Shown: positions 1 through 64,000 of the stretch, in pieces | How the letters are laid out: each line of letters opens with the position of its first letter | Position numbering within the stretch: position 1 is the first letter of the stretch | IMG/VR virus record: IMGVR_UViG_3300044691_000347 | Location: 27,378 to 91,377 of that record | DNA from: a virus | Length of the DNA stretch: 64,000 nt | Reading direction: 5' to 3' (one strand) | Notes under the pieces: model-generated | Database searches by the model: none | What the model saw: the letters and a program-made list of their open reading frames with translations, nothing else | What the model was told of the DNA's origin: nothing | Made by a program: the position numbers and the translations under genes

Positions 1-252
1 AAGGGCTTTCGCGATACCCGCGAGCAGTCGCCCCGACACTAGGATTCGCCCAACCGTGTCGATCTCGGCTGCCACCCGCATTTGTGTCGACACCTCATAG
101 TCGAAGCCGGACACAGTCAACCCGTTGTCGTCGGCGACGATCAGAACACCCGCGAGCACGGGTACAGGCGGTCGAGCTGGAAGGCTGCGCGCCACCCAGT
201 TGACGGCGTCCGCGAAATCATCCCGTGCGATACGAAACTTGATGCCAGTCAT
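1..252 (-). CDS. dnaN: DNA polymerase III beta subunit (sliding clamp), N-terminal part
   Basis: Ring-shaped clamp that tethers the replicative polymerase to DNA. The gene starts at ATG 252 and runs off the left edge, so only 84 residues are visible. They follow the DnaN N-terminal domain closely: [16 protein letters not shown], then [23 protein letters not shown] and ILVSGRLL. The match is closest to actinobacterial DnaN as I remember it. The start overlaps the preceding gene by 4 bases, so it belongs to the small-gene operon and is not host flank. A phage-borne clamp may recruit host polymerase to phage DNA (inference). Confidence 0.9.
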
Positions 253-485
253 CGTGTTTTCTCCGTTACTTTCCATGCGGTGATGTGGTGCCAGCGTTCT
301 TGTACAGCGACCTGATAGCCCGCTTCGGTGAGTTGTCGCCGCTCAGACCAGACATGCGACGAGTCCGTGAACCGGAAAAACTCTTCACCGGTTGCAGGAT
401 CTCGGTAGACGATCCGGAATTCGGGGCGTTGGGTCTCCATTTCGCCGGCGGGTGGGATCCAGGGCTCAAGGTTGTCAGGCGGCAT
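249..485 (-). CDS. Hypothetical protein, 78 aa
   Basis: Not recognised. The start at ATG 485 lies 11 bases inside the RuvC-like gene; the frame is open further upstream, but that part only shadows ruvC. The product is acidic at the N terminus and rich in aromatic and basic residues in the second half ([16 protein letters not shown]). It overlaps dnaN by 4 bases, so the two are probably translationally coupled. Confidence 0.7.
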
Positions 486-1050
486 GGGTTGCCTCCGGGA
501 GTGAAAGTTTGTCCAGTGCAGCAAGATTCGCCACAGGCATAGGATCATCAATGGGTTCTCCGATGAGACGACATCCGATTGCCGCGAGGGTGAGCGCGTC
601 AGCCTCGTCGTTGCCGTTGATGTCGAGATCCGGGTATCGGCGCACGACTGCGGCAAGAACAGCGTCCTTGCCTGCGTTGCCTTTCCCTGCCGCATACTTC
701 GCGCGCACGGTCGGAGGGACCGGGATGACGGTTCGGGTCGTACCTGCGAGGAGGTCATACGCTATCCACCACAGGCCGGATCGGTCGTGCTGGTGTCCGG
801 TCGTGGATGCGTAGGAGGGCGCTTCGAGAACCACCAGGGCGCATTCCGGGATGACAGGCAAGATGTTCAGGGCGAGCGTGGTGATGCGCTTGTGCCGCTG
901 CTGCCAGGTCGCGTCAGTCTTGCCCGCGGATTTGATGGTGGCTGTCCACACGTTCGGGTCGCCAGGTTTTGTGATCGCGATCCCGGTTGAGGTGAGCGAC
1001 AAATCAAGGCCGACAACGGTTTCGAAAGCGATCACAGCGGCGTCACCCAT
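475..1050 (-). CDS. RuvC-like Holliday junction endonuclease
   Basis: 191 aa with the RNase H-like RuvC fold signature. An N-terminal acidic strand (VVGLDLSLTSTG) is followed by LVVLEAPSY with the second acidic residue, a GKDAVLAAVVRRY helix and a C-terminal NDEADALTLA motif that completes the metal site. Phage RuvC enzymes resolve branched replication or recombination intermediates before packaging. It sits directly upstream of a small gene and dnaN, which fits a DNA metabolism role. The start at 1050 overlaps the upstream gene by 19 bases. Confidence 0.85.
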   Translation of the reverse strand: MGDAAVIAFETVVGLDLSLTSTGIAITKPGDPNVWTATIKSAGKTDATWQQRHKRITTLALNILPVIPECALVVLEAPSYASTTGHQHDRSGLWWIAYDLLAGTTRTVIPVPPTVRAKYAAGKGNAGKDAVLAAVVRRYPDLDINGNDEADALTLAAIGCRLIGEPIDDPMPVANLAALDKLSLPEATHAA

Positions 1051-1292
1051 TCGGCAGACTCGAAGGTCGAAAAGAATCGCATACAGTGGCTACATTTGCG
1101 GCCGCCATGGTTAACCCAGATAGATCTGTCGTAGGCGACGCATCCGGCACACGCGAACTTGGCTTTGCATCCGTGTATATTGACCCAGAACTGAGCGGCT
1201 GGCGGAACATTCTTATGCAGCGTTCCTTCGCAGGCGGGCGTGTGGTCCAAGTGTTCGATACTGTCGACCTGCTCAATGGTTTGAGTGCTCAT
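1032..1292 (-). CDS. Small cysteine-rich protein, probable zinc binding
   Basis: 86 aa. Two cysteine pairs (FACAGC and KCSHC), plus a further Cys in GCKAKF, suggest a zinc ribbon; function unknown. The start at ATG 1292 makes a 4-base overlap with the upstream gene. The longer frame upstream was rejected because it covers that gene. Confidence 0.75.
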   Translation of the reverse strand: MSTQTIEQVDSIEHLDHTPACEGTLHKNVPPAAQFWVNIHGCKAKFACAGCVAYDRSIWVNHGGRKCSHCMRFFSTFESAEWVTPL

Positions 1293-1615
1293 GCTGCCCG
1301 CTCTTGATAGATAGGTGACTTGGTTGTGTGCCAGTGTTGTCCGGATGGGCATTCGTAGACACGTGACGGGCGCGGCCCGGGTGCCGTATACCGCAAGAAC
1401 TTGTTGATCGCGTTGCGGGCTTCGAACTCGCTGCCGTACGCGGTTTTCTTCGGTGTCGGGCAGGCAGGTCGGCTCGCGTTGATCACATGCTGGTAGATGG
1501 CGACGAGGACATTGGCCTGGTTGCTTTTCGATTCGGGGTGCCCGCACAAGCAATGCGCAACCCAAGAGCCACGCCCAACATGTCGGACTTCGGTGATGCG
1601 ATGAACGTCGGTCAT
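1289..1615 (-). CDS. Hypothetical protein, 108 aa
   Basis: Begins MTDVHRITEVRHVGRGSW and contains CLCGHPES, with a C-terminal YECPSGQHWHT. That last motif resembles short actinophage proteins in which Cys and His probably hold zinc. The start at 1615 overlaps the upstream gene by 4 bases. Not recognised further. Confidence 0.75.
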   Translation of the reverse strand: MTDVHRITEVRHVGRGSWVAHCLCGHPESKSNQANVLVAIYQHVINASRPACPTPKKTAYGSEFEARNAINKFLRYTAPGPRPSRVYECPSGQHWHTTKSPIYQERAA

Positions 1616-1941
1616 CTGGTCGGCACCTCCCGCAGCGTGCCATCCTTGCAACGCCATTTCGTACGCCAGCCGACGATCAGACGGGCCTCCGCGATCGTTC
1701 TGGGCCAGTAATCAGCGATAAACTCTGGGGAGATTCCCTCGTCCAGTTGGGCGGAATAATCGAAGTGGACCATTCGACACATAGCATCACAATGAACGCA
1801 CTGTTTCCAGGTGTAGATGTGCCCGTCGTAGATGTTGCGCTGATACTCGTACATCTCGCCGGGGTCGATCGTCCTGGAGCACAGCGAGCATGTGTGCGGC
1901 TTGCGTGCCTTGCGTTTCCCTGAGTCCAGTGACTCAATCAT
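1612..1941 (-). CDS. Zinc-finger-like hypothetical protein
   Basis: 109 aa. An N-terminal CSLCSRTIDPGEMY and a later QCVHCDAMC form a plausible four-cysteine zinc site of the kind seen in small phage DNA- or protein-binding proteins. Function unknown. The start overlaps the end of the upstream gene by 8 bases. Confidence 0.8.
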   Translation of the reverse strand: MIESLDSGKRKARKPHTCSLCSRTIDPGEMYEYQRNIYDGHIYTWKQCVHCDAMCRMVHFDYSAQLDEGISPEFIADYWPRTIAEARLIVGWRTKWRCKDGTLREVPTR

Positions 1942-2149
1942 TCGGCATCGCCTTCAGTTCGCCTTTGCCGTGGTGGAAGACGCGGAGGGAGCGGCCCGTT
2001 GGGGACACGTAAATGTCCACCTCCTGCCCGGTATCAGTTTTCACACCGATGCAAACCTGGCCGTCTCGCTCCGTCAGGCGAGTGACTTCCGCTGCGCCCC
2101 ATTTAAATCCGTAGACGGTACGCTCAAAATGGGCTTTACGGGTTCCCAT
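1934..2149 (-). CDS. Hypothetical protein, 71 aa
   Basis: Not recognised. Predicted to be mostly beta strand (VCIGVKTDTGQEVDIYV) and basic overall. It overlaps both neighbours by 8 to 14 bases in the same tight operon. Confidence 0.7.
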   Translation of the reverse strand: MGTRKAHFERTVYGFKWGAAEVTRLTERDGQVCIGVKTDTGQEVDIYVSPTGRSLRVFHHGKGELKAMPND

Positions 2150-2345
2150 TGCGCACCTTCCGCACCCGCACTTCGCCGACGACGAGTTCTGTTGAGGTGC
2201 GGAATGCGCCCGGATTGAGGATGATCAGATCGCGGGCGTGACCGACGGCTTCTCCTATACTGGCGTCGTCATGCAGACGCGTCGACGCCAACTGAAGCGA
2301 GTCACCGTTTTTCACGAGCACGACCAAGCCGACACGGTCACTCAT
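2136..2345 (-). CDS. Hypothetical protein, 69 aa
   Basis: Begins MSDRVGLVVLVKNGD at ATG 2345. The frame is open upstream only as a shadow of neighbouring genes. Strand-rich N terminus, basic C terminus; no recognised family. Confidence 0.65.
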   Translation of the reverse strand: MSDRVGLVVLVKNGDSLQLASTRLHDDASIGEAVGHARDLIILNPGAFRTSTELVVGEVRVRKVRNGNP

Positions 2346-2511
2346 TCTCAGCCAACTCCTCTGCGGCATCCTTGATAGCCCTCTCCAAAATGTCGTAATG
2401 CATTTCTCGGGAGCACAAAGCGCCGTAATCGCCGGGATGCAAATCATCATATTGTCTAGAGGCTGCAAGGTAGAGTGCAGCCGATATGACGTGCTCGACC
2501 TTGTCACGCAT
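2338..2511 (-). CDS. Small hypothetical protein, 57 aa
   Basis: Short gene fitted between two others, overlapping both by 8 bases, which is why I accept it. Predicted helical. It contains QYDDLHPGDYGALCSREM and an acidic, alanine-rich C terminus. Function unknown. Confidence 0.65.
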   Translation of the reverse strand: MRDKVEHVISAALYLAASRQYDDLHPGDYGALCSREMHYDILERAIKDAAEELAENE

Positions 2512-2950
2512 CTTTGCCCTCCAGCATCGCGCGCACTTCGCCGGCGAGGTCGTATCCGCTCCACTCGTCCCACTTGTCGATCAGCTTCAACGCTTTCGCG
2601 ATCCGTTCCCGGTCCCGCTGCTGCCTGGCGGCGATAGCGACATAGTTCGTCTCGGTCTCGATCCGCAGGTCGGACAATTCCATATGCGCCTCATCGCGTT
2701 CACGCTCGACGGCCTCCAGCCCATCCAGCAGGGCGGGGAGGTTGTTGCGCGCCCACACGATGAGGTCGGTGTTCGCGTCGCTAAGAGCGGTGTCGTCGAT
2801 GTCGCAGGTTTCAGCTACCCAGACCCGCAATCCGGTGCGCTCGTCGTATGCGTTAGCCCGGTAGATCTCGGTAGAGTCGCCCTCCCAAGGTCCGGGCGTA
2901 GCGGCAGCCACCTTCTGGCGCCCTTCAGCGATCAGGTCACGGTCAGGCAT
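2504..2950 (-). CDS. Ead/Ea22-like protein
   Basis: 148 aa. It has the arrangement of phage Ead/Ea22 family proteins: an early AAATPGPWE segment, a middle stretch DLIVWARNNLPALLDGLEAVE and a long charged helix after it. The family is common in early regions of temperate phages, with no settled function. The start at ATG 2950 overlaps the upstream gene by 8 bases. Confidence 0.7.
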   Translation of the reverse strand: MPDRDLIAEGRQKVAAATPGPWEGDSTEIYRANAYDERTGLRVWVAETCDIDDTALSDANTDLIVWARNNLPALLDGLEAVERERDEAHMELSDLRIETETNYVAIAARQQRDRERIAKALKLIDKWDEWSGYDLAGEVRAMLEGKDA

Positions 2951-3200
2951 TGCACCACTCCAAGAACTCGTTGTAGACGCTGTCATTGATGCCGTAGTTG
3001 CACTTGAGCCAGACGTCATACCGGACCTGTTGAGTCGACTCCGCTTCCAGTTCGGCGATGCGGGCGCGGGCGGCAATCAGCTCAAGAGCCATCGGCTTAG
3101 ACCAGGTGCCAGGATTGTCAGCGACACCGCGCAGCAGGTCATCAGGCAGCGGGTTCGGGTATTCGTCAGCCCAGTGACCGCGAATCTCGTTGTCAGACAT
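2943..3200 (-). CDS. Hypothetical protein, 85 aa
   Basis: Starts MSDNEIRGHWADEYPNPLP. A helical middle (LELIAARARIAELEAE) may form a short coiled coil, and the tail is acidic and aromatic. No family recognised. Confidence 0.75.
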   Translation of the reverse strand: MSDNEIRGHWADEYPNPLPDDLLRGVADNPGTWSKPMALELIAARARIAELEAESTQQVRYDVWLKCNYGINDSVYNEFLEWCNA

Positions 3201-3510
3201 CCTTCACCCACTTCGTGACCGTGATGATCTCCTCGACGGGGCGCACAAGCGTCAGTTCGACGGCATGCTGCCCACCACCAAGTTCTGCCGGTCCGTAAGA
3301 CTCCTGGCTCTCGGTCGAGCCGACCTGGTGTTCCCACCGATAGTGTTGACCGCTGGGACCTCGGGTGATCTGGTGCCAGATCGTGTACCAGCGCTCGGTT
3401 TCTCCACGGATTTCCGCGACGGTTTCAAATCCTTCGCAGGTGTCACCCACCTCGATCAGAGCGTCGTAATCCTCAGCAAGAATGGCTGTCAGATCATCAA
3501 TTTCGTTCAT
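3193..3510 (-). CDS. Hypothetical protein, 105 aa
   Basis: Acidic N-terminal half (DDLTAILAEDYDALIEVGD), then strand-rich sequence (WYTIWHQITRG). Not recognised. It overlaps the neighbours on both sides. Confidence 0.75.
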   Translation of the reverse strand: MNEIDDLTAILAEDYDALIEVGDTCEGFETVAEIRGETERWYTIWHQITRGPSGQHYRWEHQVGSTESQESYGPAELGGGQHAVELTLVRPVEEIITVTKWVKDV

Positions 3511-3671
3511 CGGCTAGGCCTCCATTTCAGTGTGATGCAGCCGATACCACTGCGGCGTACATGTCGCATAACCTTGATGGCTGCCCACAACGAGTTACCC
3601 TCATACTGCGTAAAGTCCTGGTACCCGTTGCCCTGATTAGCCCAGGCGAGCACTTCCCATTCAAAGCCCAT
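3507..3671 (-). CDS. Small hypothetical protein, 54 aa
   Basis: Starts MGFEWEVLAWANQGNGYQ and ends in a basic tail. It fills a gap that would otherwise be the only one in this operon and overlaps both neighbours by 1 to 4 bases, so I treat it as real. Confidence 0.65.
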   Translation of the reverse strand: MGFEWEVLAWANQGNGYQDFTQYEGNSLWAAIKVMRHVRRSGIGCITLKWRPSR

Positions 3672-3949
3672 CAGCGGCGCACTTCGACGATGACAGCCCC
3701 ATGACGCTCGATCGCTTCAATCAGATCCCCGCACGCCGCCTGCAAATCGGCATCATCTGTGGCGATCCGGACGCCGTGCAGAAACGGAACGATCTCCAGG
3801 CCCAGCCGATGACCGGTCTGGAGATATCCGTCATCAAAATAGGTGTCTTGACTCTTGAAATAGGCTTCGAGGGTGTACGCCAGATCGAGATCCAGCCCGG
3901 AGCCTTCTGGAGGCGAAACGTCGGGGGTGTACGAGAATGTGCGGCTCAC
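3671..3949 (-). CDS. Hypothetical protein, 92 aa
   Basis: GTG start at 3949, overlapping the upstream stop by 4 bases. Acidic, with a central aromatic stretch (AYFKSQDTYFDDGYLQ) and a helical end. Not recognised. Confidence 0.75.
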   Translation of the reverse strand: MSRTFSYTPDVSPPEGSGLDLDLAYTLEAYFKSQDTYFDDGYLQTGHRLGLEIVPFLHGVRIATDDADLQAACGDLIEAIERHGAVIVEVRR

Positions 3950-4104
3950 CGGTTGTTCCTCCGTGACTGGCGCGCCACCTTGTTGCGGGCGCGGCGTCGA
4001 GCTTTCACATGCTCGGGAACGGTGCCCTCATACATGCGCATCCCCTGAAGCCTTTTGAGGATGCCTTGCGCCCAGGACGTTTCGTACGGGTTCGTCTCGC
4101 TCAT
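3946..4104 (-). CDS. Small basic protein, 52 aa
   Basis: The C terminus is strongly basic (KARRRARNKVARQSRRNN), suggesting nucleic acid binding. Overlaps both neighbours by 4 bases. Similar small Arg/Lys-rich proteins lie next to WhiB genes in other actinophages (general knowledge). Confidence 0.65.
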   Translation of the reverse strand: MSETNPYETSWAQGILKRLQGMRMYEGTVPEHVKARRRARNKVARQSRRNNR

Positions 4105-4445
4105 GCTGCTACGTCCTCGATAGGGATCAATGTCAATGCTGTCGGGTCGGCTCGTTTTACAGCGTCGTCACCAAAAATTTTGCCGCCCCAAATCCCCGAC
4201 ACCGGAAACCCGTACTGGTTGATCAGCGACTTTCGTAGCGCCAGACATGCCTCCCGCGCGTCACAATTCCCGCACTGCCGCTGCGCCCTCAAACGCCGTT
4301 GATGTGCAGCCATCGTCGATTCACCATCCACATGGTGATCCCACTGCGACGCGCCACGATGCGCTGTCCGCCACTCCTGCGAGAGCTTCGAAGCACACGG
4401 CGCATCCCGGTATGGGTTGTCATCCCCGAACCGCCATCCACTCAC
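4101..4445 (-). CDS. WhiB-family transcriptional regulator
   Basis: 114 aa from the GTG at 4445. WhiB proteins hold a 4Fe-4S cluster on four cysteines and bind host sigma factor. Here the cysteines are C17, C58, C61 and C67, the exact C-Xn-C-X2-C-X5-C spacing, followed by GIWGGK, the family turn motif. The 4-base overlap with the upstream membrane peptide decides the start; the frame is open upstream but shadows that peptide. Phage WhiB proteins can redirect or repress host WhiB-controlled transcription (family knowledge). Confidence 0.88.
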   Translation of the reverse strand: MSGWRFGDDNPYRDAPCASKLSQEWRTAHRGASQWDHHVDGESTMAAHQRRLRAQRQCGNCDAREACLALRKSLINQYGFPVSGIWGGKIFGDDAVKRADPTALTLIPIEDVAA

Positions 4446-4555
4446 GCACACACCGCCGCAACGATCGGGGCAACCAGTACACCGACGATGACGATCAACA
4501 CGCCCGCGATCACGCCCAGTATCCGCAACACAGCCTGTTTGACCTGTGCTTTCAC
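4442..4555 (-). CDS. Single-span membrane peptide, 37 aa
   Basis: GTG start at 4555 with a strong GGAGGTG ribosome binding site just upstream. Almost the whole peptide is one hydrophobic helix (LGVIAGVLIVIVGVLVAP) after a short basic head. It is first in the transcript and overlaps whiB by 4 bases. Role unknown. Confidence 0.75.
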   Translation of the reverse strand: MKAQVKQAVLRILGVIAGVLIVIVGVLVAPIVAAVCA

Positions 4556-4560
4556 TACAC

Positions 4561-4640
4561 ACCTCCAACTCAATATCATATCTTAGATCCACTACGATAG
4601 ATCGTATCGCATTCAGAAGGCGGACGCTACCCCTCAGCTA
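4561..4640 (-). promoter_or_regulatory. Regulatory region upstream of the WhiB cluster
   Basis: Non-coding stretch holding a perfect palindrome TACGATAGATCGTA at 4593-4606, a copy of the dispersed operator motif. A TAAGATATGAT stretch on the minus strand may include a -10 box, but I see no convincing -35 element. Confidence 0.55.
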
Positions 4641-4681
4641 TAGCGAATCCATCCCTGACCCGCCGCAACCGTTCCCGACTG

Positions 4682-4897
4682 TTACTGCTGGTCGTGCGCG
4701 TGCTGCCCGTGCTCCCCCAGAGCGCCCCACACCTGCACCAGTGCACCAACCAACGCTTGGATTTCGTCACGGGTGACAGTCACGGTTATCCCATGGCCGC
4801 TGTTGGAGCTGTAGAGGTTGGCTTTCGCCGGCTGACTGGGATCGGTGTGCGGCATCGCTTGTACGTCGATTTGCGCCCCGGAAACGGTTTTGATCAC
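4682..4897 (-). CDS. Hypothetical protein, 71 aa
   Basis: GTG start at 4897; a later ATG (MPHTDPSQ) is the alternative. A beta-rich middle (HGITVTVTRDEIQALV) and a helical hydrophobic segment precede a His/Gln-rich tail. Not recognised. Confidence 0.6.
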   Translation of the reverse strand: MIKTVSGAQIDVQAMPHTDPSQPAKANLYSSNSGHGITVTVTRDEIQALVGALVQVWGALGEHGQHAHDQQ

Positions 4898-4922
4898 TCT
4901 GTTCGCCCTTGATTCGATAGTT

Positions 4923-5024
4923 TTACTTGCCGCTGTGATGGCGGGCGATGAGCCACGCAATCCAAGCGACCAGAACAAATAGGGCGACGAGTTCGACCAT
5001 GTCAACCCATGTATCGGAGTGCAC
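4923..5024 (-). CDS. Single-span membrane peptide, 33 aa
   Basis: GTG start at 5024 with an AAGGA site 8 bases upstream. One hydrophobic helix (VELVALFVLVAWIAWLIA) with a short basic tail. It is one of several tiny membrane peptides in this genome. Function unknown. Confidence 0.6.
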   Translation of the reverse strand: MHSDTWVDMVELVALFVLVAWIAWLIARHHSGK

Positions 5025-5037
5025 TGCGTGTGTCCTT

Positions 5038-5316
5038 TCAGGCTGCGACGGACTGTCGCTGGTGGGCGCGGTCGATCAACCTTTGCAATTCGTCCCGCTG
5101 GTGGGCGCGGTCCTCCTGCAACCGTTCCTGCCAGACGCGGTCGTCGTGTGCAGTCCGGGCCGCAATCAGCTTGTGCAACGCCATCACGTATGCGTTGATG
5201 GCACGCTCCGACTCGACTGATCCGCGACCGTACAGGCCAGTGATACGGTCGGCGGATTCGCTCAAAAACTCGATGTGGGCTGCGGTGTCGCTCGCCCAAC
5301 TCCCTACACAGCTCAT
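5038..5316 (-). CDS. Hypothetical helical protein, 92 aa
   Basis: Predicted all-helical, ending in a charged coiled-coil-like stretch (RLQEDRAHQRDELQRLIDRA). Overlaps the upstream gene by 4 bases. Not recognised. Confidence 0.75.
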   Translation of the reverse strand: MSCVGSWASDTAAHIEFLSESADRITGLYGRGSVESERAINAYVMALHKLIAARTAHDDRVWQERLQEDRAHQRDELQRLIDRAHQRQSVAA

Positions 5317-5693
5317 CCCCGCACCTCACCAATCGGGTATTCGGACTCATCGAAACCGGTTGCGAGAAGGTCGAAGTCGCGCATGTCGTGTGCGACGAGG
5401 ATGTCTTCAAGCCAGTCGATTGCCTGCCGGTTGGTGGCCGTCCGGAACGCGAAATCGGCTTCGTCGGGGATCAAGCCGAGCAGTTCAGCGGCGACCTCGT
5501 CAGTCCAACGAACGGCGCCGCTCCGGAAGTCGAGGACCTGCACGGCGTCGGCGGCCCCGCGATTCTCTAGCAGCCCGTAGTAGCCGTGCTGCCGGATGGT
5601 GATGCCGGCGAGGCAGTTACGCCAGCGGGTCTGATCGAGGTTACGGTTGGCGGATTCGTAGACGTTTCGCATGAGCGGAATGTTGTGTTGCAT
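5313..5693 (-). CDS. Hypothetical protein, 126 aa
   Basis: Mixed alpha/beta and acidic overall, with a tryptophan- and arginine-rich N terminus. The C-terminal half contains AIDWLEDILVAHDMRDFDLL. No recognised domain. Confidence 0.75.
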   Translation of the reverse strand: MQHNIPLMRNVYESANRNLDQTRWRNCLAGITIRQHGYYGLLENRGAADAVQVLDFRSGAVRWTDEVAAELLGLIPDEADFAFRTATNRQAIDWLEDILVAHDMRDFDLLATGFDESEYPIGEVRG

Positions 5694-5977
5694 CAGTTAC
5701 TCCAGAGGTTGTTTTTGATGTCTTCAGCGGCGGCAGAGGCGGCGTCACGGTCGAGGTCAGTGACCCTGTAGACGAGACGATGTAGGGCTATCCCTGCACG
5801 GCGGCTGTCGAGGTCTTCGGCGAAGTCTCGAATCCGGTTGACGAGGATGCGGTACCGGTCGGCGTCATGCTGTAGCGAGTCGATGAGGGTGTTCGCAGTC
5901 GCGTTACTCAGGCTGGTCATGCCTTGGATGACTGCGAGAGTTACGTCGATGCCGACCGGATCAGGTGGCAGAGCCAT
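5693..5977 (-). CDS. Hypothetical helical protein, 94 aa
   Basis: Hydrophobic N-terminal helix (VTLAVIQGM) followed by long amphipathic helices rich in Asp and Arg. Not recognised. Its stop overlaps the next start by 1 base. Confidence 0.75.
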   Translation of the reverse strand: MALPPDPVGIDVTLAVIQGMTSLSNATANTLIDSLQHDADRYRILVNRIRDFAEDLDSRRAGIALHRLVYRVTDLDRDAASAAAEDIKNNLWSN

Positions 5978-5983
5978 TGGGGT

Positions 5984-6169
5984 TCACCTTGTTTCAGGGT
6001 TGTAGAGGTGCGTGTCGAGTCGGGCGCATCCGCGTGGAGGATCTGCCCAAACGAGTTCGTCGCTGTAGTGCTGTCCGGTCCCAGCCATGTCCATGCATTT
6101 CTGGAACAGTGCGTGGGCGTCGTCGCGGTTGTGGGCTGCGATGTAGACGCTGATCCCGTTGTTGGCCAT
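5984..6169 (-). CDS. Hypothetical protein, 61 aa
   Basis: Compact alpha/beta sequence (ISVYIAAHNRDDAHALFQKC). A strand followed by a helix with HNRDDA suggests a small ferredoxin-like fold, but this is only a guess. Confidence 0.7.
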   Translation of the reverse strand: MANNGISVYIAAHNRDDAHALFQKCMDMAGTGQHYSDELVWADPPRGCARLDTHLYNPETR

Positions 6170-6175
6170 CTGATG

Positions 6176-6328
6176 TCAGTTCTCTCCCTGATAGCTGCAT
6201 CCGCAGCTGGCCCATTCGCTGTCGATGATGTGGAAGTAGTGGTCGCGCGCATCGGCGTGCTGTCCCATAGCCCAGTTCAAGAGCCAGTCCAGGGCGTTAT
6301 CGTCGGCGGCTTGGTCTTTCTTGTTCAT
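6176..6328 (-). CDS. Small hypothetical protein, 50 aa
   Basis: Start ATG 6328 has an AGGAGAG site just upstream. Helical, acidic, ending in a CGCSY pair that could bind metal. It opens a transcription block after a 227-base gap. Confidence 0.65.
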   Translation of the reverse strand: MNKKDQAADDNALDWLLNWAMGQHADARDHYFHIIDSEWASCGCSYQGEN

Positions 6329-6352
6329 TGCTCTCCTGGTTTGGTAGAGGCG

Positions 6353-6387
6353 GCGGCCCGAAAGTCTCTTGGGGCGTTTCGGGCCGC
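6353..6387. terminator. Strong hairpin in a 227-base gap
   Basis: Perfect 11-base arms GCGGCCCGAAA / TTTCGGGCCGC around a 13-base loop, in the gap between 6328 and 6556. There is no clear T run on the minus strand, so it may slow or attenuate transcription rather than end it. The rest of the gap (6388-6555) holds repeated GACCGGT segments and no gene I can support. Confidence 0.55.
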
Positions 6388-6555
6388 TGCCCCTCCTCCC
6401 GATCTGCCGACATGCTCCGCAATAATGGGGTGGCCTGTCGATCAGCCGGGAAGGCTTTCTAAATGGGGTCACCGGGGGCAGTTTGGAGACACGCGCGCCC
6501 AATCCGGCCTTGGTGCGCTACCCCCGGTCGTTACCGGTCGGTCGACCCCTGCTAT

Positions 6556-6822
6556 TTATGCGGCGGCGTCCAGGACGTCTTGGGTGGCTTCTAATTCCCA
6601 GTCGGCGACGTCTTCCCACACGCCTGCCTCATAGCGGCGAACTCCCATGTGGTGGCTGACTTCTCGCCTCACACCGTGGACAGTTTCGTAAGCGGTTGTC
6701 GCTTCGATCGCAGCCAACACCGCGAGGGCTTCGGCCATGTTGCGGACGTGGATCCGGACGGCGCGGCGAGGCGGGTCAGCGGTGTACCACACATACAGGT
6801 CGTGCGTCTTCGGGGCGGTCAT
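6556..6822 (-). CDS. Hypothetical protein, 88 aa
   Basis: Start ATG 6822 overlaps the upstream gene by 4 bases. Alpha/beta pattern (HDLYVWYTADPPRRAVRIHV then a long helix). Not recognised. Confidence 0.7.
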   Translation of the reverse strand: MTAPKTHDLYVWYTADPPRRAVRIHVRNMAEALAVLAAIEATTAYETVHGVRREVSHHMGVRRYEAGVWEDVADWELEATQDVLDAAA

Positions 6823-7019
6823 GACAACCACTTCGGGCGCTGAATCGTCCACGGCTGGAAGCGTTGGCGCTCATAGGTTGCGAGCTCGACCGCGTAGTCA
6901 AAGGCTTCACGCCAGGTCTTCCGCATCCCGTAGAACTCGTATTCCTCGCCCGGTCGCCCAGCTGTGATAGCCCAACGATTCGAGCGGTACTCGCGGAAAA
7001 CGAAGAAGCGCAACATCAC
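6819..7019 (-). CDS. Hypothetical protein, 66 aa
   Basis: Rich in Arg, Tyr and Trp (FFVFREYRSNRWAITAG, KTWREAFDYA). The pattern of strands followed by a helix is common in tiny actinophage proteins. Function unknown. Confidence 0.7.
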   Translation of the reverse strand: MMLRFFVFREYRSNRWAITAGRPGEEYEFYGMRKTWREAFDYAVELATYERQRFQPWTIQRPKWLS

Positions 7020-7972
7020 GGCAGCACTTCCATGAATCCGATGAACCGGGCGTCGATGGCGTCCGCTGACACGATCCGCTCGACTGAGCCCGGGAAGGTC
7101 TCGAAAAAGAACTGGGTTCCGGTGCTGCCGCGTTGCCAGCGGTACAGATCATCGTCGTCCTCATCGCTGGACGGTCGGAACATCACCCCAAATGGGACTT
7201 CGTCCACTGTCGCCCAAGTCCGCGGCACGGTCAGGCCAACAACTTCAGCCTCCGGAACAGGCTCGCACAGCACTTCCACGAAACCGCGCTCCAGATCCCG
7301 GAATAGGTGCAGCGCATAGAGTGCCCCGCTATCCAACTGGACACAGTGATCGTCCGCCCGCTCGTACACATACTTCGCCGAGACGAGACGGAACCGAATG
7401 CCGACAGGGATCTCAGTCACGCTGTCCCACGTCCGCGGCCCGCGTTCGCCAAAGAGTTCGGAGTCCTCGGTGTCGGCTTGGTCTGCTACCTCGGTGACCT
7501 GTCGGCCGCCGGCGATCCGCCGCACTTCATCCACGGACAGCAGACCGGACAGGTTCGGCGACGGGTCTACCCGAAAATAGCTTCCGGATCGCGTGTACCT
7601 GGTCTCGGAGAATTCGCCGATCCGGACAGTGACGCCTTCCGGGGTTTCGTCGGCGTAAGCCCAACGCCGGGGTTCGTACGCGACCGGGGCTTCTGTTACC
7701 AGCTCCCAAACGCGCGCTGTGGTCACGAAGTCGACTGCGACGACACGGTTCGCGGCACAGAAATCCTGTGTCGAAAGCCCAAACGGGGTCACCAGCTTGC
7801 AGAGCGCGTCGTGATGCAACTGTGCGGCCCGCTCGGTGTCCCATACGAGCACGCACTGACCGTTGACGTCTGCGAACTCGGCACCGCCTGAATACCCTGG
7901 CGTACTGGACAGAAGGCGACCGGCACATATCCGAATCGCGTACTTCGTTGTCGTAGAGCTATTCTCGGTCAT
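7016..7972 (-). CDS. Large hypothetical protein with a threefold internal repeat
   Basis: 318 aa, the longest product in this operon. Three copies of a roughly 60- to 80-residue unit can be seen, each opening with a Trp-containing motif: RRWAYADETPEGVTVR, PRTWDSVTEIPVGIRFR and PRTWATVDEVPFGVMFR. Each continues into strands ending near an aromatic pair (YVYERADD, LYRWQRGS). This implies a beta-repeat binding protein. No known family recognised. Confidence 0.8.
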   Translation of the reverse strand: MTENSSTTTKYAIRICAGRLLSSTPGYSGGAEFADVNGQCVLVWDTERAAQLHHDALCKLVTPFGLSTQDFCAANRVVAVDFVTTARVWELVTEAPVAYEPRRWAYADETPEGVTVRIGEFSETRYTRSGSYFRVDPSPNLSGLLSVDEVRRIAGGRQVTEVADQADTEDSELFGERGPRTWDSVTEIPVGIRFRLVSAKYVYERADDHCVQLDSGALYALHLFRDLERGFVEVLCEPVPEAEVVGLTVPRTWATVDEVPFGVMFRPSSDEDDDDLYRWQRGSTGTQFFFETFPGSVERIVSADAIDARFIGFMEVLP

Positions 7973-8229
7973 GCCTGGTCTCCGTCGATGATGTTGTTGA
8001 TCATGTCGAGCGCTTTCGTCAACCCCATGTCGTAGCCTTGACGGACCGGGTTTTTGTATGTTCTGGTAGCGGCATCCGACATGGTTGACGTTCGGCGATG
8101 CTTATCAAGCGCGGAAGCGATCTGGGCTCGCAACACGTTCAAGTCGTCGCTGTGTCCACCAGAGCCGATCGGCACCGATTTGCCGTAGTGATCGAATCCG
8201 CCATGACTGCCATAAATGTGTGCGGTCAT
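7969..8229 (-). CDS. Hypothetical protein, 86 aa
   Basis: Starts MTAHIYGSHGGFDHYGKS, with 4-base overlaps at both ends. Glycine- and histidine-rich start, helical rest. Not recognised. Confidence 0.7.
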   Translation of the reverse strand: MTAHIYGSHGGFDHYGKSVPIGSGGHSDDLNVLRAQIASALDKHRRTSTMSDAATRTYKNPVRQGYDMGLTKALDMINNIIDGDQA

Positions 8230-8567
8230 GCCACACCACCTTGGTGGCGTGCGATCATCGCGGCAACCTGATCGGCTGCTTCGCTTTGGTTGTGCCAGCG
8301 CAGGTCGTGTTCGAGTGCTCGCAGTCCTTCGACGATGCTGGGTGTGTTCTGGTTGGTGAGGCGCACGAGTGCGGCGGCGAGCATGGTGACGGCGTCTTCG
8401 TGGCCCGCGTATTCGTTGATGATCAAGGCGAGTTCGGCGACGTCGACTCCGCGGCTGCCGTGCCGGGCGAGGTCGGTGCGCAGTTTGGTCAATGCTGTGT
8501 CGAGGAGTTCGTTGGCGGCTGCCGCATACTGGTCGGCAGCTGCGATCATGTTCGGCTGGTAGGTCAT
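8226..8567 (-). CDS. Hypothetical helical protein, 113 aa
   Basis: Predicted almost wholly helical and alanine-rich (ADQYAAAANELLDTAL). The real start is ATG 8567, overlapping the upstream stop by 4 bases; the longer frame shadows that gene. Confidence 0.7.
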   Translation of the reverse strand: MTYQPNMIAAADQYAAAANELLDTALTKLRTDLARHGSRGVDVAELALIINEYAGHEDAVTMLAAALVRLTNQNTPSIVEGLRALEHDLRWHNQSEAADQVAAMIARHQGGVA

Positions 8568-9046
8568 TTCGAATCCCCCTCGCCGGGCGCGGCGGCCATG
8601 ATGGGCTCGCACCGCCATGTGACGGTTTCGACCTTGCGGGTTTTGGTGATCTTGGGTGCGGCAGCGATGTAGTCCGGATCGGGTACTTTTTCGACGATTG
8701 TCTCGACACCGGTCACGACGCGCGTGCATACCGCTTCGCGTCGGTCGGTGAGCCGAAGCAGCATAGCCCGCAGCGGTACGGTGGCGTCGAAAAAGTCGCT
8801 GTCGTAATGCTTTTCGATCACACCGGTAGCGATGGGCATCAGCTGCCGGATGGTCTCGGCCATCACTGAGCGATTGTCGTCCTTGTGCTCGTATGCGGCG
8901 GCATGCATAGGCCATAGGGTGCGCTCGAATGCTTGGCCGATCATCGCCGCCAAGTGCGGATTGTCCTCGATCAAGTCGGCGATGTCACGCAGGTCGGCGG
9001 CGATATCGGCAGGGTTTTTGCTGCCGGTGACGGGTTTGATGTTCAT
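8564..9046 (-). CDS. Hypothetical protein, 160 aa
   Basis: Starts MNIKPVTGSKNPADIAADLRD at ATG 9046. The helical N-terminal two thirds is followed by a strand-rich end containing VVTGVETIVEKVPDPDY. Function unknown. Confidence 0.75.
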   Translation of the reverse strand: MNIKPVTGSKNPADIAADLRDIADLIEDNPHLAAMIGQAFERTLWPMHAAAYEHKDDNRSVMAETIRQLMPIATGVIEKHYDSDFFDATVPLRAMLLRLTDRREAVCTRVVTGVETIVEKVPDPDYIAAAPKITKTRKVETVTWRCEPIMAAAPGEGDSK

Positions 9047-9282
9047 CAGTTGTCCTTGTGGTCTTGGAGGAATGCGTCGCAGCGGGCACGCAGTTCGCGG
9101 ACTTCGCGGGCGGGCAGGTCGGCGCGGATGGCGTGAATAGGGTTGTCGTCCAACCCGACTCGAACGGAAAACAGTTCGGCACCGTCTTCGCATCCGACCT
9201 CAACTGCGTAGCCTTCGTGGTCGATCAGGGGCGCGGCACCGTAGAGGGTGACGCGCCGCCCGTCGTCGTGGCGAGTGATCAC
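9046..9282 (-). CDS. Hypothetical protein, 78 aa
   Basis: GTG start at 9282 in a 4-base overlap. Strand-rich first half (RVTLYGAAPLIDHEG) and a helix with REVRELRARCDAF. Not recognised. Confidence 0.7.
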   Translation of the reverse strand: MITRHDDGRRVTLYGAAPLIDHEGYAVEVGCEDGAELFSVRVGLDDNPIHAIRADLPAREVRELRARCDAFLQDHKDN

Positions 9283-9605
9283 GCGGCCCGCTCGGTCGCA
9301 GTTTCGCCCGCATACACGGCCCACCAGTAATTCACGGTGATGTGGGTGTCGTGGTCGGTGGATCGGTCGGCGCGTTCGAGGATGCAACGCGCCCCGTCTA
9401 CAGCATGTGCACCGCACAGATTCGCGTCGGTCACGATGTAGCCCTCGTCGGGGTCGTCGACTGTGTACTCCACGTAGACGGCTGATAGGTGCGCGCATTC
9501 GTCGCACTCGGTGTCGAGGAACTGGCGGGCGTCGCGGTCGACTGTCCCGGTGAAAGCTGGTGCCCAGTCAGGGATGTCGAGGAGGCCGCGGATGTCGATG
9601 TTCAT
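9279..9605 (-). CDS. Hypothetical cysteine-containing protein, 108 aa
   Basis: TECDECAHLSAVYVEY and a later LCGAHAVDG pattern suggest a zinc-binding core (three Cys plus His). Starts with ATG 9605 overlapping the upstream gene by 4 bases. Function unknown. Confidence 0.75.
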   Translation of the reverse strand: MNIDIRGLLDIPDWAPAFTGTVDRDARQFLDTECDECAHLSAVYVEYTVDDPDEGYIVTDANLCGAHAVDGARCILERADRSTDHDTHITVNYWWAVYAGETATERAA

Positions 9606-9721
9606 GCCGCTACCTCAAGTTCGATGCGGACGACGATTTCGCCCTGGTAGTCGCAGGTGAAGCAGCCTTGCCCGTTGCAAACCTCGTGGATGACTGGGAT
9701 GTCCTCGAACATGTCGCTCAT
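9602..9721 (-). CDS. Tiny zinc-knuckle-like protein, 39 aa
   Basis: First gene of the leftward operon. Contains CNGQGCFTCDYQGE, resembling the CxGxGC repeat of DnaJ-type zinc centres. AAGGA lies upstream of the start. Role unknown. Confidence 0.7.
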   Translation of the reverse strand: MSDMFEDIPVIHEVCNGQGCFTCDYQGEIVVRIELEVAA

Positions 9722-9772
9722 CGGGTGTCCTTCGCTTGGTGCCGGTGCCAGCCGGTCCGTGTGATGTATTCG

Positions 9773-9802
9773 ACTCTATCGTAGACAGTACGATACATGC
9801 AA
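9773..9802 (-). promoter_or_regulatory. Candidate leftward early promoter with operator
   Basis: Minus strand TTGCAT (9802-9797), an 18-base spacer, then TAGAGT (9778-9773). The spacer contains ATCGTA-gacag-TACGAT arms of the dispersed operator motif. It faces the gene starting at 9721. Confidence 0.55.
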
Positions 9803-9847
9803 TAGGTATCTACATGTAGTTTGCTGCGATCTTCTGAGACAAACCTC

Positions 9848-9899
9848 TTGTATACGATCTATCATACTTGTAGGCTTAGCGTAGATCGTATCGACACGA
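9848..9899 (+). promoter_or_regulatory. Rightward early promoter and operators
   Basis: TTGTAT at 9848-9853, a 17-base spacer and TAGGCT at 9871-9876. The spacer carries TACGATCTATCATA, and GTAGATCGTATCG follows the -10 box. Transcription would begin near 9883, ahead of the gene at 9910. The same box pair with the same spacing occurs at 12864. Confidence 0.75.
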
Positions 9900-9909
9900 G
9901 GAGCCCCAG

Positions 9910-10134
9910 ATGACCGCCTGCACTACTCCCGCCCGTTGCCCCAAGTGCCGCTGCCGCATCGAGGAGGACTGGGAGCGCGACTACGTCGCGCAGGTCGGGC
10001 AGTGCCGGGACTGCGTACAGGACGCACAGCCTTCCTGCCGCATATGCCACGACACCTACCTGATGAACGTCGAGCGCGGCACCTGCGGCCTGTGTGAAGG
10101 CGCGTACGAGAACGCCATCCTCGGCATCTACTAG
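9910..10134 (+). CDS. Cysteine-rich zinc-binding protein
   Basis: 74 aa. Four paired-cysteine knuckles can be seen: CPKCRC, CRDC, CRICHD and CGLC. They suit two zinc ribbons. GAGGAG precedes the ATG. It is first in the rightward operon, so it is probably expressed early and strongly. Function unknown. Confidence 0.8.
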   Translation: MTACTTPARCPKCRCRIEEDWERDYVAQVGQCRDCVQDAQPSCRICHDTYLMNVERGTCGLCEGAYENAILGIY

Positions 10135-10207
10135 CCCGTTTGCATCGCGCTCGGGAGTCCGGGCGCGATGTCGACCAACAAAACCTCCACTCGCACAGGA
10201 GATTCCG

Positions 10208-10519
10208 GTGATCACTCTTGCCGACTGTTTCGCGACCGTCCGGCCGTACATTCTCTTCGGGCGCACCCGCTACAGCGCGAGTTGCACGACGTGCGGTACG
10301 TCCTGTAGCGGTTGGACCGAACGGCAGGCACGAGCCGAGTTCGAAGCGCATCGCGCGATCCCTGCACCGCCCGACGATGTTTTGGCGGCTCCGCTCACTC
10401 AGGCGATCGTCGCCGAGTACCCCTACTACTACATCCGGGGCCGCGGTCACCGTCTCGCCGCCATCACCGATTGCGGGCACGGTTACTGGTTGACCGACTC
10501 GTGCCCTTGCTGCCCGTAA
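10208..10519 (+). CDS. Hypothetical cysteine-containing protein, 103 aa
   Basis: GTG start with AGGAG seven bases upstream, which decides against the longer open frame. CTTCGTSCSGW near the start and CGHGYWLTDSCPCCP at the end could hold zinc. Not recognised. Confidence 0.75.
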   Translation: MITLADCFATVRPYILFGRTRYSASCTTCGTSCSGWTERQARAEFEAHRAIPAPPDDVLAAPLTQAIVAEYPYYYIRGRGHRLAAITDCGHGYWLTDSCPCCP

Positions 10520-10549
10520 CCTACTGCTGTACAGGAGAATTCGATCATC

Positions 10550-10672
10550 ATGTGGGACAGTTCTGAAACCCAATTTTGTGCCGAATGTCAGCTCTACCAC
10601 TATCGAGACGAATGCACGGATCCGAATTTCAACGACCCGGCTAACTGGCGGCCGGACAGGAGAATCCGGTGA
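10550..10672 (+). CDS. Small hypothetical protein, 40 aa
   Basis: Starts MWDSSETQFCAECQLYHY; the CAEC pair with a later HY...C suggests a small zinc site. An AGGAGAATTCGATCATC leader precedes the ATG. It overlaps the next gene by 4 bases. Confidence 0.6.
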   Translation: MWDSSETQFCAECQLYHYRDECTDPNFNDPANWRPDRRIR

Positions 10673-10899
10673 CCGCGATCTGTAGCGAGAATCTGATTCT
10701 GGGTGTCGCGATCATGTCGACCGCATCAAGCGGCTACGAACCTAGTCATGGCTGCCGCGCCTGCGGCATCCCGTTGTGGCTCGTCTGGTCGTTCGATGAC
10801 ATGCCGTTCGCTGCCTGCCCGCACTGTGGCGAGGAAGCCGAACAGATCCGCTACTGCCCGTCATGTGACCGCCCTGGCTGCCGCAACCCCGGCTGCTAA
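10669..10899 (+). CDS. Zinc-ribbon-like protein, 76 aa
   Basis: GTG start in a 4-base overlap. Four cysteine pairs (CRAC, CPHC, CPSC and the C-terminal CRNPGC) make a rubredoxin-like or double zinc ribbon protein. Function unknown. Confidence 0.75.
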   Translation: MTAICSENLILGVAIMSTASSGYEPSHGCRACGIPLWLVWSFDDMPFAACPHCGEEAEQIRYCPSCDRPGCRNPGC

Positions 10900-10931
10900 C
10901 CCCGATCCCCCCAACCAACCAGGAGATTCCA

Positions 10932-11219
10932 GTGACAACGATTGATGATTTGACCCGCGGGCAGCAAGTGATGCTTCGGTTCTGCGGCAGCACTGAACTC
11001 GGCCACAAGCCGTACACCGAGGAGGCGAACTTCCGCGGCGTCATCGGCAAAGCCGAGGATCGGCGCGCGGTCTTCGAGTCCGTTGACGGAGACGGCAGTA
11101 CCTACAAGTGGAACGCATACCGCTTCGAGGGCGATTGGGCGTACGGAACCTCTGCGGAGCGGCTGCAATTCGTGCGGGCCATTGATCCGGCAGCGTCTAT
11201 CGGCAAGGCGGTGGCGTAA
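10932..11219 (+). CDS. Hypothetical protein, 95 aa
   Basis: GTG start after an AGGAGATTCCA leader. Beta-rich (QQVMLRFCGST, YKWNAYRFEGDWAYG) and possibly a small barrel. Stop overlaps the next start by 1 base. Not recognised. Confidence 0.75.
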   Translation: MTTIDDLTRGQQVMLRFCGSTELGHKPYTEEANFRGVIGKAEDRRAVFESVDGDGSTYKWNAYRFEGDWAYGTSAERLQFVRAIDPAASIGKAVA

Positions 11220-11530
11220 TGTCTCGACGTTTAACGAACGCTGAAGTGCTACGGATCTTGCGCATGCACGTCGACCAGGCAACGAAACCGCGTGAGATCG
11301 CCCGCAAGCTGAAAGTCAGCGTGAACACTGTCAACGGCATTCTGTGGGGTCTCTCACATCTCAATATTACCCAGGGCCGCAACGTGTCTCAAGCACGACA
11401 GAACACTGCGGAACGCGCCGAACTGATCCGCGTCGTGTATGCGGCAACCGGCAGCAAAACTGCTGCCGCACGGGCCGCCGGCGTCACCTGGCAGGGCGCG
11501 AACTATCACCTGACGAAGGATGCGGCATGA
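11219..11530 (+). CDS. Helix-turn-helix DNA-binding protein
   Basis: 103 aa. Two helix-turn-helix candidates: TKPREIARKLKVSVNTVNGIL near the middle and GSKTAAARAAGVTWQGANYHL at the end. A small regulator within the early operon is likely; its target is unknown. Confidence 0.75.
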   Translation: MSRRLTNAEVLRILRMHVDQATKPREIARKLKVSVNTVNGILWGLSHLNITQGRNVSQARQNTAERAELIRVVYAATGSKTAAARAAGVTWQGANYHLTKDAA

Positions 11531-12144
11531 GATGGATGCCCGTAGAGTCATATCGGGAGTTCGTTTCGAACACTCGCGATCACACAATGACGATCCTGCA
11601 TGATGACGGCCTGTACCGGCATGTGCGGTTTCAACGGCCAGGTTCGAGCATCTACCGGTTCGATCTGGTGACCTGGCCCGGTCATCTGTCGATTACGGGC
11701 GATCTGGAGTCGTACACGTTCGCACGTGACCTGGACATGTTCGAGTTCTTCGCGAGCACACCCGGTCACATCAATCCGGGGTATTGGGCGGAGAAGATCC
11801 GCGCCGGGTCGTCGCCGATGGAGCATTCGCCCGCGAGGTTTAAACAGGCCGTTGTACAACATTTTTGGGATAGTCGCGCCATGTACCCTGGCGAGTCTGT
11901 GCAACTGTTCCAGGCAATCCGTGCGGATGTCCTGGATTACAGCGAGTACGAGGAAACAGCGCGTGGTGCGCTCGACAGTTTCCGGTACAACTCTATCAAC
12001 AGCTACCGCGTGTTCGACTTCGCCGACTGGCGGGATTGGGATCTCGCCGATTGGTCCGTTCACTACCTGTGGTCGTTGCACGCGATCGTGTGGGGTATCG
12101 ACCAGTACCGGAAGGCGACTGCATCAATCGAGGTGCCGGCATGA
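11527..12144 (+). CDS. Hypothetical protein, 205 aa
   Basis: Start ATG 11527 overlaps the upstream stop by 4 bases. Tryptophan- and tyrosine-rich alpha/beta protein with VTWPGHLSITGDLESYTFAR near residue 60 and a strongly aromatic C terminus. It resembles unassigned proteins common in actinophage early regions. Confidence 0.8.
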   Translation: MRWMPVESYREFVSNTRDHTMTILHDDGLYRHVRFQRPGSSIYRFDLVTWPGHLSITGDLESYTFARDLDMFEFFASTPGHINPGYWAEKIRAGSSPMEHSPARFKQAVVQHFWDSRAMYPGESVQLFQAIRADVLDYSEYEETARGALDSFRYNSINSYRVFDFADWRDWDLADWSVHYLWSLHAIVWGIDQYRKATASIEVPA

Positions 12145-12440
12145 TCTTCGCCGAGCCCCGTTATCGGCAAGTCCGCATCGGCCTGTGCCATCCGCCCACC
12201 CCGCACGAGATGGAGGCCCGCTACCGCTGCATTGATGCCCGGCATGAAGGGGTGCTCCATAACAGCAACGCAGACGCCACCTGGTGCTTGTGCGGGCGCG
12301 TGGTTCGCCCCGGGGATTGCGGGCGTCGGTTGTCTCTGTACGAGCGCGCGGAGTCGGACTGCAACCGTCGGGACGAGGTGGGCCGGAAGGCTCGCGCGTA
12401 TCTGGCGGGGATGCAAGCCGAAGGCGAGGTCGCGGCATGA
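12141..12440 (+). CDS. Hypothetical cysteine-containing protein, 99 aa
   Basis: Start ATG 12141 in a 4-base overlap. A WCLCGRVVRPGDCGRR segment may bind metal, and the C-terminal helix is basic. Not recognised. Confidence 0.7.
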   Translation: MIFAEPRYRQVRIGLCHPPTPHEMEARYRCIDARHEGVLHNSNADATWCLCGRVVRPGDCGRRLSLYERAESDCNRRDEVGRKARAYLAGMQAEGEVAA

Positions 12441-12676
12441 CGCTGCACCGGCCCGGTGAGTCGATCCCCGACATTCCGGTGCCGCACCTTCTGGAGGAGT
12501 GCCCACCTGATCTGTTGCCGCGGCGCGGTGAGGATGGTTGCTCGTGCCTGCGCGGTGAATGCAGTCTTCGATGGGCACATGACGGCGACGTGCACGCGCA
12601 GGTGAGCTTGTCCGGTTTGGTGCTGGATGTGTGGGAGCACGATTGCGTCACTGAGGAAGAGGAGTGGTGGATGTGA
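12437..12676 (+). CDS. Hypothetical protein, 79 aa
   Basis: Start in a 4-base overlap. CSCLRGECSLRW near the middle, a strand VHAQVSLSGLVLDVW, and a very acidic end (EEEEWW). Not recognised. Confidence 0.7.
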   Translation: MTLHRPGESIPDIPVPHLLEECPPDLLPRRGEDGCSCLRGECSLRWAHDGDVHAQVSLSGLVLDVWEHDCVTEEEEWWM

Positions 12677-12844
12677 GTGTATGGCGCGGACGATGCAGCG
12701 CATGCAGTGAAGGAAGCTGAGCGGCGCCGGTGGGCTACCAAGGGCCGTAGTCCTGCGGTCGCAGTTGAAGCGGTGCAGCGGCGGGTGCTGCCTTTGGTGC
12801 CTGCGTGGATGCCGATCACTGGAGAGTCTTCGAAAAGATCTTGA
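12677..12844 (+). CDS. Small basic protein, 55 aa
   Basis: GTG start immediately after the previous stop. Helical, basic (AERRRWATKGRSPAV). It ends at the edge of the next regulatory region, where the operator motif begins. Moderate confidence because it is short. Confidence 0.5.
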   Translation: MYGADDAAHAVKEAERRRWATKGRSPAVAVEAVQRRVLPLVPAWMPITGESSKRS

Positions 12845-12900
12845 TACGATAGCTCATATCGTATTGCATACGCGCTACTCTTCTTGTAGGCTTCTAGGTA
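12841..12900 (+). promoter_or_regulatory. Second rightward early promoter with operator
   Basis: TTGCAT at 12864-12869, 17-base spacer, TAGGCT at 12887-12892, sharing CTTGTAGGCTT with the promoter at 9848. Just upstream TACGAT (12845-12850) and ATCGTA (12858-12863) form inverted operator half-sites. Serves the gene at 12927. Confidence 0.75.
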
Positions 12901-12926
12901 TCAGCCAGTCAGCCAAGGAGCCGAAA

Positions 12927-13115
12927 ATGAGCCACCTCATCACCTCCGAGACAGTCCAGTCGGGCGACGCGATCCGGGAAGGGGCACACGTCTACACGAT
13001 CGAGAGTGTCCGCCGTGTCCTGCTCACCGACTACGGCTACCAGTCCAATGCGATCGTGAAGACAAGCGAAGGCCCCAAGACGATGTGGGCCGGCGCGATC
13101 TACCACCGCGCATGA
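12927..13115 (+). CDS. Small hypothetical protein, 62 aa
   Basis: ATG with AAGGAG upstream. Beta-rich (AIREGAHVYTIESVRRVLL), like a small SH3-like barrel. First gene behind the promoter. Function unknown. Confidence 0.7.
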   Translation: MSHLITSETVQSGDAIREGAHVYTIESVRRVLLTDYGYQSNAIVKTSEGPKTMWAGAIYHRA

Positions 13116-13162
13116 CCGTCAGCTTCCCTGCCGTCAACGCGCCAGACCAGGAGCCGAGTTGA
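13112..13162 (+). CDS. 16-residue coupling peptide (uncertain)
   Basis: A minimal frame that begins in a 4-base overlap with the previous stop and ends in a 4-base overlap (TTGA) with the next start. It also carries the CCAGGAG ribosome site of the next gene. It may act only to carry ribosomes forward. Confidence 0.35.
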   Translation: MTVSFPAVNAPDQEPS

Positions 13163-13359
13163 CTGCCATATTGCCAGATACGAACCTCGTCGGGGTTGGA
13201 GATTTCGCCTATGCCGAGTGGTACGTGACTCTCGACGATCTCTCGGATTATCACGGCCGCGCGCACGAAGACTGCGAGGTTTGTGAATATTTGGCCGACA
13301 TGGATTACCTCTCGAACTGTGACGCACTCACAGACGCGCTGAACTGGGGCCCGAAATGA
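13159..13359 (+). CDS. Small acidic protein, 66 aa
   Basis: TTG start with AGGAG at proper distance. Acidic, with CEVCEYLADMDYLSNC holding three cysteines. Overlaps the next gene by 4 bases. Not recognised. Confidence 0.65.
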   Translation: MTAILPDTNLVGVGDFAYAEWYVTLDDLSDYHGRAHEDCEVCEYLADMDYLSNCDALTDALNWGPK

Positions 13360-13616
13360 TCATCGCAGTCCTCGCCGACGCCTTCGAGCTGGTGTATGTG
13401 TGCAACGGCTGGACCCGCACCAGCCAACATGCCACCCGCGAAGCCGCTACGCAGTGCCTCAACGAGACGATCGCGGGCAAGGTGTGGGTGCGTCCGGTTG
13501 GTCGCCGGAACTGGTTGTACGCGAGCTGCACTGGCCTCGATTGCAGCGGTCTCCCGCATGCGGATGACAGCCACTCGCATCGAGTCGGGTACTACGAGAT
13601 TTGTCCGACCGCCTGA
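13356..13616 (+). CDS. Hypothetical protein, 86 aa
   Basis: Alpha/beta start (MIIAVLADAFELVYVCNGW), a helix with ATREAATQCLNE and a Cys/His-rich end. Not recognised. Confidence 0.7.
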   Translation: MIIAVLADAFELVYVCNGWTRTSQHATREAATQCLNETIAGKVWVRPVGRRNWLYASCTGLDCSGLPHADDSHSHRVGYYEICPTA

Positions 13617-13626
13617 AAAGTCCACT

Positions 13627-13698
13627 GCGGTCCGGTTCTACGGCACAAGGGTGTGCCGGTCGGCGACAATGACGTCCCGGCATCTTGGACCGGACCGC
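13627..13698 (+). other. Structured intergenic RNA element, about 72 nt
   Basis: Outer stem GCGGTCCGGT (13627-13636) pairs perfectly with ACCGGACCGC (13689-13698). Inside it CGGCACA pairs with TGTGCCG (13641-13659). The outline recalls a branched RNA but lacks the T-loop consensus of a tRNA and has no T run. It may be an attenuator, processing site or small RNA between two early genes. Confidence 0.45.
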
Positions 13699-13738
13699 TC
13701 TCCCACTCCCTCAACACTTTTCGTAGACAGGAATCTTG

Positions 13739-13966
13739 ATGCAGCTCACCTACACTGCCGACTGGGTTCAGACCACACGCACCCGCAGAACGCTGGAGAT
13801 CGGCATATATCTCGCGGAAGTGACCCACAATCGGGAGCCGTTCATGTGGGATGTGGACTCTGACCGCGGCGACCGACCAGCATTCGCGGGCGGCTGCGAA
13901 ACAAGCTGGGAACTCGCCTGCGCTGCCGCCGAAGCCGCTATCCGCGAGCATCACGCCGCACAGTAG
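13739..13966 (+). CDS. Hypothetical protein, 75 aa
   Basis: ATG 13739 follows an AGGA site. Strand-rich, then a helix (WELACAAAEAAIREH) typical of dsRBD-like or similar small folds. Not recognised. Confidence 0.7.
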   Translation: MQLTYTADWVQTTRTRRTLEIGIYLAEVTHNREPFMWDVDSDRGDRPAFAGGCETSWELACAAAEAAIREHHAAQ

Positions 13967-14003
13967 CCCTCAATAGCGCCCCCAAACCCTGAAGGATCAA
14001 CTG

Positions 14004-14174
14004 ATGGATCTCCATGAAGCCGAACAGATCATTGCCGGCGTGCGCGCCCTGGCCGATCGCTGGAACAGCGCAACGGTGATCGGTGCTATCTCCGGCGAGG
14101 AACGGCCGGATCTCATCACCCAAGGTTTCGCCGAACAATTGTACGCCGTACTTCCCGAGGAGAACGAGTCATGA
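14004..14174 (+). CDS. Small helical protein, 56 aa
   Basis: AAGGA precedes ATG 14004. Acidic helix-rich peptide (MDLHEAEQIIAGVRALADRW). Overlaps the next gene by 4 bases. Function unknown. Confidence 0.65.
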   Translation: MDLHEAEQIIAGVRALADRWNSATVIGAISGEERPDLITQGFAEQLYAVLPEENES

Positions 14175-14449
14175 CCGACCTCAATGACCGGTTCCATGAG
14201 CAGATTCGACAGCTTCTAGCGGACAAGCATAGTTACGGCGGCTTCGTTATCGAGGTGACCCACGTGTCCGAGGTTGTCAAGCGTGGCGGCTTCTTCGGTA
14301 CACCGTGGGAGGAGACGTCGCTGACCGTGTTCTACAGGAATCCGAACGGTAACGATGCCGAGGTCGAGATCCCATACAATCTTCGCGAGCTGATCGCGCT
14401 GTTGCCTGACGCTGCCGAGTTTTTGCGGGCATTCGATGACCGTTCCTGA
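14171..14449 (+). CDS. Hypothetical protein, 92 aa
   Basis: Middle strands GFVIEVTHVSEVV and SLTVFYRNP flank a glycine-rich turn; the end is helical and acidic. Not recognised. Confidence 0.7.
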   Translation: MTDLNDRFHEQIRQLLADKHSYGGFVIEVTHVSEVVKRGGFFGTPWEETSLTVFYRNPNGNDAEVEIPYNLRELIALLPDAAEFLRAFDDRS

Positions 14450-14594
14450 CGAGCCCGCCGACCGCCCGGATCTTGCTGCGTGGCGTCGCCGGCATCAGCT
14501 TCGCAAGTCGAGTGCGGCGCAACCGATCCCGTCCGGCACCGAGTACAAGCGGAAACCGAAGACCGAGCAGGAGAAGGATAAACGCGATGAGTGA
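14436..14594 (+). CDS. Small basic protein, 52 aa
   Basis: Overlaps both neighbours (14 and 8 bases). Strongly charged: WRRRHQLRKSSAA and YKRKPKTEQEKDKR, probably disordered and nucleic acid binding. The internal AGGAGAAGG provides the ribosome site of the next gene. Confidence 0.55.
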   Translation: MTVPDEPADRPDLAAWRRRHQLRKSSAAQPIPSGTEYKRKPKTEQEKDKRDE

Positions 14595-14916
14595 GCAGTT
14601 GGTTTCGGATGTAGAGCGTGCGTTGTGGATGGCTGAGACGGAGGAAAGCGCCGCGCTGGAGGTGCCCGCGGCTGACCTGCTGCGTGAGCTGGCGAAGCTC
14701 GGCTACGCGGTGGTGAAGCTGCCGGACATGGAGGTCGATGATCCGGAGATGGCTACTTGGCCCGTGGATTCTGCCGAGCGCATCGTCGTCGCGCCGACGA
14801 CGATGGGGCTGATCGACATCCGCGGCCGCAACTCATTCATGACTGCCGATGCAGCCTTGGCGCTTGCTGCGGCCCTGATCGCCGCCGCACAGCACGTGAA
14901 GGAGAACCGCGCGTGA
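14587..14916 (+). CDS. Hypothetical helical protein, 109 aa
   Basis: Start ATG 14587 with AGGAGAAGG upstream. Helical ends flank a strand region with ERIVVAPTTMGLIDIRG. Not recognised. Confidence 0.7.
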   Translation: MSEQLVSDVERALWMAETEESAALEVPAADLLRELAKLGYAVVKLPDMEVDDPEMATWPVDSAERIVVAPTTMGLIDIRGRNSFMTADAALALAAALIAAAQHVKENRA

Positions 14917-15125
14917 AGATTGTTGAGTCCCGCACTGGCAATTGGTATTACCATCTCGGCGACGATCCGTCTGGACTCATCGCATGGTGCGGCGCGAAAA
15001 CCATGCACAGTTATGCCAGGCTAGATACTTGGGGACTGGTGACCCACATCGGGGAACGATACTGCGGCGAGTGCCGACGTCTCGCAGATTCGGCCGCCCA
15101 GCATGAGATGGGAACGGGCAAATGA
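14913..15125 (+). CDS. Hypothetical protein, 70 aa
   Basis: GTG start in a 4-base overlap. WYYHLGDDPSG and WCGAKT...YCGEC suggest a small zinc-stabilised fold. The pattern is common in actinophages, with no assigned function. Confidence 0.7.
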   Translation: MKIVESRTGNWYYHLGDDPSGLIAWCGAKTMHSYARLDTWGLVTHIGERYCGECRRLADSAAQHEMGTGK

Positions 15126-15601
15126 GACGTGAAATGTTGTGTTGGTCGACGGGGCCGCGCATAAGCGGTGAGGGTATCCCTTACTGTCTCAAATTGGCTG
15201 GTCACGAGGGTCAGCACGAGTCGCATCCGGATTCAGGTTTAGATGTGTCGTGGGGTGATCCGCTGTGCATGGCAAATCCGGACACGATCCGCACTGCATG
15301 GATGCCCGACGAGCTGAAAGGCCCGTACGGCGGCAATGAGCCTGTCACCACTGGCATCGTAAAACCGCTCGTGTTGGAGGATCTTCGGCGTCTGGTAGCG
15401 GCTACGGAGGGTTGGGCGCCGCAGACGATCGTGCAGGTGCAGCATCCGGACGACCTGTCGGTGAGCCCGAAGCGTTGCCGGACCGCACTGGCAGTCGTAC
15501 GCGGCAGTAGTTCAGCGCCTCGAAAGATCGGTACCGGCAATGACGCTGACGTGATGGGCGAATATTTGAGTGCACGGGAGGAGTGGGGCGATGCTCTCTG
15601 A
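15122..15601 (+). CDS. Hypothetical protein, 159 aa
   Basis: N-terminal part has Cys and His (MLCWSTGPRISGEGIPYCLKL then HEGQHESHP), the pattern of a small metal site. The C-terminal half has strands (TIVQVQHPDDLSVS) and a helix. Not recognised. Confidence 0.7.
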   Translation: MRREMLCWSTGPRISGEGIPYCLKLAGHEGQHESHPDSGLDVSWGDPLCMANPDTIRTAWMPDELKGPYGGNEPVTTGIVKPLVLEDLRRLVAATEGWAPQTIVQVQHPDDLSVSPKRCRTALAVVRGSSSAPRKIGTGNDADVMGEYLSAREEWGDAL

Positions 15602-16160
15602 CCCGCGCCCACTCCTGTATGTCGATGTCGATGGCGTACTAAATCCGTACGCGGCGAAAGCGCATCGCCGGCCGGAAGGCTATGGCACGCATCGGCCTAT
15701 GCCGCCGTCGTGGGTCGGGGGTACGGACGCGATGGGCCGCAAGGTGAAGTCGTTGCGGGTATGGCTGAACCCGTCGCACGGTCCAGCACTGCTCGCTCTC
15801 ACCGACCGGTTCGAGCTGTGGTGGGCGACGACGTGGCAGCATGAGGCGAACGAGTTCATCGGTCCACTGATCGGCTTGCCGGAGCTGCCTGTGGTCGAGT
15901 GGACGGGGCCGATGTTCGGGAATGGCCCCGACGGAACGTTTTGGAAGACCACGCAACTCGTCGAACACGCTGCGGGGCGCCCGTTCGCGTGGATCGACGA
16001 CGACATTAGCGACGATGACCGCCAGTATGTTGCGCGCCAGCATCCCGGGCCAGCGCTGCTGCACTACGTGAATCCAGCTCTCGGGTTGCTGGACGGCGAC
16101 TTCGCGACGATGGCGAACTGGGCTACGAGCTTGAACGACGTGGAAGGATGGGCGGCATGA
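15591..16160 (+). CDS. HAD-like hydrolase
   Basis: 189 aa. Haloacid dehalogenase superfamily features: N-terminal motif I LLYVDVDGVLNPY with the nucleophile and acid aspartates, motif II in ELWWATTWQHEAN, and a motif IV-like acidic run FAWIDDDISDDD. Most such phage proteins are small phosphatases acting on nucleotides or nucleic acid ends; the substrate here is unknown. Start ATG 15591 overlaps the upstream gene by 11 bases. Confidence 0.85.
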   Translation: MLSDPRPLLYVDVDGVLNPYAAKAHRRPEGYGTHRPMPPSWVGGTDAMGRKVKSLRVWLNPSHGPALLALTDRFELWWATTWQHEANEFIGPLIGLPELPVVEWTGPMFGNGPDGTFWKTTQLVEHAAGRPFAWIDDDISDDDRQYVARQHPGPALLHYVNPALGLLDGDFATMANWATSLNDVEGWAA

Positions 16161-16225
16161 GTGACAACCCCGTTCCCGCGAAATCGCTTAGGGCAGCGAG
16201 CAGCACGTATATAATGCAGGGGTGA
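16157..16225 (+). CDS. Small peptide, 22 aa (uncertain)
   Basis: Begins in a 4-base overlap with the HAD gene and ends in a 4-base overlap with another short frame. Too short to judge except by this tight linkage. Confidence 0.35.
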   Translation: MSDNPVPAKSLRAASSTYIMQG

Positions 16226-16383
16226 CCATGTTCCCTTTCGAGGGATCGCAACTGTCTGATTTTCGGCGTGTCAGCCGCGAGTCGACATCGCCCCTCCGAG
16301 GGGACGTGAACCAATCGAGCCCCTGGACGGTCTTCACGTCCAAGGGCTCGATCAGGGGTATCAGGCTGATCGCTCAGCATTGA
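16222..16383 (+). CDS. Small hypothetical protein, 53 aa (uncertain)
   Basis: GTG start overlapping the previous stop. Basic (DFRRVSRESTSPLRGDV). A strong hairpin lies inside the frame at 16314-16352, so this may equally be a transcribed end region. Confidence 0.35.
   Translation: MTMFPFEGSQLSDFRRVSRESTSPLRGDVNQSSPWTVFTSKGSIRGIRLIAQH
16314..16352 (+). terminator. Hairpin near the end of the rightward operon
   Basis: ATCGAGCCC pairs with GGGCTCGAT and GGAC with GTCC inside the stem. No T run follows. Probable attenuating or Rho-linked end for transcripts from 12.9 kb. Confidence 0.45.
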
Positions 16384-16443
16384 CGTGGCGATCGTACTCG
16401 ATCGTCGCCGGCCCTATCGGTGTCGCACGCTACGATCCGTGAC

Positions 16444-16578
16444 ATGTCAGATGAGCTGGTAGTGCGTGAGTGTGTGATCTGCGGTGAGGCCGCCGAACCT
16501 GGCCGGTGGATGCTGTGCGACACCTGCCGGGCTCGGATCGAAGAGAACAACCGGACGAACTGGGGCGGCGAGTCTTAG
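16444..16578 (+). CDS. Small zinc-ribbon protein, 44 aa
   Basis: CVICGEAAEPGRWMLCDTC gives two cysteine pairs at ribbon spacing, followed by a polar tail. Last gene before the convergent operon. Function unknown. Confidence 0.65.
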   Translation: MSDELVVRECVICGEAAEPGRWMLCDTCRARIEENNRTNWGGES

Positions 16579-16599
16579 CCGGCGAGATCAGACCCGGGA

Positions 16600-16842
16600 C
16601 TAGAGCAACCCTTGTCGTTTCGCGGCTTCCGTTCGCTCCTGCGGGGTAAGGGTTTTCGGCATCTTCTTTCGATCCACCAGCAGATATAGGACGGCGAACG
16701 CCCCTGTAGCCAGTCCGAAGATGCAGCCCGTCAGCGTTATTCCGATCCAGGACTCATGGTCTGTCCAGGCGCCGAACGCTACGAACGGTGGACCGAACAC
16801 CAGGCATCCGATGATGTACCAATCCCACTCTTTGCGGGTCAT
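16600..16842 (-). CDS. Small membrane protein, 80 aa
   Basis: ATG 16842 overlaps the SLOG gene stop by 4 bases. Two hydrophobic helices (IIGCLVFGPPFVAFGAW; GITLTGCIFGLATGAFAVLY) followed by a basic cytoplasmic tail. Last gene of the leftward operon. Function unknown. Confidence 0.75.
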   Translation of the reverse strand: MTRKEWDWYIIGCLVFGPPFVAFGAWTDHESWIGITLTGCIFGLATGAFAVLYLLVDRKKMPKTLTPQERTEAAKRQGLL

Positions 16843-17273
16843 GCTCTTATTGTCGCCCCTGACGCACACTCGCGTACGACGATTCCGGCTTTCTTCGCGC
16901 GGCGCACACAGTCCCATGTGCCGCGCGAACGAGGCATCGGGAAGGCTAGACATAGGTCGGCGCCGAGGTCGACCATCGCTTGGTTCCGGTATCCGCCGGC
17001 GGCTTGGCAGTAGGGTGTTCTGTCGCGCCGGAATCGTGGTGAGTGTTGGCATTCGGGGCGGCAGTGATCCCAGTCGGCGGGGTGTGGTTCGTCGAGGAGT
17101 CCGCCGCTGGTCCAGATGTCGGCGGCGAGGAGATCGGCGCCGTCTGCTGCACCGTGTACGAGGATGATCGGCCCGGGTTGTAGGTCGCGCCAAGCTTGGG
17201 CGAGAGCGTCCCGCATCGTGTCTCGGTCGGTCCAGTCACGGGAGCCTGTGACAAGGAGTCGGCGAACGCTCAT
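16839..17273 (-). CDS. SLOG-fold protein (DUF2493/YspA-like)
   Basis: 144 aa. Starts RRLLVTGSRDW, the nucleotide-binding strand and loop of the SLOG (DprA-like Rossmann) superfamily. It is followed by IILVHGAADGADLLAADIW, the second conserved glycine loop, and LCLAFPMPRSRGTWDCVRRA near the end. SLOG proteins bind nucleotide-derived ligands; DUF2493 members are common in phages with unknown duty. An inserted CRPEC...YC segment may bind zinc. Confidence 0.82.
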   Translation of the reverse strand: MSVRRLLVTGSRDWTDRDTMRDALAQAWRDLQPGPIILVHGAADGADLLAADIWTSGGLLDEPHPADWDHCRPECQHSPRFRRDRTPYCQAAGGYRNQAMVDLGADLCLAFPMPRSRGTWDCVRRAKKAGIVVRECASGATIRA

Positions 17274-17422
17274 CGTCGTTTCCGGCAGTGTCGGCACCGG
17301 TGCAGGATACAGCCGCGTTCGATGAACGGGTACGCCCAGTCGGGCGGTTCGACGTGATGGAATTCGAGCGCCCAGCGGTGTCGTCCGACCTTGCAGCGCA
17401 GGCGATCCCAACGGGTAGTCAC
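17270..17422 (-). CDS. Small basic zinc-knuckle protein, 50 aa
   Basis: GTG start in a 4-base overlap. Ends GCILHRCRHCRKRR, and KVGRHRW is near the start; strongly basic. Possibly nucleic acid binding. Confidence 0.65.
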   Translation of the reverse strand: MTTRWDRLRCKVGRHRWALEFHHVEPPDWAYPFIERGCILHRCRHCRKRR

Positions 17423-17754
17423 GCCGCGTCCGCCTCGTAGTCGCTCACGCTGTCGGCTGGCCGTTCGAAGGTGTCGGCACCGCATTGCGGGCACTGCCGG
17501 ACCATCAGCTTCCGTGTCGGCGGCCGCCATGCGCGAAAAAACAAACCAGCAGGCGGAATGTACCTGGACCAGTGTGACGAGTAGAAGCAAAGCAGGTACT
17601 TGTAGGTGAGCATCCCGAACAAGCATTTCGGGCATTCACGAGTCGAGCCGGCTAGTGGCAGTTGCGTGAACGCGGTCGCGGCCCGCTCTTCGTCTTCGCG
17701 CTCGGCTTCATCGAGCCAGCGACAATCTTCGGGTGTCCGTTCGATACCCAGCAT
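17419..17754 (-). CDS. Zinc-ribbon-like protein, 111 aa
   Basis: Two well-separated cysteine pairs (ECPKCLFG and QCPQCGADTF), with an aromatic segment between them. Acidic N terminus. ATG 17754 preferred because it touches the upstream stop. Function unknown. Confidence 0.75.
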   Translation of the reverse strand: MLGIERTPEDCRWLDEAEREDEERAATAFTQLPLAGSTRECPKCLFGMLTYKYLLCFYSSHWSRYIPPAGLFFRAWRPPTRKLMVRQCPQCGADTFERPADSVSDYEADAA

Positions 17755-18092
17755 CACACCACCTCCACGTTGTGGCTGGTTTTCGCCCAGTCGGGGATGT
17801 CTGCGATAGCGGTGACCTGGCCGCCAGACGCGAATGAGGGAGGTTCGGTGAGGGCTTTATCGATGACGTCACCGAGCCTTTTACTCCACAGCTGATCATG
17901 CAGCCTGAAAATCCGCTGCACCGTCCACGGTGCACCAGGGATCAGGTCTCGGACTGTTTCAGCGGCTTCATCTATCTCTTTCCGGGGGCCATCTTGGATG
18001 GCGTCGACGAGCTTGAGTGCGGCGCCCCGAAGTTCAGTCAGTTCCGCGCGGAGTTTCTGGTTCTGTTTCTTCAGCGTCTTCTTACTGGGCAT
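17754..18092 (-). CDS. Hypothetical coiled-coil protein, 112 aa
   Basis: Basic N terminus (MPSKKTLKKQNQKLRAELTEL) leads into a heptad-like helix, then an amphipathic middle and polar end. Not recognised. Confidence 0.7.
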   Translation of the reverse strand: MPSKKTLKKQNQKLRAELTELRGAALKLVDAIQDGPRKEIDEAAETVRDLIPGAPWTVQRIFRLHDQLWSKRLGDVIDKALTEPPSFASGGQVTAIADIPDWAKTSHNVEVV

Positions 18093-18267
18093 CGACGTAC
18101 CTCTTCCGGATTCGACTGATACGGCAGGGATTTCGAAGTTTGCTCCATGCCTGCCAGAACGTGCTGTACCTCCAGATAGATTTGCAGTCCTCGCACATCC
18201 ACAAGTCCCCGAACGCTCCGCAAACCCCAGCAGGATATTTGCACAGATGATTCTGTCGAATGAACAT
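18082..18267 (-). CDS. Small protein with CxxC, paralogue of the 24.8-25.1 kb gene
   Basis: 61 aa. Central DLWMCEDCKSIW followed by an aromatic and basic C-terminal helix with arginines. The gene at 24804-25088 has YLWMCDDCLAVW and the same type of tail, so the two are likely duplicates. Function unknown. Confidence 0.7.
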   Translation of the reverse strand: MFIRQNHLCKYPAGVCGAFGDLWMCEDCKSIWRYSTFWQAWSKLRNPCRISRIRKRYVDAQ

Positions 18268-18488
18268 CAACGCGCCTCGTCTTGGAGGTTGAGTGTGTAG
18301 GCGTTCCGCATGTCCCAGATCGACAGTCCGGGGTTGACTTTCTTCGCGGCCCGTTTAGCGCCCCAAAAGGTTCGGTAGCTTTGTCCGCTGTCGGCGACGA
18401 TGTTGCCGTTTTGGGCTACCCGCCTCCACCTATAGCGTCCGGCGCTATCACGATAGATTTCTAGGTCGTCGACTCTGGTTGCGTTCAT
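18267..18488 (-). CDS. DUF1508 (YegP-like) domain protein
   Basis: 73 aa. Matches the short YegP pattern: EIYRDSAGRYRWRRVAQNG, then IVADSGQSYRTFWGAKRAA. This beta-beta-beta-alpha domain is usually paired as two repeats; here there is a single copy. Function of the family is unsettled. Confidence 0.75.
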   Translation of the reverse strand: MNATRVDDLEIYRDSAGRYRWRRVAQNGNIVADSGQSYRTFWGAKRAAKKVNPGLSIWDMRNAYTLNLQDEAR

Positions 18489-18772
18489 ACTGTTTCGGTT
18501 CCTTCGATAGTCCACCAGTCAGTGACATACCGGCGTCCGCGGGCGAAACCCGGTTCGGTGGTGATCTTGAAGACGTTGGATTCCGTTGCGGTCGGCAGCA
18601 GATCGCCGAGAGCATCGACAGCCCCCGTGGCGATGCGCATCCACATTCGGCGAGAAGCACCATGGCAGTCTTCCCACACTATGCAGGTTTCTGCGGTTTC
18701 GGCAGCGGCTTGCTCATACTGCCATCGCGCAACCCGTTCGATCGCTTTCGTACGGATCTCGTCAGCGTTCAT
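18485..18772 (-). CDS. Hypothetical protein, 95 aa
   Basis: ATG 18772 overlaps the HigA-like gene stop by 4 bases. Helical N terminus (IRTKAIERVARWQYEQAA) and CIVWEDCHGASRRMW in the middle. Not recognised. Confidence 0.7.
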   Translation of the reverse strand: MNADEIRTKAIERVARWQYEQAAAETAETCIVWEDCHGASRRMWMRIATGAVDALGDLLPTATESNVFKITTEPGFARGRRYVTDWWTIEGTETV

Positions 18773-19143
18773 GCTTGTTCCTTGCGTCGTGTGCATGCCC
18801 GCCCGATCGCGGCCTGTAGTTCCGGAGACGGGCGAGCGTCACTGGCTGCCATCTGAGCGAGCGCGCCAGGTGGGACGACTGTTCTGTCGATCCTGTGGAG
18901 TCGTGCGAGGTCGGCCCGGTAGACGGCCTCGTACCGGAACCACGAGCCGACGGAAATGCCGGTGACACGCGCCAGGCGGACCGCAGTGTCCCTCGTGATG
19001 GATGTGCGCCCGTTGACGATGTCGTCGACCTGTTCGCGGCTGTACCCCAGGAGATCCGCGGCGCGCTGCCGGGTCAAGCCGCGCTCGTCGATCCATTCCT
19101 TCAGGTACTCGCCCGGAGCGACGGCATAGTTGGTTTCGGTCAC
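18769..19143 (-). CDS. HigA-like XRE-family regulator, no toxin partner visible
   Basis: 124 aa. The N-terminal part follows HigA antitoxins: APGEYLKEWIDERGLTRQ, LLGYSREQVDDIVNGRTSIT, then a SWFRYEAVYRADLAR segment. HigA normally represses and neutralises a HigB ribosome-dependent nuclease. Neither neighbour resembles HigB (about 90 residues, basic). It may be a solitary regulator, or counter host HigB (inference). Confidence 0.8.
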   Translation of the reverse strand: MTETNYAVAPGEYLKEWIDERGLTRQRAADLLGYSREQVDDIVNGRTSITRDTAVRLARVTGISVGSWFRYEAVYRADLARLHRIDRTVVPPGALAQMAASDARPSPELQAAIGRACTRRKEQA

Positions 19144-19391
19144 GTTTCGTCTCCTGATGTTCCGCGCATGGCTTCCCCGATCTGCTCAAACGCTTTGCCG
19201 GCGGATGTCGTCCAGTCTTTGAGTGCTTCATGGAAGGCGTGATGCTGTTCTCGGTCGAGGACGGGCACACCGCACAGGCGGCACACGTACAGGTCGAGAT
19301 GAGTGAATGCGGCATCTACCTGTTCAGCCTTCTGCCGCTCGTATTGCTGCACCATGGCAACGAATTCGTCGTAGCTGTGGTCGTCGCTCAC
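19140..19391 (-). CDS. Hypothetical protein, 83 aa
   Basis: GTG 19391 in a 4-base overlap. Contains VCRLCGVPVLDREQHHAFHEAL, a Cys/His cluster typical of a small zinc finger. Its position next to a HigA-like gene led me to test it as HigB, but the sequence does not fit. Confidence 0.7.
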   Translation of the reverse strand: MSDDHSYDEFVAMVQQYERQKAEQVDAAFTHLDLYVCRLCGVPVLDREQHHAFHEALKDWTTSAGKAFEQIGEAMRGTSGDET

Positions 19392-19570
19392 CCGGACACC
19401 ACCAGCATGAATCCGGTGAGCGCGAAGATGATGACAGCGCACGCCGCTTGGCCGATAGCGAAGACCCGGGCGACCTCGCGGACACCCTCACGCGGCGCGA
19501 ACTTGCCGACCAGGCCAGCTACCGCGATGACCGTGAACCACACGCCGATCGGAACAGCAGACGGGTTCAT
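19388..19570 (-). CDS. Small membrane protein, 60 aa
   Basis: Two hydrophobic helices (IGVWFTVIAVAGLVG and ACAVIIFALTGFMLVV) joined by a short polar loop. Function unknown. Confidence 0.7.
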   Translation of the reverse strand: MNPSAVPIGVWFTVIAVAGLVGKFAPREGVREVARVFAIGQAACAVIIFALTGFMLVVSG

Positions 19571-19722
19571 GCTGCTGCCTCTCCTTGGTTCCCGAACTTT
19601 TCGTTGAGGGCGTCGAACATGGATTGCCGGATCATCGGCCCGATCGGCTCGGTTTCGATCCCCATGTCGTCGTCACACTCGTAGCCGTCGAGATATTGAG
19701 GAAACCTGTCGCGGAGGCTCAT
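19567..19722 (-). CDS. Small acidic protein, 51 aa
   Basis: Fits exactly between two genes with 4-base overlaps. Begins MSLRDRFPQYLDGYECDDDM. Function unknown. Confidence 0.6.
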   Translation of the reverse strand: MSLRDRFPQYLDGYECDDDMGIETEPIGPMIRQSMFDALNEKFGNQGEAAA

Positions 19723-19934
19723 GACTGGTCCCACAAGTGTCCGGTTTTGTCTTCGAGGCGTTCAATCCGCTTCATGAGGTCGATCATCATTTCGACCAAC
19801 GGTGACGGCTTGGTCAGTTCCTGCTTCACTTCGTCTTCGGTCAACGGATGGAAATCCGGTGCACGCCGAACGATCGGGTGCCGGTATGGGTGCGGGAATA
19901 CTGGTTTGCCGCATACTGTGCACGTGTCGGTCAT
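19719..19934 (-). CDS. Small zinc-knuckle protein, 71 aa
   Basis: ATG 19934. TCTVCGKPVFPHPYRHP near the N terminus offers two Cys and two His, followed by an amphipathic helix (MMIDLMKRIERLEDK). Function unknown. Confidence 0.65.
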   Translation of the reverse strand: MTDTCTVCGKPVFPHPYRHPIVRRAPDFHPLTEDEVKQELTKPSPLVEMMIDLMKRIERLEDKTGHLWDQS

Positions 19935-20434
19935 GTCCTGTAACCGTTCATTCCGAGCCGCGTCATGAGCTTGTCGTGCCACTCCTGATCGGAGCTGTAG
20001 CCTTCGGCCTCCAGTTCGCCGATAGCGCCCGCAATCCCGTCAACGATGGTGGAGGTGAATGCGTGATCGTTGGCGGCCTGCTGGGCTCTGCGGGCACGTT
20101 CGGTGGCTTCACGTTCAGCTTGTCGGCGAGGTTCGTCGAACCAGTCGAGGAGACTATTCAACGGCAAACCCTCATAGGCGCTGAAGTCTCGGGTTCGGTT
20201 ACCGCATTCGACGCGGAGATAGTTGTCGATGCTGTAGCAGGTGTGGCAGCCGCCGGACTCTTCCTGGTATTCGACGAAGTAGACGGGTTCGTCGGTCGCA
20301 CCGAACCGCTCCCGAACCCTGTCGGCAAGTTCCCCGGTGATGAGGGTGCGTTTGAATTCGAGGTCAATATCGCGTTCGTCCGATTCCTCAACCCATTTCC
20401 GTACGGGTGTGGAGGTGTAGTCGGGCTCGATCAT
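19931..20434 (-). CDS. Hypothetical protein, 167 aa
   Basis: ATG 20434 overlaps the upstream stop by 4 bases. Alpha/beta N-terminal half with VYFVEYQEESGGCHTCYS, then a long charged helix (RRQAEREATERARRAQQ). Not recognised. Confidence 0.75.
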   Translation of the reverse strand: MIEPDYTSTPVRKWVEESDERDIDLEFKRTLITGELADRVRERFGATDEPVYFVEYQEESGGCHTCYSIDNYLRVECGNRTRDFSAYEGLPLNSLLDWFDEPRRQAEREATERARRAQQAANDHAFTSTIVDGIAGAIGELEAEGYSSDQEWHDKLMTRLGMNGYRT

Positions 20435-20838
20435 GCTGTTCCCTCCAGCCATGCGCGGATCAGGTCCCAGTCGTAGTCGCCGTGCCGGTCGCGGGCAATA
20501 CAGGCGTCTCGCGGGGTGTCGCCGTCGCAGATCACGTTCATGATCACTTGACAAGCGGTCATGTCGTACATGTCGGCGATGATCCGGACAGGCGCGTCGG
20601 GTTTGGCATCGAGCCTTCGCCGGATTTGATCCGCTAACTCACCGACAACCGACATTGTCGGATAGGTCGAGTTGGGTTCCCTGTTCTCGACTGTCCACGC
20701 CTGCCATTCTTCGAGCGTCGACACGGCGCGGCTAGCGTCACGCATGATCTGTGCGGCCTGCTGGCGTCGCTGCTCGACTTGTTCCGGGGTCAGCTTGCGT
20801 CGGATGGGATGCAGATCTTCATCCGTTAGCGCGCTCAT
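20431..20838 (-). CDS. Hypothetical helical protein, 135 aa
   Basis: Predicted helical throughout; a glutamine- and arginine-rich segment (EQVEQRRQQAAQIM) early on. The C-terminal half ends in DWDLIRAWLEGTA. Not recognised. Confidence 0.75.
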   Translation of the reverse strand: MSALTDEDLHPIRRKLTPEQVEQRRQQAAQIMRDASRAVSTLEEWQAWTVENREPNSTYPTMSVVGELADQIRRRLDAKPDAPVRIIADMYDMTACQVIMNVICDGDTPRDACIARDRHGDYDWDLIRAWLEGTA

Positions 20839-21089
20839 GCGGGCTGCTCCGGATCGTTTTCGAAGGGGTGCGGCCAGGTGAGTATCTGCGTCAAGAACTC
20901 GATGTCTCGAACGGGCTCGCCGTTCTCGATGCGACCGGACCAGCGTTCCCCACTGCTGTAGTCGATCGTCATGTTGCGGCCATCAATCAACGCTTCCGCA
21001 GGCGGTGGCCCATCCCAGCTGCCGATCAGGTTGAAGTCTTTGTCCCACAACCTGTATCCCGACGGGGGAACGCCTCCCTCAGTGCTCAT
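20835..21089 (-). CDS. Hypothetical protein, 84 aa
   Basis: Strand-rich (YRLWDKDFNLIGSWDGPPP; SGERWSGRIENGEPVRD). Probably a small beta domain. Not recognised. Confidence 0.7.
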   Translation of the reverse strand: MSTEGGVPPSGYRLWDKDFNLIGSWDGPPPAEALIDGRNMTIDYSSGERWSGRIENGEPVRDIEFLTQILTWPHPFENDPEQPA

Positions 21090-21295
21090 GCTGTCTTCTC
21101 CTGGAGTTCGGCGACGTCCATGACGGTCGGTCGCGGGTCTAATGTGCTGTCACGGATGCGGGTGACGGTGTAGCAGAAGTCGGGATGTCGGTTGAGCCAG
21201 CTCGTTAGTTCGTGCTTGACTGTGAATCCGGCAATGATCCGATCGCCCGAATTATGTTGCTCGGCAACGACGTAGATGTACTGTGAGCGCGCCAT
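21086..21295 (-). CDS. Hypothetical protein, 69 aa
   Basis: Alpha/beta pattern (YIYVVAEQHNSGDRIIAGFT, then a helix). Resembles other tiny actinophage proteins of this fold. Function unknown. Confidence 0.7.
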   Translation of the reverse strand: MARSQYIYVVAEQHNSGDRIIAGFTVKHELTSWLNRHPDFCYTVTRIRDSTLDPRPTVMDVAELQEKTA

Positions 21296-21297
21296 AC

Positions 21298-21504
21298 TTA
21301 GCCTCCGACCGTAATATTGACGGTTAGGGAATGCAGCGCGAACCAGCCGAGAAACACAGTGGTCGTTGCCAGGGCAGCCCAGAATGTGACGTACCAGAAC
21401 GGGATAACGTACTCACCCCACGAATCGAAGGCTCCAGCGATCGTCGCAGACAGTGCCACGAGTAGCACCCACAGCGCGACAGCAATCCAGAAGGTTGTGA
21501 TCAT
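21298..21504 (-). CDS. Small membrane protein, 68 aa
   Basis: Two strong hydrophobic helices (FWIAVALWVLLVALSATI and YVTFWAALATTTVFLGWFAL) around a short polar loop with Asp and Glu. Function unknown. Confidence 0.75.
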   Translation of the reverse strand: MITTFWIAVALWVLLVALSATIAGAFDSWGEYVIPFWYVTFWAALATTTVFLGWFALHSLTVNITVGG

Positions 21505-23312
21505 GCGGCTTGCTCCGTCGTATCGTTTGTGGCGTAGAAGGATTCGAGGGGGCGGCCAGCGAACGCGGCGAGCATCCGGAGGGTTTCGATGATGTGCTGT
21601 GGCACGAGTCCACCTGCGATCTCATGTATCCGGCAGCCGTCGAGGTTCAGCCCACGCAACACGTCTTCCGGATGGGACCGCTCCAGATCGACGATGATCG
21701 GGTGCCTGATTCCGTGCTGCCGCGCGTACCGCCTGGCATCGCCGGATCGGCTGGCGATGATGATGTGTCGTTGATCAGACGGGCTGTATCCGGGGATCCG
21801 CGCATATTCGGCGAGGATGGCGTCTCGTTCGCTGTCGCCCGCCAAAGTGGCTGCCGTATGCATGTTCCGTACGAAGCCGACGGCGGCCGTAATGTCGCTG
21901 CCTTCGTCGGTCGGCGTGAAGGTGACCGCGTTGCGATCGACCGTGCCGATCTCCTGCCAGCCGCCATCGCGGAGCGCCTGCCAGCCGAGCGAATCCGTCA
22001 GGTCAGCACCTACCGGAGCGGCCAGTAGGCTTGCCGGCTGCGGGTCGCCAGGCAGCCAGCGGCGCAACGTGATCGGTGCTGGTGCATCCGGTTGTGTCGC
22101 AGGAGCGTTCACCGGGCGGAACACGACATTGCGTGTGACCGTGTTGAATCCGGCAAGCTGGTAGCTGGTCGTGGACATCTGAGCTGTCGGCTCTACAGGC
22201 TCGCGGAAGGATGTAATCCGGACCGGGTTCCGAACGTTGATCCGGTCGAACGTCCGCAGGTCGCCCGCTTCCTGCGTGTGCCCGTTCGCGGGTCCATCGC
22301 GCAACTCGACTTGCTCTGATCGTGGCTGGCGCCAACGGACTTCGATCACGCGCATGTGGCGCGATCGGTCGCGCTCTACCTCGCAGTAGACGAGATCCCG
22401 TGAGTCGATCCACACTCCCGGAAAGTGTGTGCGAGCTTCGCGCGTGAATGTGTGGGCCATCTCCTCGTTCAGATGGTTTCGCATGCTCGCATACACCTCT
22501 TCTACGACAGTGAGGCAGAAGATCAACTGTTCGAGTCGCCGCACATGCGCGAGGTCGAGGATCGCGGTCTCATCACGCAAATACCAGTTACCTGTGACGG
22601 GCGGTGTCTCGCAGTGGATTTCCATCCACTCGTCGCCGGTTTCGCGATTGAATCCGCTGATAGCGCTGGCGCACACGTCATAATCGGGCCGCATCAATAT
22701 TCGTTCGTGTCCAGCGATAACGCGGGTGGCCGCCGGGAACATCACACGCCCGGGTACCGTATAGTTGACCTCGCGGTAACGTTCAGTGTCCAGGCGGATC
22801 CCGTGTCGGCGCACGTCGTCGCAACGCCACCATTGCGGACCGTGCGTCAGTGTGGACGCGGAGCCGGTGAGTGGTTGCCAGCTGCTGCCGTTGGGCAGGA
22901 ACGGGTTCGGCATCCACAACTGGCTGTCGCCGAGTGGGTCGTCCGGAATATCCCACGTCCCCAACCGCAATGCCAGGTCTCTCAGCGTATAGCCGCGCGG
23001 CACAGCATTCGGTGTGGCCGCATATTCTGGTGCGCTCGGAGACTCTGGTACGGGCGGCGTAAATTCGCCGTCGAACGATGATCCGGGGCAGATGACGGGC
23101 GTGTCGTCTTCGCTGTACCGATAGTCTTCGTCGTAGGAACCGGACCATCGCATCTGCTCGATGTTCTGGGTGATCGCGAGCCCGTGCCATTCGCGGTCAC
23201 ACCATGAGTGTGGGCATTCCGGGAACGTGGGATCGTCGAAGTCGTATCCGGTTTCCGGCTCGCCCTGGGCAAGCTGTTCGTCGATGGCGTCGACAATGTC
23301 ACGGTCAGTCAT
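21501..23312 (-). CDS. Large hypothetical protein, 603 aa
   Basis: By far the largest product among these tiny genes. A Cys/His cluster at the start (ECPHSWCDREWHGL) suggests a zinc finger. The middle is beta-rich with many Arg and Trp (LVYCEVERDRSRHMRVIEVRW). The last 160 residues look like a separate alpha/beta unit (RHIIIASRSGDARRYARQHG, then PIIVDLERSHPEDVLRG). I do not recognise the family; it may be a multidomain early effector or enzyme. Confidence 0.85.
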   Translation of the reverse strand: MTDRDIVDAIDEQLAQGEPETGYDFDDPTFPECPHSWCDREWHGLAITQNIEQMRWSGSYDEDYRYSEDDTPVICPGSSFDGEFTPPVPESPSAPEYAATPNAVPRGYTLRDLALRLGTWDIPDDPLGDSQLWMPNPFLPNGSSWQPLTGSASTLTHGPQWWRCDDVRRHGIRLDTERYREVNYTVPGRVMFPAATRVIAGHERILMRPDYDVCASAISGFNRETGDEWMEIHCETPPVTGNWYLRDETAILDLAHVRRLEQLIFCLTVVEEVYASMRNHLNEEMAHTFTREARTHFPGVWIDSRDLVYCEVERDRSRHMRVIEVRWRQPRSEQVELRDGPANGHTQEAGDLRTFDRINVRNPVRITSFREPVEPTAQMSTTSYQLAGFNTVTRNVVFRPVNAPATQPDAPAPITLRRWLPGDPQPASLLAAPVGADLTDSLGWQALRDGGWQEIGTVDRNAVTFTPTDEGSDITAAVGFVRNMHTAATLAGDSERDAILAEYARIPGYSPSDQRHIIIASRSGDARRYARQHGIRHPIIVDLERSHPEDVLRGLNLDGCRIHEIAGGLVPQHIIETLRMLAAFAGRPLESFYATNDTTEQAA

Positions 23313-23484
23313 TCGGTGGCGTCCCGGGATCTCGTGAAATCGATTCGATCAGGTTGTGGACATCTTGCGCAAGCGAAAGGCTTTGCGTCGCATACTCCAG
23401 AGGCCCTTGCCGATCGAAACTCGCTACAGTTCGGCGGATAGCCGCGTTACGGAGTCTCGTCAGCAATCGAATATCTTCGTTCAC
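23305..23484 (-). CDS. Small helical protein, 59 aa
   Basis: GTG start at 23484. Basic first half (RLLTRLRNAAIRRTVASFD) and an amphipathic second half. Stop overlaps the next start by 8 bases. No clear ribosome site, so the exact start is uncertain. Confidence 0.5.
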   Translation of the reverse strand: MNEDIRLLTRLRNAAIRRTVASFDRQGPLEYATQSLSLAQDVHNLIESISRDPGTPPND

Positions 23485-23525
23485 AAACCAATTATCATCG
23501 CCGAGTCAAACCCGGATTCTCACTT

Positions 23526-23657
23526 TCACATCAGGTTGAGCAGCGTCAGCACGAACAGGACGACGGCGAGTGCGAACAGGCCGCTGATGGTGCCGTAGAA
23601 CTGCCAAGCAGGTATCACGTTCGGTCCGAAGAACACGTTTCTACGTTTGGGTGTCAC
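23526..23657 (-). CDS. Single-span membrane peptide, 43 aa
   Basis: GTG 23657 in a 4-base overlap with GAGGAAAC upstream. Basic head (TPKRRNVFFG) and one hydrophobic helix (GLFALAVVLFVLTLLNL) at the end. Confidence 0.65.
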   Translation of the reverse strand: MTPKRRNVFFGPNVIPAWQFYGTISGLFALAVVLFVLTLLNLM

Positions 23658-24058
23658 GTCGTTTCCTCGGTGTAGATGTCGGCGAGGGCCCGGATGTATT
23701 CGCACGGCCACGTTTCATATTCTGGCTCGGAGTCGCCGGCGAACGGCAGTGTCGAACATGCCTCGCACGCCCGAATCTCGATCACACGATTTTCCGCGGA
23801 CCGCGTTTGGACGAACACGCCGTCACCGTAACCGGTCAACGGTGCATGCTCACGCAGGATCAGACGCTTCAACGCGACTTCACGCGGCACACGGCGAGGG
23901 TCACAAGCATCTCTGATCGTGCCGGGAATGTGAATGTCGGCGATGCTGATGCCGTACATGTCACGATCCAGTTCGCGTACTCGTAGTTCGTTTTTCGCAC
24001 GCTTCTCGTCTTCCGCGAGGCCAGCAGTCAGGCGGGCGAGCGGATCATCGACGGTCAC
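23654..24058 (-). CDS. DUF6221-like protein
   Basis: 134 aa. Follows the pattern of DUF6221 proteins frequent in Streptomyces and actinophages: N-terminal LARLTAGLAEDEKRA, a middle PREVALKRLILREH, and a C-terminal IRALADIY. CEACSTLPFAGD replaces the usual linker and may bind metal. Function unknown. Confidence 0.65.
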   Translation of the reverse strand: MTVDDPLARLTAGLAEDEKRAKNELRVRELDRDMYGISIADIHIPGTIRDACDPRRVPREVALKRLILREHAPLTGYGDGVFVQTRSAENRVIEIRACEACSTLPFAGDSEPEYETWPCEYIRALADIYTEETT

Positions 24059-24318
24059 GTGTTCACTTCCGGATCGTGTTCAGTCTGGGTGAACGGGTGC
24101 GACGATTGAACGGTGATGCCCCGGGCACCATTACATGGATTGGCCGGATGATCCGAGCAGGGCGTCCCTACCGGTTCGGCGTGGAAGCCGTACGGATCGA
24201 CCGGGCAGTTGTGAAGCCTGCGCTGCCAGCCGTCGGAATGGACCCAACTGTTGCCGGCGGTGGGACTTTGCTGGATGGGGCCGTCGCAGTGCTTGCAGAT
24301 GGTCTGCTTCTCGCTCAT
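24055..24318 (-). CDS. Cysteine-containing hypothetical protein, 87 aa
   Basis: ICKHCDGPIQ, then a WVHSDGWQRRLHNCP segment, giving Cys/His of the type found in short actinophage zinc proteins. ATG 24318 abuts the upstream stop. Function unknown. Confidence 0.7.
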   Translation of the reverse strand: MSEKQTICKHCDGPIQQSPTAGNSWVHSDGWQRRLHNCPVDPYGFHAEPVGTPCSDHPANPCNGARGITVQSSHPFTQTEHDPEVNT

Positions 24319-24545
24319 CAGTAGTTCACCCATACTTCGATGTTTTTCGATGCTTCGTAGTGGAAGGTTTCGACACAGTTTTGGGCGGCGATACAGTAGT
24401 GGTCGGTGGCGTCGGCGCTGAGTTTCGACCACTTCGGCAAGTCGGGGTCACCCAAGCGGATTCGCTGGTACATGACTTTCGCCGCTTTCACGATGGTCGG
24501 GGACCATTCGGAGGTCCGGAACTTACCGGTCGTGCTGTCACTCAC
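24318..24545 (-). CDS. Hypothetical protein, 75 aa
   Basis: GTG 24545 in a 4-base overlap. Helical; AAKVMYQRIRLGDPDLPKW in the middle and a hydrophobic end. Not recognised. Confidence 0.65.
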   Translation of the reverse strand: MSDSTTGKFRTSEWSPTIVKAAKVMYQRIRLGDPDLPKWSKLSADATDHYCIAAQNCVETFHYEASKNIEVWVNY

Positions 24546-24649
24546 CGCGCACCCCACGTCCACATGCCGAGCAGATGCAGGGGCGCGGTATGGAACAGCC
24601 ACGGCAGGTAGATAGCGGTCGAATCATGATTGGGCAGTGCGGGGTTCAC
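24542..24649 (-). CDS. Small peptide, 35 aa
   Basis: GTG 24649, GAGGAGAC upstream, 4-base overlaps on both sides. Hydrophobic and aromatic (IYLPWLFHTAPLHLLGMWTW), perhaps membrane-associated. Confidence 0.55.
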   Translation of the reverse strand: MNPALPNHDSTAIYLPWLFHTAPLHLLGMWTWGAR

Positions 24650-24807
24650 GATGTCTCCTCGTTGTCGTTGGGCCAAGAGTTGAAGCAAATGCCTTCGCTG
24701 TGGTCGCCGTCGTGGCCTTGGTTGAATCCGCATAAGTACTTGATGGTCGGGTGCGGCTCGTGACACATGGGCTCATCCACCGGAAACCAGCGACGGTTAC
24801 GGTTCAC
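24646..24807 (-). CDS. Small Cys/His-rich protein, 53 aa
   Basis: GTG 24807, 4-base overlaps on both sides. MCHEPHPTIKYLC and GHDGDHSEGICF carry Cys and His suited to metal binding. Function unknown. Confidence 0.6.
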   Translation of the reverse strand: MNRNRRWFPVDEPMCHEPHPTIKYLCGFNQGHDGDHSEGICFNSWPNDNEETS

Positions 24808-25088
24808 TGGATCTCCTGGAGGTAGCGGCGCCGGTAGTATCGGGCGCGTATCGGGTTGACTTGGTTCCAGGTCCGGTAGTCGAAGAATGCGAGTTTGCGG
24901 ATGATCCAGACGGCAAGGCAGTCGTCACACATCCACAGGTAGCCGTCGTCGCCGGCAGCTTCGTTGATCCGGTCGTTCGGTCGCGGTGACGTCGACAGGG
25001 ATCCGGCGGGGCGTGGCGCGGGCCGCATCGGTGGCAAGCATGTGTGTGACGCTGGCGGCGGTTCTGGAGCCATTCTCAGCCATGTCAC
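24804..25088 (-). CDS. Small CxxC protein, paralogue of the 18.1 kb gene
   Basis: 94 aa. A proline-rich, probably disordered N terminus precedes YLWMCDDCLAVW and an aromatic and basic tail, as in the product at 18082-18267. An ATG five codons in is an alternative start. Confidence 0.65.
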   Translation of the reverse strand: MTWLRMAPEPPPASHTCLPPMRPAPRPAGSLSTSPRPNDRINEAAGDDGYLWMCDDCLAVWIIRKLAFFDYRTWNQVNPIRARYYRRRYLQEIQ

Positions 25089-25384
25089 TGAATCTCCTGG
25101 ATGTCGTTGAGTTCGATGTTTCCGTTGTACGGGAAACTGCCCGACTTCAACCGGTCCACCAGGTGGATTATCGCCGGTTCGAAAAACGTGCGCCGCAACG
25201 AATCCGGGTCGGCGAGATCGTTGGTCGACAGCCCGAATGTGACATCCGTGTGGTTTTGCCGGTCGAGGCTGAACATCTCGAAGCGCACGAACACGCCGCC
25301 CGGATTCTTCACGGCCATCCGCTCGAACGCTTCTTCATGCCCAACGGGAAGGGGCAGACCCTTGGCTGTTTCGCTGTCGCTCAC
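25085..25384 (-). CDS. Hypothetical protein, 99 aa; first gene of the leftward operon
   Basis: GTG 25384 with AGGAGG at good distance. The frame is open to an ATG at 25489, but that extension has no ribosome site. Beta-rich (GVFVRFEMFSLDRQNHTDVTFG). Not recognised. It leads the 25.4-16.6 kb operon. Confidence 0.7.
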   Translation of the reverse strand: MSDSETAKGLPLPVGHEEAFERMAVKNPGGVFVRFEMFSLDRQNHTDVTFGLSTNDLADPDSLRRTFFEPAIIHLVDRLKSGSFPYNGNIELNDIQEIQ

Positions 25385-25549
25385 GTGCTTTCGCCTCCTG
25401 TGCGGCGAGCTGGACTCGCCGTCTTCATGCTTCGTGCGCATATCGCGGTATAAGTGTCTCTGCGGTGTCAAAGCCTCAATCTCTTGCATATTTAAACCCT
25501 AGGGTTTAAGCTGATGTCATCGCCGAAACCGACTGAAGGACACACCTGG
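25385..25549. promoter_or_regulatory. Divergent control region with an 18-bp palindrome
   Basis: On the plus strand TTGCAT (25485-25490), a 17-base spacer and TAAGCT (25507-25512) make an early-type promoter. The perfect palindrome TTAAACCCTAGGGTTTAA (25492-25509) fills the spacer and enters the -10 box, so a bound protein would block it. On the minus strand a TTGACA (25471-25466) is visible without a good -10 box. Confidence 0.65.
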
Positions 25550-25939
25550 ATGTATGAGTCGATGACTGATCGCGACGAGATCTCTGCCTCATCCCAGCTG
25601 GCGCACCGCGTAATCGCCCACCTCGCTGCGGACACCCCCGATACCCTGACCGACGTGTGGTGGCACGACGGTACCCCCGATCGTGAGATTGCCGTCATGG
25701 GAGGCTGGGACCAGGCCGACACCACCCCACGCGAGACTCTCGACTACGCCGTGATCAATTCGAACCTTGTCACCGTCTATTTCAACGGCGACCCCTCAGG
25801 TTCGGTGCGGTGGACTCTGTTCACCCAGCACGAAGACGAAAACGGTTTCGAGTACAAGACCGAGACCGCCGCAGGCGAATCCACCGGCGATCCCGCAGCC
25901 GTCATCGCCGCGATCCGGCAGGTTGCCGAGGCGCACTGA
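25550..25939 (+). CDS. Hypothetical protein, 129 aa
   Basis: ATG 25550 chosen because AAGGA lies 9 bases upstream and the promoter start point would fall after the earlier ATG at 25514. Acidic, with WWHDGTPDREIAVMGGW and a strand NLVTVYFNGDPSGSVRWTLF. Not recognised. Confidence 0.75.
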   Translation: MYESMTDRDEISASSQLAHRVIAHLAADTPDTLTDVWWHDGTPDREIAVMGGWDQADTTPRETLDYAVINSNLVTVYFNGDPSGSVRWTLFTQHEDENGFEYKTETAAGESTGDPAAVIAAIRQVAEAH

Positions 25940-26448
25940 TGGCCTGGTATACGATCCACCACAGCTGCGAACACCAGTCCGAACGTCAGATCTACGGCAC
26001 CAACACGCACGGTGAACGCGAGCGCGAAGCCGCGCACTACGGCCGCCGACGCTGCCCCGACTGTATCCGGGCGGCACGAGACGAAGAGTCCACCCAGGCA
26101 GCGGCTTACGCCGACATCGCGGGCTGGCCCGCACTGCAAGGCAGTGAGCGTCAAGTCCAATGGGCGCAGACGCTGCGCGCCAAAGCGCTCGACGAACTCG
26201 ATAACGCCTGCCGCGTGGCCGGGGTTGCCGAGCACGATCACGATGAGCTGCGGGCGGTGCTGCTGGGCCAAAGGCGGGCACGGCAGTGGATCGAGTACCG
26301 CGGTGGTAACCCGCGCGGCAACCAGATGATGAACCTCGTCAACATGACGACCTTCACCCCGCTGCCGGGCCTGCTCGCGGCGTGGAGAAGCGATCCGGAC
26401 AAGGGCGTTGTCGACCGGTTCCTAGACGCACACAAGGACAAGCCATGA
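25939..26448 (+). CDS. Conserved-type actinobacterial mobile element protein, 169 aa
   Basis: N-terminal HHSCEHQSERQIYGT and CPDCIRAARDEES form a probable zinc site. A segment AGWPALQGSERQVQWAQTLR follows, which I recall from short proteins in actinobacterial phages and integrative elements. Helical remainder. Function unknown. Confidence 0.75.
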   Translation: MAWYTIHHSCEHQSERQIYGTNTHGEREREAAHYGRRRCPDCIRAARDEESTQAAAYADIAGWPALQGSERQVQWAQTLRAKALDELDNACRVAGVAEHDHDELRAVLLGQRRARQWIEYRGGNPRGNQMMNLVNMTTFTPLPGLLAAWRSDPDKGVVDRFLDAHKDKP

Positions 26449-26792
26449 CACATGACCCGATGACCGCGATCACCGGCGACGACATCTCTGCGCCGTCGCC
26501 GTGGAAATCCCTTGCCCAGCAAGCTCGCCGGCTCGCAGAGATAGCCGACCAATATGCGCAAGCCGCACCCGCCGATCTCGCGCCCCGCACCGATGATGAC
26601 GACGAGTTCAACGCATTCACCGACCTGAACGCGCGAGCAACCGCCCTCGTCGGTGTCGTCGCCGCCTGCCGCCGCGCCACCTGGAAGACACTCCACGACC
26701 AGGGGGAGAACTACTCCGCGATTGCCCGCATGTGGAACTCCAGCCCGCAGAACGTCAGCCAGACGCTCAAAGCGCCGAAGCAGCCCCACTAA
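26445..26792 (+). CDS. Hypothetical protein with C-terminal helix-turn-helix, 115 aa
   Basis: Helical N terminus; the end reads GENYSAIARMWNSSPQNVSQTL, a resolvase- or sigma-like helix-turn-helix. Converges on the operon coming from 36.5 kb and overlaps its last gene by 4 bases. Possibly a regulator. Confidence 0.7.
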   Translation: MTHDPMTAITGDDISAPSPWKSLAQQARRLAEIADQYAQAAPADLAPRTDDDDEFNAFTDLNARATALVGVVAACRRATWKTLHDQGENYSAIARMWNSSPQNVSQTLKAPKQPH

Positions 26793-27412
26793 ATCACCGT
26801 CCCGCCGTACCATGCCCGGATCGATTCGATGTCGCCCGCGGACACGTCCATGCCGGCGAGTTCCAGGATTCTGCGATCCATCTCGATAGACGGCCCCGGC
26901 ATCGGATTCGCGTGGATCACAACTTGGGCGGCTGTCGCAGTCTCCTCGTCGTCCGACGTCACCAGCGCCAGCAGATCCCCGGACATCAGGATCGCTGAAC
27001 GGATCATCGCCTCCACGGTCGGCGGCCCGAACATGGCACGCAGCAACGCATCCCCGACGCACCCGTCAATCAGGTCGTCATGGCTCGGGCGCCCACACCA
27101 GCAGCGCTCACTCATGCCAGCCCTGTCTCCTCGTTGATTGGTGCGCCGCCACACGGTCGTGGTACCGCCGTGCGAGCGTGCCGTGGTAGCCCGCACTTCA
27201 ACCTTCTCGACACACCCTTTCCGCTTCAGGCCGAGGATCATCGGACCGAGTCGGCGAGACTCCGACAAGTCCGCCCAGCCTTTCACCCGCATCGCCGTAA
27301 GAATGTTCGCGTTGATGAACTCTTCACCAGGCGGCAGGCTGAGGATGAGCCGTTGCGCCACAGCCAGATACACGGTCGGATCAGGGCCGTCGACAACATC
27401 AGTCGTCGTCAT
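26789..27412 (-). CDS. Hypothetical winged-helix-like protein, 207 aa
   Basis: ATG 27412 in a 4-base overlap with the methyltransferase stop. The first 85 residues look like a winged helix (EEFINANILTAMRVKGWADLS, then LKRKGCVEKVEV). After MSERCWCGRPSHDD a helical part begins; GAGGAG precedes this Met, so an in-frame internal start giving a second protein is possible. Not recognised. Confidence 0.7.
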   Translation of the reverse strand: MTTTDVVDGPDPTVYLAVAQRLILSLPPGEEFINANILTAMRVKGWADLSESRRLGPMILGLKRKGCVEKVEVRATTARSHGGTTTVWRRTNQRGDRAGMSERCWCGRPSHDDLIDGCVGDALLRAMFGPPTVEAMIRSAILMSGDLLALVTSDDEETATAAQVVIHANPMPGPSIEMDRRILELAGMDVSAGDIESIRAWYGGTVI

Positions 27413-28971
27413 GCCGCCACCGCCCCGGCGCCGTGGAGTACGGCACGCAACCGGGCACCGATCCACGCGCCAACCGCGGGGCTGACAGCGTTACCGTAAC
27501 CGTCACATTGATTCCGGGCGCTCCCCCACACCTTGAATGTGCCTTCACGGCCGGGCCGGGTGGTGTCGAAGCCGCACCCTGCACCAACCTCGGGGGCCGT
27601 CAGCATCTTGAGGTGGCATGCCTCCAACGGCAGATCAGCAAGAACCACAGCCATTTCCGCGCTCAACATCCCTGGAATTTGCAGGGACGTCACCGTCGGC
27701 ATCGGCTCCGAAGCGAGCACCGGGACTGTGTTCTTCCTGAACGGGATCACACCCGCCACCAGGGCGAGAGTTTCGGATCCGACGACAGTCGGCAGCGGGG
27801 TGCCGAGGCTGCGCGGTGCACCCTGAAAGTTGTTGATCGCCGCGAACATTGCATCCGTCGACAGCAAGGCCGTCTCCTGCTGCGAAGTCTGCGTAGACAT
27901 CGGCTGCCACGGATGCCGTTCAACACCATGCGCACTCTTAATAGGCATCAGAATGCCCGGGAACTCAGCGAATCTGCGGCGGCAACGCTCCGCGCGCGCC
28001 ATCGTCGCCGGCGCCAACGGAAGCCGAACCTCCCGGTCACCCACCTTGAACGTCTTCAACGGCCGCTCACCAATCCGGGCACCCAAATCAGTGAGATCCA
28101 AGGCATGTAGCGACGGAGTCATCGGCGGAACAACCTCGCGACGGCACCGCGGGCATGTGTAATTGTATTGTTTGCCGTACCGCACCGAACCGCTCGGTGG
28201 AATACCGGTCTTCCACGACCACACTGCAGGAACCGTGTCATCGCACGCAGCGCACCACGAGAGCGGCCGATGCTCCAAATCTGGGGCAGGCAAAGTCAGC
28301 AGCGAAAACACTATATAAATCCGGTCACGCGACTGCGGTGTATCGAAGAACTGCGAATTCAAATACAAAACCTGATGCCGGTACCCCTCGTTTCCGAGCT
28401 GCTTCAACCAATACCTGTACGTCGAACCATCCCCAACATTCGGTTTGCCGGGAATCGCAGGCCCCCACGACGTCAATTCCGTGGTGCATTCGATCAGAAT
28501 CAGCCGCGGATGATGACGTTGAGCATAATGCAGGACACAATTCGCTGTGGCCCTGTCCTTCTCCGAACGGGTGACCCGATCATCGAAATCCGGATCATCC
28601 AAATCAAAAAGCGATAACCCCTGCTCGTAAGCCTTCTTCGTGTTCGCCTGCGTATGATTCGTGCAAGTCACGCCCGCACACAAAATATCTGCGGCAGGCA
28701 AATCACGGGCACTATGATAGTCGGAAGAGTCCGGGTTGATCAGATCCGCGATCCAATGCTCCGTTTCCGGATGGTTCGCTTCATGCACTGAAGTTTTGTA
28801 GGCATTGTGATTCGCGGCCATAATCGTCGAAAATCCGGCACGCTTGATGCCTTCAGTCAAACCGCCGAAACCGGAGAACAAGTCAACGGCAACGAGATCA
28901 TCATGACGCCAACGACGCCGTCGCGTCGCCGGCCGATGCTCCGCAGTGCGACTGATCGTTGTGGGCTTCAT
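27409..28971 (-). CDS. C5-cytosine DNA methyltransferase
   Basis: 520 aa from ATG 28971 (GGAGGTG upstream). Motif I DLFSGFGG (30-37), catalytic motif IV with C103, motif VI LIECTTE (E161) and motif VIII QSRDR (213-217) are all present. Motif IV reads AGVTCTNHTQA: the usual Pro before the catalytic Cys is Thr. A zinc ribbon (CAACDD...CPRCRRE) is inserted in the target recognition region. No restriction gene is adjacent, so it probably protects phage DNA. It lies between replication genes. Confidence 0.88.
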   Translation of the reverse strand: MKPTTISRTAEHRPATRRRRWRHDDLVAVDLFSGFGGLTEGIKRAGFSTIMAANHNAYKTSVHEANHPETEHWIADLINPDSSDYHSARDLPAADILCAGVTCTNHTQANTKKAYEQGLSLFDLDDPDFDDRVTRSEKDRATANCVLHYAQRHHPRLILIECTTELTSWGPAIPGKPNVGDGSTYRYWLKQLGNEGYRHQVLYLNSQFFDTPQSRDRIYIVFSLLTLPAPDLEHRPLSWCAACDDTVPAVWSWKTGIPPSGSVRYGKQYNYTCPRCRREVVPPMTPSLHALDLTDLGARIGERPLKTFKVGDREVRLPLAPATMARAERCRRRFAEFPGILMPIKSAHGVERHPWQPMSTQTSQQETALLSTDAMFAAINNFQGAPRSLGTPLPTVVGSETLALVAGVIPFRKNTVPVLASEPMPTVTSLQIPGMLSAEMAVVLADLPLEACHLKMLTAPEVGAGCGFDTTRPGREGTFKVWGSARNQCDGYGNAVSPAVGAWIGARLRAVLHGAGAVAA

Positions 28972-29243
28972 CGAACACCTCCGAAACCAGTCTCTCCACC
29001 GACGCAAACCCGCCGAAACCGAGCGAGCCCCGTAGAGCGATTCAGAAGCCGATCCGATACCGGTGTCGCAGAGACGGCATTACGTCCGGCAGCATGACGT
29101 ACAGCGGGCACTACGGGCATCCTGAAACCAAGCACGCCCAGCAGGGAAACAAGGGGCGTTGGACGAAACTGCGTCGATCCATAAACGGAACGGTAACCCC
29201 GTTTATGGTTCATATCTGAATCATTGTTGAGGTTTCTGTTCAT
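28968..29243 (-). CDS. Basic hypothetical protein, 91 aa
   Basis: Accepted because it overlaps both neighbours by exactly 4 bases. Arginine-rich, no Glu apart from one near the end; VVPAVRHAAGRNAV and RLLNRSTGLARFRR. Possibly DNA binding. A 10-base inverted repeat lies within it at 29179-29208. Confidence 0.55.
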   Translation of the reverse strand: MNRNLNNDSDMNHKRGYRSVYGSTQFRPTPLVSLLGVLGFRMPVVPAVRHAAGRNAVSATPVSDRLLNRSTGLARFRRVCVGGETGFGGVR

Positions 29244-29635
29244 GCCGCGACCGTCTTTCCGGTGATGCGGGCGAGGCATGGCGCGTGTGCTTCCTGCCCT
29301 GTGACCGGGTTTTTGCATGGATCACCCGCCGGTTCTCCGCATCGTGGGCAGTCGTAGTTCAAGGCGCCTGCGGTTTGATAAGCGGCCATGGATGCTCGTC
29401 GCATCGGATGTTGCGTGCTGGTGCGGGTGCCGATTTGTTCGGCGAGGTCGATGACGTCTTTGGGCATGATCGCGTGGGTGTTGACTTTGTGGTGGATGGC
29501 GACGGCTTCTTCTGCGGTCGTTTTGTCGAGGTGCCCGATTTGGTGATGCCAGGTGGCGATCATGTCGCCGCTGGTTTCGCGTTGGTCGTATTCGGCGACG
29601 AGGTCGAGGATTTGTTGGGTTTCTGCACGGTTCAT
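29240..29635 (-). CDS. Zinc-finger protein of replication block, 131 aa
   Basis: ATG 29635. A helical N-terminal part (QQILDLVAEYDQRETSGDM, then WHHQIGHLDKTTAEEAVAIH) is followed by CPRCGEPAGDPCKNPVTG and an APC, the actinophage-type zinc finger. It sits downstream of the replication initiator and may act as loader or accessory factor (inference). Confidence 0.75.
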   Translation of the reverse strand: MNRAETQQILDLVAEYDQRETSGDMIATWHHQIGHLDKTTAEEAVAIHHKVNTHAIMPKDVIDLAEQIGTRTSTQHPMRRASMAAYQTAGALNYDCPRCGEPAGDPCKNPVTGQEAHAPCLARITGKTVAA

Positions 29636-30201
29636 GCGGCGTCGTCCTGCTGCTCGTTGGTTTCGGGTGTTCCGGCGAATGCCCGTTTGGGTTCGCGGCC
29701 GGTATTGCGGTCGGTGGCGATGTTCCACAGCGATTCGAGGTGCCGCGGCGGCTCGTTGAGGAGTTCGCGGGCTGCGGTGATGCGATGCCGAAGCTCTGCG
29801 TCCTGGTCGGCGGTGAGGTTGATCGTCGGGTTTCGTCCGAGTGCGATGGCTCGCGAGTACCGGTGGGCGTCGTTCGGCCCGAATCCCATGTCCTGCAAGG
29901 AATAGTTGGCGGTGTCCATGAGCTTGCGGCGGTCGTCGGGCAGGTCACGTAATGCTTCGAAGTAGGTGGCTTGGGCGTGTGTGACGATCGCGGCGGGTGT
30001 GGGTCGATAGTTTTCCGGGTTTTTCCGGTAGGCGAGGTCGACGCCGGCGAGGAGGTCTTCGCGGCTGAGTCGGGATTCGGCGAAGACGTGTGCCCAAGCG
30101 ACGATGGCGGTTTGGCTGGGGTGCGGGAACCACAGGTCGTAGCCGTTGCATCGTTCGAATACGGCTTGGGTGATGTCAATGTATTGTTCTGCGCTGGTCA
30201 T
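29632..30201 (-). CDS. Conserved-type hypothetical protein, 189 aa
   Basis: Helical protein; ITQAVFERCNGYDLWFPHPS, then AWAHVFAESRLSREDLLAGVD and RPTPAAIVTHAQ. I recall similar proteins next to initiators in actinophages. Function unknown; 4-base overlaps to both neighbours support a complex with them. Confidence 0.75.
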   Translation of the reverse strand: MTSAEQYIDITQAVFERCNGYDLWFPHPSQTAIVAWAHVFAESRLSREDLLAGVDLAYRKNPENYRPTPAAIVTHAQATYFEALRDLPDDRRKLMDTANYSLQDMGFGPNDAHRYSRAIALGRNPTINLTADQDAELRHRITAARELLNEPPRHLESLWNIATDRNTGREPKRAFAGTPETNEQQDDAA

Positions 30202-31247
30202 GCGGTCTCCGGGTATTCGCTGTCGCCGCTGAGGATTTCGAGGAGCGGCCGGTCGTCGGTGGATGAGATCGGGGTGTCGGTGCTGGCGATGAGGCCGAGG
30301 CTTCGTTTCGCTGCTTGGGCGGCATCAGCCCATCCGAGACTTTTACGGTCGTGGTTCGACAGCTGGGAGCGGTCGACGGCGCCTGGGGTTGGGGCTGGCC
30401 GCGTTTTGGCGCGGATGATGTCGGTGACGAGGTGCGGCAGCTGCCGCGGTCCGAGGTCTTTGGTGAGCCACCGTTCGAGGCCCGCGGTGATGTCCTCAGC
30501 CGCGATGCCTTGTTTGAGCATCGCGGCGGCTTCGGTGGCGAGCGCGGTTCGGGTGGCCTGCGGGAAGTGCGCGCAGAGTGGCTTGATGAGTCGCCAGCCG
30601 TCGACGGAGACGGCTTTGCCGGGGCGTTCACTTTCAGTGTCGGGTTGCTGATCGGTTGCCTCGCGCGTGTGCGCGCGCGGGGGAGGTGAACTGGAGTTAT
30701 CGTCAACTTGAGGTACCCCCAACCCCAACCCCTTCCCCGCGGGCGTCGAGACGTCGTCGGAACGCCGTTCGAACGGCGTTCCAAGTCCGTTCGAACGGGG
30801 CTCGTTGGCCGTGTCTGCGGGGTCGATGCGGTCGGCAACTTCGCTGGCGTCGGCACGGCCGAGACGGCGCAGCTCCTCCGCGAGGACAGCTCTAAGGACG
30901 GGGCTTTCGATGCCTTCGGCGCATGCAAGCGCGTTTTTGAAAACGTTCGCGTTCTTGGTGATGCCGTCGTTTCGAATGAAGCTCCGTACAAGAGTTTCTT
31001 CGGTGTATTCGTCGCACACAATGAACCGGACAGCGATGAGTTCGGCGAGTGCGTCTGTAATGTCCTCACGACTTGTGTGCCGACTGCGTTTGGCCCACTT
31101 CCCGACCTGCGTAGGGATCATTCCGGCATTGTTGATGCCACGCTGAGACAGAAGCAGCATGTATACGCGTTGAGCGTTCGGAGTCAGGTCGACGAAGTCC
31201 GGGTCATCCCAGATGGATACGAGGATCCGGCCATGATCGCGCGGCAT
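30198..31247 (-). CDS. Phage replication initiation protein (O/DnaD-like)
   Basis: 349 aa. N-terminal winged-helix region: RILVSIWDDPDFVDLTPNAQ, then RVYMLLLSQRGINNAGMIP and ITDALAELIAVRFIV. A proline/arginine-rich linker follows, then a C-terminal helical part with HFPQATRTALATEAAAMLKQ. This is the layout of actinophage initiators that melt the origin and load helicase. Position among recombination genes fits. Confidence 0.8.
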   Translation of the reverse strand: MPRDHGRILVSIWDDPDFVDLTPNAQRVYMLLLSQRGINNAGMIPTQVGKWAKRSRHTSREDITDALAELIAVRFIVCDEYTEETLVRSFIRNDGITKNANVFKNALACAEGIESPVLRAVLAEELRRLGRADASEVADRIDPADTANEPRSNGLGTPFERRSDDVSTPAGKGLGLGVPQVDDNSSSPPPRAHTREATDQQPDTESERPGKAVSVDGWRLIKPLCAHFPQATRTALATEAAAMLKQGIAAEDITAGLERWLTKDLGPRQLPHLVTDIIRAKTRPAPTPGAVDRSQLSNHDRKSLGWADAAQAAKRSLGLIASTDTPISSTDDRPLLEILSGDSEYPETA

Positions 31248-31823
31248 TTACAGCTCTCCGTTGGCGAGGATTTCCGCCGCACGCTCTTGCGTCTGTTTGA
31301 CTCGCGTCCAGCAGCAGCCGCAAAAGTATTTCCATTCGTCAGAGACGCGCGCGGTCATCGCTACCTCCGTTAGTTCCAAGAGGTCTTCAATGCCCAGGCC
31401 CGCAACAACGAACTGCCGAACGGACTGGCGCCAGTCGGCGGCGGGCTCGATTTGATGTTTCCGCCCGGCCGGGTCAGTCCACGTCCATAAGTCCCACCAG
31501 CTACGAAAGTTGTCTTCTAGCGCTCGGTCCTGGAGGTGTGTGATTGCGCGCTCCCCCGCGGCCTGCCGCATTGCGTCGGCCCAGCGGAGCGCGTCTGCTG
31601 CCACGTCGGCGACGATCGCGGAATCGGGTGCGATAGAAGACTTGCCGCCGTTACAGTCAGCGCAAGCTGTGACGAGATTCGTGGGGTCGTCACTTCCGCC
31701 GAGCGCAACCGGGGTTACATGGTCGACAGTCAGTTTCACGTCCGGCGCGGTGGCACCGCAGTAACGGCAAGCATGGTTGTCTCTCCGCAAGATTTCGAAG
31801 CGGAGTCGTCTTGATACTGACAT
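31248..31823 (-). CDS. HNH endonuclease
   Basis: 191 aa from ATG 31823. The HNH core is complete: CRYCGATAPDVKLTVDHVTPVALGG, shown here as CRYCG then LTVDHVTPVALGG, followed by NLVTACADCNGGK. The remaining 120 residues are helical and Trp-rich. Free-standing HNH nucleases in phages act in packaging, homing or DNA processing; between initiator and regulators, homing or a replication role is possible. The longer upstream frame has no start support. Confidence 0.85.
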   Translation of the reverse strand: MSVSRRLRFEILRRDNHACRYCGATAPDVKLTVDHVTPVALGGSDDPTNLVTACADCNGGKSSIAPDSAIVADVAADALRWADAMRQAAGERAITHLQDRALEDNFRSWWDLWTWTDPAGRKHQIEPAADWRQSVRQFVVAGLGIEDLLELTEVAMTARVSDEWKYFCGCCWTRVKQTQERAAEILANGEL

Positions 31824-31869
31824 AGGTGTGGCCCTTTCGCCGTTAGGCGGATTGGGGGGCGGATGAAAG

Positions 31870-32460
31870 CTAGGCGCTCTTGTCGCGAGGATCGACGGTG
31901 CGTCGCGGTTTGGTGTGCGGGTGGTCGATGTCGCGGTCGTACCAAGCGAGCGGGGGCGCGTATCCGCCGCGGGTGCGTGCGCGTCGGCCACCGTCGATGG
32001 ATGGTCCTTGTGTGCCGGATAGTTCGTTGTAGAGGTCTCGGCAGTCAGCCCATGTCTTGTATGTGATGTGGTCGCGGCGCAAGCTGTCGTTCAGTACGAG
32101 CCGGTCGGGGTGTCCGAGCCGCTGTGCGAGGATCGTGGTCGGCCAGCCGATGGCGTTGAGTGCCCGGATGCGCCGGCGGGCGCCGATGGCGGGCACAAGT
32201 TTTTGTTTCGGATGTGGATGGTGGTCGATCTTCCATATTTTGGCTGCGATTTCGATTCGTACATGGTCGGTGTTGCGACGTTCGATGTGGCTGATGGTTT
32301 GCATATCGAGTTCGGCTGCGTGGGCGATCATCGAATTGGTGATGCCGAGGTTGTGTAGGTGTTCGATGCGGTTTTGAACGAGATGGATGGGCATGGTGGC
32401 GGGTTCGCCGCATGTCTGGCGCGTCCGATACATTTTGGATGCACGGGCTGTGCGGGTCAT
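31870..32460 (-). CDS. HTH DNA-binding protein, paralogue 1
   Basis: 196 aa. Two HTH-like units: GITNSMIAHAAELDMQTISHI, and GWPTTILAQRLGHPDRLVLN. It ends with LYNELSGTQGPSIDGG and APPLAWYDRDIDHP, motifs shared with the next gene upstream. Similar proteins are widespread in actinophages. Probably regulates early genes. Confidence 0.75.
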   Translation of the reverse strand: MTRTARASKMYRTRQTCGEPATMPIHLVQNRIEHLHNLGITNSMIAHAAELDMQTISHIERRNTDHVRIEIAAKIWKIDHHPHPKQKLVPAIGARRRIRALNAIGWPTTILAQRLGHPDRLVLNDSLRRDHITYKTWADCRDLYNELSGTQGPSIDGGRRARTRGGYAPPLAWYDRDIDHPHTKPRRTVDPRDKSA

Positions 32461-33317
32461 GCTGCTGTCTGCTGTCGTAGTTCGCGACGCATCCGGACTA
32501 ACGCTTGATCTGCGGTGGCTAGTTTGACACCCAAAACTTGGGCGACTCTGGTTTTGTTCCAGTTGTGTTCGATTGCGTGATTCAAAACCGCTGTCCGCTC
32601 AGGTTTCGGAATTTCGCCTTCATGCTCGCCCCGCAAGATTCGATGTAACAGAACTTCGTCGACGGCTGGATCGGCATCGTCTTCCGTTTCGACCGGCTCT
32701 CGCCAAGGATCGTCTATGTCGATCCCTTCCCATGCGAGCGGAGGGAGCCAACCCCTTTTGGCTGCTCGGTCACGAGTTATGCTGCTCGGTCCTGGTGTAC
32801 CCGATAGCTGGTCGTATACGTCTGCTACGGCATGCCACGTCTCATAGAGGTTCCCGAGGCGCGGGTGGGCCCATTGGTGAACCTGGGCATCAGATACATC
32901 GAGAAGATCACCTAACGCAGCTTGTGTCCATCCGATGGTCAGCAAGGCTTGCAACCGTCGGCGAGTTCCGTGGGCAGGCACGATCAGGCCACTCTGGGCA
33001 GGGACGGGCACATGTCCGACCATGCGGAGGCGTCCAGCGATTGCATGCTGTGTCAACTGTCGGCGCGCCAACCTTATTCTGTACACCGCAGCGTGGCTGA
33101 CACCGGCAGCCGCACCGATCGCGGGGTCTCCGAAGCCCATGCCGTGCAGCCATCGCACATGGTCGCCGATAGTGTCGGCGGAGATCGAAGTCGGTAGTCC
33201 TTGAACTCGTCGTCCATACAAGATTTTCTGTGTCTTGTAAGCGCCGAGGACAGGACGTTCCGAGTGGCGATCGACTGTCACACTATGACGCCATTCGGCT
33301 TTCTTACGCGCGGTCAT
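32457..33317 (-). CDS. HTH DNA-binding protein, paralogue 2
   Basis: 286 aa from ATG 33317. HTH units GFGDPAIGAAAGVSHAAVYRI and GWTQAALGDLLDVSDAQVHQW, then VYDQLSGTPGPSSITR and LPPLAWEGIDIDDP as in paralogue 1. An added C-terminal HTH (HNWNKTRVAQVLGVKLATADQ) is separate. Overlaps both neighbours by 4 bases. Confidence 0.8.
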   Translation of the reverse strand: MTARKKAEWRHSVTVDRHSERPVLGAYKTQKILYGRRVQGLPTSISADTIGDHVRWLHGMGFGDPAIGAAAGVSHAAVYRIRLARRQLTQHAIAGRLRMVGHVPVPAQSGLIVPAHGTRRRLQALLTIGWTQAALGDLLDVSDAQVHQWAHPRLGNLYETWHAVADVYDQLSGTPGPSSITRDRAAKRGWLPPLAWEGIDIDDPWREPVETEDDADPAVDEVLLHRILRGEHEGEIPKPERTAVLNHAIEHNWNKTRVAQVLGVKLATADQALVRMRRELRQQTAA

Positions 33318-33748
33318 GTTGCCTTCACATTTGTGGATAGTGCTTCGCGGATAGACTGTCCGGACATTGCGAGAGTTTTCCCGATTCGTGCCGTGCTCCA
33401 TCCGCGCGCATAGAGTGCGCGGGCGTAAACTTTTTTGTCTCCGTATGGGATTATCGATGGTTTGCCGGACAGGATTCGGTCGATAAGTACGGGATCGACA
33501 TAGGGGATCATGCATGCGCGAGCTTCGGTGATGCTCAAGGTTGCGATGCGGTCTGCGTGTTCGCGTCGGACCGTTTTCTGCCGGCCTCTCGCAACGACAT
33601 GTGCAGTGGAGATGGGAATTCCAGCTAGCTTCGCCACCCTCTGATATGGGACTCCGGCAGCACGGAAGGCAAGTAGCCGACGTTTTGTCTCGTCAGCGTC
33701 GAGGTAGCCATGGTTCAACAACCATTCGCGGTAATTCGGTACGGTCAT
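33314..33748 (-). CDS. HTH DNA-binding protein, paralogue 3
   Basis: 144 aa from ATG 33748, overlapping the exonuclease stop by 4 bases. Two HTH units: GVPYQRVAKLAGIPISTAHVV and GWSTARIGKTLAMSGQSIREA. It lacks the LSG and PPLAW tail of the other two, so it matches only their HTH pair. Confidence 0.75.
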   Translation of the reverse strand: MTVPNYREWLLNHGYLDADETKRRLLAFRAAGVPYQRVAKLAGIPISTAHVVARGRQKTVRREHADRIATLSITEARACMIPYVDPVLIDRILSGKPSIIPYGDKKVYARALYARGWSTARIGKTLAMSGQSIREALSTNVKAT

Positions 33749-34434
33749 GCGGCTTGCGCTCTCTGTGTGCGGATAGGCCATTGAATTGACACGTCGGTGT
33801 ACGGCTTGCCCTGCTTCTCCAAGTACTCGATGAACGACAACTGACGGTCGCGATGCCATGCGGCCTGTTTGGTCATGAGTTCGTCGACGGTGTACTCGGC
33901 GAGCTGCGGATAGACTCGCGGTAGCCGCCATGCGAGCCGTGCGGCGGCTATCGAATCGGCTTCGGCGTCGTGGGCGTTGTCGAGTCGTACTCCGTAGTGA
34001 CCGCACACGTCGACCAGCTTCCGGCGTCCCTTGCGGAACCGATCAAATTGTTGATCCAGGACTCTCACATCAACGATCAGCCCGCGGACCTCGAAATCCG
34101 GTGCGTACGTGGCGAGCAGGCTGAAGTCAAAGCTCCCGTTGTACACCGCGACATAGCGGCCTTCAGCCCAGCACGCGTACAGAGCGTCTACAGTCTCGCG
34201 CACTACTTCGGCGTGCGGGCGACCATACTTCTGCGCATACTCCGTTGAGATCCCGTGCACCTCAGTGGCTTCCGCGGGGATCGGGATCCCGGGATCGGCC
34301 AACCATCGCTTGCAGTGAATGTCGCTTCCGTCGATCCGTGGAAGGCAGCCAGTCACGATGCGATCAGTGAACACATCGGTACCCGTTGACTCCAGGTCAA
34401 AGGCCGCGGCAGGCATTTCGGTCCAACTGGTCAC
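33745..34434 (-). CDS. DnaQ-like 3'-5' exonuclease
   Basis: 229 aa with all DEDDh motifs: Exo I FDLESTG (D13, E15), Exo II YNGSFDFSLL (D102) and Exo III HDAEADS (H154, D159). Such enzymes proofread or trim DNA ends. Located just after the YqaJ exonuclease pair, so it likely serves phage replication or recombination. Confidence 0.9.
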   Translation of the reverse strand: MTSWTEMPAAAFDLESTGTDVFTDRIVTGCLPRIDGSDIHCKRWLADPGIPIPAEATEVHGISTEYAQKYGRPHAEVVRETVDALYACWAEGRYVAVYNGSFDFSLLATYAPDFEVRGLIVDVRVLDQQFDRFRKGRRKLVDVCGHYGVRLDNAHDAEADSIAAARLAWRLPRVYPQLAEYTVDELMTKQAAWHRDRQLSFIEYLEKQGKPYTDVSIQWPIRTQRAQAA

Positions 34435-34634
34435 TGTTGCCTCTCCCAGGCGTCGAGGACGGTTTGTCCGGGCAGGATGTAGATGGCGCGGTAGAGGTCA
34501 CGCTGATTGGCGTAGCGGAGGGCTGCTAGCTCGTCGTCACCGAAATATGCGACCCCGAAGCAATCCCCGCCCTCGCCGGCTCGCGCCCCCTGAAGCGGGA
34601 TCGCGAGCCAGCCGCCGTCGATAGGCGCGGTCAC
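34431..34634 (-). CDS. Hypothetical protein, 67 aa
   Basis: GTG 34634 overlaps the upstream stop by 1 base; the longer ATG frame shadows the upstream gene. Alpha/beta (GGWLAIPLQGARAGEGGDCFG, then a helix with LRYANQRDLY). Not recognised. Confidence 0.7.
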   Translation of the reverse strand: MTAPIDGGWLAIPLQGARAGEGGDCFGVAYFGDDELAALRYANQRDLYRAIYILPGQTVLDAWERQQ

Positions 34635-35305
34635 TACGATTCCGGATCCGGCGGGAACATGGCACCGTCTTCGGCGTACGGGACGTCGGCGTAGTGGGAG
34701 GCGGGGACGTCCTGGACAGCATCCGAGGGCGCCGCCCTCCCGTAGCTGACGACGTTGGCCCGTTCCTTCCACAAGTGCACCAGGCGGTCTCGGTGCCCCC
34801 CCAGGTCGAACGTCTTCAGTTGGGTGCCGATCGAGTGGAGCGCTCCACGATCGGCAGCCTTTGCGATACCCGCTGCGATCTCTTCCGCCTGCGCATCACT
34901 GATCACGGGCGGCCCATCCGGGAGCGGCTCGACGACGAACGGCTTACGTTTTCCGCGCGTGACAGTGAGCGCGAGGGTCAGTTGCTTGCTGATATGCGAC
35001 AGGGCCTTGATTCGGATGCCACCGACTTTTTCGGGGCCGAAACGGATTTCGGGGTCGCGGTAGATCATCATGCGCCGACCCGCGTACGTGCTGGACTCCG
35101 CACCCCACGCGTTGATGAGAACACGGATCATGCTTTTACCTGGCCGGTAGGGGCGTCCGGGGCCGAACTCGACGGTGACGATTTCAACCGGTTGCTCGGC
35201 ATTGCCCTTGCGGGTTTCGGTGATGGTGACGACACGCGGACCAGACATCAGATCATCTGCGTTGATCTGGTCGGATTTCGGTGCGGCGGCTTCGGAAATG
35301 TCCAT
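34634..35305 (-). CDS. Conserved phage protein next to the YqaJ exonuclease
   Basis: 223 aa. Contains SDQINADDLMSGPRVVTITE, VEIVTVEFGPGRPYRPGKSM and AGRRMMIYRDPEIRFGPEKVG, a pattern I recall from many actinophages, always near YqaJ-type nucleases. The beta-rich core could bind single-stranded DNA or anneal strands; this partnership role is inference. The C-terminal third is helical and acidic. Confidence 0.75.
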   Translation of the reverse strand: MDISEAAAPKSDQINADDLMSGPRVVTITETRKGNAEQPVEIVTVEFGPGRPYRPGKSMIRVLINAWGAESSTYAGRRMMIYRDPEIRFGPEKVGGIRIKALSHISKQLTLALTVTRGKRKPFVVEPLPDGPPVISDAQAEEIAAGIAKAADRGALHSIGTQLKTFDLGGHRDRLVHLWKERANVVSYGRAAPSDAVQDVPASHYADVPYAEDGAMFPPDPES

Positions 35306-35306
35306 G

Positions 35307-36188
35307 TCAAAACCTCATCTCGGTGAGTTCACGTTCAGTGGTGGGCAGCCCTTCGATGGCCTCGCCATAGAGGCGGACCATCTCGGCGGCGTTCGCCTCG
35401 AATGCGCGGACGGCTTCGAGGATTGCCTCAAACCACTTCTGCTGTGGCAGCACTCGGCTTACATAGAGGGGCATCCCCCCTGCGAAAGACACGTAGTCGC
35501 ACCACGCGCGTCCGGAGACGAGCAGCCCGCATTGCATCTGCGCCATGTTCTCGATTGGCGGGTGGTCTGCGAGGATCGTTTCAAGGTGGATCTTCGGGCG
35601 CCGGGATTTCACCTCGATCAATCCGTCAGCGCCGACGAGACCGTCCGGGGAGTAGCCAAGTTGGATGCCGCGGTGCTCACGAACCATGAAACCGACTTCT
35701 TGGACGGGGGCGTAGTGCTCGCTGTACTTGTCGCGGGCGCGGGGTTCGTCTTCGAGGCCACGGAACATGTCTTCACTCATGAATGTGGGATCGATCCATC
35801 CGGTGATGCGTTCGGCGACGAGCAATGCTGTGAGGCCGCGGGATGTGTCGTTGCTGGCGGTCTCGAACCTGGTGTTCGCGGAGTTGCGGCGGGCCAGTTC
35901 GGCGCGTTCCGGATGCAGGGTCTTGATTGCTGCGTCGGCCTTAACTTTGCTACGGCACGGGTCGTTTGCTGCCGCGCCACATGCAGTGCAGACGTAGTCG
36001 GACGCGGAGGGCTTGCGTGTGGTGATGAGGTTGCCGACGACGGACGCGGTGACGATCCCTCGCCGCTGGGCGAGCCATTCGTCCGAGCCCTGGAGTAGGT
36101 CTGGATAGACACTGAGGTGCGCCCGGTGCCATTCAGGTGAGCCGTGCTCGGTGGGCGGGAGTTCGTGGCGCATAGCGAGTTCGGTCAT
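35307..36188 (-). CDS. YqaJ-family (lambda-exonuclease-like) recombinase nuclease
   Basis: 293 aa. LLQGSDEWLAQRRGI (31-45), then TSRGLTALLVAERITG, and the PD-D/ExK site GYSPDGLVG with D182 and IEVKSRRP with E192 and K194. An insertion after the first motif has C67-X2-C70-X7-C78 and H92, a zinc finger like those in other small proteins here. It resects double-stranded ends for single-strand annealing. Confidence 0.88.
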   Translation of the reverse strand: MTELAMRHELPPTEHGSPEWHRAHLSVYPDLLQGSDEWLAQRRGIVTASVVGNLITTRKPSASDYVCTACGAAANDPCRSKVKADAAIKTLHPERAELARRNSANTRFETASNDTSRGLTALLVAERITGWIDPTFMSEDMFRGLEDEPRARDKYSEHYAPVQEVGFMVREHRGIQLGYSPDGLVGADGLIEVKSRRPKIHLETILADHPPIENMAQMQCGLLVSGRAWCDYVSFAGGMPLYVSRVLPQQKWFEAILEAVRAFEANAAEMVRLYGEAIEGLPTTERELTEMRF

Positions 36189-36295
36189 CAGTGGCCGCCC
36201 AGAAGTATGTAAATGACGAAGATAAGAGTCGCCCCGAGCGCCATGGCGGCCAGTTCGGCGAGGAGTCCGTACATCAGTCCACGGAAGGTGTTCAC
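36188..36295 (-). CDS. Single-span membrane peptide, 35 aa
   Basis: GTG 36295 in a 4-base overlap; stop overlaps the YqaJ start by 1 base. Hydrophobic helix AELAAMALGATLIFVIYILL. Unusual to find it inside a recombination operon. Function unknown. Confidence 0.65.
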   Translation of the reverse strand: MNTFRGLMYGLLAELAAMALGATLIFVIYILLGGH

Positions 36296-36543
36296 TTCTC
36301 CCCCTTCAATCGCCGAATTTCGTCTGCCTGTCCGTCGATCACGGTCTGCTGGTAGTCGACAGCGGTTCGGAGGGCGGAAACCTCGCGTGCCATCGCCGTG
36401 ACCTGTCGGGCCAAACCGAGAACGGCCAAACTCATCTGGTCGGCGTCGTTGATGTCGGCCCAGCCGATGTCGTCTTGGGCGGCCTGCGCGTGTTTGACCA
36501 GGTCATCGGCTGGTCGAAGGTCTGTCGTATGATGTTCGTGCAT
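36292..36543 (-). CDS. Small coiled-coil protein, 83 aa; first gene of the operon
   Basis: ATG 36543. Begins MHEHHTTDLRPADDLVKHAQ and ends in a long helix with heptads (LGLARQVTAMAREVSALRTA). Sits directly after the promoter at 36.66 kb. Function unknown. Confidence 0.7.
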   Translation of the reverse strand: MHEHHTTDLRPADDLVKHAQAAQDDIGWADINDADQMSLAVLGLARQVTAMAREVSALRTAVDYQQTVIDGQADEIRRLKGEK

Positions 36544-36654
36544 GCCGCGTGATCCTTTGCTTGGGCGTGGTGCGCATTGCCCGTCCCCCATGCCAGTGGG
36601 GGCGGGCGTTTTAGTGTTTAGAAGTAGACGGTCATGCGATAGCGTCTATCGTAG

Positions 36655-36683
36655 ATAGTAGCTCGTATCATACGGCTACGCAA
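36655..36683 (-). promoter_or_regulatory. Leftward early promoter with operators
   Basis: Minus strand TTGCGT (36683-36678), 17-base spacer, TACTAT (36660-36655): the best promoter match in the window. GCGATAGCGTCTATCGTAG (36637-36655) immediately downstream and GTATCATAC in the spacer are copies of the operator motif. Drives the 36.5-26.8 kb operon. Confidence 0.8.
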
Positions 36684-36801
36684 GGGTGTCGGCTATCGCA
36701 TGCATTACATCAGTGGATAGTTGTTTGACCTGCGATTATGCGCAGGATGACACAGCCGGGTCGCGGAGGCGATGTACTTCACTGTTCCCAATCGGCTCGC
36801 A

Positions 36802-36826
36802 CTGTCATAACATCGATGCATGACAG
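36802..36826. promoter_or_regulatory. Palindromic operator upstream of the Cro-like gene
   Basis: CTGTCAT (36802-36808) and ATGACAG (36820-36826) are perfect inverted arms around AACATCGATGC, itself containing CATCGATG. It differs from the TACGATAG motif, so a second regulator probably acts here, perhaps the product of the gene at 36887. Confidence 0.6.
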
Positions 36827-36886
36827 CGTTCCTTACCTGACGGTAGGGAAAGATCAACGGCCGATCCGCGCACAGAAGGGTCTCTT

Positions 36887-37318
36887 GTGACGACCGACCA
36901 AACCACCACCACCACCTCGTGGTGGGATTATGTTGACCTGCTGATGCGGGCAGAGCGCATCAACAACGCCGAGTTGGCTAACGCCATCGGGGTCACCCCG
37001 GGAACCGTCGGAAGGTGGAAACTGCACTCGGTCGACGCCAAGAGCGCCGTCCTTGTCGCCAGACATTTCCGCCGGCCGGTCGGCGAAGCCCTAGCGCGAG
37101 CCGGAATCGTCCACGAAGACGAGCTCGGCTACAGCGCGCCACCCCTGCCGGAACCCAACCGCCTCACCAACGACCAGCTCGTCAGCGAACTTCTTCGGCG
37201 ATTGCGCCCGGACGAGGCCGCCGCCGCCAGCGAATCGCCCGCAGAAGATTTGACCGAAGCGGCAGATGCGGCTCCCGCAACGCGCACTGTACGTAAACGA
37301 ACACCAAACCGGAGCTGA
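36887..37318 (+). CDS. Cro/XRE-like regulator
   Basis: 143 aa, GTG start with AGAAGGG upstream. HTH at about residues 20-60: MRAERINNAELANAIGVTP, then TVGRWKLHSVDAKSAV. The rest is acidic and Ala-rich with a basic end. It is divergent from the recombination operon across a 343-base control region, the usual place for a Cro or repressor. Confidence 0.78.
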   Translation: MTTDQTTTTTSWWDYVDLLMRAERINNAELANAIGVTPGTVGRWKLHSVDAKSAVLVARHFRRPVGEALARAGIVHEDELGYSAPPLPEPNRLTNDQLVSELLRRLRPDEAAAASESPAEDLTEAADAAPATRTVRKRTPNRS

Positions 37319-37330
37319 GCCACGAAAAAC

Positions 37331-37365
37331 GGCGCCGACTGGAGCCCCCGCCACCAGTCGACGCC
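37331..37365. terminator. Terminator between converging genes
   Basis: GGCGCCGACTGG pairs with CCAGTCGACGCC (one mismatch) around an 11-base loop, preceded by AAAAA. Lies between genes ending at 37318 (+) and 37379 (-). Confidence 0.7.
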
Positions 37366-37378
37366 TGAGACTGTCCGT

Positions 37379-37831
37379 TCAGGCCGCGGAACCTAACTCG
37401 CCGATAGCCTCACCGAACAGTCGATCTTGTCGCAGCCGGTGTTCCTCCGATGCCCGGATCACTTGCGCGATCGGATCGGTCGGGAACGCTTCGAGGTTGA
37501 TCACGCACTCCCAATAGCTTCGGCCGCCTTGGGTGCCAACCTGCCAGAAGTCATCGGCGGTCGGCGGCTCGAACCACGCCGCCCAGCCCGCGCCGGCGAG
37601 TACTGCGCGTTCTTCGTCGGCGATGCCGACGTAGGGGTAAATGTCGATGTGGGCGGTGTCATGCCAGACGGTGACGCGCCCAACCTCTTTCCAGAGTGCG
37701 CCGCAGTCGTCGGGCCACCAGCTGACGATCCCGTGCGGGAGCTTCATGGTGATGCCGAGTGTCGTCAGCTCGATGACGCCGCGAGCGTAGATGGCTGGGC
37801 ATTGGTATGGCTGAGAGAGGTCGCGCATCAT
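37379..37831 (-). CDS. Hypothetical protein, 150 aa
   Basis: ATG 37831 with AGGA 7 bases upstream. Trp- and Asp-rich alpha/beta protein: IVSWWPDDCGALWKEVGRVTV, AWFEPPTADDFWQVG. Transcribed away from the repressor candidate. Could be a lysogeny gene. Not recognised. Confidence 0.7.
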   Translation of the reverse strand: MMRDLSQPYQCPAIYARGVIELTTLGITMKLPHGIVSWWPDDCGALWKEVGRVTVWHDTAHIDIYPYVGIADEERAVLAGAGWAAWFEPPTADDFWQVGTQGGRSYWECVINLEAFPTDPIAQVIRASEEHRLRQDRLFGEAIGELGSAA

Positions 37832-37941
37832 TGAGGGTCCTGTCACGGTGCCACGTCTCGCCCCGCCCTCCCGATTGGGTCTCGGCTGCTCGTGAATAGT
37901 GTGGATTGATGTCCCGCAAAATCGGGTATGGACACACCGTA

Positions 37942-37960
37942 GTACCCTGATTGTGGGTAC
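37942..37960. promoter_or_regulatory. Inverted repeat upstream of the repressor candidate
   Basis: GTACCC and GGGTAC arms with a 7-base spacer, in the 216-base gap between divergent genes (37831 and 38048). Candidate autoregulatory site; no clear promoter boxes seen in the gap. Confidence 0.5.
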
Positions 37961-38047
37961 CGCAAGGTCTGGTAGCGGCGCGTTAGCATAATGAGGACTT
38001 TGGTCCCTGAACTGGTTTCTGCCGGTAACGATCGGAGACCTGGACCG

Positions 38048-38389
38048 ATGACCGGGTTAAAGTTAGGTGTGGAGCGGTACCGAGACCTGAACGTGGTGCT
38101 TGGGCGTGTGATCGCTGAGCGCCGTGAAAGCCTGGGACTGACACAGGAACAGGTGTGGACCGCCGTCGGCCAGAACAGGAACTCATACCGTCGCCTCGAA
38201 TATGGGCAACGTGAAGTTACCGCGGAGCTACTGAAACAGGTTGCTTCGGTCCTGGAAACCCATGCGTGGAGTCTGTTACAGCGTGCCGAAACCGGTTCCA
38301 CACTGGTTGAAACTGGGCCTGCGCCCCGGCAAGTCGAGCAGCAGCGGGACGCGACAACCAACCTGGGGGCCGAGCTCGGGTTCGAATAA
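38048..38389 (+). CDS. XRE-family regulator, immunity repressor candidate
   Basis: 113 aa; ATG 38048 with GGAG upstream. HTH LGRVIAERRESLGLTQEQVW, then NRNSYRRLEYGQREVT (about residues 17-60). Short C-terminal tail with no peptidase domain. Placed between the candidate attP and the early control region and read opposite to the early operon, as expected for a phage repressor, but host-type regulators look alike. Confidence 0.72.
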   Translation: MTGLKLGVERYRDLNVVLGRVIAERRESLGLTQEQVWTAVGQNRNSYRRLEYGQREVTAELLKQVASVLETHAWSLLQRAETGSTLVETGPAPRQVEQQRDATTNLGAELGFE

Positions 38390-38396
38390 TGCTCGA

Positions 38397-39251
38397 ATGA
38401 AATTGTGGCGGCGAACTCGCGGCGGCATGTCGGGCTATCTCCCTAGACTGGCCGATGTGGTGGTATTTGTTGTTCTTATGCTTGCCGTAGCATTCGCCCG
38501 GCTCAGCATGTGGCGAACCCGCCCACGATCCCACACGTTCACGGTCGCACTTTTCGTCCTCGGGGTGGCGTTCGTGTTGTCGCTGCCCTATATCGGAGAC
38601 CGGTATGTCGATCCGGCGCTGTCGTTCGCCGGCGCCAACATCAGCGATCTCGCGCATACGATCCTGGTTGTTGTTGCCTGCTGGTTGTTCGGGGTGATCA
38701 ATTTGCGTGCCCTCTCGTGGAGTGGTTGGCAGCACGTGTGGACTGTGTGTGCCGCGTTCGCTGTCGCGGCCCTCGTTGTGCTGTGGCGGGTCGGGGATGT
38801 GTCGCGGGTGCCGGTGGATCGGGAGATGCAGCTCCAGGATTGGCCGACGAACACGTATCTGGGGATTTTCTACGGGTTCGCGGCGGCGACATGTGTGCTG
38901 GTTTTTTTGGGATCGGCCGCGGCGTGGCGGTCGAGTCGGCGGGCACTGCGGGGTGCGCTGCTGGCGTTGTGCGGTGTTGGCGTGCTGGGCGTGACCTATG
39001 TCGGGATCGGCGTGTTTTGGTTGGTGCATCGGACGGTGTGGATGCAGGCCGATGGGACTTTTCTGTTGCTGGCTGGCCCGGGTTTGTTGGTGGTCGGCAT
39101 CTCGCTGGCGGGGGTGGCGCCTGTGGTGGATACGTGGCGGCGTCGTGTGCGGGTGAGGCAACAGGCGTGGTCGGGGGCCGAAAGTCGAGACAGTCTCAGG
39201 ACATCTGAGGACCACCATGGGTCACCAACAACCCCCACCGATAACCACTAA
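38397..39251 (+). CDS. Polytopic membrane protein paired with the repressor
   Basis: 284 aa; ATG 38397, seven bases after the repressor stop. About seven hydrophobic helices, for example DVVVFVVLMLAVAFARLSMW, FTVALFVLGVAFVLSLPYI and LLALCGVGVLGVTYVGIGVFW, then a polar tail of some 35 residues. It recalls membrane proteins encoded next to XRE regulators in actinobacteria (MAB_1171c-like). A role in superinfection exclusion is possible (inference). Confidence 0.72.
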   Translation: MKLWRRTRGGMSGYLPRLADVVVFVVLMLAVAFARLSMWRTRPRSHTFTVALFVLGVAFVLSLPYIGDRYVDPALSFAGANISDLAHTILVVVACWLFGVINLRALSWSGWQHVWTVCAAFAVAALVVLWRVGDVSRVPVDREMQLQDWPTNTYLGIFYGFAAATCVLVFLGSAAAWRSSRRALRGALLALCGVGVLGVTYVGIGVFWLVHRTVWMQADGTFLLLAGPGLLVVGISLAGVAPVVDTWRRRVRVRQQAWSGAESRDSLRTSEDHHGSPTTPTDNH

Positions 39252-39252
39252 T

Positions 39253-39295
39253 GCCCAGGTGGGACGGGTTTCGACTCTAACCCGCCCACCTGGGC
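39253..39295. terminator. Bidirectional terminator
   Basis: GCCCAGGTGGG and CCCACCTGGGC are perfect arms, extended by CGGGTT/AACCCG, followed by CTTT. Separates the membrane gene (+) from attP and int (-). Confidence 0.85.
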
Positions 39296-39304
39296 CTTTA
39301 GGTC

Positions 39305-39334
39305 CTAATTCATCGTGTAAATGAACTCAGCCAT
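39305..39334 (-). other. Candidate attP core, start of host ettA
   Basis: Read on the minus strand this is ATG GCT GAG TTC ATT TAC ACG ATG AAT TAG, coding MAEFIYTMN then stop. MAEFIYTM is the conserved start of EttA (ABC-F translation factor) in Mycobacteriales. It lies 73 bases downstream of int, where attP is expected, with phage genes on both sides. Integration here would rebuild the 5' end of ettA downstream of int. Confidence 0.65.
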
Positions 39335-39407
39335 GCCGAGCAGCCTAGTAGGCCCCAACCGATCCACGCCTTGGGGGCACCGACTCCGCGCAGCTAGGCA
39401 ACAAGAT

Positions 39408-40727
39408 TCAGTCCAAATCCACTATGCCCGAATCAGGCTCCACAACAGGACCCTCACTGCCGTCTCCGCCATCAGGACACTCCGGAGACAGTCCGAGATC
39501 GACGACTGCCCCGAAGACACCGTCGATCGCCGCACGAGACCTCGCGTGACTCGACGGCATCAGATGCGTGTAGGTCCGCAACGTGAGCGCCGGATCGCCG
39601 TGACCCAGGTAGTCCGCAAGTTCCCGAATCGACACCAGATTCGCCAACTGCACCGACGCATAGAAGTGCCGCAGCTGGTGTTCGCCGTCGATGCGTCGCC
39701 GCATCGGTATGCCAGCTTTCCGGAACGCACCCCGCCACACCGTGGCATGGAACAGCTCCCCATACCACGTCTTCTTGTCCTCACGCGACATCAAGACGTG
39801 CGCCGTCACCAACGGGCCGTCAGCAAACTTCCAGGGCAGCGTGACCGAGATCGGCGGAAACGCCTCGACGTAGGCGTCGATCGACTTGAGTACATAGTCC
39901 GCCACTGGGACACTGCGTGTCCGATCATGTTTAGGAAGGGAGAACACCACTGCGCCATCCGACAGCCGCCGAATCTGGCGCTGCACATGCAGTACCCCCT
40001 CGTCACGATCCAGATCTTCGCCTACATCAACCGCAAGCATCTCCCCACGCCGCAACCCCAGACCGGCGCCGAGAGGAATGACGATCTTGCTCCGTTTAGG
40101 CAGAGCCTCATGGATCGCGTCGACCTTTGACTTGGCCCACGGGATCAACACCTTCTTGGGCACCTTCGGCGGAGTGATCGACTTAGACCGGCACGGGTTC
40201 TCGGTGATGTACTTCTCCCGAACAGCCATATCCAAAATGGACGACAGCTGACGGAACAACTGGGACACATACGACGGATCAAGCCGGCGCCCATAGTAGG
40301 TGCGCTCCCCTACCCATTCCAGCCAGTCACGTACCGCGACGACAGTGCCAGTTCGCGCAATCGCGTAGGACTCGAAGAACGGCAAAATATGCTGACTGAT
40401 CTGCGTCTCAGTCGTATTGCGGCTACTCGGGTCCGCAGACGTCCCTTTGATCCAGTCGGCCGCAACCTTCTTGAAGGCTGTCTTGCCGATGTGCGGGTCG
40501 ATGTAGTTGCGCTGGTTCAGATCGTTTTCGACCTCCACGGCGAACGCGTCCGCTTCACGCTTACGCTTGTCGGCGAACGACTTCGAGCCCTGACCGCCTC
40601 CGGGCTTGTTCCAGCGCACCTTGTACCGCATGCCCGAACCATGCTTGTCGGTTTTGACCTTGATCGTCTTCTTGGAGTCACCCGGATCGGGCTCGTCGGT
40701 GAACCACAGGTCTGTGACAGTAGCCAT
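39408..40727 (-). CDS. int: Tyrosine-recombinase integrase
   Basis: 439 aa. N-terminal arm-binding type domain (MRYKVRWNKPGGGQGSKSF), a SAM-like core-binding domain at about 80-180, and a catalytic domain with R in GLGLRRGE (226/227), H350 and R353 in HQLRHF, H376 in GHGDP and nucleophile Y386 in TLRTYTHL. All active-site residues are present. Catalyses integration and excision of the phage at attP. Confidence 0.93.
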   Translation of the reverse strand: MATVTDLWFTDEPDPGDSKKTIKVKTDKHGSGMRYKVRWNKPGGGQGSKSFADKRKREADAFAVEVENDLNQRNYIDPHIGKTAFKKVAADWIKGTSADPSSRNTTETQISQHILPFFESYAIARTGTVVAVRDWLEWVGERTYYGRRLDPSYVSQLFRQLSSILDMAVREKYITENPCRSKSITPPKVPKKVLIPWAKSKVDAIHEALPKRSKIVIPLGAGLGLRRGEMLAVDVGEDLDRDEGVLHVQRQIRRLSDGAVVFSLPKHDRTRSVPVADYVLKSIDAYVEAFPPISVTLPWKFADGPLVTAHVLMSREDKKTWYGELFHATVWRGAFRKAGIPMRRRIDGEHQLRHFYASVQLANLVSIRELADYLGHGDPALTLRTYTHLMPSSHARSRAAIDGVFGAVVDLGLSPECPDGGDGSEGPVVEPDSGIVDLD

Positions 40728-40736
40728 CCCTGTGCC

Positions 40737-40979
40737 TCACGCCGCCGTGACGGTGTCGCCGTCTTCGGCCAGCCACGCCATGACCGTGCGAGGATCCCAG
40801 CGCAGATGACGCCCCATTTTGCCGCCACGGACAGGGGTTGGTCCGCCTCCGGTTTTCCGCCAGTGGTAGATGGTTTCCGGCCTGACCTTCAGGAACGCGG
40901 CGAGGTCGTGGATGTCCCACAAGCCCGGGATCGGCGCGCCGGACGGGTTACTGATGTCGAGCTGAACAGGTTCGGGCAT
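40737..40979 (-). CDS. xis: Excisionase-like HTH protein
   Basis: 80 aa from ATG 40979 (GGAGG upstream). Helix-turn-helix of the MerR/HTH_17 type: LWDIHDLAAFLKVRPETIYHW, then RGGKMGRHLRWDPRTVMAWL. These small proteins bind attP arms and steer integrase to excision, or recruit it. Nine bases upstream of int, same transcript. Confidence 0.82.
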   Translation of the reverse strand: MPEPVQLDISNPSGAPIPGLWDIHDLAAFLKVRPETIYHWRKTGGGPTPVRGGKMGRHLRWDPRTVMAWLAEDGDTVTAA

Positions 40980-40984
40980 GTCGC

Positions 40985-41047
40985 CCACCTCCAGATACGA
41001 TAGCTTTCACTGCATGTAGTCTCTGCTATCATATCAGGTACGGTCAA
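40985..41047 (-). promoter_or_regulatory. Control region of xis-int
   Basis: Contains TACGATAG (40995-41002) and CTATCATA (41026-41033), copies of the dispersed operator motif, and TTGACC on the minus strand at 41047-41042. I could not fix a -10 box. Suggests int is under the same repressor as the early operons. Confidence 0.5.
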
Positions 41048-41093
41048 TCACCGACAGCACCCACGATCCAGCGACTCAACCTGGGACATGCGA

Positions 41094-41130
41094 AAACCCC
41101 CGAGAGCGCTTCCCAGACTCTCAGGGGTTT
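41094..41130. terminator. Bidirectional terminator
   Basis: AAACCCC(C)GAGAG pairs with CTCTC(A)GGGGTTT. A-rich and T-rich arms at both feet make it work from either side. Marks the right edge of the int module. Confidence 0.8.
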
Positions 41131-41189
41131 CCGTTAGCCCATCCCTCCCTCACCACCAGCGGGAGGAAAAGGCTGTCTTCGTGCAGAGT

Positions 41190-41220
41190 CCCCCGGTTCA
41201 GCCGCTACCGGAACCGGGGG
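41190..41220. terminator. Hairpin after the small gene cluster
   Basis: Perfect 10-base arms CCCCCGGTTC / GAACCGGGGG around an 11-base loop; no T run. Likely end of the 42.5-41.3 kb minus transcript. Confidence 0.6.
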
Positions 41221-41286
41221 CCCGCATTCCCGTCGTCGACATACGCTCCGAGGTCCAGGAGCGTGACGGGAAGTCTTTGCGCTACA

Positions 41287-41388
41287 TCAGCGACGCCGGT
41301 CCGTCACACTCAAGTGCTCTTCATGGTCTTCGCGCGGGTCCTCGTTCCAGTTGTCGCCAGCGCTACCGTCAGGTCCGGGTGCTTCCAT
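41287..41388 (-). CDS. Small acidic peptide, 33 aa (uncertain)
   Basis: ATG 41388 follows an excellent GGGAGGAGG site that lies inside the end of the upstream gene. Acidic and polar (NWNEDPREDHEEH). Length makes it uncertain. Confidence 0.45.
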   Translation of the reverse strand: MEAPGPDGSAGDNWNEDPREDHEEHLSVTDRRR

Positions 41389-41397
41389 CACAGCTAT

Positions 41398-41661
41398 TCA
41401 CCTCCTCCCAGTCATCGCAGATCGAATTTCGGCCACAGTGTCTCTGTAGCCGGGGCCTGCAACCGACCTGCGACCGAGAGGAGTGATGCGCCACCCGAAA
41501 GGGCGGTTAGTCACCTGGCCGTCATACGCCAACATTTTGAGCATCTTCCGCACCGCCCGGGCGGGCAAAAGGGTTTTGGCGCATAACTCGTCGACGGTTT
41601 GGTCGGAGCTCTGAATAGTAAGGGCCGCAAGAACTTTCGTCTCAGACTCAGAAAACGCCAT
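41398..41661 (-). CDS. Winged-helix-like protein, 87 aa
   Basis: ATG 41661. ESETKVLAALTIQSSDQTVD, then ELCAKTLLPARAVRKMLKML and GWRITPLGRRSV fit a winged helix (MarR-like spacing) without a ligand domain. Could be a regulator of the small cluster. Confidence 0.65.
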   Translation of the reverse strand: MAFSESETKVLAALTIQSSDQTVDELCAKTLLPARAVRKMLKMLAYDGQVTNRPFGWRITPLGRRSVAGPGYRDTVAEIRSAMTGRR

Positions 41662-41760
41662 CACGGCCCCTCTCGCATCGAAACAGTTTTGGACAGGTTG
41701 GACAGGCAAGCCCCCGGGCTCGAACTGCAAAGGGCGTCACGGACCGGACCCGCGGGCTGC

Positions 41761-41952
41761 CTACTCCCGCCAGCCGATGAGGTACCGGCGGAAGATCATC
41801 GTTGTGAAGCCTCCGGCGGCCAGCGTGTGGAGCGGATACCGCCGGAGACTCCCAACATCCCGCCAGACGCCGAATGACTTGCGCGGGCGGGAGACTTTTA
41901 TTCGCGCGGACGCTGCGATTCCCGCATCACGTCGCGATCGGAACTCGGGCAC
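41761..41952 (-). CDS. Small basic protein, 63 aa (start uncertain)
   Basis: Overlaps the upstream gene by about 55 bases if started at 41952, so a later start is likely. Basic, ending in FTTMIFRRYLIGW. Not recognised. Confidence 0.4.
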   Translation of the reverse strand: MPEFRSRRDAGIAASARIKVSRPRKSFGVWRDVGSLRRYPLHTLAAGGFTTMIFRRYLIGWRE

Positions 41953-42101
41953 AGCCGGCCGCGCTCAGCCTCATGGTCAACGATCCAGAGGCGCCTAACG
42001 TTGCCTTGTACACGCACCTCGCGTCCGCAGTCCGGGCATGCCATCTGAAACAGGCCCACAAAATCTGTACTGTTCGGCATGTAGTAGGGCTGGGGCGTCA
42101 T
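41898..42101 (-). CDS. Small zinc-ribbon protein, 67 aa
   Basis: MACPDCGREVRVQGNVRRLW and a later DHEAERGRLCPSSDRDV give Cys and His for zinc. Overlaps the upstream gene by 4 bases. Resembles small accessory proteins in Nocardia and Streptomyces DUF397 clusters (recollection only). Confidence 0.65.
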   Translation of the reverse strand: MTPQPYYMPNSTDFVGLFQMACPDCGREVRVQGNVRRLWIVDHEAERGRLCPSSDRDVMRESQRPRE

Positions 42102-42412
42102 CGTGCACCGCCATGGCAGACTGGGATTTCACCTGTATCCAACACCGCAGCCCAAAAAGCGCGCTGCACTGCATCCCACAAATCTTGATGGCGCCCCAGC
42201 CGTTCGCGGGCATCGACGAGTTCCATGGCTCCCTTGAACACCAGGGTTCCCGGCTGCACAGCCGGCAACGGCGTATCCGGCCACTCCACGGCAGGACTGG
42301 CATCGTCCCTGACCTGGACTCGCAGTATCCACGGACGGCGGCCAGTGAGCCGCCAGGTAGCGGACTTCCGGCCGTCGTCTGTGGTGGTTGTATGTTCGGC
42401 AGTCTGGTTCAT
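42098..42412 (-). CDS. Hypothetical protein, 104 aa
   Basis: ATG 42412 in a 4-base overlap. Strand-rich first half (SATWRLTGRRPWILRVQVRD) and helical second half (AMELVDARERLGRHQDLWDA). Not recognised. Confidence 0.65.
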   Translation of the reverse strand: MNQTAEHTTTTDDGRKSATWRLTGRRPWILRVQVRDDASPAVEWPDTPLPAVQPGTLVFKGAMELVDARERLGRHQDLWDAVQRAFWAAVLDTGEIPVCHGGAR

Positions 42413-42549
42413 CGGACACCCTTGGCTGCCCACAGGCGCAGGTAGGCGAGGATGTAAGCAAGCGCGTCTGCGGATGGCATCTCGACCGCAGTAAGCGGAG
42501 CGACGGGTTTGCGTTGCGGCAGTGTGTCTCTGGATGGTGGAAGACCCAT
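42409..42549 (-). CDS. Small helical protein, 46 aa
   Basis: ATG 42549. Ends ADALAYILAYLRLWAAKG, an amphipathic helix. First gene of this minus cluster; divergent from the DUF5753 regulator, so perhaps controlled by it. Confidence 0.6.
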   Translation of the reverse strand: MGLPPSRDTLPQRKPVAPLTAVEMPSADALAYILAYLRLWAAKGVR

Positions 42550-42892
42550 GGCTTCCCCTTCCTAAACGTGTAGTCGGCGTGTGTCGGGCGCGCACCCCGG
42601 TGCGACTAGACGCCCGTGATGTATGGTCGTCGGCATCCCGGTACCCCGGAGGCGCAATCTAGGTGCGCCTGGCGGTTACCCGATTTGGAGCCCCACCCCG
42701 AAGCTTCCGCTTCCGGGTCGGTTCTGGCTTCCACCAGGCGCGATATAAGAACACCACTGGACATACCGGTGTTGCAAGCGCACCATGAAATTGCTGAGGA
42801 ACTTTTCCAAAGGCCCAGAAGGATTTTCCCAGATGCAAGAATTTTTTGCAGAGAGCAAAAGGCGGCCTGTCACCATGCAAAACGGAGGGACT
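42550..42892. other. 343-base divergent gap before the DUF5753 regulator
   Basis: No gene that I can support. A hairpin AGGCGC...GCGCCT lies at 42650-42670. A/T-rich segments near 42790-42870 could hold the regulator's promoter, but I cannot name the boxes. The regulator's frame is open back to an ATG at 42785. Confidence 0.45.
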
Positions 42893-43783
42893 GTGACGAA
42901 CGACGATGATGCTGGCACCACGCTGCCAAGACGGCAGTTGGGGCAGTATCTCAAGGATGCGCGGAACTCGCTCAACCTCACGCTCGAAGACGTGGCACCA
43001 CGCATACAGTGGTCGATATCCACGCTCTCGCGCGTGGAGTCGGGCAAGTCCCCCAGCGTCCGCATCGCCGACGTGGAAGCGCTGTGCAGGATCTATGAGC
43101 TGGAAGATCCCGTCGTAGTGGCCGGTCTCGTCGGGCTAGCCAAACAGAGCACAGGTCCGAGCTGGTGGCAGGCATACGACGACATCATCGGCGGCAGCAC
43201 CTTCGACCTGTACGTCGGCATGGAGTCGAGTTCCCGAAGTCTTCGAGTCTTCCGGCCAGATATCCCAAGCGGACTGTTTCAGACAGCCGCCTACGCTCGC
43301 GAGATCGAACGCCTGTACGTGCCAGGCATCACCGAAGAGGAACTGGATCGTCGGATCGAACTGAGAGCGAAGCGGCAAGCGCTGATCACCCGCAAGACCA
43401 ATCCGGCAACGATTGAACTCATCATCGGTGAAGGCGCGCTGCGGACTGTCGTCGGCGGACCAGACATCATGGAAGACGAACTGCTCCATCTGGCTGCCAT
43501 GCCAGCGAGCGTGACTGTGCTGGTGCTGCCCTTCGATGCTGGGTTCCCGGCTGGCATCCCGACGGGGCCCTTCACGATCCTGGACTTCGGCAAAGACTCG
43601 AAGGGCCGCGAGGTCTCGCCGCCCGTCGTCTACATCGAGTCGTATGCTGGCGACATCTACCTGGAGCGCCTCAAGGACGTGGCAAGGTATCGTCAGGCGT
43701 ATAGCGTCATACAGCAATCGTGCCTTGACGTTGCATCCAGCAAACGCCTGCTCAGGCAGGCAGCAAAGGAGTTTCGAGCGTGA
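42893..43783 (+). CDS. Scr1-type XRE regulator with DUF5753
   Basis: 296 aa; GTG 42893 with GGAGGG upstream. HTH at residues 10-70 (LGQYLKDARNSLNLTLEDVA, then STLSRVESGKSPSVR), followed by a DUF5753 domain (GPSWWQAYDDIIGGSTF, ARFRPDIP-like RVFRPDIPSGLFQTAAYA, then a GEGALRTVVGG strand). Such regulators are abundant in Streptomyces and Nocardia and pair with DUF397 proteins, as here with a 4-base overlap. Confidence 0.88.
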   Translation: MTNDDDAGTTLPRRQLGQYLKDARNSLNLTLEDVAPRIQWSISTLSRVESGKSPSVRIADVEALCRIYELEDPVVVAGLVGLAKQSTGPSWWQAYDDIIGGSTFDLYVGMESSSRSLRVFRPDIPSGLFQTAAYAREIERLYVPGITEEELDRRIELRAKRQALITRKTNPATIELIIGEGALRTVVGGPDIMEDELLHLAAMPASVTVLVLPFDAGFPAGIPTGPFTILDFGKDSKGREVSPPVVYIESYAGDIYLERLKDVARYRQAYSVIQQSCLDVASSKRLLRQAAKEFRA

Positions 43784-43986
43784 ACGTCGATCTGACGGGG
43801 GCCAAGTGGTTCAAGTCCAGTCGCAGTGGTGGGAACAAAGACTGTGTGGAGGCGGCTTTCCTCGATGGCGGCCTCGTGGGGGTGCGTGACTCCAAGAATC
43901 CCACCGGTCCGGCGCTGGTCTTCACCCCCAGCGAGTGGGACGCCTTCGCGGAAGGTGTCAAGGGCGGCGAGTTCGACCAGGCGTAA
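43780..43986 (+). CDS. DUF397 protein 1
   Basis: 68 aa, GTG start overlapping the regulator stop. Typical DUF397: AKWFKSSRSGGNKDCVEAAF, VGVRDSKNPTGPAL and FTPSEWDAFAEGVKGGEFD. These small proteins are partners, possibly antagonists, of DUF5753 regulators in actinobacteria. Confidence 0.9.
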   Translation: MNVDLTGAKWFKSSRSGGNKDCVEAAFLDGGLVGVRDSKNPTGPALVFTPSEWDAFAEGVKGGEFDQA

Positions 43987-43995
43987 CCCCTGATT

Positions 43996-44033
43996 CAACG
44001 GCTCGATTCCGGCGTGTCGGAATCGAGCCGTTG
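43996..44033. terminator. Strong terminator between the DUF397 genes
   Basis: Perfect 16-base arms CAACGGCTCGATTCCG / CGGAATCGAGCCGTTG around GCGTGT, followed by TC. Ends the regulator-DUF397 transcript. Confidence 0.85.
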
Positions 44034-44095
44034 TCATGTCCACCGCCAAGTCGTACCGTCAACTGCACCAACCGGTTTCGACCCGAGGAGGAAAC

Positions 44096-44296
44096 ATGGA
44101 CCTCGCCAATGCTCCATGGTTCAAAAGCAGCTACAGCGGCGGCGGCAAGGACTGCGTAGAGGCAGCGTTCCTTGGTGACGGCATGATCGGAGTCCGCGAC
44201 AGCAAGAACCCGACCGGACCCGCGCTAGCGTTCGCCCCGACAGAATGGGACGCCTTCACTTCAGGCTTGAAGAGTGGAGTATTCGATCGGCCCTAG
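44096..44296 (+). CDS. DUF397 protein 2
   Basis: 66 aa, ATG with GAGGAG upstream. APWFKSSYSGGGKDCVEAAF, then IGVRDSKNPTGPALAFAPTE. About three quarters identical to DUF397 protein 1 by eye, so a tandem duplicate, but with its own transcription unit between two terminators. Confidence 0.9.
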   Translation: MDLANAPWFKSSYSGGGKDCVEAAFLGDGMIGVRDSKNPTGPALAFAPTEWDAFTSGLKSGVFDRP

Positions 44297-44310
44297 GCCA
44301 CGAAAAATGA

Positions 44311-44344
44311 TGCCCCCCAAAGTCTTTCGAGACCTTGGGGGGCA
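44311..44344. terminator. Strong terminator after DUF397 protein 2
   Basis: TGCCCCCCAA-A-GTCT / AGAC-C-TTGGGGGGCA with a TTCG loop; preceded by GAAAAATGA. Confidence 0.85.
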
Positions 44345-44410
44345 TCTCGTCTGTCTGGGGGCTATCATTCTCGACAGGGCGGCGCGGAAGATAGCAGACG
44401 AGGGGAACCC

Positions 44411-44842
44411 ATGCGTATCAACACAATCGCCTGTGCGGTCGCGGCGGCACTACTCGCCGCCGGTGCCGTCCTGATAGAAGCACCGACCGCGCATGCTGCG
44501 AAGGACTGCGGCTTCGAGTTCTACCCCTACAGCGGCCCCACGGTGCTCGACCGAATGCAGATACGCGGCGACGGCCGAGCCGAATGCGATGCCCCACCCC
44601 AAGAGCACCACCTTGTACTTGCCCTCCAGTATCTACGCGGTGAGCGGTGGGAGACTTCAGTGTCACAAAAGTTCGACCAGATCCCCAGCCCAGCCGCGGA
44701 GTATACGATCACTGCCAACTGCTACGCCGGAACCTGGCGGATCGCGATGAGTGTGGTTGGCACGATGCAGGGCATGCCGTTCACATTCAGCGAGCAGTCG
44801 GCCACTCGGGATGTCAGCACTGCCCAATGCCCGGCCCAATGA
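44411..44842 (+). CDS. Secreted hypothetical protein, 143 aa
   Basis: ATG with GAGGGG upstream. Classical signal peptide: MRINTIACAVAAALLAAGAV with likely cleavage after AHA near residue 29. Mature part has four cysteines (two likely disulfides) and a beta-rich core (EHHLVLALQYLRGERW). Looks like small secreted proteins of Nocardia. A lysogenic conversion factor is possible. Confidence 0.75.
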   Translation: MRINTIACAVAAALLAAGAVLIEAPTAHAAKDCGFEFYPYSGPTVLDRMQIRGDGRAECDAPPQEHHLVLALQYLRGERWETSVSQKFDQIPSPAAEYTITANCYAGTWRIAMSVVGTMQGMPFTFSEQSATRDVSTAQCPAQ

Positions 44843-44856
44843 CAGGAGACCCCCTG

Positions 44857-45045
44857 ATGGATGCGACCACGGTTCGTGAGGTGCGCAACCAGATCCAACC
44901 CCTGTACGAGCGGGTGGTTGCCGAATTGGGGCGTGAGCACCCATCAGCGGTAGCACTGGACCAGGCCGCTCGACTGCTGCCGCACACTCCGACACCTCGT
45001 CAGTACGCCGACTACACGCCCCAACCAGATCCCGAGTTGCACTGA
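44857..45045 (+). CDS. Small hypothetical protein, 62 aa
   Basis: ATG 44857 with AGGAG upstream. Helical (VREVRNQIQPLYERVVAELG) with a proline-rich acidic tail. Cotranscribed with the secreted protein. Not recognised. Confidence 0.65.
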   Translation: MDATTVREVRNQIQPLYERVVAELGREHPSAVALDQAARLLPHTPTPRQYADYTPQPDPELH

Positions 45046-45053
45046 GCAGGACG

Positions 45054-45332
45054 TCAGTACCGATCATCCACATATGGGGGCGGCTCATACTCGTCGCCCC
45101 GCTCAGCAGCATCCAACGCATCGCACAGCCGCGCCACCACTGAGGCAGAATCCTGCCCGCGGCGAAACCGCACCATCGGCGACCGCAAGATTCGGATCAC
45201 GCTGTTGACGTCATCCTTGGGTATCTGGCCGCCGATCTGTGCCTTGACAGCTACGTGCGCGTCATCCCCCGCATTGATCGCACCGACCACCACCCGGACG
45301 AGATTCTTCTGATCCGACGAAATCGAATACAT
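45054..45332 (-). CDS. Hypothetical protein, 92 aa
   Basis: Converges on the previous gene. Alpha/beta (KNLVRVVVGAINAGDDAHVA, then IPKDDVNSVIRILR) and a tail PPPYVDD. Not recognised. Confidence 0.65.
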   Translation of the reverse strand: MYSISSDQKNLVRVVVGAINAGDDAHVAVKAQIGGQIPKDDVNSVIRILRSPMVRFRRGQDSASVVARLCDALDAAERGDEYEPPPYVDDRY

Positions 45333-45442
45333 GTTCGAAGCCTATCGGATCGGTCACTGTGTGACCAGTGGCCCTATACAGAGATGCGCCGGCTGCTCAT
45401 ACTCGGACTCGCCGGCACCACACAAATGAACCAGGACAACCG

Positions 45443-45799
45443 ATGACCATGCAGCAACCGCCCTACGGGCCGCCAGCCGACCAAGCGCAGCCCGAAGGCC
45501 GACGCCGCCTGACACTCCTCGGGTATGTCGTAGTTCTCGTGGTCGCGCTGATCATCGCCGATCAGTTTTACGGCGGACCTGGCGTTACTGCACTGCTGAT
45601 CTTCGGGGTGCCGATCTTGGTGGCTGCTCTGGTGATTCGTGCGCTCGTCCGTATCGGAGACAAGCGGCCCCCGCCGGTAGTCCTCACACAGCCGCCGACC
45701 GCCGGCCCTCCGCCGGGCTGGTATCCGGACCCATCGGGCGCGACCGGACTGCGCTGGTTCGACGGCGGTCGATGGACCGAATTCAAGCAATCTGTTTGA
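45443..45799 (+). CDS. DUF2510 membrane protein, 118 aa
   Basis: ATG 45443 with AGGA upstream. Two adjacent hydrophobic helices (LLGYVVVLVVALIIADQF and VTALLIFGVPILVAALVIRA), then a DUF2510 motif: PPGWYPDPSGATGLRWFDG, ending GRWTEF. DUF2510 is a short domain common in actinobacterial membrane proteins; function unknown. Confidence 0.8.
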   Translation: MTMQQPPYGPPADQAQPEGRRRLTLLGYVVVLVVALIIADQFYGGPGVTALLIFGVPILVAALVIRALVRIGDKRPPPVVLTQPPTAGPPPGWYPDPSGATGLRWFDGGRWTEFKQSV

Positions 45800-45814
45800 C
45801 ACAGACACGACAAA

Positions 45815-45848
45815 AGCGGCCCCGACCTCGTATGAGGTCGGGGCCGCT
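45815..45848. terminator. Bidirectional terminator at the island/tail border
   Basis: AGCGGCCCCGACCTC / GAGGTCGGGGCCGCT with loop GTAT, preceded by AAAA. Ends the DUF2510 transcript and the long tail operon from the other side. Confidence 0.9.
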
Positions 45849-45865
45849 CCGACTGTCAGGGCATC

Positions 45866-47179
45866 CTACGGAATTGTCGCTTCGATGGCTTTTATGAGAG
45901 CCGTGGTCCCCTGATAGCTGGGATGGACCATGTCGCAAGTGAGTTGAGTGTCTATATTTGCTGTCGTGGCCGATACCGCCGACGCGGACGGCACTCTCAG
46001 TTGGCTATCTGAATCAATCACACCTGCAATGCCGTAAGGTAATTGCGAAAGCCATTGATTGAATTGCTTCCTGACCGTTTCCTTAGTCGTAGTCGCCCCC
46101 GAATATGGAGTAAAATTGACCGCATATATTGGAACAGTCGTGCCAACGATCGCACGCAGGTTCGTTAGACAGCTTGTCCAATACGATTGAATATTAGCTA
46201 GGGTCGTGGCACTTGCCATATCATTGCAGCCAACAGCCAACACGGCTGCATCGAAGTGGGCACTACCTGTGCTCTGCCGTGTGTATTCGGTATGCGATGA
46301 ACTTACCAGCGTCTGAGCCAAGATCCCATACAGCGAATGATTCTGCACCATATAATCGCCGCGCTTCGCCGCCCATTGATCCCAGAATCGGAAATACCAC
46401 GGTGTGGGGGCCGCATCAATCGCCGACCCATTCAAGGCCCACGACGGTCCCTGGGTTCCCTCCGGGATCGAGTCACCGAGGACCATGAGAGCCTTTTTAC
46501 GGTTCGTAGTGTCATACTCGATGACCACATCCAACGGCACCCAATAGGAGGTACCACCAGACGAAGCGGTTGCCGGATTAACTGCTGACGTGGTATCAGT
46601 CCAGTACCAAACCTTACCAATGCCGGTTTGCAACGTCTGGGATGTTCCGTGACATGCGATCGCAAGCAACCAGTCCACACCGTCGAACACTTGGTCGCCA
46701 CTCGCAGTGATATCAGATGGGATCGTGTAATAGGTCGCGGTGGTGGGAATAGTTCCCGACGTGACTACCGTAGTTGCGGTGCTACCGAGAAAGTTGCCCG
46801 TCGGGCCAGCTGTACCTACAGTCTGCGTTGTCGCTTGACCGACAATGATCTTGTCGATAGTCATGGATTGACTACCAGCGGCAGACGTCGCGCTATTGTA
46901 ATTCCTGATCTTAATCCGCCATGCCGTCGTGTTTGCAGGCAGCCGGAAAGGAATACGGAACGACAGGTTAGTGACTGACGCGAGAGTGGTCGCACCGCCC
47001 CCCACGAACGCCACCGATTGACCGCCCTGACCGCCGTTACTACAGGACAGGGTGCGGCTTGTCGATGCATGTTGGGTGGCGGCTTCGAAGATTCCGGCCT
47101 CCATATGATTCAGATTTGCCGCAGATATAGGCGATGATGTCGCCGGAGAATCCGCCCAAGTCTGCTGGGTATATGCCAT
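45866..47179 (-). CDS. Tail-associated SGNH/GDSL esterase
   Basis: 437 aa. About 220 beta-rich N-terminal residues (fibre-like, with MEAGIFEAATQH near the start) precede an SGNH hydrolase domain: block I VLGDSIPEG, block III LAVGCNDMA, block V DMVHPSYQG. Such domains deacylate cell-surface sugars or lipids, so this could trim the mycolate or glycan envelope of the host. Last gene of the tail operon; stop of the upstream gene overlaps its ATG by 1 base. Confidence 0.85.
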   Translation of the reverse strand: MAYTQQTWADSPATSSPISAANLNHMEAGIFEAATQHASTSRTLSCSNGGQGGQSVAFVGGGATTLASVTNLSFRIPFRLPANTTAWRIKIRNYNSATSAAGSQSMTIDKIIVGQATTQTVGTAGPTGNFLGSTATTVVTSGTIPTTATYYTIPSDITASGDQVFDGVDWLLAIACHGTSQTLQTGIGKVWYWTDTTSAVNPATASSGGTSYWVPLDVVIEYDTTNRKKALMVLGDSIPEGTQGPSWALNGSAIDAAPTPWYFRFWDQWAAKRGDYMVQNHSLYGILAQTLVSSSHTEYTRQSTGSAHFDAAVLAVGCNDMASATTLANIQSYWTSCLTNLRAIVGTTVPIYAVNFTPYSGATTTKETVRKQFNQWLSQLPYGIAGVIDSDSQLRVPSASAVSATTANIDTQLTCDMVHPSYQGTTALIKAIEATIP

Positions 47180-47736
47180 TAAGGTGCCCCCGGATAGAGA
47201 GTCGACGACGGATACAAGGATCCGGACGGATAAGGGACAGATAGTCTGCCTGTTGCAGACGGAGATCCAGCACCAGAGAATGCGGCGGTCGCCTCGGGCA
47301 CTCCGGTAGAGGACAGTGCGCCGCTCGCGGAAAACCCTGCTTTCGCTTCAGCGATAGCGGTGACAGTAAAGGTGCCGACGCCTGTGAAATTCGCTGCGGC
47401 AGTCAATACGGCCGTCACGGATAGGACACCCGAGCCCGCGAAGCCGGCTGTGGCCTCGTGGCCGCCACTCAAAGTTCCACTGCCCGCGAAACCGGCAGTT
47501 GCTGCTACACCACCCGCCGCGGCACCGAGTAGCCCGGAGCCACTGAATGTCGCAATAGCGCGCGGCGACGCCGAAGCAGAGAGTGTGCCGCTACCAGTGA
47601 AGCCGCCAAGCGAAATGATGTATACCAGCCAGGCAGGGAGGATCGAGTTTGTTCCGTCGGGTAGCGCTCCAATAGATGTGCTGCCGCCCGGGAGGCCGAC
47701 ACCTTTAGCTGCGGTGCCTTTAGGGAGCAGTGGCAT
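47179..47736 (-). CDS. Glycine-rich repeat fibre protein, 185 aa
   Basis: ATG 47736. After 50 ordinary residues come about seven copies of a unit of 16-20 residues centred on FxGSGxLS: GFTGSGTLS, TFSGSGLLG, GFAGSGTLS, GFAGSGVLS, NFTGVGTFT, GFSASGALS, AFSGAGSPS. Ends in a tail repeating YPSGSLYPSSTLYPG. A stiff tail fibre shaft is likely. Confidence 0.75.
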   Translation of the reverse strand: MPLLPKGTAAKGVGLPGGSTSIGALPDGTNSILPAWLVYIISLGGFTGSGTLSASASPRAIATFSGSGLLGAAAGGVAATAGFAGSGTLSGGHEATAGFAGSGVLSVTAVLTAAANFTGVGTFTVTAIAEAKAGFSASGALSSTGVPEATAAFSGAGSPSATGRLSVPYPSGSLYPSSTLYPGAP

Positions 47737-47741
47737 CAGCG

Positions 47742-48095
47742 TCAGCTCTGAACGAAGCCAGGGGTGATCTTGACGGTCGTCGCGCCACCGACCGTCAGGC
47801 TCGGGGTGAGCAGAGCTTTGTCGTAGAAGGCGCCCGCAGTGCTCGCGGAATTCAGGCCGCAATATGTGAAGGTTCCGGTCGGCACATTGAAAGTCAGTTC
47901 GGCCATGGTCAGGACACCGCCCGTGCCTGACGTCCAGGTGCCTTGTACGCGGACGTAACTGCCGCCGGTCACCTCGCTAGCGCCGGTCGTTCCCGGGTCG
48001 CCTGTGTGGAGTGAAACCCACACTGTGGATGCGCCGGTGAGAGTCTTGTATGCGTCGGCTAGAACTTGCCGAGTCGCCGCCACAGATATTGCCAT
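47742..48095 (-). CDS. Minor tail/fibre protein, 117 aa
   Basis: VWVSLHTGDPGTTGASEVTG is a hallmark of a frequent tail fibre module in phages of actinobacteria and enterics; strand-rich remainder (FTYCGLNSASTAGAFYDKAL). Probably a trimeric tip component. Confidence 0.78.
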   Translation of the reverse strand: MAISVAATRQVLADAYKTLTGASTVWVSLHTGDPGTTGASEVTGGSYVRVQGTWTSGTGGVLTMAELTFNVPTGTFTYCGLNSASTAGAFYDKALLTPSLTVGGATTVKITPGFVQS

Positions 48096-48104
48096 GTGTT
48101 GCTC

Positions 48105-48416
48105 CTATGCGCGGGCGACTTGGCCCGAATACCAGCAGACGTCGTTGCCGTCCGAATAGTGGACGTAGATCCGGAAATTAGCTGGCAGATTGATAGTGTC
48201 GGAGACGGCGTAATCGACATCCCAGGAAATATTTGCCGACGTGACTGTCGCATCCCAGGTCGCGAGGACTGTCGCCCACTGGGTGTCGTAAATGATGAGG
48301 TCGACAGTCGTGCCAGCCGGGACGATCGCGCCCGATGGCATGTCGATTTCGTGTTCGAAGTCCTGCCCAGGGATGAGCAGGAGTGTCGCAGTAATCGGAC
48401 GATTACCGATATCCAT
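48105..48416 (-). CDS. LtfC-like beta-sandwich tail protein, 103 aa
   Basis: ITATLLLIPGQDFEHEIDMP, then AGTTVDLIIYDTQWATVLAT: strands alternate through the length as in the LtfC/p132/Gp6 beta-sandwich of mycobacteriophage tail proteins. Family assignment is by pattern only. Confidence 0.6.
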   Translation of the reverse strand: MDIGNRPITATLLLIPGQDFEHEIDMPSGAIVPAGTTVDLIIYDTQWATVLATWDATVTSANISWDVDYAVSDTINLPANFRIYVHYSDGNDVCWYSGQVARA

Positions 48417-48462
48417 AAAAGTCCCCTTTTGCGGGGTTGAGTAGATGCCGGAGCAGGCACCG

Positions 48463-48891
48463 CTAATGTCTGTGCAAGGTCGGGTGCACTGCGCGCGGAT
48501 ATTTGTCGAAAGGCGCTGGCGACCAGTCCGGATCGTCCGCGGTCAGTGCGGCAACAAGGTCGTCGTAGAAACAGCCCTCTTGGCCCTGCTCATACATCAC
48601 ATGGCCGACATCCTCGCCCGGATGGGCCAGCCGCTCAAACTCCCTGTGGCACTCCAAGAAAGCCACGAATAGGCGCACGGCTCCGGTACCTGTCGCCTCG
48701 GTCGGTGCGCCAAGCGGGTCATATTCTGGATCGTCAGCTTTGATGGCTTCCCACAGTTTCGGAACAACGATCTGATGCACGAACCGGCGTCCAGGGTCCA
48801 GCCGTTCGAGCGCGACATATTTGCGAGCCCCGAAACCGTCCAGCACAGCGGTATTCAGTAATGCTTTGACATGGAAGAGTTTGTCAGTCAA
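48463..48891 (-). CDS. Hypothetical tail-region protein, 142 aa
   Basis: Helical; VKALLNTAVLDGFGARKYVA near the start, an acidic middle and FECHREFERLAHPGEDVGHV-like segment. Placed among fibre genes. Not recognised. Confidence 0.65.
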   Translation of the reverse strand: MTDKLFHVKALLNTAVLDGFGARKYVALERLDPGRRFVHQIVVPKLWEAIKADDPEYDPLGAPTEATGTGAVRLFVAFLECHREFERLAHPGEDVGHVMYEQGQEGCFYDDLVAALTADDPDWSPAPFDKYPRAVHPTLHRH

Positions 48892-48898
48892 CGAATCG

Positions 48899-49765
48899 TC
48901 ACCTCAGCACATAAAACGGGAGCTTCGTCGAGGCGCTATAGTTCAAACTCGACTCGGTGATGCTGGACGGGACCGCGGTATAGGCTCCCGCGTAGCAGTA
49001 ATTCTTGCGGGGAAACTGGGTCGCTGGCGGCGAAATATCGGTGAGCGACGTCCGCATCAAGCTCGCGCACGTCTGAAAAAGACTAGTCACCTGAAGGACG
49101 CCCACAGCGAAAATATCGTTCTGGCTAGCCGTGATCGTGTAGCCCAACGAGAACCGTTGCTCTGTATTCGTCGTCGTGATGCTGGACGCGAGATTCGTGG
49201 TGGCAGACGCGGTGTTGAGCAATGTCAGATTGCCTGTGGTCGGGTCACAATAGAAGACACCGACATACGCGCCAGTGATGCCAGCAAATGTCGAACTGTT
49301 CCCGGTAATGAATCCGACCTGCGTGTACGTGCGGTCTTTCGCGGCCCGAATATAGCCGATCTCCAGGAAATCACTTCCATTACCCGCCGGCTGATAATCG
49401 GGTACCACTCCGAGGCCATGTGTGTGTGCTGACGCGGTGCTCCCGCCGCCAGACGATGTGCCTGAGGCTGAACCGAAACTGAGACTCGATCGCAGAAAAG
49501 TGGCGTCCTCATCATCGTTGATCGAATACCATAGTGCAGACCCGACAGGGATTTGCGAGAGGGAAGGTTTACCGGAAACCGCAACCTCAACATCGCCGAT
49601 ACGATCAGTAACTGTCGTTTGAAGTACCCCTTGGGCACCGCCGATCGACGACACAGCCCCGCTAGTCATCGATGTCTCAGCGTCGGATTGCGTCATCGCC
49701 TGAAACGCCGCGAAATCCCCTGGATTTAGTGAGCCAGACGGATCCGCATTATTAGGGGCAGTCAA
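48899..49765 (-). CDS. Tail fibre-like protein, 288 aa
   Basis: Ser/Thr/Gly-rich linker SGTSSGGGSTASAHTHG in the middle separates a helical N-terminal adaptor (DPSGSLNPGDFAAFQAM) from a beta-rich C-terminal head (GAYVGVFYCDPTTGNLTLLN). This plan is typical of receptor-binding fibres or their adaptors. Receptor unknown. Confidence 0.75.
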   Translation of the reverse strand: MTAPNNADPSGSLNPGDFAAFQAMTQSDAETSMTSGAVSSIGGAQGVLQTTVTDRIGDVEVAVSGKPSLSQIPVGSALWYSINDDEDATFLRSSLSFGSASGTSSGGGSTASAHTHGLGVVPDYQPAGNGSDFLEIGYIRAAKDRTYTQVGFITGNSSTFAGITGAYVGVFYCDPTTGNLTLLNTASATTNLASSITTTNTEQRFSLGYTITASQNDIFAVGVLQVTSLFQTCASLMRTSLTDISPPATQFPRKNYCYAGAYTAVPSSITESSLNYSASTKLPFYVLR

Positions 49766-49821
49766 CTACTCACACCCTTTACATGACTATTTGAATCAGT
49801 GAATTAGATGACAGAACGAGA

Positions 49822-50136
49822 TCAGTAGACGCGATCTCGGAGCGAATCAATAACTTCTTTCAAACGCAACGACTTGTCGACCGGAGCGCACTGCGGAACC
49901 AGCTCATCCAAAAGGCGAATCAGCTCACGCATTATAGGTTTCAACTCACGCAACTCTTTACGCATTTTTTCGTAGTCGTCCGCCACCCCGGCAGCGATTT
50001 GAGTGAACTTTTCAGCCGCATCCGCCTTCGAGGACGGAGAATTCTTGGTGATGCGACCCTGAATAATCGGCGATATGATCGTCCCCACCAAAGCGAGCAT
50101 CGCGACCCACAAAGGGAGAGAAGCGGCGGTAAACAC
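49822..50136 (-). CDS. Membrane-anchored coiled-coil protein, 104 aa
   Basis: N-terminal hydrophobic helix (LPLWVAMLALVGTIISPIIQ) then a long charged helix (DDYEKMRKELRELKPIMREL). In the lysis block this resembles an Rz-like spanin or a holin-associated factor. Such proteins often follow holins in actinophages. Confidence 0.65.
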   Translation of the reverse strand: MFTAASLPLWVAMLALVGTIISPIIQGRITKNSPSSKADAAEKFTQIAAGVADDYEKMRKELRELKPIMRELIRLLDELVPQCAPVDKSLRLKEVIDSLRDRVY

Positions 50137-50631
50137 TCACAGCCTCTCAATCGCGCGGATTCTTCGCACATCCCGAAGCACCAAAACAGATGCACACACA
50201 GCCAAAGAAGAAACAATGAAAGCAGCGAAAATGCCTCGCACCAGCCAAGCCGACGAGAAAGCCGCAATCACATACGTTAAACAAACCATCATGATCGCCA
50301 TATCGCCGCCCGCCTGCGCATACCAACCCCGATAGATGTAGCCGCCCCCGCCACACCTGTCCTCGCTCAAAACCAGACGCTCACCGCGCGCAACCATCCA
50401 AACGCCAACACCGACAAGAAGGGGCCCTATCATCGTCAACGCCACCCACACGGCATTCATTAGCGGGCCTAGCTTATCGTTCACTGTCGTCGGGGCACCG
50501 AAGTACAGCATATAAAACCCTGACAAGGCCATACCCAGATAGACAATCACCTGAAACAGGCGAAGTTCATCAGAGTCTACGAGCGCAAAAAACCGGCGCC
50601 GCGCAGAATCAGCCCACTTGAAGACGGACAT
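50137..50631 (-). CDS. Four-span membrane protein of the lysis block, 164 aa
   Basis: ATG 50631. Hydrophobic helices: VIVYLGMALSGFYMLYFGA, VWVALTMIGPLLVGVGVWM, AIMMVCLTYVIAAFSSAW and GIFAAFIVSSLAVCASVLVL. Starts basic, ends basic. A holin or antiholin role is plausible, not shown. Confidence 0.65.
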   Translation of the reverse strand: MSVFKWADSARRRFFALVDSDELRLFQVIVYLGMALSGFYMLYFGAPTTVNDKLGPLMNAVWVALTMIGPLLVGVGVWMVARGERLVLSEDRCGGGGYIYRGWYAQAGGDMAIMMVCLTYVIAAFSSAWLVRGIFAAFIVSSLAVCASVLVLRDVRRIRAIERL

Positions 50632-50694
50632 AACAAACCCTCTCAAAGTAGGGCTACACGCAGTCGCGTAGCCCTACCAATCAGCTACGCAAAA

Positions 50695-50910
50695 TCAGGC
50701 TTTCGTTGGCTTCACCTGAGACCGAACCAGTTCAGTCGCCGGAACACCCAGCAGGGCCGCGACAATCGCGTCAATCAAATCGCCGGTAGCGCCGTCGATG
50801 CCGTACTTCACCAGCAGCACACCGACAAGACCAGTCAGGATCGTGTACAGAACTACACGGACCGGCTGCTGAATCCACAGCTGCTTCAGGTAATTGAGAA
50901 TAGTAGTCAC
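50695..50910 (-). CDS. Holin candidate, 71 aa
   Basis: GTG 50910 with AAGGAAG upstream. Short, basic, with VVLYTILTGLVGVLLVKYGI and DLIDAIVAALLGVPATELV as membrane segments, the size and pattern of small actinophage holins. It lies 13 bases after the endolysin stop. Confidence 0.7.
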   Translation of the reverse strand: MTTILNYLKQLWIQQPVRVVLYTILTGLVGVLLVKYGIDGATGDLIDAIVAALLGVPATELVRSQVKPTKA

Positions 50911-50923
50911 GTTTGATACTTCC

Positions 50924-51844
50924 TTACTTAGAAGGCTCGACAATGGTCAGCAGCTCTGCGACAGCATCGACCACTGTGCGGTTGCCGAGCTGCGGCCAGC
51001 CGCCGAAATTGTGGTTGGGACCGCCCAACTGATCGCGCACCTCTGCCAGAGCGTCCACGAGCGACAGGCCGCCAAGCTGCGGCCAGCCATTACCGTCAGG
51101 GCCACGGAGCTGATCCCAAACATCCTGAAGCAGTTGAGCCTGTGCAGGGGTCATTTCGTTGTCTCCTACGCCGCACGCAGCGGCGAAATCGTCAGCGGAC
51201 AAACCATCCGCTGCATTCATGTCGCAGTTTCCGAACGGCGAACAGCCGAGCGGAAGCGATGCGAGGCCAGCACGGTTCAACGACCGCCGCAAACCCTCGC
51301 TAGTGTGGTTGTGCAGCTTCGCCTTCCACGGCCGCGAATACACGCCATCCGTGAATTGATGGGCGATCTGGCCGGGCAGCTGGGGGTCGCTGCCGTAACC
51401 GGCGCCGATCATGCGGAGCCCGTCCGGGCGTGTGCGCCACAGCGAGTTGAAGTCCGACTTGTTGGCGTAGCCGATCACCCGGAGTGGGTTGCCCAGCCAG
51501 TCCGCGAGCGCCCAATAGGCGCTATTGATGCCGCCCGACTGATCGCCACCAGGATTGCCGCCCGACTCGACATCCAGCATGGCGACCATCTTCGGGTGAG
51601 GCGTCCCGACCATGGATTGCATAGTGCTGACGCAGTCCGCCCAGTTTGATCGCCAATAGAAGTAGACGATCCCCGCGGTGAGCGTGCCGGCGTCGAGGGC
51701 GTCGCACATCCAGCGGTAGTTGGTGGCGAAGTTGCCGTCCCTGTAGGTGCCGTCGTTGCTGCGGATGGAAAGGATCGGGTAGGGGTAGGTGTCGTCGACC
51801 GGTACTTGGAACTCGGAGACATCAGCGAACAGGGTGTCGGTCAC
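50924..51844 (-). CDS. Endolysin, GH25-type lysozyme
   Basis: 306 aa. FADVSEFQVPVDD at the start, MLDVESGG in the middle and IAHQFTDGVY near residue 180 follow the GH25 muramidase fold, with catalytic Asp and Glu in those strands. The C terminus carries two copies of a GWPQLG(G/N) unit with a (V/L)VDA(L/V)AE helix, probably wall binding. Cuts peptidoglycan at lysis. Confidence 0.85.
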   Translation of the reverse strand: MTDTLFADVSEFQVPVDDTYPYPILSIRSNDGTYRDGNFATNYRWMCDALDAGTLTAGIVYFYWRSNWADCVSTMQSMVGTPHPKMVAMLDVESGGNPGGDQSGGINSAYWALADWLGNPLRVIGYANKSDFNSLWRTRPDGLRMIGAGYGSDPQLPGQIAHQFTDGVYSRPWKAKLHNHTSEGLRRSLNRAGLASLPLGCSPFGNCDMNAADGLSADDFAAACGVGDNEMTPAQAQLLQDVWDQLRGPDGNGWPQLGGLSLVDALAEVRDQLGGPNHNFGGWPQLGNRTVVDAVAELLTIVEPSK

Positions 51845-52530
51845 AACCCAACCTCCTTATATCTCTTCAGGATTCCGGCACGACCGTCACCCATGTGGCG
51901 CTCAATGGCGACCACGCGGTCTTGCTCATCTGGGGCAGCATCCCGCAGGTAGGCCAAGACTTCGGTCACGGTCTTCGCGATCGGATCGAACGGCCGCGGC
52001 TTGTTGCTGACCGTCGCACCGTCACGTGACGGCTTGCCGCGCTGTCGAGTCGGCGGGGCAGACCCGTCGTATCCGGCAACGATCTGCGAGTCCGGGACAG
52101 CCATGGCGGGATCAAACCCGAGCGCTTCCGCCAACTGCCGCTTCGCATCCTGCGGGAGACTCCCCACGAACTCTTTGATGTCGAACTGGCTCCGGTCAGG
52201 TTCGGCGACATCCACCCACACACCAGGGCTCGTAAGCCAGTGCGGGTCGCTCGTGCGGGGGCGCTGATATTTGATCGTCTGCTCCGCAGGGATCACTGAG
52301 CCCTCAGGGCGCGCGCCACAGTCCCACTGCCGGCGAGACACCATCCGCAGGTACTCGGTCGGGAACGCGAGCGGAGCGCCCCGCATGCCGGGAAGGCCGC
52401 CGTACGTCCAGACAAATGCTTCTTCAGGGCAGTTCGGGTTGCATAGCTTCTGTTCCGGGAAAGTGCCGTCAGACAGCCATGGCGACGTATCCACCTCGAT
52501 ATCGCCGTCCGCTGTGTGGACTGTGACCAT
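51841..52530 (-). CDS. Hypothetical tail-tip protein, 229 aa
   Basis: LCNPNCPEEAFVWTYGG and RRQWDCGARPEGS early on; the C-terminal half is helical (PIAKTVTEVLAYLRDA). Between tail and endolysin; minor tail protein by position. Overlaps the endolysin by 4 bases. Not recognised. Confidence 0.7.
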   Translation of the reverse strand: MVTVHTADGDIEVDTSPWLSDGTFPEQKLCNPNCPEEAFVWTYGGLPGMRGAPLAFPTEYLRMVSRRQWDCGARPEGSVIPAEQTIKYQRPRTSDPHWLTSPGVWVDVAEPDRSQFDIKEFVGSLPQDAKRQLAEALGFDPAMAVPDSQIVAGYDGSAPPTRQRGKPSRDGATVSNKPRPFDPIAKTVTEVLAYLRDAAPDEQDRVVAIERHMGDGRAGILKRYKEVGL

Positions 52531-52545
52531 AGGGTGGCTCCTCGC

Positions 52546-54252
52546 CTAACGTCCAAGGACGCCTGTATCGTGCAGTCCGCTCATCACGTCGGAGAGCATG
52601 CTGAGGGCCATTTGCCCGCGGTCTTTGTTCTTAACTTTTTCGCCGATGGTGCATGACCATTCAGCGAATGATGTTTCGTCCCACGCCAACGTGAGCTCGC
52701 CGACCTGGTCGACATAGATGGTGTAGTCGGAAAATCCGAATTGGCTGGTAAAGTCTCCGAGGACTTGTGCGCCGATCCTGTCACCGAGGAAGAAATGCCC
52801 CTTCCCGTTGTCGCCAATAATCCACGGTGCACCGTCGCGCAGCTGTACTTCATGCGAGAACCACGACCGTGTGTCGTGGATGCCTTTACGTAGCGAGAGT
52901 AGTGCTTCCAAAGTGAATGCACGGTCGCTCGCGTTGGCCCGGTATTCGAACATCCGGATCCAGCCGGAATTGTCTTGACGTCCCGTTGAAAGGACGTGCA
53001 TCCAGGCCCCGAGCGTATCCCAATAAAGCGGCTGAAGAATTGCATCCAATTCCCCGCCAACGGGTGGCACAAAAACTGCGGCAGCGATAGCATCGCCGGC
53101 CATCTGAATTCCAGCTGACAGCAATTCATTCAAAAACGGGATGCTGTGACCGCCCGTGACAATCTGTACCGCGGTCCCATAGTTGAAGATGTACTTCGAC
53201 GACTCGATACCGGTCTCTTCACCCTCAAGGTACACCACGTAAGGGCATGTCTTGTCGGTGAGAAGCAGTCCGGGAATCTTGTAGGAGTCCGGTGCGGCAG
53301 GATCTACAACGAATTCTTCGGTTTCGTCGATGAAATCGTCTGCGATTTCCGCGAAGGTGCGTTCCAGGCCAAGGAAGGGATCGCCGCCATTCGAGGTATC
53401 CGTGTAGTAGCCGGACTTGTCTATGATGTCTACGACGAGCGTCAGATTGCGAAGCGTCTGGCCGTCGATCGGCTGCTCATCATCGGTTTCAATAAACCGT
53501 CTGACCTGCACCGAGAGTTGCGCATCGTCGAGGATGTCTTTCGACATGTCGACCCAATATTTGAACCGACTATTGGGGATAGACCAGAGTGTTCCCGCGT
53601 CCAAATCGTCGAGGAACGTGGTCGGTTTAACCACTACAGACCAGTTACTCATGCCAGGTGCGGAACCGCTTTGATCCATGGGATCGTCACTAAGATTCCA
53701 CAGGGAATCCTGCTCACGCATTACGTTCAAAAATAGCCCGGTTTTTAGCCCCCAAATTGAGGGGCCGGCCAGAAAGAAAACGCGCGGAAATTGTACGAGA
53801 TCCGGCAAAAACGGATTACACCAAACGAGATAATATTTAAGCATCTCGAAGTCGTGTATCCAGCGGACTACGAGGACGCGGGTACCGTCATCGCGTTTCT
53901 CTACTGAATGGTCATGAATGGTTCCCGACCAACGTGCGCCATCTTTATCGACGGTTATTACGACGTTACGTTTTTGGCCTGCCGCGATACGAACATCGAC
54001 TTGGTAAATCCATTTTGCCAATGGATCGGACAAGGGGATCTCGGTTTGACCCGTGCCGCTATCGTTGTCGATCCACGTGAAGGTGGCTGTCCACTCGGAG
54101 TTTAGGAGTCCTGCGAGATCGCCGTCGCCAGTCCAAATTCTTACAAGCGGAGGTTCGAGACGGGTTCGCGCGTCCTGCTTCTCGCGGGCGACCGTCGCAT
54201 CCCAGATAGCTTGGCATTGGTCTTGCAGGCTGAGAGTTGAAATATCTGGCAT
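52546..54252 (-). CDS. Tail-tip hub protein (Gp37-like), 568 aa
   Basis: Begins with a helical adaptor, then PLVRIWTGDGDLAGLLNSEW and AKWIYQVDVRIAAGQKRNVV, the beta-rich start of siphovirus ReqiPepy6 Gp37-like proteins. The C-terminal half includes WFSHEVQLRDGAPWIIGDNG. Follows the distal tail protein, so most likely the baseplate hub that holds fibres. Confidence 0.8.
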   Translation of the reverse strand: MPDISTLSLQDQCQAIWDATVAREKQDARTRLEPPLVRIWTGDGDLAGLLNSEWTATFTWIDNDSGTGQTEIPLSDPLAKWIYQVDVRIAAGQKRNVVITVDKDGARWSGTIHDHSVEKRDDGTRVLVVRWIHDFEMLKYYLVWCNPFLPDLVQFPRVFFLAGPSIWGLKTGLFLNVMREQDSLWNLSDDPMDQSGSAPGMSNWSVVVKPTTFLDDLDAGTLWSIPNSRFKYWVDMSKDILDDAQLSVQVRRFIETDDEQPIDGQTLRNLTLVVDIIDKSGYYTDTSNGGDPFLGLERTFAEIADDFIDETEEFVVDPAAPDSYKIPGLLLTDKTCPYVVYLEGEETGIESSKYIFNYGTAVQIVTGGHSIPFLNELLSAGIQMAGDAIAAAVFVPPVGGELDAILQPLYWDTLGAWMHVLSTGRQDNSGWIRMFEYRANASDRAFTLEALLSLRKGIHDTRSWFSHEVQLRDGAPWIIGDNGKGHFFLGDRIGAQVLGDFTSQFGFSDYTIYVDQVGELTLAWDETSFAEWSCTIGEKVKNKDRGQMALSMLSDVMSGLHDTGVLGR

Positions 54253-55179
54253 CTAGAACAACCCCCAAGGACGGGACCAACGCTGAGGGCAATAAACTTC
54301 CACCCGCGCGCCGCCACTAGGAGCGCCAACAACTTCGACGGGAATGTCTGTCGGCGGTGTGTAAGGTGGGATACGGTTCATGAAGAATATTCCGTTCATG
54401 AGGCCGATCAGGTTAGTGTTGTTGTAGTCTCGGATCATGATTTGCATCGGGTCGACATTGATGCGTGCGCCGCCATTGTCGGCGTCCAGCGGCGGCAGTG
54501 TGATTAGGCGGTCAGTCCAATCGCCGCCGGGGACGCGATGATACTTCTTCCCGGTCCACGAGAAATCGGGCAATGTCCACGTGCCTTGTGTGACGACCCA
54601 TTTCAAATACATGGGTTGATCGGTTGGGTTTGCGACCGTGACGAACCCGGACGATGTACCTGACGATCCGGTTTCGAAATAGTCGTAGGGCGCGGCTTCC
54701 CATTGGTCGATAAACCACATTGGCTGAGGTGCGGTGACCGTCATGGGTACGATCGCCGACTTGGTGAGGTGGGGATCGTTTTTCTGATCGAAATTGATTG
54801 AGTCGGTCATCGCCAGCCACAGCGACCGCGCGCCTGACCGGTCCGTGGTGATGCTCATCTTGGTTAGGTGCGCATCAGGATCCCACGGGTCAAGTTCGTA
54901 ATCCCAGGCTGCCCGCCACGACTCGTCACGGGCCTCCCAGTCTTCCGGGGTTTCACCACGAACATAGACGCCGAACGTCAGATCGCGCTGCTTGTACTGT
55001 TTGCCTTGGTAGGTGGAACCTTTTTGGTAGACCGAGGACTTGTACCTCGCGGTAACCGGCGCGTCGTAGATGCCCTTCACACTCGTTTGGAGTATGAGTT
55101 TGTCTGTCGCACCGGGTCCAGCGATTATGTTGTACGAGTCGTCGACGCCGAAGATTTCCACCTTCGCTGACTGACGCAC
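54253..55179 (-). CDS. Distal tail protein (Dit-like), 308 aa
   Basis: RYKSSVYQKGSTYQGKQYKQ, then DLTFGVYVRGETPEDWEARD, PWDPDAHLTKMSITTDRSG and YLKWVVTQGTWTLPDFSW agree with actinophage Dit proteins that cap the tail tube. It lies directly after the tape measure gene, as usual. Confidence 0.82.
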   Translation of the reverse strand: MRQSAKVEIFGVDDSYNIIAGPGATDKLILQTSVKGIYDAPVTARYKSSVYQKGSTYQGKQYKQRDLTFGVYVRGETPEDWEARDESWRAAWDYELDPWDPDAHLTKMSITTDRSGARSLWLAMTDSINFDQKNDPHLTKSAIVPMTVTAPQPMWFIDQWEAAPYDYFETGSSGTSSGFVTVANPTDQPMYLKWVVTQGTWTLPDFSWTGKKYHRVPGGDWTDRLITLPPLDADNGGARINVDPMQIMIRDYNNTNLIGLMNGIFFMNRIPPYTPPTDIPVEVVGAPSGGARVEVYCPQRWSRPWGLF

Positions 55180-55181
55180 GT

Positions 55182-58100
55182 TTAGCCGTCCCTCGCGGTG
55201 ACACTGAGCGCCCGCAAATCAGAGATTTGCTGCGCTTTACGGAAGGCCGAATCGACGTCAGCCGTTTGGATGTTGATCGTCGTAGAGTTGTCGTTGTTGA
55301 CGACACCGCCTGCACTGCTCGTCTGTCCTGTAGCCGCTTCAGCGGTAGTGCCAGCGGTTGTTGGGACGCCCGTATAGCCTGTCTGGGCGAGCATCTGGGT
55401 GGCTTGTACACCCGCGGCTTTGGCTTGCTGCCACGCGGACAGCTGGTTGCCGTAGTCGGTAGCAGCACTGACGGCAGGGATACTGCGCGGGTCGGGGATG
55501 CCGAGTGGTCCGAGGTTGGCGCTGATCATGTCGTTCAGGCCGCTGTTGAATGCGTCCTTGAACCGGGAGACACCCTTCGCTGCCAGCGTTGCCCCAGTGT
55601 CCACACCAGGGTTAGCTAGTGCGTCTGTCGCGCCCGGGATGCCACTGAAGTTCGCATTCGGATCGACTGCTGGTCCCGGAATCGCGGGGTTGATGTCGTG
55701 CGGAAGGTTGCCGGCGAAGTCCTGAAATAGCTTCCACTGCGGATTAGTTAAGACCGCTTCGGGCAGACCGGACGTATTTATGCCGAGCGTGTTGTTTGGG
55801 AAGATTCCGCCCTGGTCGTACCAGTTATAGGACGCCCAGAATGCTTGGGCAGCTTTCGGATCACCATAGCGATCCTTGATATAGCGGGCCATGGCGTCGC
55901 CCTGGATCGCCGGATTGGGGTTGCTGTCCGGCAGATATTGATCCTTAGTGCTGCCCAAGAACTGGGCGATGCCGAACGCACCTGAGCTGGGATTGACCGC
56001 GGCCGGATTGAATCCAGATTCGTGTTGGATGATCCAAGAAGCAGCATTCCATTCCGCACCAGATCCCCACCCGTATTTAGCGAATGCCGACTGGACTTGG
56101 TCGACGACCGGGCCCGTGCCAGCAGCAGCTGTCGAACCTCCGCCGCCGATGTTTGTTTTGTCTTTGACGAAACCGATGGCACCGTCCACGACTTTGCTGA
56201 TCAGTGCGGACGGGATTTGACCGATCGCGCCCAAGTTGTCGAACGACGGAACCGTTTTGACCAGGTTCCGCAAGGGTGTCGCAAACACTTTGTCGATCAG
56301 GGCATTTTTGCCTGCGTTAACGACGTTGCCGAGCATTGAGCCGCCGTTGCCGCCGGACTTGTATTTGCCGATGAAGTCTTGCAACGTGTATTGCAGCCCG
56401 AACAGCTGATTGTCAGAGCCGCGTGCGTTGTCGCCGTACAGCACTCCGTCCCCGCCACGACTCTCCGCGTTAACACCGTTGAGGGTGCCCGCCATGTGCG
56501 AGTCTTCGCCGCCGCCGCCACGCATGATGCCGACCGTGACCGGGCCCGTCAGGCCCGGAGTCCACCCCATCGACGGGAAATCGGATTCAGTCGTGAACAG
56601 GCGAGGTGTGGTCGGCGAATTGCCTTGCAACACATTGACAATGCCCGACCAGAGACCCGAGCAATCCCACGACGGATCGCCGACACCGCCATACTGGTAC
56701 GGCTTGCCAGCTTGACTCTCCGCGAACTGCTGGGCCTTGTCGATAGCGTCATTGACTGCACCGCCCGTAGCCATCGCGACGCGCCCGGAGAACATACCTT
56801 CGGTGGGTGCCGACCCCTGTAACGCGGCATTGTTGTAGGCGAGCAGGTTGGATTCGCCGGCCGCCCGCACGGCGGGTACGGACATGACGACTTCGCCGGG
56901 CATGAGTAGCCCTTGTACGGAGTCCTTGCCTGGTGTGCCGCCGGAGACGAGGCCACCGGTTGCGAATGTGCCGTCTCCGCCGCCTCCGCCATTTGCGGAG
57001 GGTCCGAAGAAGGCGTCGCCTCCTCCACCACCGTTAGCTGTCGGCGCGGCTTGCGCACCGACGTGCGGGATGACTGTCCAAGTATTCGGCAAGCCAATAA
57101 AGCTGGCAGCTTTATTCCATAGCGCGCCAAATTCGTTTAGGACGTCGATCACGGCATTTACGGGACCGGTCAGTTTGCTGCCGAGGTTGCCCCAGGATGC
57201 GCCGACATCGGATACGATTTGACCGAAGAAGGCAGGTAGCCCTTTGAAGGCGCCCGTGAATTTGTCGAATGCGTTGGAAGCGTCGGTTGCGAGTTGGAGC
57301 CACCAACCTTTAATGTCGCCAACCCAACTGGCGACAGTTTTTCTAGTGTCACTGAGCACGCCGTCGAAGCTTTGCTTCACTCCAGTAGACCAGATACCGA
57401 CATCGGCTGCCGCACCGGTCAAACCGGTCTTGATGTCGTTCCACCAGTCTTTCAGCTGACCTTTTTCGCCCATCAAGATCGTATCGAACGGGGTCTGACC
57501 CGGGAGTGTGGGGATCTCGGAATCGTTCATGAAGTTGTAGGCACCGTTGAGGGCACCGCCGCCGGGTCTTGGGGCGTTTGCCTCTGTCTCGGCCGCAGTG
57601 GGGCCAGAGCCGGCAACTGACTTGATCCCCTTCGCTATACCCGCCGCGTCTTTGATGGCACCCGCAATGTCTTCGACGATCTGTTTTACGTTGTTGAAGA
57701 AATCTTGGATCTTCTTTTGGCCTTCGGGGGTGCCGAGAAAGTCAGCCCACTTTTTTGCGCCGTCAGTGAGCGACTGCACCCACGATTTGCCGGTTGGATC
57801 GGAACCCGAGAAGACGGATCCGATAAGGCGTCCGATCTGGGTGAGGAGGTCAGAGATTTGACCGAACGCGGTCAGGGAGCGTTGAATGAAATCGTGGAAT
57901 GCGGTTTGCCCCTCGGGAGACTGCGCCCAAGTACGGAACTTTTCAGTCAGGCCAAGGAAACTGTTCGACAGTCCGGGAAGGAAACTCGATCCGACACCGG
58001 TCAGCGACAGCAGTCCTTGAACAAGATTGTCGATACCTTGAATAACCGGAACGATCGACGCTTTGATATTGTCAAATATTCCGCTAACCGTCGACCGGTT

Positions 58101-60182
58101 CGCATCGTTATCTAGATCGGCGAGTGCGCCCCGAACGCCAGTGTTAATTTCGGTGGCGATCCCGGTGAAGCCGTCCTTCAGCGACGGCAACCAATGAGTG
58201 ATGAAAGTGGATGCGGAATCACCAAGCTTATCGAACAAGCCTTCTTGAATAGACTTTTTGAAATCAGAAAGTTGCGGTTTCAAGTCAAGCAGCTTTTGCA
58301 CGAAGTCTTGCGCAGCCGGTGCCAGACCAGCCATCGCCTTCTGATAGGCGGTGACGGACGGCAACCCCTTCGTCATTTCATCGGCGACAGCCTTCTCCGA
58401 CGCAACAAGATTCGTTTGCGCAGTCACCAAACTGGTTTGCGCATCAACCACGGCCTGCTGCGCTTTAGTTTCACCTTCAGCGGCCTTTTGGACACGGTCC
58501 TTCGCTGCAACAACACCGTCGGATCCCTCGACACCCCTAGCGTTGGCGTCGTTGGCGTCTTGCTGTGTGCGCGTCACCTTCGTGTTGACGTCTTGCTGAT
58601 CAGCCAACGCCTCATTCAAACGATGCTGTGCACTGGCCCGGTCGATCGCGTCTGCATTCGGGTCAGAAAGAGTCTTCACCAGGTCGCGTTGCGCTTCAGC
58701 GACACTGATAGCCGCGCCCTCTTCATCAAGCTTCGAACGCCCGAGTTCCGTGTTCAGGTCCTGCAACTGCCGGGTTGCGTCCTTACGGGCTGTAGTGAGG
58801 TCGCGTTGCGCCGACGCCGACTCACGTTGGGCGTCACCCACGCCACGCTCAGCCTCAACAACATTCTGTTGGGCAGACCCGACAGCCTGAGCGGCAGTCG
58901 CCTCGTCCTTCTGAGCGGACGCAATAGCCTTCGCTTGGTCCTGGGCTTCCTTCCCGGAATCAGACGCCATCTTCCCGGCAGCCTTGAACGCGTCGCTGAC
59001 TCCGCTGACCCCGATTTTTAGGGTGGCGAAGACGGCGACAGCGCCAGCCACAGCAGCCGGCAGAAGCGCTACAACACCCGCGGCCTGTACGAGCTGCCCG
59101 ATCAACGGGACAAGACTGACCGCGGCGAGTCCGACGAGGGCGGCCTGTGCGAGACCGAGCACGTTCGATAATGAAAATGCGCTGGTCGCAGCATTTTTCA
59201 AGCCATCGAGTGCAGCTGACGTTAATCCGGTGAATGCGGCGCTGACAACGCTTCCGGCAGAACTGCGACCGTTGTTAGGCTTGATGGCTCGCGCTGCACG
59301 GTCCGCATCCGACGACAGGGACTCGACATGCGAGGTTGAGGTAGAAAGATCGCGGCGCGCCTTGGCGAGTGACTGTGTGACCGAGAGTCGCCGAGACTCG
59401 GAGACGCCAGATTTCGCCATCGTCTCCGAGTAGCGAGCTTCAGCAATATTTAGTTTGTCGGTGGCGTCTGCTTGCGTTTGCCGGGCAGCAGTTAGTTTTG
59501 CCCCGATGGCCGCGACATCCGCTTCAGCCTTCGCGGCAGAAGCCTTGTCGATCTGCACCTGGAGTTTCACGGCCTGGACGGGGCGGGTGAAGATGTTGCC
59601 GGTCAGTTTCTTCGCGGCCGACGATGATGAGCTGACTGAACCGTTAGAGGCGTTGATACTGTCGCCAGCCGATGCAGCCAGAGACCGCAGTGCAGCTATC
59701 TGCGCCATAGCGGTCTTAGAGTCAATATTGACGCTCATAGACAGCGGGCTAGCAGACACCAGGGTCCGGAACTGTTCCAGCTGCCTAGTCGCACCCGATA
59801 AATCGAGTTTCAACTTCAGGTCGGGGAGATCTTGTGTGCCTGCTTTGATCTGCGACTTGATTCCGCGTGTCGAAGCCTTGACTTCGACTGTGGCATTGAC
59901 GCCAGCCGCAGCTTTCTTGACCTGGCTTTCCAGGTCGGCACGGAACCCGACCCCGAGCTTCGCACTCACACTAACTTTTGCGTCGACACCGTCAGCGGCA
60001 GTCTTCACTAGGCTCGCGACCTGGGTTTTGAATCCGGTCGCAAGCTGAGGTTTCAGCGAGATAGAAAGCGATTCATTGATCGGAGCAAGAAGTTTCTTGA
60101 CCTGCGCAGTAAAGTCGGCAGCTAGCTTTGGGCTCAAAAATAGCTTAGCCGTACCCGCGGTGTAATCCGTGCTCACGATCAC
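55182..60182 (-). CDS. Tape measure protein with two muralytic domains
   Basis: 1666 aa. Sets tail length and carries DNA-entry functions. Order: N-terminal beta/helical part (SVSAKLGVGFRADLESQVKK), hydrophobic stretch at about 330-400, long Ala/Gln-rich coiled coil at about 400-620, then an NlpC/P60-like peptidase (WDCSGLW, C1174; DSHMAG, H1229) and a lytic transglycosylase-like domain (IIQHESGFNPAAVNP, E1388; GAFGIAQFLG). A Gly-rich linker precedes the peptidase. Confidence 0.92.
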   Translation of the reverse strand: MIVSTDYTAGTAKLFLSPKLAADFTAQVKKLLAPINESLSISLKPQLATGFKTQVASLVKTAADGVDAKVSVSAKLGVGFRADLESQVKKAAAGVNATVEVKASTRGIKSQIKAGTQDLPDLKLKLDLSGATRQLEQFRTLVSASPLSMSVNIDSKTAMAQIAALRSLAASAGDSINASNGSVSSSSSAAKKLTGNIFTRPVQAVKLQVQIDKASAAKAEADVAAIGAKLTAARQTQADATDKLNIAEARYSETMAKSGVSESRRLSVTQSLAKARRDLSTSTSHVESLSSDADRAARAIKPNNGRSSAGSVVSAAFTGLTSAALDGLKNAATSAFSLSNVLGLAQAALVGLAAVSLVPLIGQLVQAAGVVALLPAAVAGAVAVFATLKIGVSGVSDAFKAAGKMASDSGKEAQDQAKAIASAQKDEATAAQAVGSAQQNVVEAERGVGDAQRESASAQRDLTTARKDATRQLQDLNTELGRSKLDEEGAAISVAEAQRDLVKTLSDPNADAIDRASAQHRLNEALADQQDVNTKVTRTQQDANDANARGVEGSDGVVAAKDRVQKAAEGETKAQQAVVDAQTSLVTAQTNLVASEKAVADEMTKGLPSVTAYQKAMAGLAPAAQDFVQKLLDLKPQLSDFKKSIQEGLFDKLGDSASTFITHWLPSLKDGFTGIATEINTGVRGALADLDNDANRSTVSGIFDNIKASIVPVIQGIDNLVQGLLSLTGVGSSFLPGLSNSFLGLTEKFRTWAQSPEGQTAFHDFIQRSLTAFGQISDLLTQIGRLIGSVFSGSDPTGKSWVQSLTDGAKKWADFLGTPEGQKKIQDFFNNVKQIVEDIAGAIKDAAGIAKGIKSVAGSGPTAAETEANAPRPGGGALNGAYNFMNDSEIPTLPGQTPFDTILMGEKGQLKDWWNDIKTGLTGAAADVGIWSTGVKQSFDGVLSDTRKTVASWVGDIKGWWLQLATDASNAFDKFTGAFKGLPAFFGQIVSDVGASWGNLGSKLTGPVNAVIDVLNEFGALWNKAASFIGLPNTWTVIPHVGAQAAPTANGGGGGDAFFGPSANGGGGGDGTFATGGLVSGGTPGKDSVQGLLMPGEVVMSVPAVRAAGESNLLAYNNAALQGSAPTEGMFSGRVAMATGGAVNDAIDKAQQFAESQAGKPYQYGGVGDPSWDCSGLWSGIVNVLQGNSPTTPRLFTTESDFPSMGWTPGLTGPVTVGIMRGGGGEDSHMAGTLNGVNAESRGGDGVLYGDNARGSDNQLFGLQYTLQDFIGKYKSGGNGGSMLGNVVNAGKNALIDKVFATPLRNLVKTVPSFDNLGAIGQIPSALISKVVDGAIGFVKDKTNIGGGGSTAAAGTGPVVDQVQSAFAKYGWGSGAEWNAASWIIQHESGFNPAAVNPSSGAFGIAQFLGSTKDQYLPDSNPNPAIQGDAMARYIKDRYGDPKAAQAFWASYNWYDQGGIFPNNTLGINTSGLPEAVLTNPQWKLFQDFAGNLPHDINPAIPGPAVDPNANFSGIPGATDALANPGVDTGATLAAKGVSRFKDAFNSGLNDMISANLGPLGIPDPRSIPAVSAATDYGNQLSAWQQAKAAGVQATQMLAQTGYTGVPTTAGTTAEAATGQTSSAGGVVNNDNSTTINIQTADVDSAFRKAQQISDLRALSVTARDG

Positions 60183-60193
60183 CGCCTGTACAG

Positions 60194-61071
60194 TTAGAGT
60201 TTAATGCCCATCGCCGCGAGGGCGTCCCGAACGTTTTCGGTGTCCATCTCATCCCGGATACGCTGTTCAGCTGTTTGCGGGCGAGGCTCGGGCGGGAAAG
60301 GTGGCGGCATTTTGCCGCTGAAGGATGCCGGGATGACCCGCATCAGTTCCTTCAGCAAATCAATCTGCCTGAGCTGCAAAAGGATCGGCAGCGAATAGCC
60401 GTACGGCGACAGTTTCGCTCTATCCTTCGATAGAGGCTTCGCCGCGCGTTCACGCCCGATCTCCTCGTCCATCAACACCGCGGACTGATACCAGCTGTCC
60501 ATAGGGAGTCGCCGCAACAGCCGATACAGCTGCTGCCACGGTCGAACGCCCCGGAAAAAGTCGAGCAGATCCCAGCCGTACCGTTCGGCTAGGTCTGCCT
60601 CGATGTCGTCCCCGTGCTCCTCAATAAGAAGCACGAGGGCTAGACGCCCCCCGGAAGATCGTCGCCCTCCGCACCGGGAACAGTGTTGAAATGCTCCTGA
60701 ATATCGTTGATCAACAGCATCAACACCGGCGCCGGCTCGTCCTTGACGACGTTCCACACCGCCGGATAGCCGTCCCCGCACACAGCAGCGAAAAGTTTGC
60801 GGAGGCTCCCGAAATCGAAGCCTCCGTTGCGATCGACAAGTTCAGCGACGGCAGTCACACGCTCGACGGTGTCCGGTGCGGTGATCGGGGTCGGCGGCTC
60901 GGTCCCGTCGAACTCGTACGGCTCACGCGGCTTGTGCTCGGCGCGGGCCTGGTCGCGGAGGCTAGCCCAACGCGACTGCTTCGGCTCGACAGCCTCTACA
61001 AGCTCGACAGCCTTGACGGCCTTGACGGCAGGAGCGGTGGTCTTGCGGGAGGGGGTGGCAGCAGTAGCCAT
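60194..61071 (-). CDS. Tail assembly chaperone, frameshifted long form
   Basis: Reading starts at ATG 61071 and slips back one base at 60646-60652 (G GGG GGC). It then continues to 60194 for about 292 residues (141 + 151). The added part includes LLIEEHGDDIEADLAERYGW and MDTENVRDALAAMGIK. The long form guides the tape measure during tail assembly, as lambda gpGT does. Confidence 0.8.
60640..61071 (-). CDS. Tail assembly chaperone, short form
   Basis: 143 aa. N terminus rich in Ala, Lys and Val (probably disordered), then a helical core (ERVTAVAELVDRNGGFDFGS, AVWNVVKDEPAPVLMLLIND). Ends two codons after the slippery site. Equivalent of gpG. Confidence 0.85.
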   Translation of the reverse strand: MATAATPSRKTTAPAVKAVKAVELVEAVEPKQSRWASLRDQARAEHKPREPYEFDGTEPPTPITAPDTVERVTAVAELVDRNGGFDFGSLRKLFAAVCGDGYPAVWNVVKDEPAPVLMLLINDIQEHFNTVPGAEGDDLPGGV

Positions 61072-61098
61072 GGTGTGCGTTCTCCTGGCGAGAAGTTG

Positions 61099-61308
61099 TT
61101 ACTTGGTTTCGGGGTGCGGCTCAACGACGACGGCCGGGGTGCGTTGCTGCACACGCTTTTCGGGCGCGCGCTTCACGGGCTCCGACTTGACGGGCTCGGG
61201 TGCGGCGGCCGTGTAGCCGCGGTGGGTCAGGTGCTCACGCTCGGTGGCGGAGCCAACAAGCACGGCGACGCCATCGGGCGACACCATGCGAGTAGGGGTG
61301 AAAGACAT
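61099..61308 (-). CDS. Small protein between tail genes, 69 aa
   Basis: Begins SFTPTRMVSPDGVAVLVGSA, with TEREHLTHRGYTA, then a Pro/Lys/Glu-rich tail. Actinophages often have such a protein beside the major tail gene. Function unknown. Confidence 0.7.
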   Translation of the reverse strand: MSFTPTRMVSPDGVAVLVGSATEREHLTHRGYTAAAPEPVKSEPVKRAPEKRVQQRTPAVVVEPHPETK

Positions 61309-61400
61309 CGGGTTCTCCCGGCTGTCCTGGCTGGGAAGGGTTGAACCGTCCCCGTGCGCGGCCAGGAATCACGCACGGGGCGGAGATCAAGAACGCCTGA

Positions 61401-62315
61401 TTAGGCGTAGGTGACGGCGAGCGGGGCTGAAGCGCCGGTGGCGTTGGTGACCACCAGATTCACGCTGCCCGCAGTCTTGGCGGGGGTGATGATCGCAAGG
61501 GTGTTGTCGTCGATCACGTCGTAGTGGGTCGCGGCCGTGCCGCCGAGCGTGACAGCCGTTGCGCCGGTGAAGTACTGGCCTGCCACGACACGCAGGTCAC
61601 CGCCAGCGGTGCCGAAGCTGCCGGCGGGGGTGACGCCCGAGATCAGGGGAACAGACGGGACAGCGGTGAAGCCCATGGCGGTGATGATGTCGGCGAGGCC
61701 GGGACCGCAGATCACGTTTTTCAGCGAGTAGCCGAGATCCGGATCAATTTTGGCGTTGGCGGTCATGTTGTAGGCCAGCGCCTGCTCCTGCGACCAGGAC
61801 TGCTCGGCAACCTCGGTGATGGTGGCGCGCGGCAGGATCCGAAGAATGGTGATCTGCTGGGCGCCGGAGCCGTCGACCATACCGAAAATGTAGCGATTGT
61901 AAATGGTGTCTGGAGTGGTTGGGTCGTTGAACTGGATTTCGTTGGTGGTGCCGTCAGGCGAGATCGCCGACAGGTCCACACCAGAATACAACTCTAGGTT
62001 AGCTCGCTTAGTTTCCTGCGACGTGAAAGTCACGGTCAGGTTGCGGGTGATGATATCGGTTCGAGTTGCTTCGAGGGCACCCCACGACTCGATATCATTC
62101 GACTTGATATCGGGCTTGAAAGACGGGGGCGCATCCTTAGCGATCAAACCCAGCGACTCAAAGCCAGTGAGCGCCTGAAAATCGGCGCTAGCGCCAGTAG
62201 TGAACGCAGCCGGAATCGACACGGTCATCGGGGCGACAAGAATGAAACCCTTGTTTGGCCGCCGAATAAGCCCCGGATTCCAGTTAGCAATTTCCTCGTA
62301 AGTGACAGCAGTCAT
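61401..62315 (-). CDS. Major tail protein with C-terminal Ig-like domain
   Basis: 304 aa from ATG 62315. Tail tube fold in the first 225 residues (SFKPDIKSNDIESWGALEAT, then NLTVTFTSQETKRANLELYS). The last 80 form an IPT/TIG-type Ig domain: PLISGVTPAGSFGTAGGDL, then AVTLGGTAATHYDVI and VNLVVTNATGAS. Such domains decorate tails and bind sugars weakly. The start at 62354 is rejected for lack of support. Confidence 0.88.
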   Translation of the reverse strand: MTAVTYEEIANWNPGLIRRPNKGFILVAPMTVSIPAAFTTGASADFQALTGFESLGLIAKDAPPSFKPDIKSNDIESWGALEATRTDIITRNLTVTFTSQETKRANLELYSGVDLSAISPDGTTNEIQFNDPTTPDTIYNRYIFGMVDGSGAQQITILRILPRATITEVAEQSWSQEQALAYNMTANAKIDPDLGYSLKNVICGPGLADIITAMGFTAVPSVPLISGVTPAGSFGTAGGDLRVVAGQYFTGATAVTLGGTAATHYDVIDDNTLAIITPAKTAGSVNLVVTNATGASAPLAVTYA

Positions 62316-62393
62316 GTATGTAGTCCTTGTGAAGGCACACCTAGAAACCCGCACTCAAGACAGAGATCGGGTGGTGTGGGAAAGAGATGCGGA

Positions 62394-62771
62394 TTAGGAC
62401 CGGGCGCGGCGGTACGACAGTTTTATAGTCTCGGTGACACCACGATGGTCACGCCGATATGGCGGGATGTAGAGGCCGCCCGCTGATTCGTCGGCCGTGT
62501 CGATCAGATAACCGCCAGGCGACGTGTTTCCTGCAAACCGGATCCGTTCCTGACCTGTTTCGGCGAGCGTCTTCGACGCATCCCGGGTCGCTGCAACATA
62601 TTGGATGTCGATCAGCGGATTGTCTTTTATGCCATCCTCTTTGCCGCCTACACGGTTGACGAGGATATATGGGTCCGGGGTATTGTCATCTACATAGGTG
62701 ACGACGGCCGCGAGATCACCAAGCAACGCTCGCAGGACTTCATCGAATTTCGGGTACGGCGGAAAAGTCAT
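62394..62771 (-). CDS. Tail terminator protein, 125 aa
   Basis: Alpha/beta (YPKFDEVLRALLGDLAAVVT, DPYILVNRVGGKEDG, then LIDIQYVAATRDASK). This is the compact fold of siphovirus tail terminators that stop tube growth. Located just before the major tail gene in transcription order. Confidence 0.82.
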   Translation of the reverse strand: MTFPPYPKFDEVLRALLGDLAAVVTYVDDNTPDPYILVNRVGGKEDGIKDNPLIDIQYVAATRDASKTLAETGQERIRFAGNTSPGGYLIDTADESAGGLYIPPYRRDHRGVTETIKLSYRRARS

Positions 62772-62777
62772 CCCCCA

Positions 62778-63074
62778 CTACCCTTCAATTTCGTCCATGA
62801 AATCATGAAGCACATGTTCCGGCTGATTGTATCTAGTACCGGCTTCGCGGTATTCGGCGTAATATCCGAACGCATCGACAACACCCTCTAGATAGCCAGA
62901 ATCATCGGTGTCGACCTCAGCACGAACATGGGTAGCGTTAAACCCGGTCCTCCAACGGGAACGGGTCGTCCACCGGTCCGCGCCCTGCTCCGCAACCTCC
63001 ATCAGGAAATCATGCAGTTCGGGGCTGGAGCGCAGAAGCAGGTCGAGATCGTTGTTAGAGCCGTCGTAATCCAC
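62778..63074 (-). CDS. Head-tail connector, HK97 gp10-like, 98 aa
   Basis: GTG 63074. SSPELHDFLMEVAEQGADRW, then the strand NATHVRAEVDTDDSGYLEGV and EYREAGTRYNQPEHVLHDFM match the gp10-like family joining head and tail. Overlaps the upstream gene by 20 bases. Confidence 0.8.
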   Translation of the reverse strand: MDYDGSNNDLDLLLRSSPELHDFLMEVAEQGADRWTTRSRWRTGFNATHVRAEVDTDDSGYLEGVVDAFGYYAEYREAGTRYNQPEHVLHDFMDEIEG

Positions 63075-63432
63075 TGGAGCCGTCCTTAGCGATCCGGAAA
63101 CGTACACCAGGCAGCCAGCCAGTAAAAGGATTCGGGATGATGTGAACAAACCCATCAACCACGAACTCGCGGCCATCCGGGAAACGGATCACATCTGAAT
63201 CGATAACATCCGAGCCTGCCGGCGCGGTAATCTGCCCCAACAATTCGAGTATGTTGCCTTGCTGGGCGTCATCCCGGTCCAGGATCCATTTCAGGTCACA
63301 CGGGCCGATCTGGTGTGTCGTCTCATTCGGGCCGATCAGGTCGCCCTGCCAGTCCCGCTCATTCGCGGCACCGGTGCGAACGACCGTCAGCAAAATGCCT
63401 GCCGGGAAGGTTCGCGGCGCATAATTCACCAT
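63055..63432 (-). CDS. Head closure protein, 125 aa
   Basis: Beta-barrel pattern (AGILLTVVRTGAANERDWQG, then VIRFPDGREFVVDGFVHIIP) of siphovirus head-closure or stopper proteins. Lies between the connector adaptor and the gp10-like gene. Confidence 0.8.
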   Translation of the reverse strand: MVNYAPRTFPAGILLTVVRTGAANERDWQGDLIGPNETTHQIGPCDLKWILDRDDAQQGNILELLGQITAPAGSDVIDSDVIRFPDGREFVVDGFVHIIPNPFTGWLPGVRFRIAKDGSSGLRRL

Positions 63433-63848
63433 GTGGTCGGCTCCGACGAGGCGAGACCGACACTCCGAAGAATATCGATCGCAGCCTCAGACAGCCGATC
63501 TAGTGTCGCCGCTATCTCATCGGCTTTGACCGAGTCCGCGTACGTGACGTTTCCGCCATCAGCGGACTGTGACTGGATGCCGATCACACGCCCGACAGTC
63601 CCCGCGGCCGGATTGATCCCGGCAAGCGACCACATAGCCGCATGACAGCACGTCGCGTCCCGCATTGCCTCCGCGAAGTCGTCATCTATCGGCAACCCGC
63701 TCGGCTCCGTGTAGTACAGGTCGTTGCGGGTGGCGCGCCGGACCAGCAGCGAGGCATACCGTATGAGGGTCACCGCATTGTCTGGGGCTGTGCTCCCGTC
63801 AAGCCAGTCACCTGTGATCAGGTCATCCGGCACCGCATACGTGAGCAT
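63426..63848 (-). CDS. Head-tail adaptor protein, 140 aa
   Basis: Helical; VTLIRYASLLVRRATRNDLY, then AMRDATCCHAAMWSLAGINP and a helical end. This agrees with gp15/gp6-type adaptors that sit on the portal. First of the connector cassette. Confidence 0.78.
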   Translation of the reverse strand: MLTYAVPDDLITGDWLDGSTAPDNAVTLIRYASLLVRRATRNDLYYTEPSGLPIDDDFAEAMRDATCCHAAMWSLAGINPAAGTVGRVIGIQSQSADGGNVTYADSVKADEIAATLDRLSEAAIDILRSVGLASSEPTTW

Positions 63849-63853
63849 GGCCG

Positions 63854-64000
63854 TTACTCCGGGGCCTTCGGGGTGCGCGGCTTACGGGTAGCGCGAGCAG
63901 GCTTCGGCTCGGCAGCAGGCTTCGGCCCATCTGCGGGCTTGATCTCGTCGACAGTCTCAGGCGCCGGCTCAGGCTTCGGCTCGGCGGCCTTCTGCTCGGA
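63854..64000 (-). CDS. C-terminal end of a Lys/Pro/Ala-rich head-region protein
   Basis: Only the last 48 codons are in the window. All visible sequence is low complexity, EPKPEPAPETVDEIKP then PARATRKPRTPKAPE. Such tails occur on small proteins coded just after the capsid gene. Identity not known. Confidence 0.6.
   Translation of the reverse strand, partial: SEQKAAEPKPEPAPETVDEIKPADGPKPAAEPKPARATRKPRTPKAPE

Follow-up and report, generated by a model that had tools for sequence, protein, structure and literature searches.

A temperate phage of about 91 kb carries, beside its tyrosine integrase gene, a 26-nt sequence identical to the first codons of ettA in Nocardia and Rhodococcus, and comparison with host genomes identifies this segment as its attP core. 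Between the core and the integrase gene lies an arm resembling the native ettA promoter regions of Nocardia, and on the other side of the core stands a strong hairpin. Very probably the phage integrates at the start of ettA, replaces the native promoter with its own host-like arm, and ends the orphaned native transcript at the hairpin. The DNA analyzed is a stretch of 64,000 nucleotides (the window) that forms part of a virus record of 91,377 bp, and an attachment site at ettA had been proposed for it in a first-pass annotation. That annotation missed the hairpin after the core and the division of Nocardia hosts by ettA codon 7 into core-matching and mismatching types; it also missed that the phage carries, next to the core, a promoter region homologous to those of hosts, which alignment to Nocardia genomes brings out as new in this analysis.

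The attP core and its setting

The minus strand of 39305-39334 (ATGGCTGAGTTCATTTACACGATGAATTAG) does read MAEFIYTMN-stop, as the first-pass annotation stated (Table 1). The identity it proposed with the 5′ end of ettA is exact over 26 of 26 nt, beyond the 20 bases that it had taken as a threshold, and extends to both Nocardia and Rhodococcus. The span it gave for the site contains the core but is too long by the bases at 39305-39308, which are not common to hosts: identity between window and host stops at ATGAA, after which the hosts continue with GAAG or AAAG and the window with TTAG. The exact core is present in 58 stretches of actinobacterial DNA from GTDB genomes, and those that are readable far enough run on as ettA (MAEFIYTMKK[VAT]RKAHG[DE]KV[IV]LDD...); hosts whose ettA bears the exact core include Nocardia brasiliensis, N. 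vulneris, N. suismassiliense, N. colli, eight Rhodococcus and a Gordonia. Within the window the core is single-copy even when a degenerate pattern allows up to three mismatches, and it occurs in none of 100 shuffles. Phage records searched for the core yielded no convincing copy; two weak matches, one within a glycosyltransferase gene and the other 19 nt long, were rejected, and megablast of the 37.5-41.5 kb region against phages gave no match.

Table 1. Features at and around the attachment site, with positions in the window.
Feature	Position	Strand	Description
Phage recombination genes	34634..36188	-	YqaJ-type nuclease and neighbor; YqaJ 1.4e-11
Convergent ORF	38397..39251	+	Ends beside hairpin; no Pfam match
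Strong hairpin	39253..39295	-	Presumed (bidirectional) terminator, just 3′ of the core on the ettA-sense strand
TTAG	39305..39308	-	Finishes Asn and adds the stop; closes the 9-codon truncated frame MAEFIYTMN-stop
Predicted attP core	39309..39334	-	ATGGCTGAGTTCATTTACACGATGAA; 26 nt, equal to ettA codons 1-8 plus two bases
Integrase-side attP arm	39335..39407	-	Homologous to native ssb-ettA promoter regions of Nocardia
TAGGCT	39342..39347	-	-10-like hexamer 7 nt before ATG, leaderless spacing
Tyrosine integrase	39408..40727	-	439 aa; Pfam Phage_integrase 2.7e-9; PHROG integrase 3.7e-34
Small helix-turn-helix protein	40737..40988	-	Probable excisionase; Pfam HTH_17; PHROG excisionase/regulator 1.2e-7

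The core starts 73 bp beyond the integrase gene, and the breakpoints of two related elements, in the genomes G066 and G141, fall inside it or within about a base of its edge. The presence of the integrase and helix-turn-helix genes on one side and of the YqaJ-type recombination genes on the other indicates an uninterrupted attP, and so the earlier description of an intact site, flanked on both sides by phage genes and without integration in this record, is borne out. The terminase, portal and major head protein genes lie at the left end of the record and those for the head-tail adaptor, tail, tape measure and endolysin at its right, a division of the structural operon which implies that the genome is circular or permuted and that the record opens it at an arbitrary position. 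Terminase, portal, major head, tape measure, tail and endolysin together mark the element as a tailed phage, and its structural proteins are similar to proteins of phages that infect Gordonia, Rhodococcus, Mycobacterium and other actinobacteria. Near the integrase gene, at 42785-44296, there is also an XRE-DUF5753 regulator followed by two small DUF397-like proteins (recognized by eye), a set that is usual on actinobacterial chromosomes and here is found in a phage.

Related elements at the start of ettA

The closest integrases among 150 Nocardia genomes are those of G066 (53% identical) and of G141 and G145 (49% each). G066 is the only one of the 150 to hold two copies of the ettA start, at least one copy being present in 142 of them, and both junctions of an inserted element can be read there. 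On one contig, 74 bp containing TAGGCT separate the stop codon of the integrase gene from full ettA; a second contig runs from ssb through the promoter region and the same ettA start as far as ATGAA, where foreign DNA takes over. The promoter region on the ssb side agrees with the native region of G009 at 66/70 positions, and the frame that it precedes reads MAEFIYQMNDIT and then stops, the analogue of the truncated frame in the window. The inserted element (L096 5213-9687, L097) encodes RepSA, a GntR-type regulator with an AAA domain and the tyrosine integrase. AICEs of the pSAM2 type are marked by a RepSA-type replication initiator and an FtsK-like transfer protein, and the RepSA initiator suggests that the G066 element is probably an AICE that uses the 5′ end of a protein gene as its attB, rather than a phage.

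The relative in G141 is a prophage. Its contig C146, 94,472 bp long, encodes homologues of window proteins that are up to 74% identical, in the same gene order as the window record once that record is opened at the core; among them are homologues of the two recombination genes (68% and 74% identical) and, adjoining int, a homologue of the helix-turn-helix protein. One end of C146 runs through int, the arm, TAGGGT and ATGGC and so lies inside the ettA start, and the other runs through a hairpin into CCTTTGCGGTCTA (in the window, hairpin and then CCTTTAGGTCCTAA) and ends about one base before reaching the core. Codon 10 is where the ettA contig of G141 starts; a host contig on the ssb side was looked for in this genome and not found. 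These contig ends make a strong case that the G141 prophage is bounded by the core, which is present there as a contig break, not as a read-through junction. The first-pass expectation that integration would leave ettA downstream of phage sequence beside int agrees with G066, where both junctions are present, and with G141, where the phage and ettA contigs both break at the core. The G141 contigs C146 and C254 break at the att core, and integrated and excised forms could have coexisted in the culture.

A host-like promoter region beside the core

A TAGG[CGA]T hexamer stands 6-8 nt before the ATG in nearly all of 108 host ettA starts, and the commonest arrangement among them (50 counts) is TAGGCT at 7 nt. 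A hexamer so near the ATG would fit a leaderless ettA start of the kind known from actinobacterial promoters. The likeness of the window arm to host DNA extends well beyond this box. Compared ungapped and in register with regions upstream of ettA, it agrees with G076 at 45/70 positions and with G145 and G084 at 44/70; the region in G145 is native, since ssb lies directly upstream. Its shift-tolerant score of 39/56 is attained by none of 1000 shuffles, whose maximum is 31. The other two elements give the same result with different partners: the G066 arm is like the N. brasiliensis type and the G141 arm like G101, both at 37/56 with a one-base shift, a value reached by 0 of 1000 shuffles in either case. 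For all three arms the shuffle result holds with or without the -10 region. The arms of the window, G066 and G141 are unlike one another (18-25/56) and each is nearest a different Nocardia host type, a pattern most simply read as the elements having taken up ettA promoter regions from hosts more than once. A consensus promoter scan called no promoter and no -35/-10 pair in this region. We infer from the alignments and the placement of the hexamer that the arm would act as an active promoter that keeps ettA expressed.

The core itself bears on the identity of the host. Codon 7 of ettA, whose variation between Gln and Thr sits within the att core, is Gln (CAG or CAA) in most of the 150 Nocardia genomes, and the exact ACG form occurs in nine; carriers of ACG (Thr) include the N. 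brasiliensis type, and the Rhodococcus loci that were found have it too. MAEFIYTM, put forward earlier as the conserved EttA N terminus, therefore marks real ettA starts but is not universal in Nocardia. The window core would differ at two bases from the commonest Gln-type starts, and the window arm is nearest to Gln-type hosts. This pairing of an arm nearest Gln-type hosts with a core of the ACG type means that the real host may be a species not yet sampled. The host is very probably a mycolic-acid actinobacterium, Nocardia or a close relative.

A hairpin on the far side of the core

The hairpin has a folding energy of -36.5 kcal/mol and z of -5.7 to -5.9. In G141 a hairpin of the same fold occupies the same position, and its altered stem sequence still pairs. 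A T-run is absent from the window hairpin, and it was not among the calls of the consensus terminator scan. In the G066 element no strong hairpin follows the core, which suggests that termination may be specific to the phages. The window hairpin may terminate both the orphaned transcript of the ettA promoter and that of the convergent ORF.

Proposed mechanism and alternatives

In the mechanism that we propose, the tyrosine integrase would recombine the core with the same 26 nt at the host ettA start, and integration would cut ettA off from its native promoter between ssb and ettA. The phage arm of about 70 bp, with its -10-like hexamer, would join in frame to an unaltered ettA, and the native promoter would be left driving the 9-codon remnant, which would run into the strong hairpin. 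The hairpin probably ends the remnant transcript before it enters the prophage; this termination is something that we infer, as we do the reversal of the reaction by the excisionase. The earlier suggestion that ettA passes under phage-side control would accordingly narrow to control by a phage-borne copy of a host-type promoter. Since ettA is essential in M. tuberculosis, is apparently leaderless and is hit at its first codon, the insertion would be tolerable only with a working phage promoter.

A different outcome would be that lysogeny changes the level or regulation of ettA, and hence the translation and stress state of the host, on the model of HK022 at torS. In G066, the one lysogen where both are readable, the arm does differ from the resident promoter. 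The gene is a sensitive target in M. tuberculosis, where it is essential and where partial loss of its function switches on whiB7 and confers drug resistance at a low level (PMC9159947). The HK022 prophage at torS provides a precedent in which a prophage promoter drives and up-regulates the adjoining host gene (PMC6814406), and a prophage-borne promoter would likewise drive the adjoining gene after integration at ettA. HK022, however, uses a phage promoter to raise torS, whereas the window arm has its homologue in the promoter region of the target gene itself. The resemblance of the arms to host promoter regions suggests preservation rather than change, and an effect of lysogeny on ettA levels is a tentative proposal that we consider unlikely. 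Reduced ettA function alters mycobacterial translation and stress responses, so that a lysogenic promoter swap of this kind could change physiology without any cargo gene.

It is rather improbable that the site is an attP at ettA whose arm is no functional promoter, with ettA read from int or from another phage transcript and the likeness of the arm to host DNA left as a relic of old imprecise excision or imposed by the arm-binding needs of the integrase. Read-through would be possible, since int is codirectional and lies just upstream of the core, and the missing call of a consensus -35/-10 pair is in keeping with it. The likeness, however, is in register to the ATG, the -10-like box keeps leaderless spacing in three otherwise unrelated arms, and drift after a single capture would not yield three arms nearest different host types. 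Scarcely credible is a captured host gene fragment unrelated to attachment, with the true attP elsewhere in the genome: such fragments are known in phage genomes, but this one adjoins int, the G066 and G141 elements break at the same sequence within about one base of the core edges, and G066 contradicts the idea outright with both its junctions in this sequence.

Relation to known systems

Many described actinobacterial attB sites are tRNA genes, which integration reconstitutes, and in the literature searched no paper naming ettA as an attB was found. Integration at the 5′ end of a gene, with replaced upstream sequence and putative -10/-35 elements, has been described for dusA-specific integrases, prophages and islands (PMC4482086). 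As in the window phage, the integrase directs insertion to a coding gene's 5′ end and the element supplies new 5′ sequence, an arrangement that is seen in G066 in the succession of int, 74 bp and ettA. The dusA elements replace part of the protein N terminus, however, whereas the window phage would leave the protein unchanged and supply a promoter region ending at the ATG. The hosts and the target gene are also different, and because the target gene differs we do not claim membership in the dusA integrase family. In Mycobacterium abscessus, attB-29 lies at the sixth codon of a non-essential SpoU-like methyltransferase gene, whose expression following integration was left open (PMC10654092). 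Like the ettA site it is an actinobacterial prophage site at a translation start, but the integration system is another one, and ettA is essential in M. tuberculosis. With pSAM2-type AICEs there is a link through the G066 element, which sits at the same ettA site and shares their RepSA replication initiator; the window element, in contrast, has the terminase, portal, head and tail genes of a tailed phage.

The balance tilts slightly toward a broader pattern, in which tailed phages and AICE-like elements use the ettA start as attB and carry captured promoters of their target, and in which lysogeny swaps the promoter between species. The three different host-like ettA promoters on three elements suggest a route by which promoters could move between species; if true, promoters of a translation factor, one that is essential in a related genus, would be transferred horizontally. 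As an integration tool, the int-attP pair might also be of use in Nocardia and Rhodococcus.

Other integrases and ettA sites

Of 395 genomes searched class-wide, none had two ettA starts, which indicates that occupied sites are rare, and a single-protein integrase scan of genome contigs and viral contigs, with a reach of close relatives, gave no match. In two IMG/VR contigs, L065 and L066, foreign phage-like DNA comes after an ettA start (MAEFIYTM), with ssb upstream in L066 and a 28% identical integrase at the other end of that contig. They probably represent another ettA-integrating phage lineage, and are taken as supporting evidence because the ettA-side junction falls outside the record. 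Streptomyces elements with integrases 34-37% identical have no ettA start nearby and were set aside, as was the idea that ettA-targeting integrases form one clade, which the tree (with L082 entered in the wrong frame) did not support. In a further set of Nocardia loci (L077-L081, L083-L086, L094 and L095), integrases about 40-49% identical to that of the window abut apparent acyl-CoA dehydrogenase 3′ ends, recognized by a motif match in the downstream translation, and these 3′ ends look like a second target in the same integrase group.
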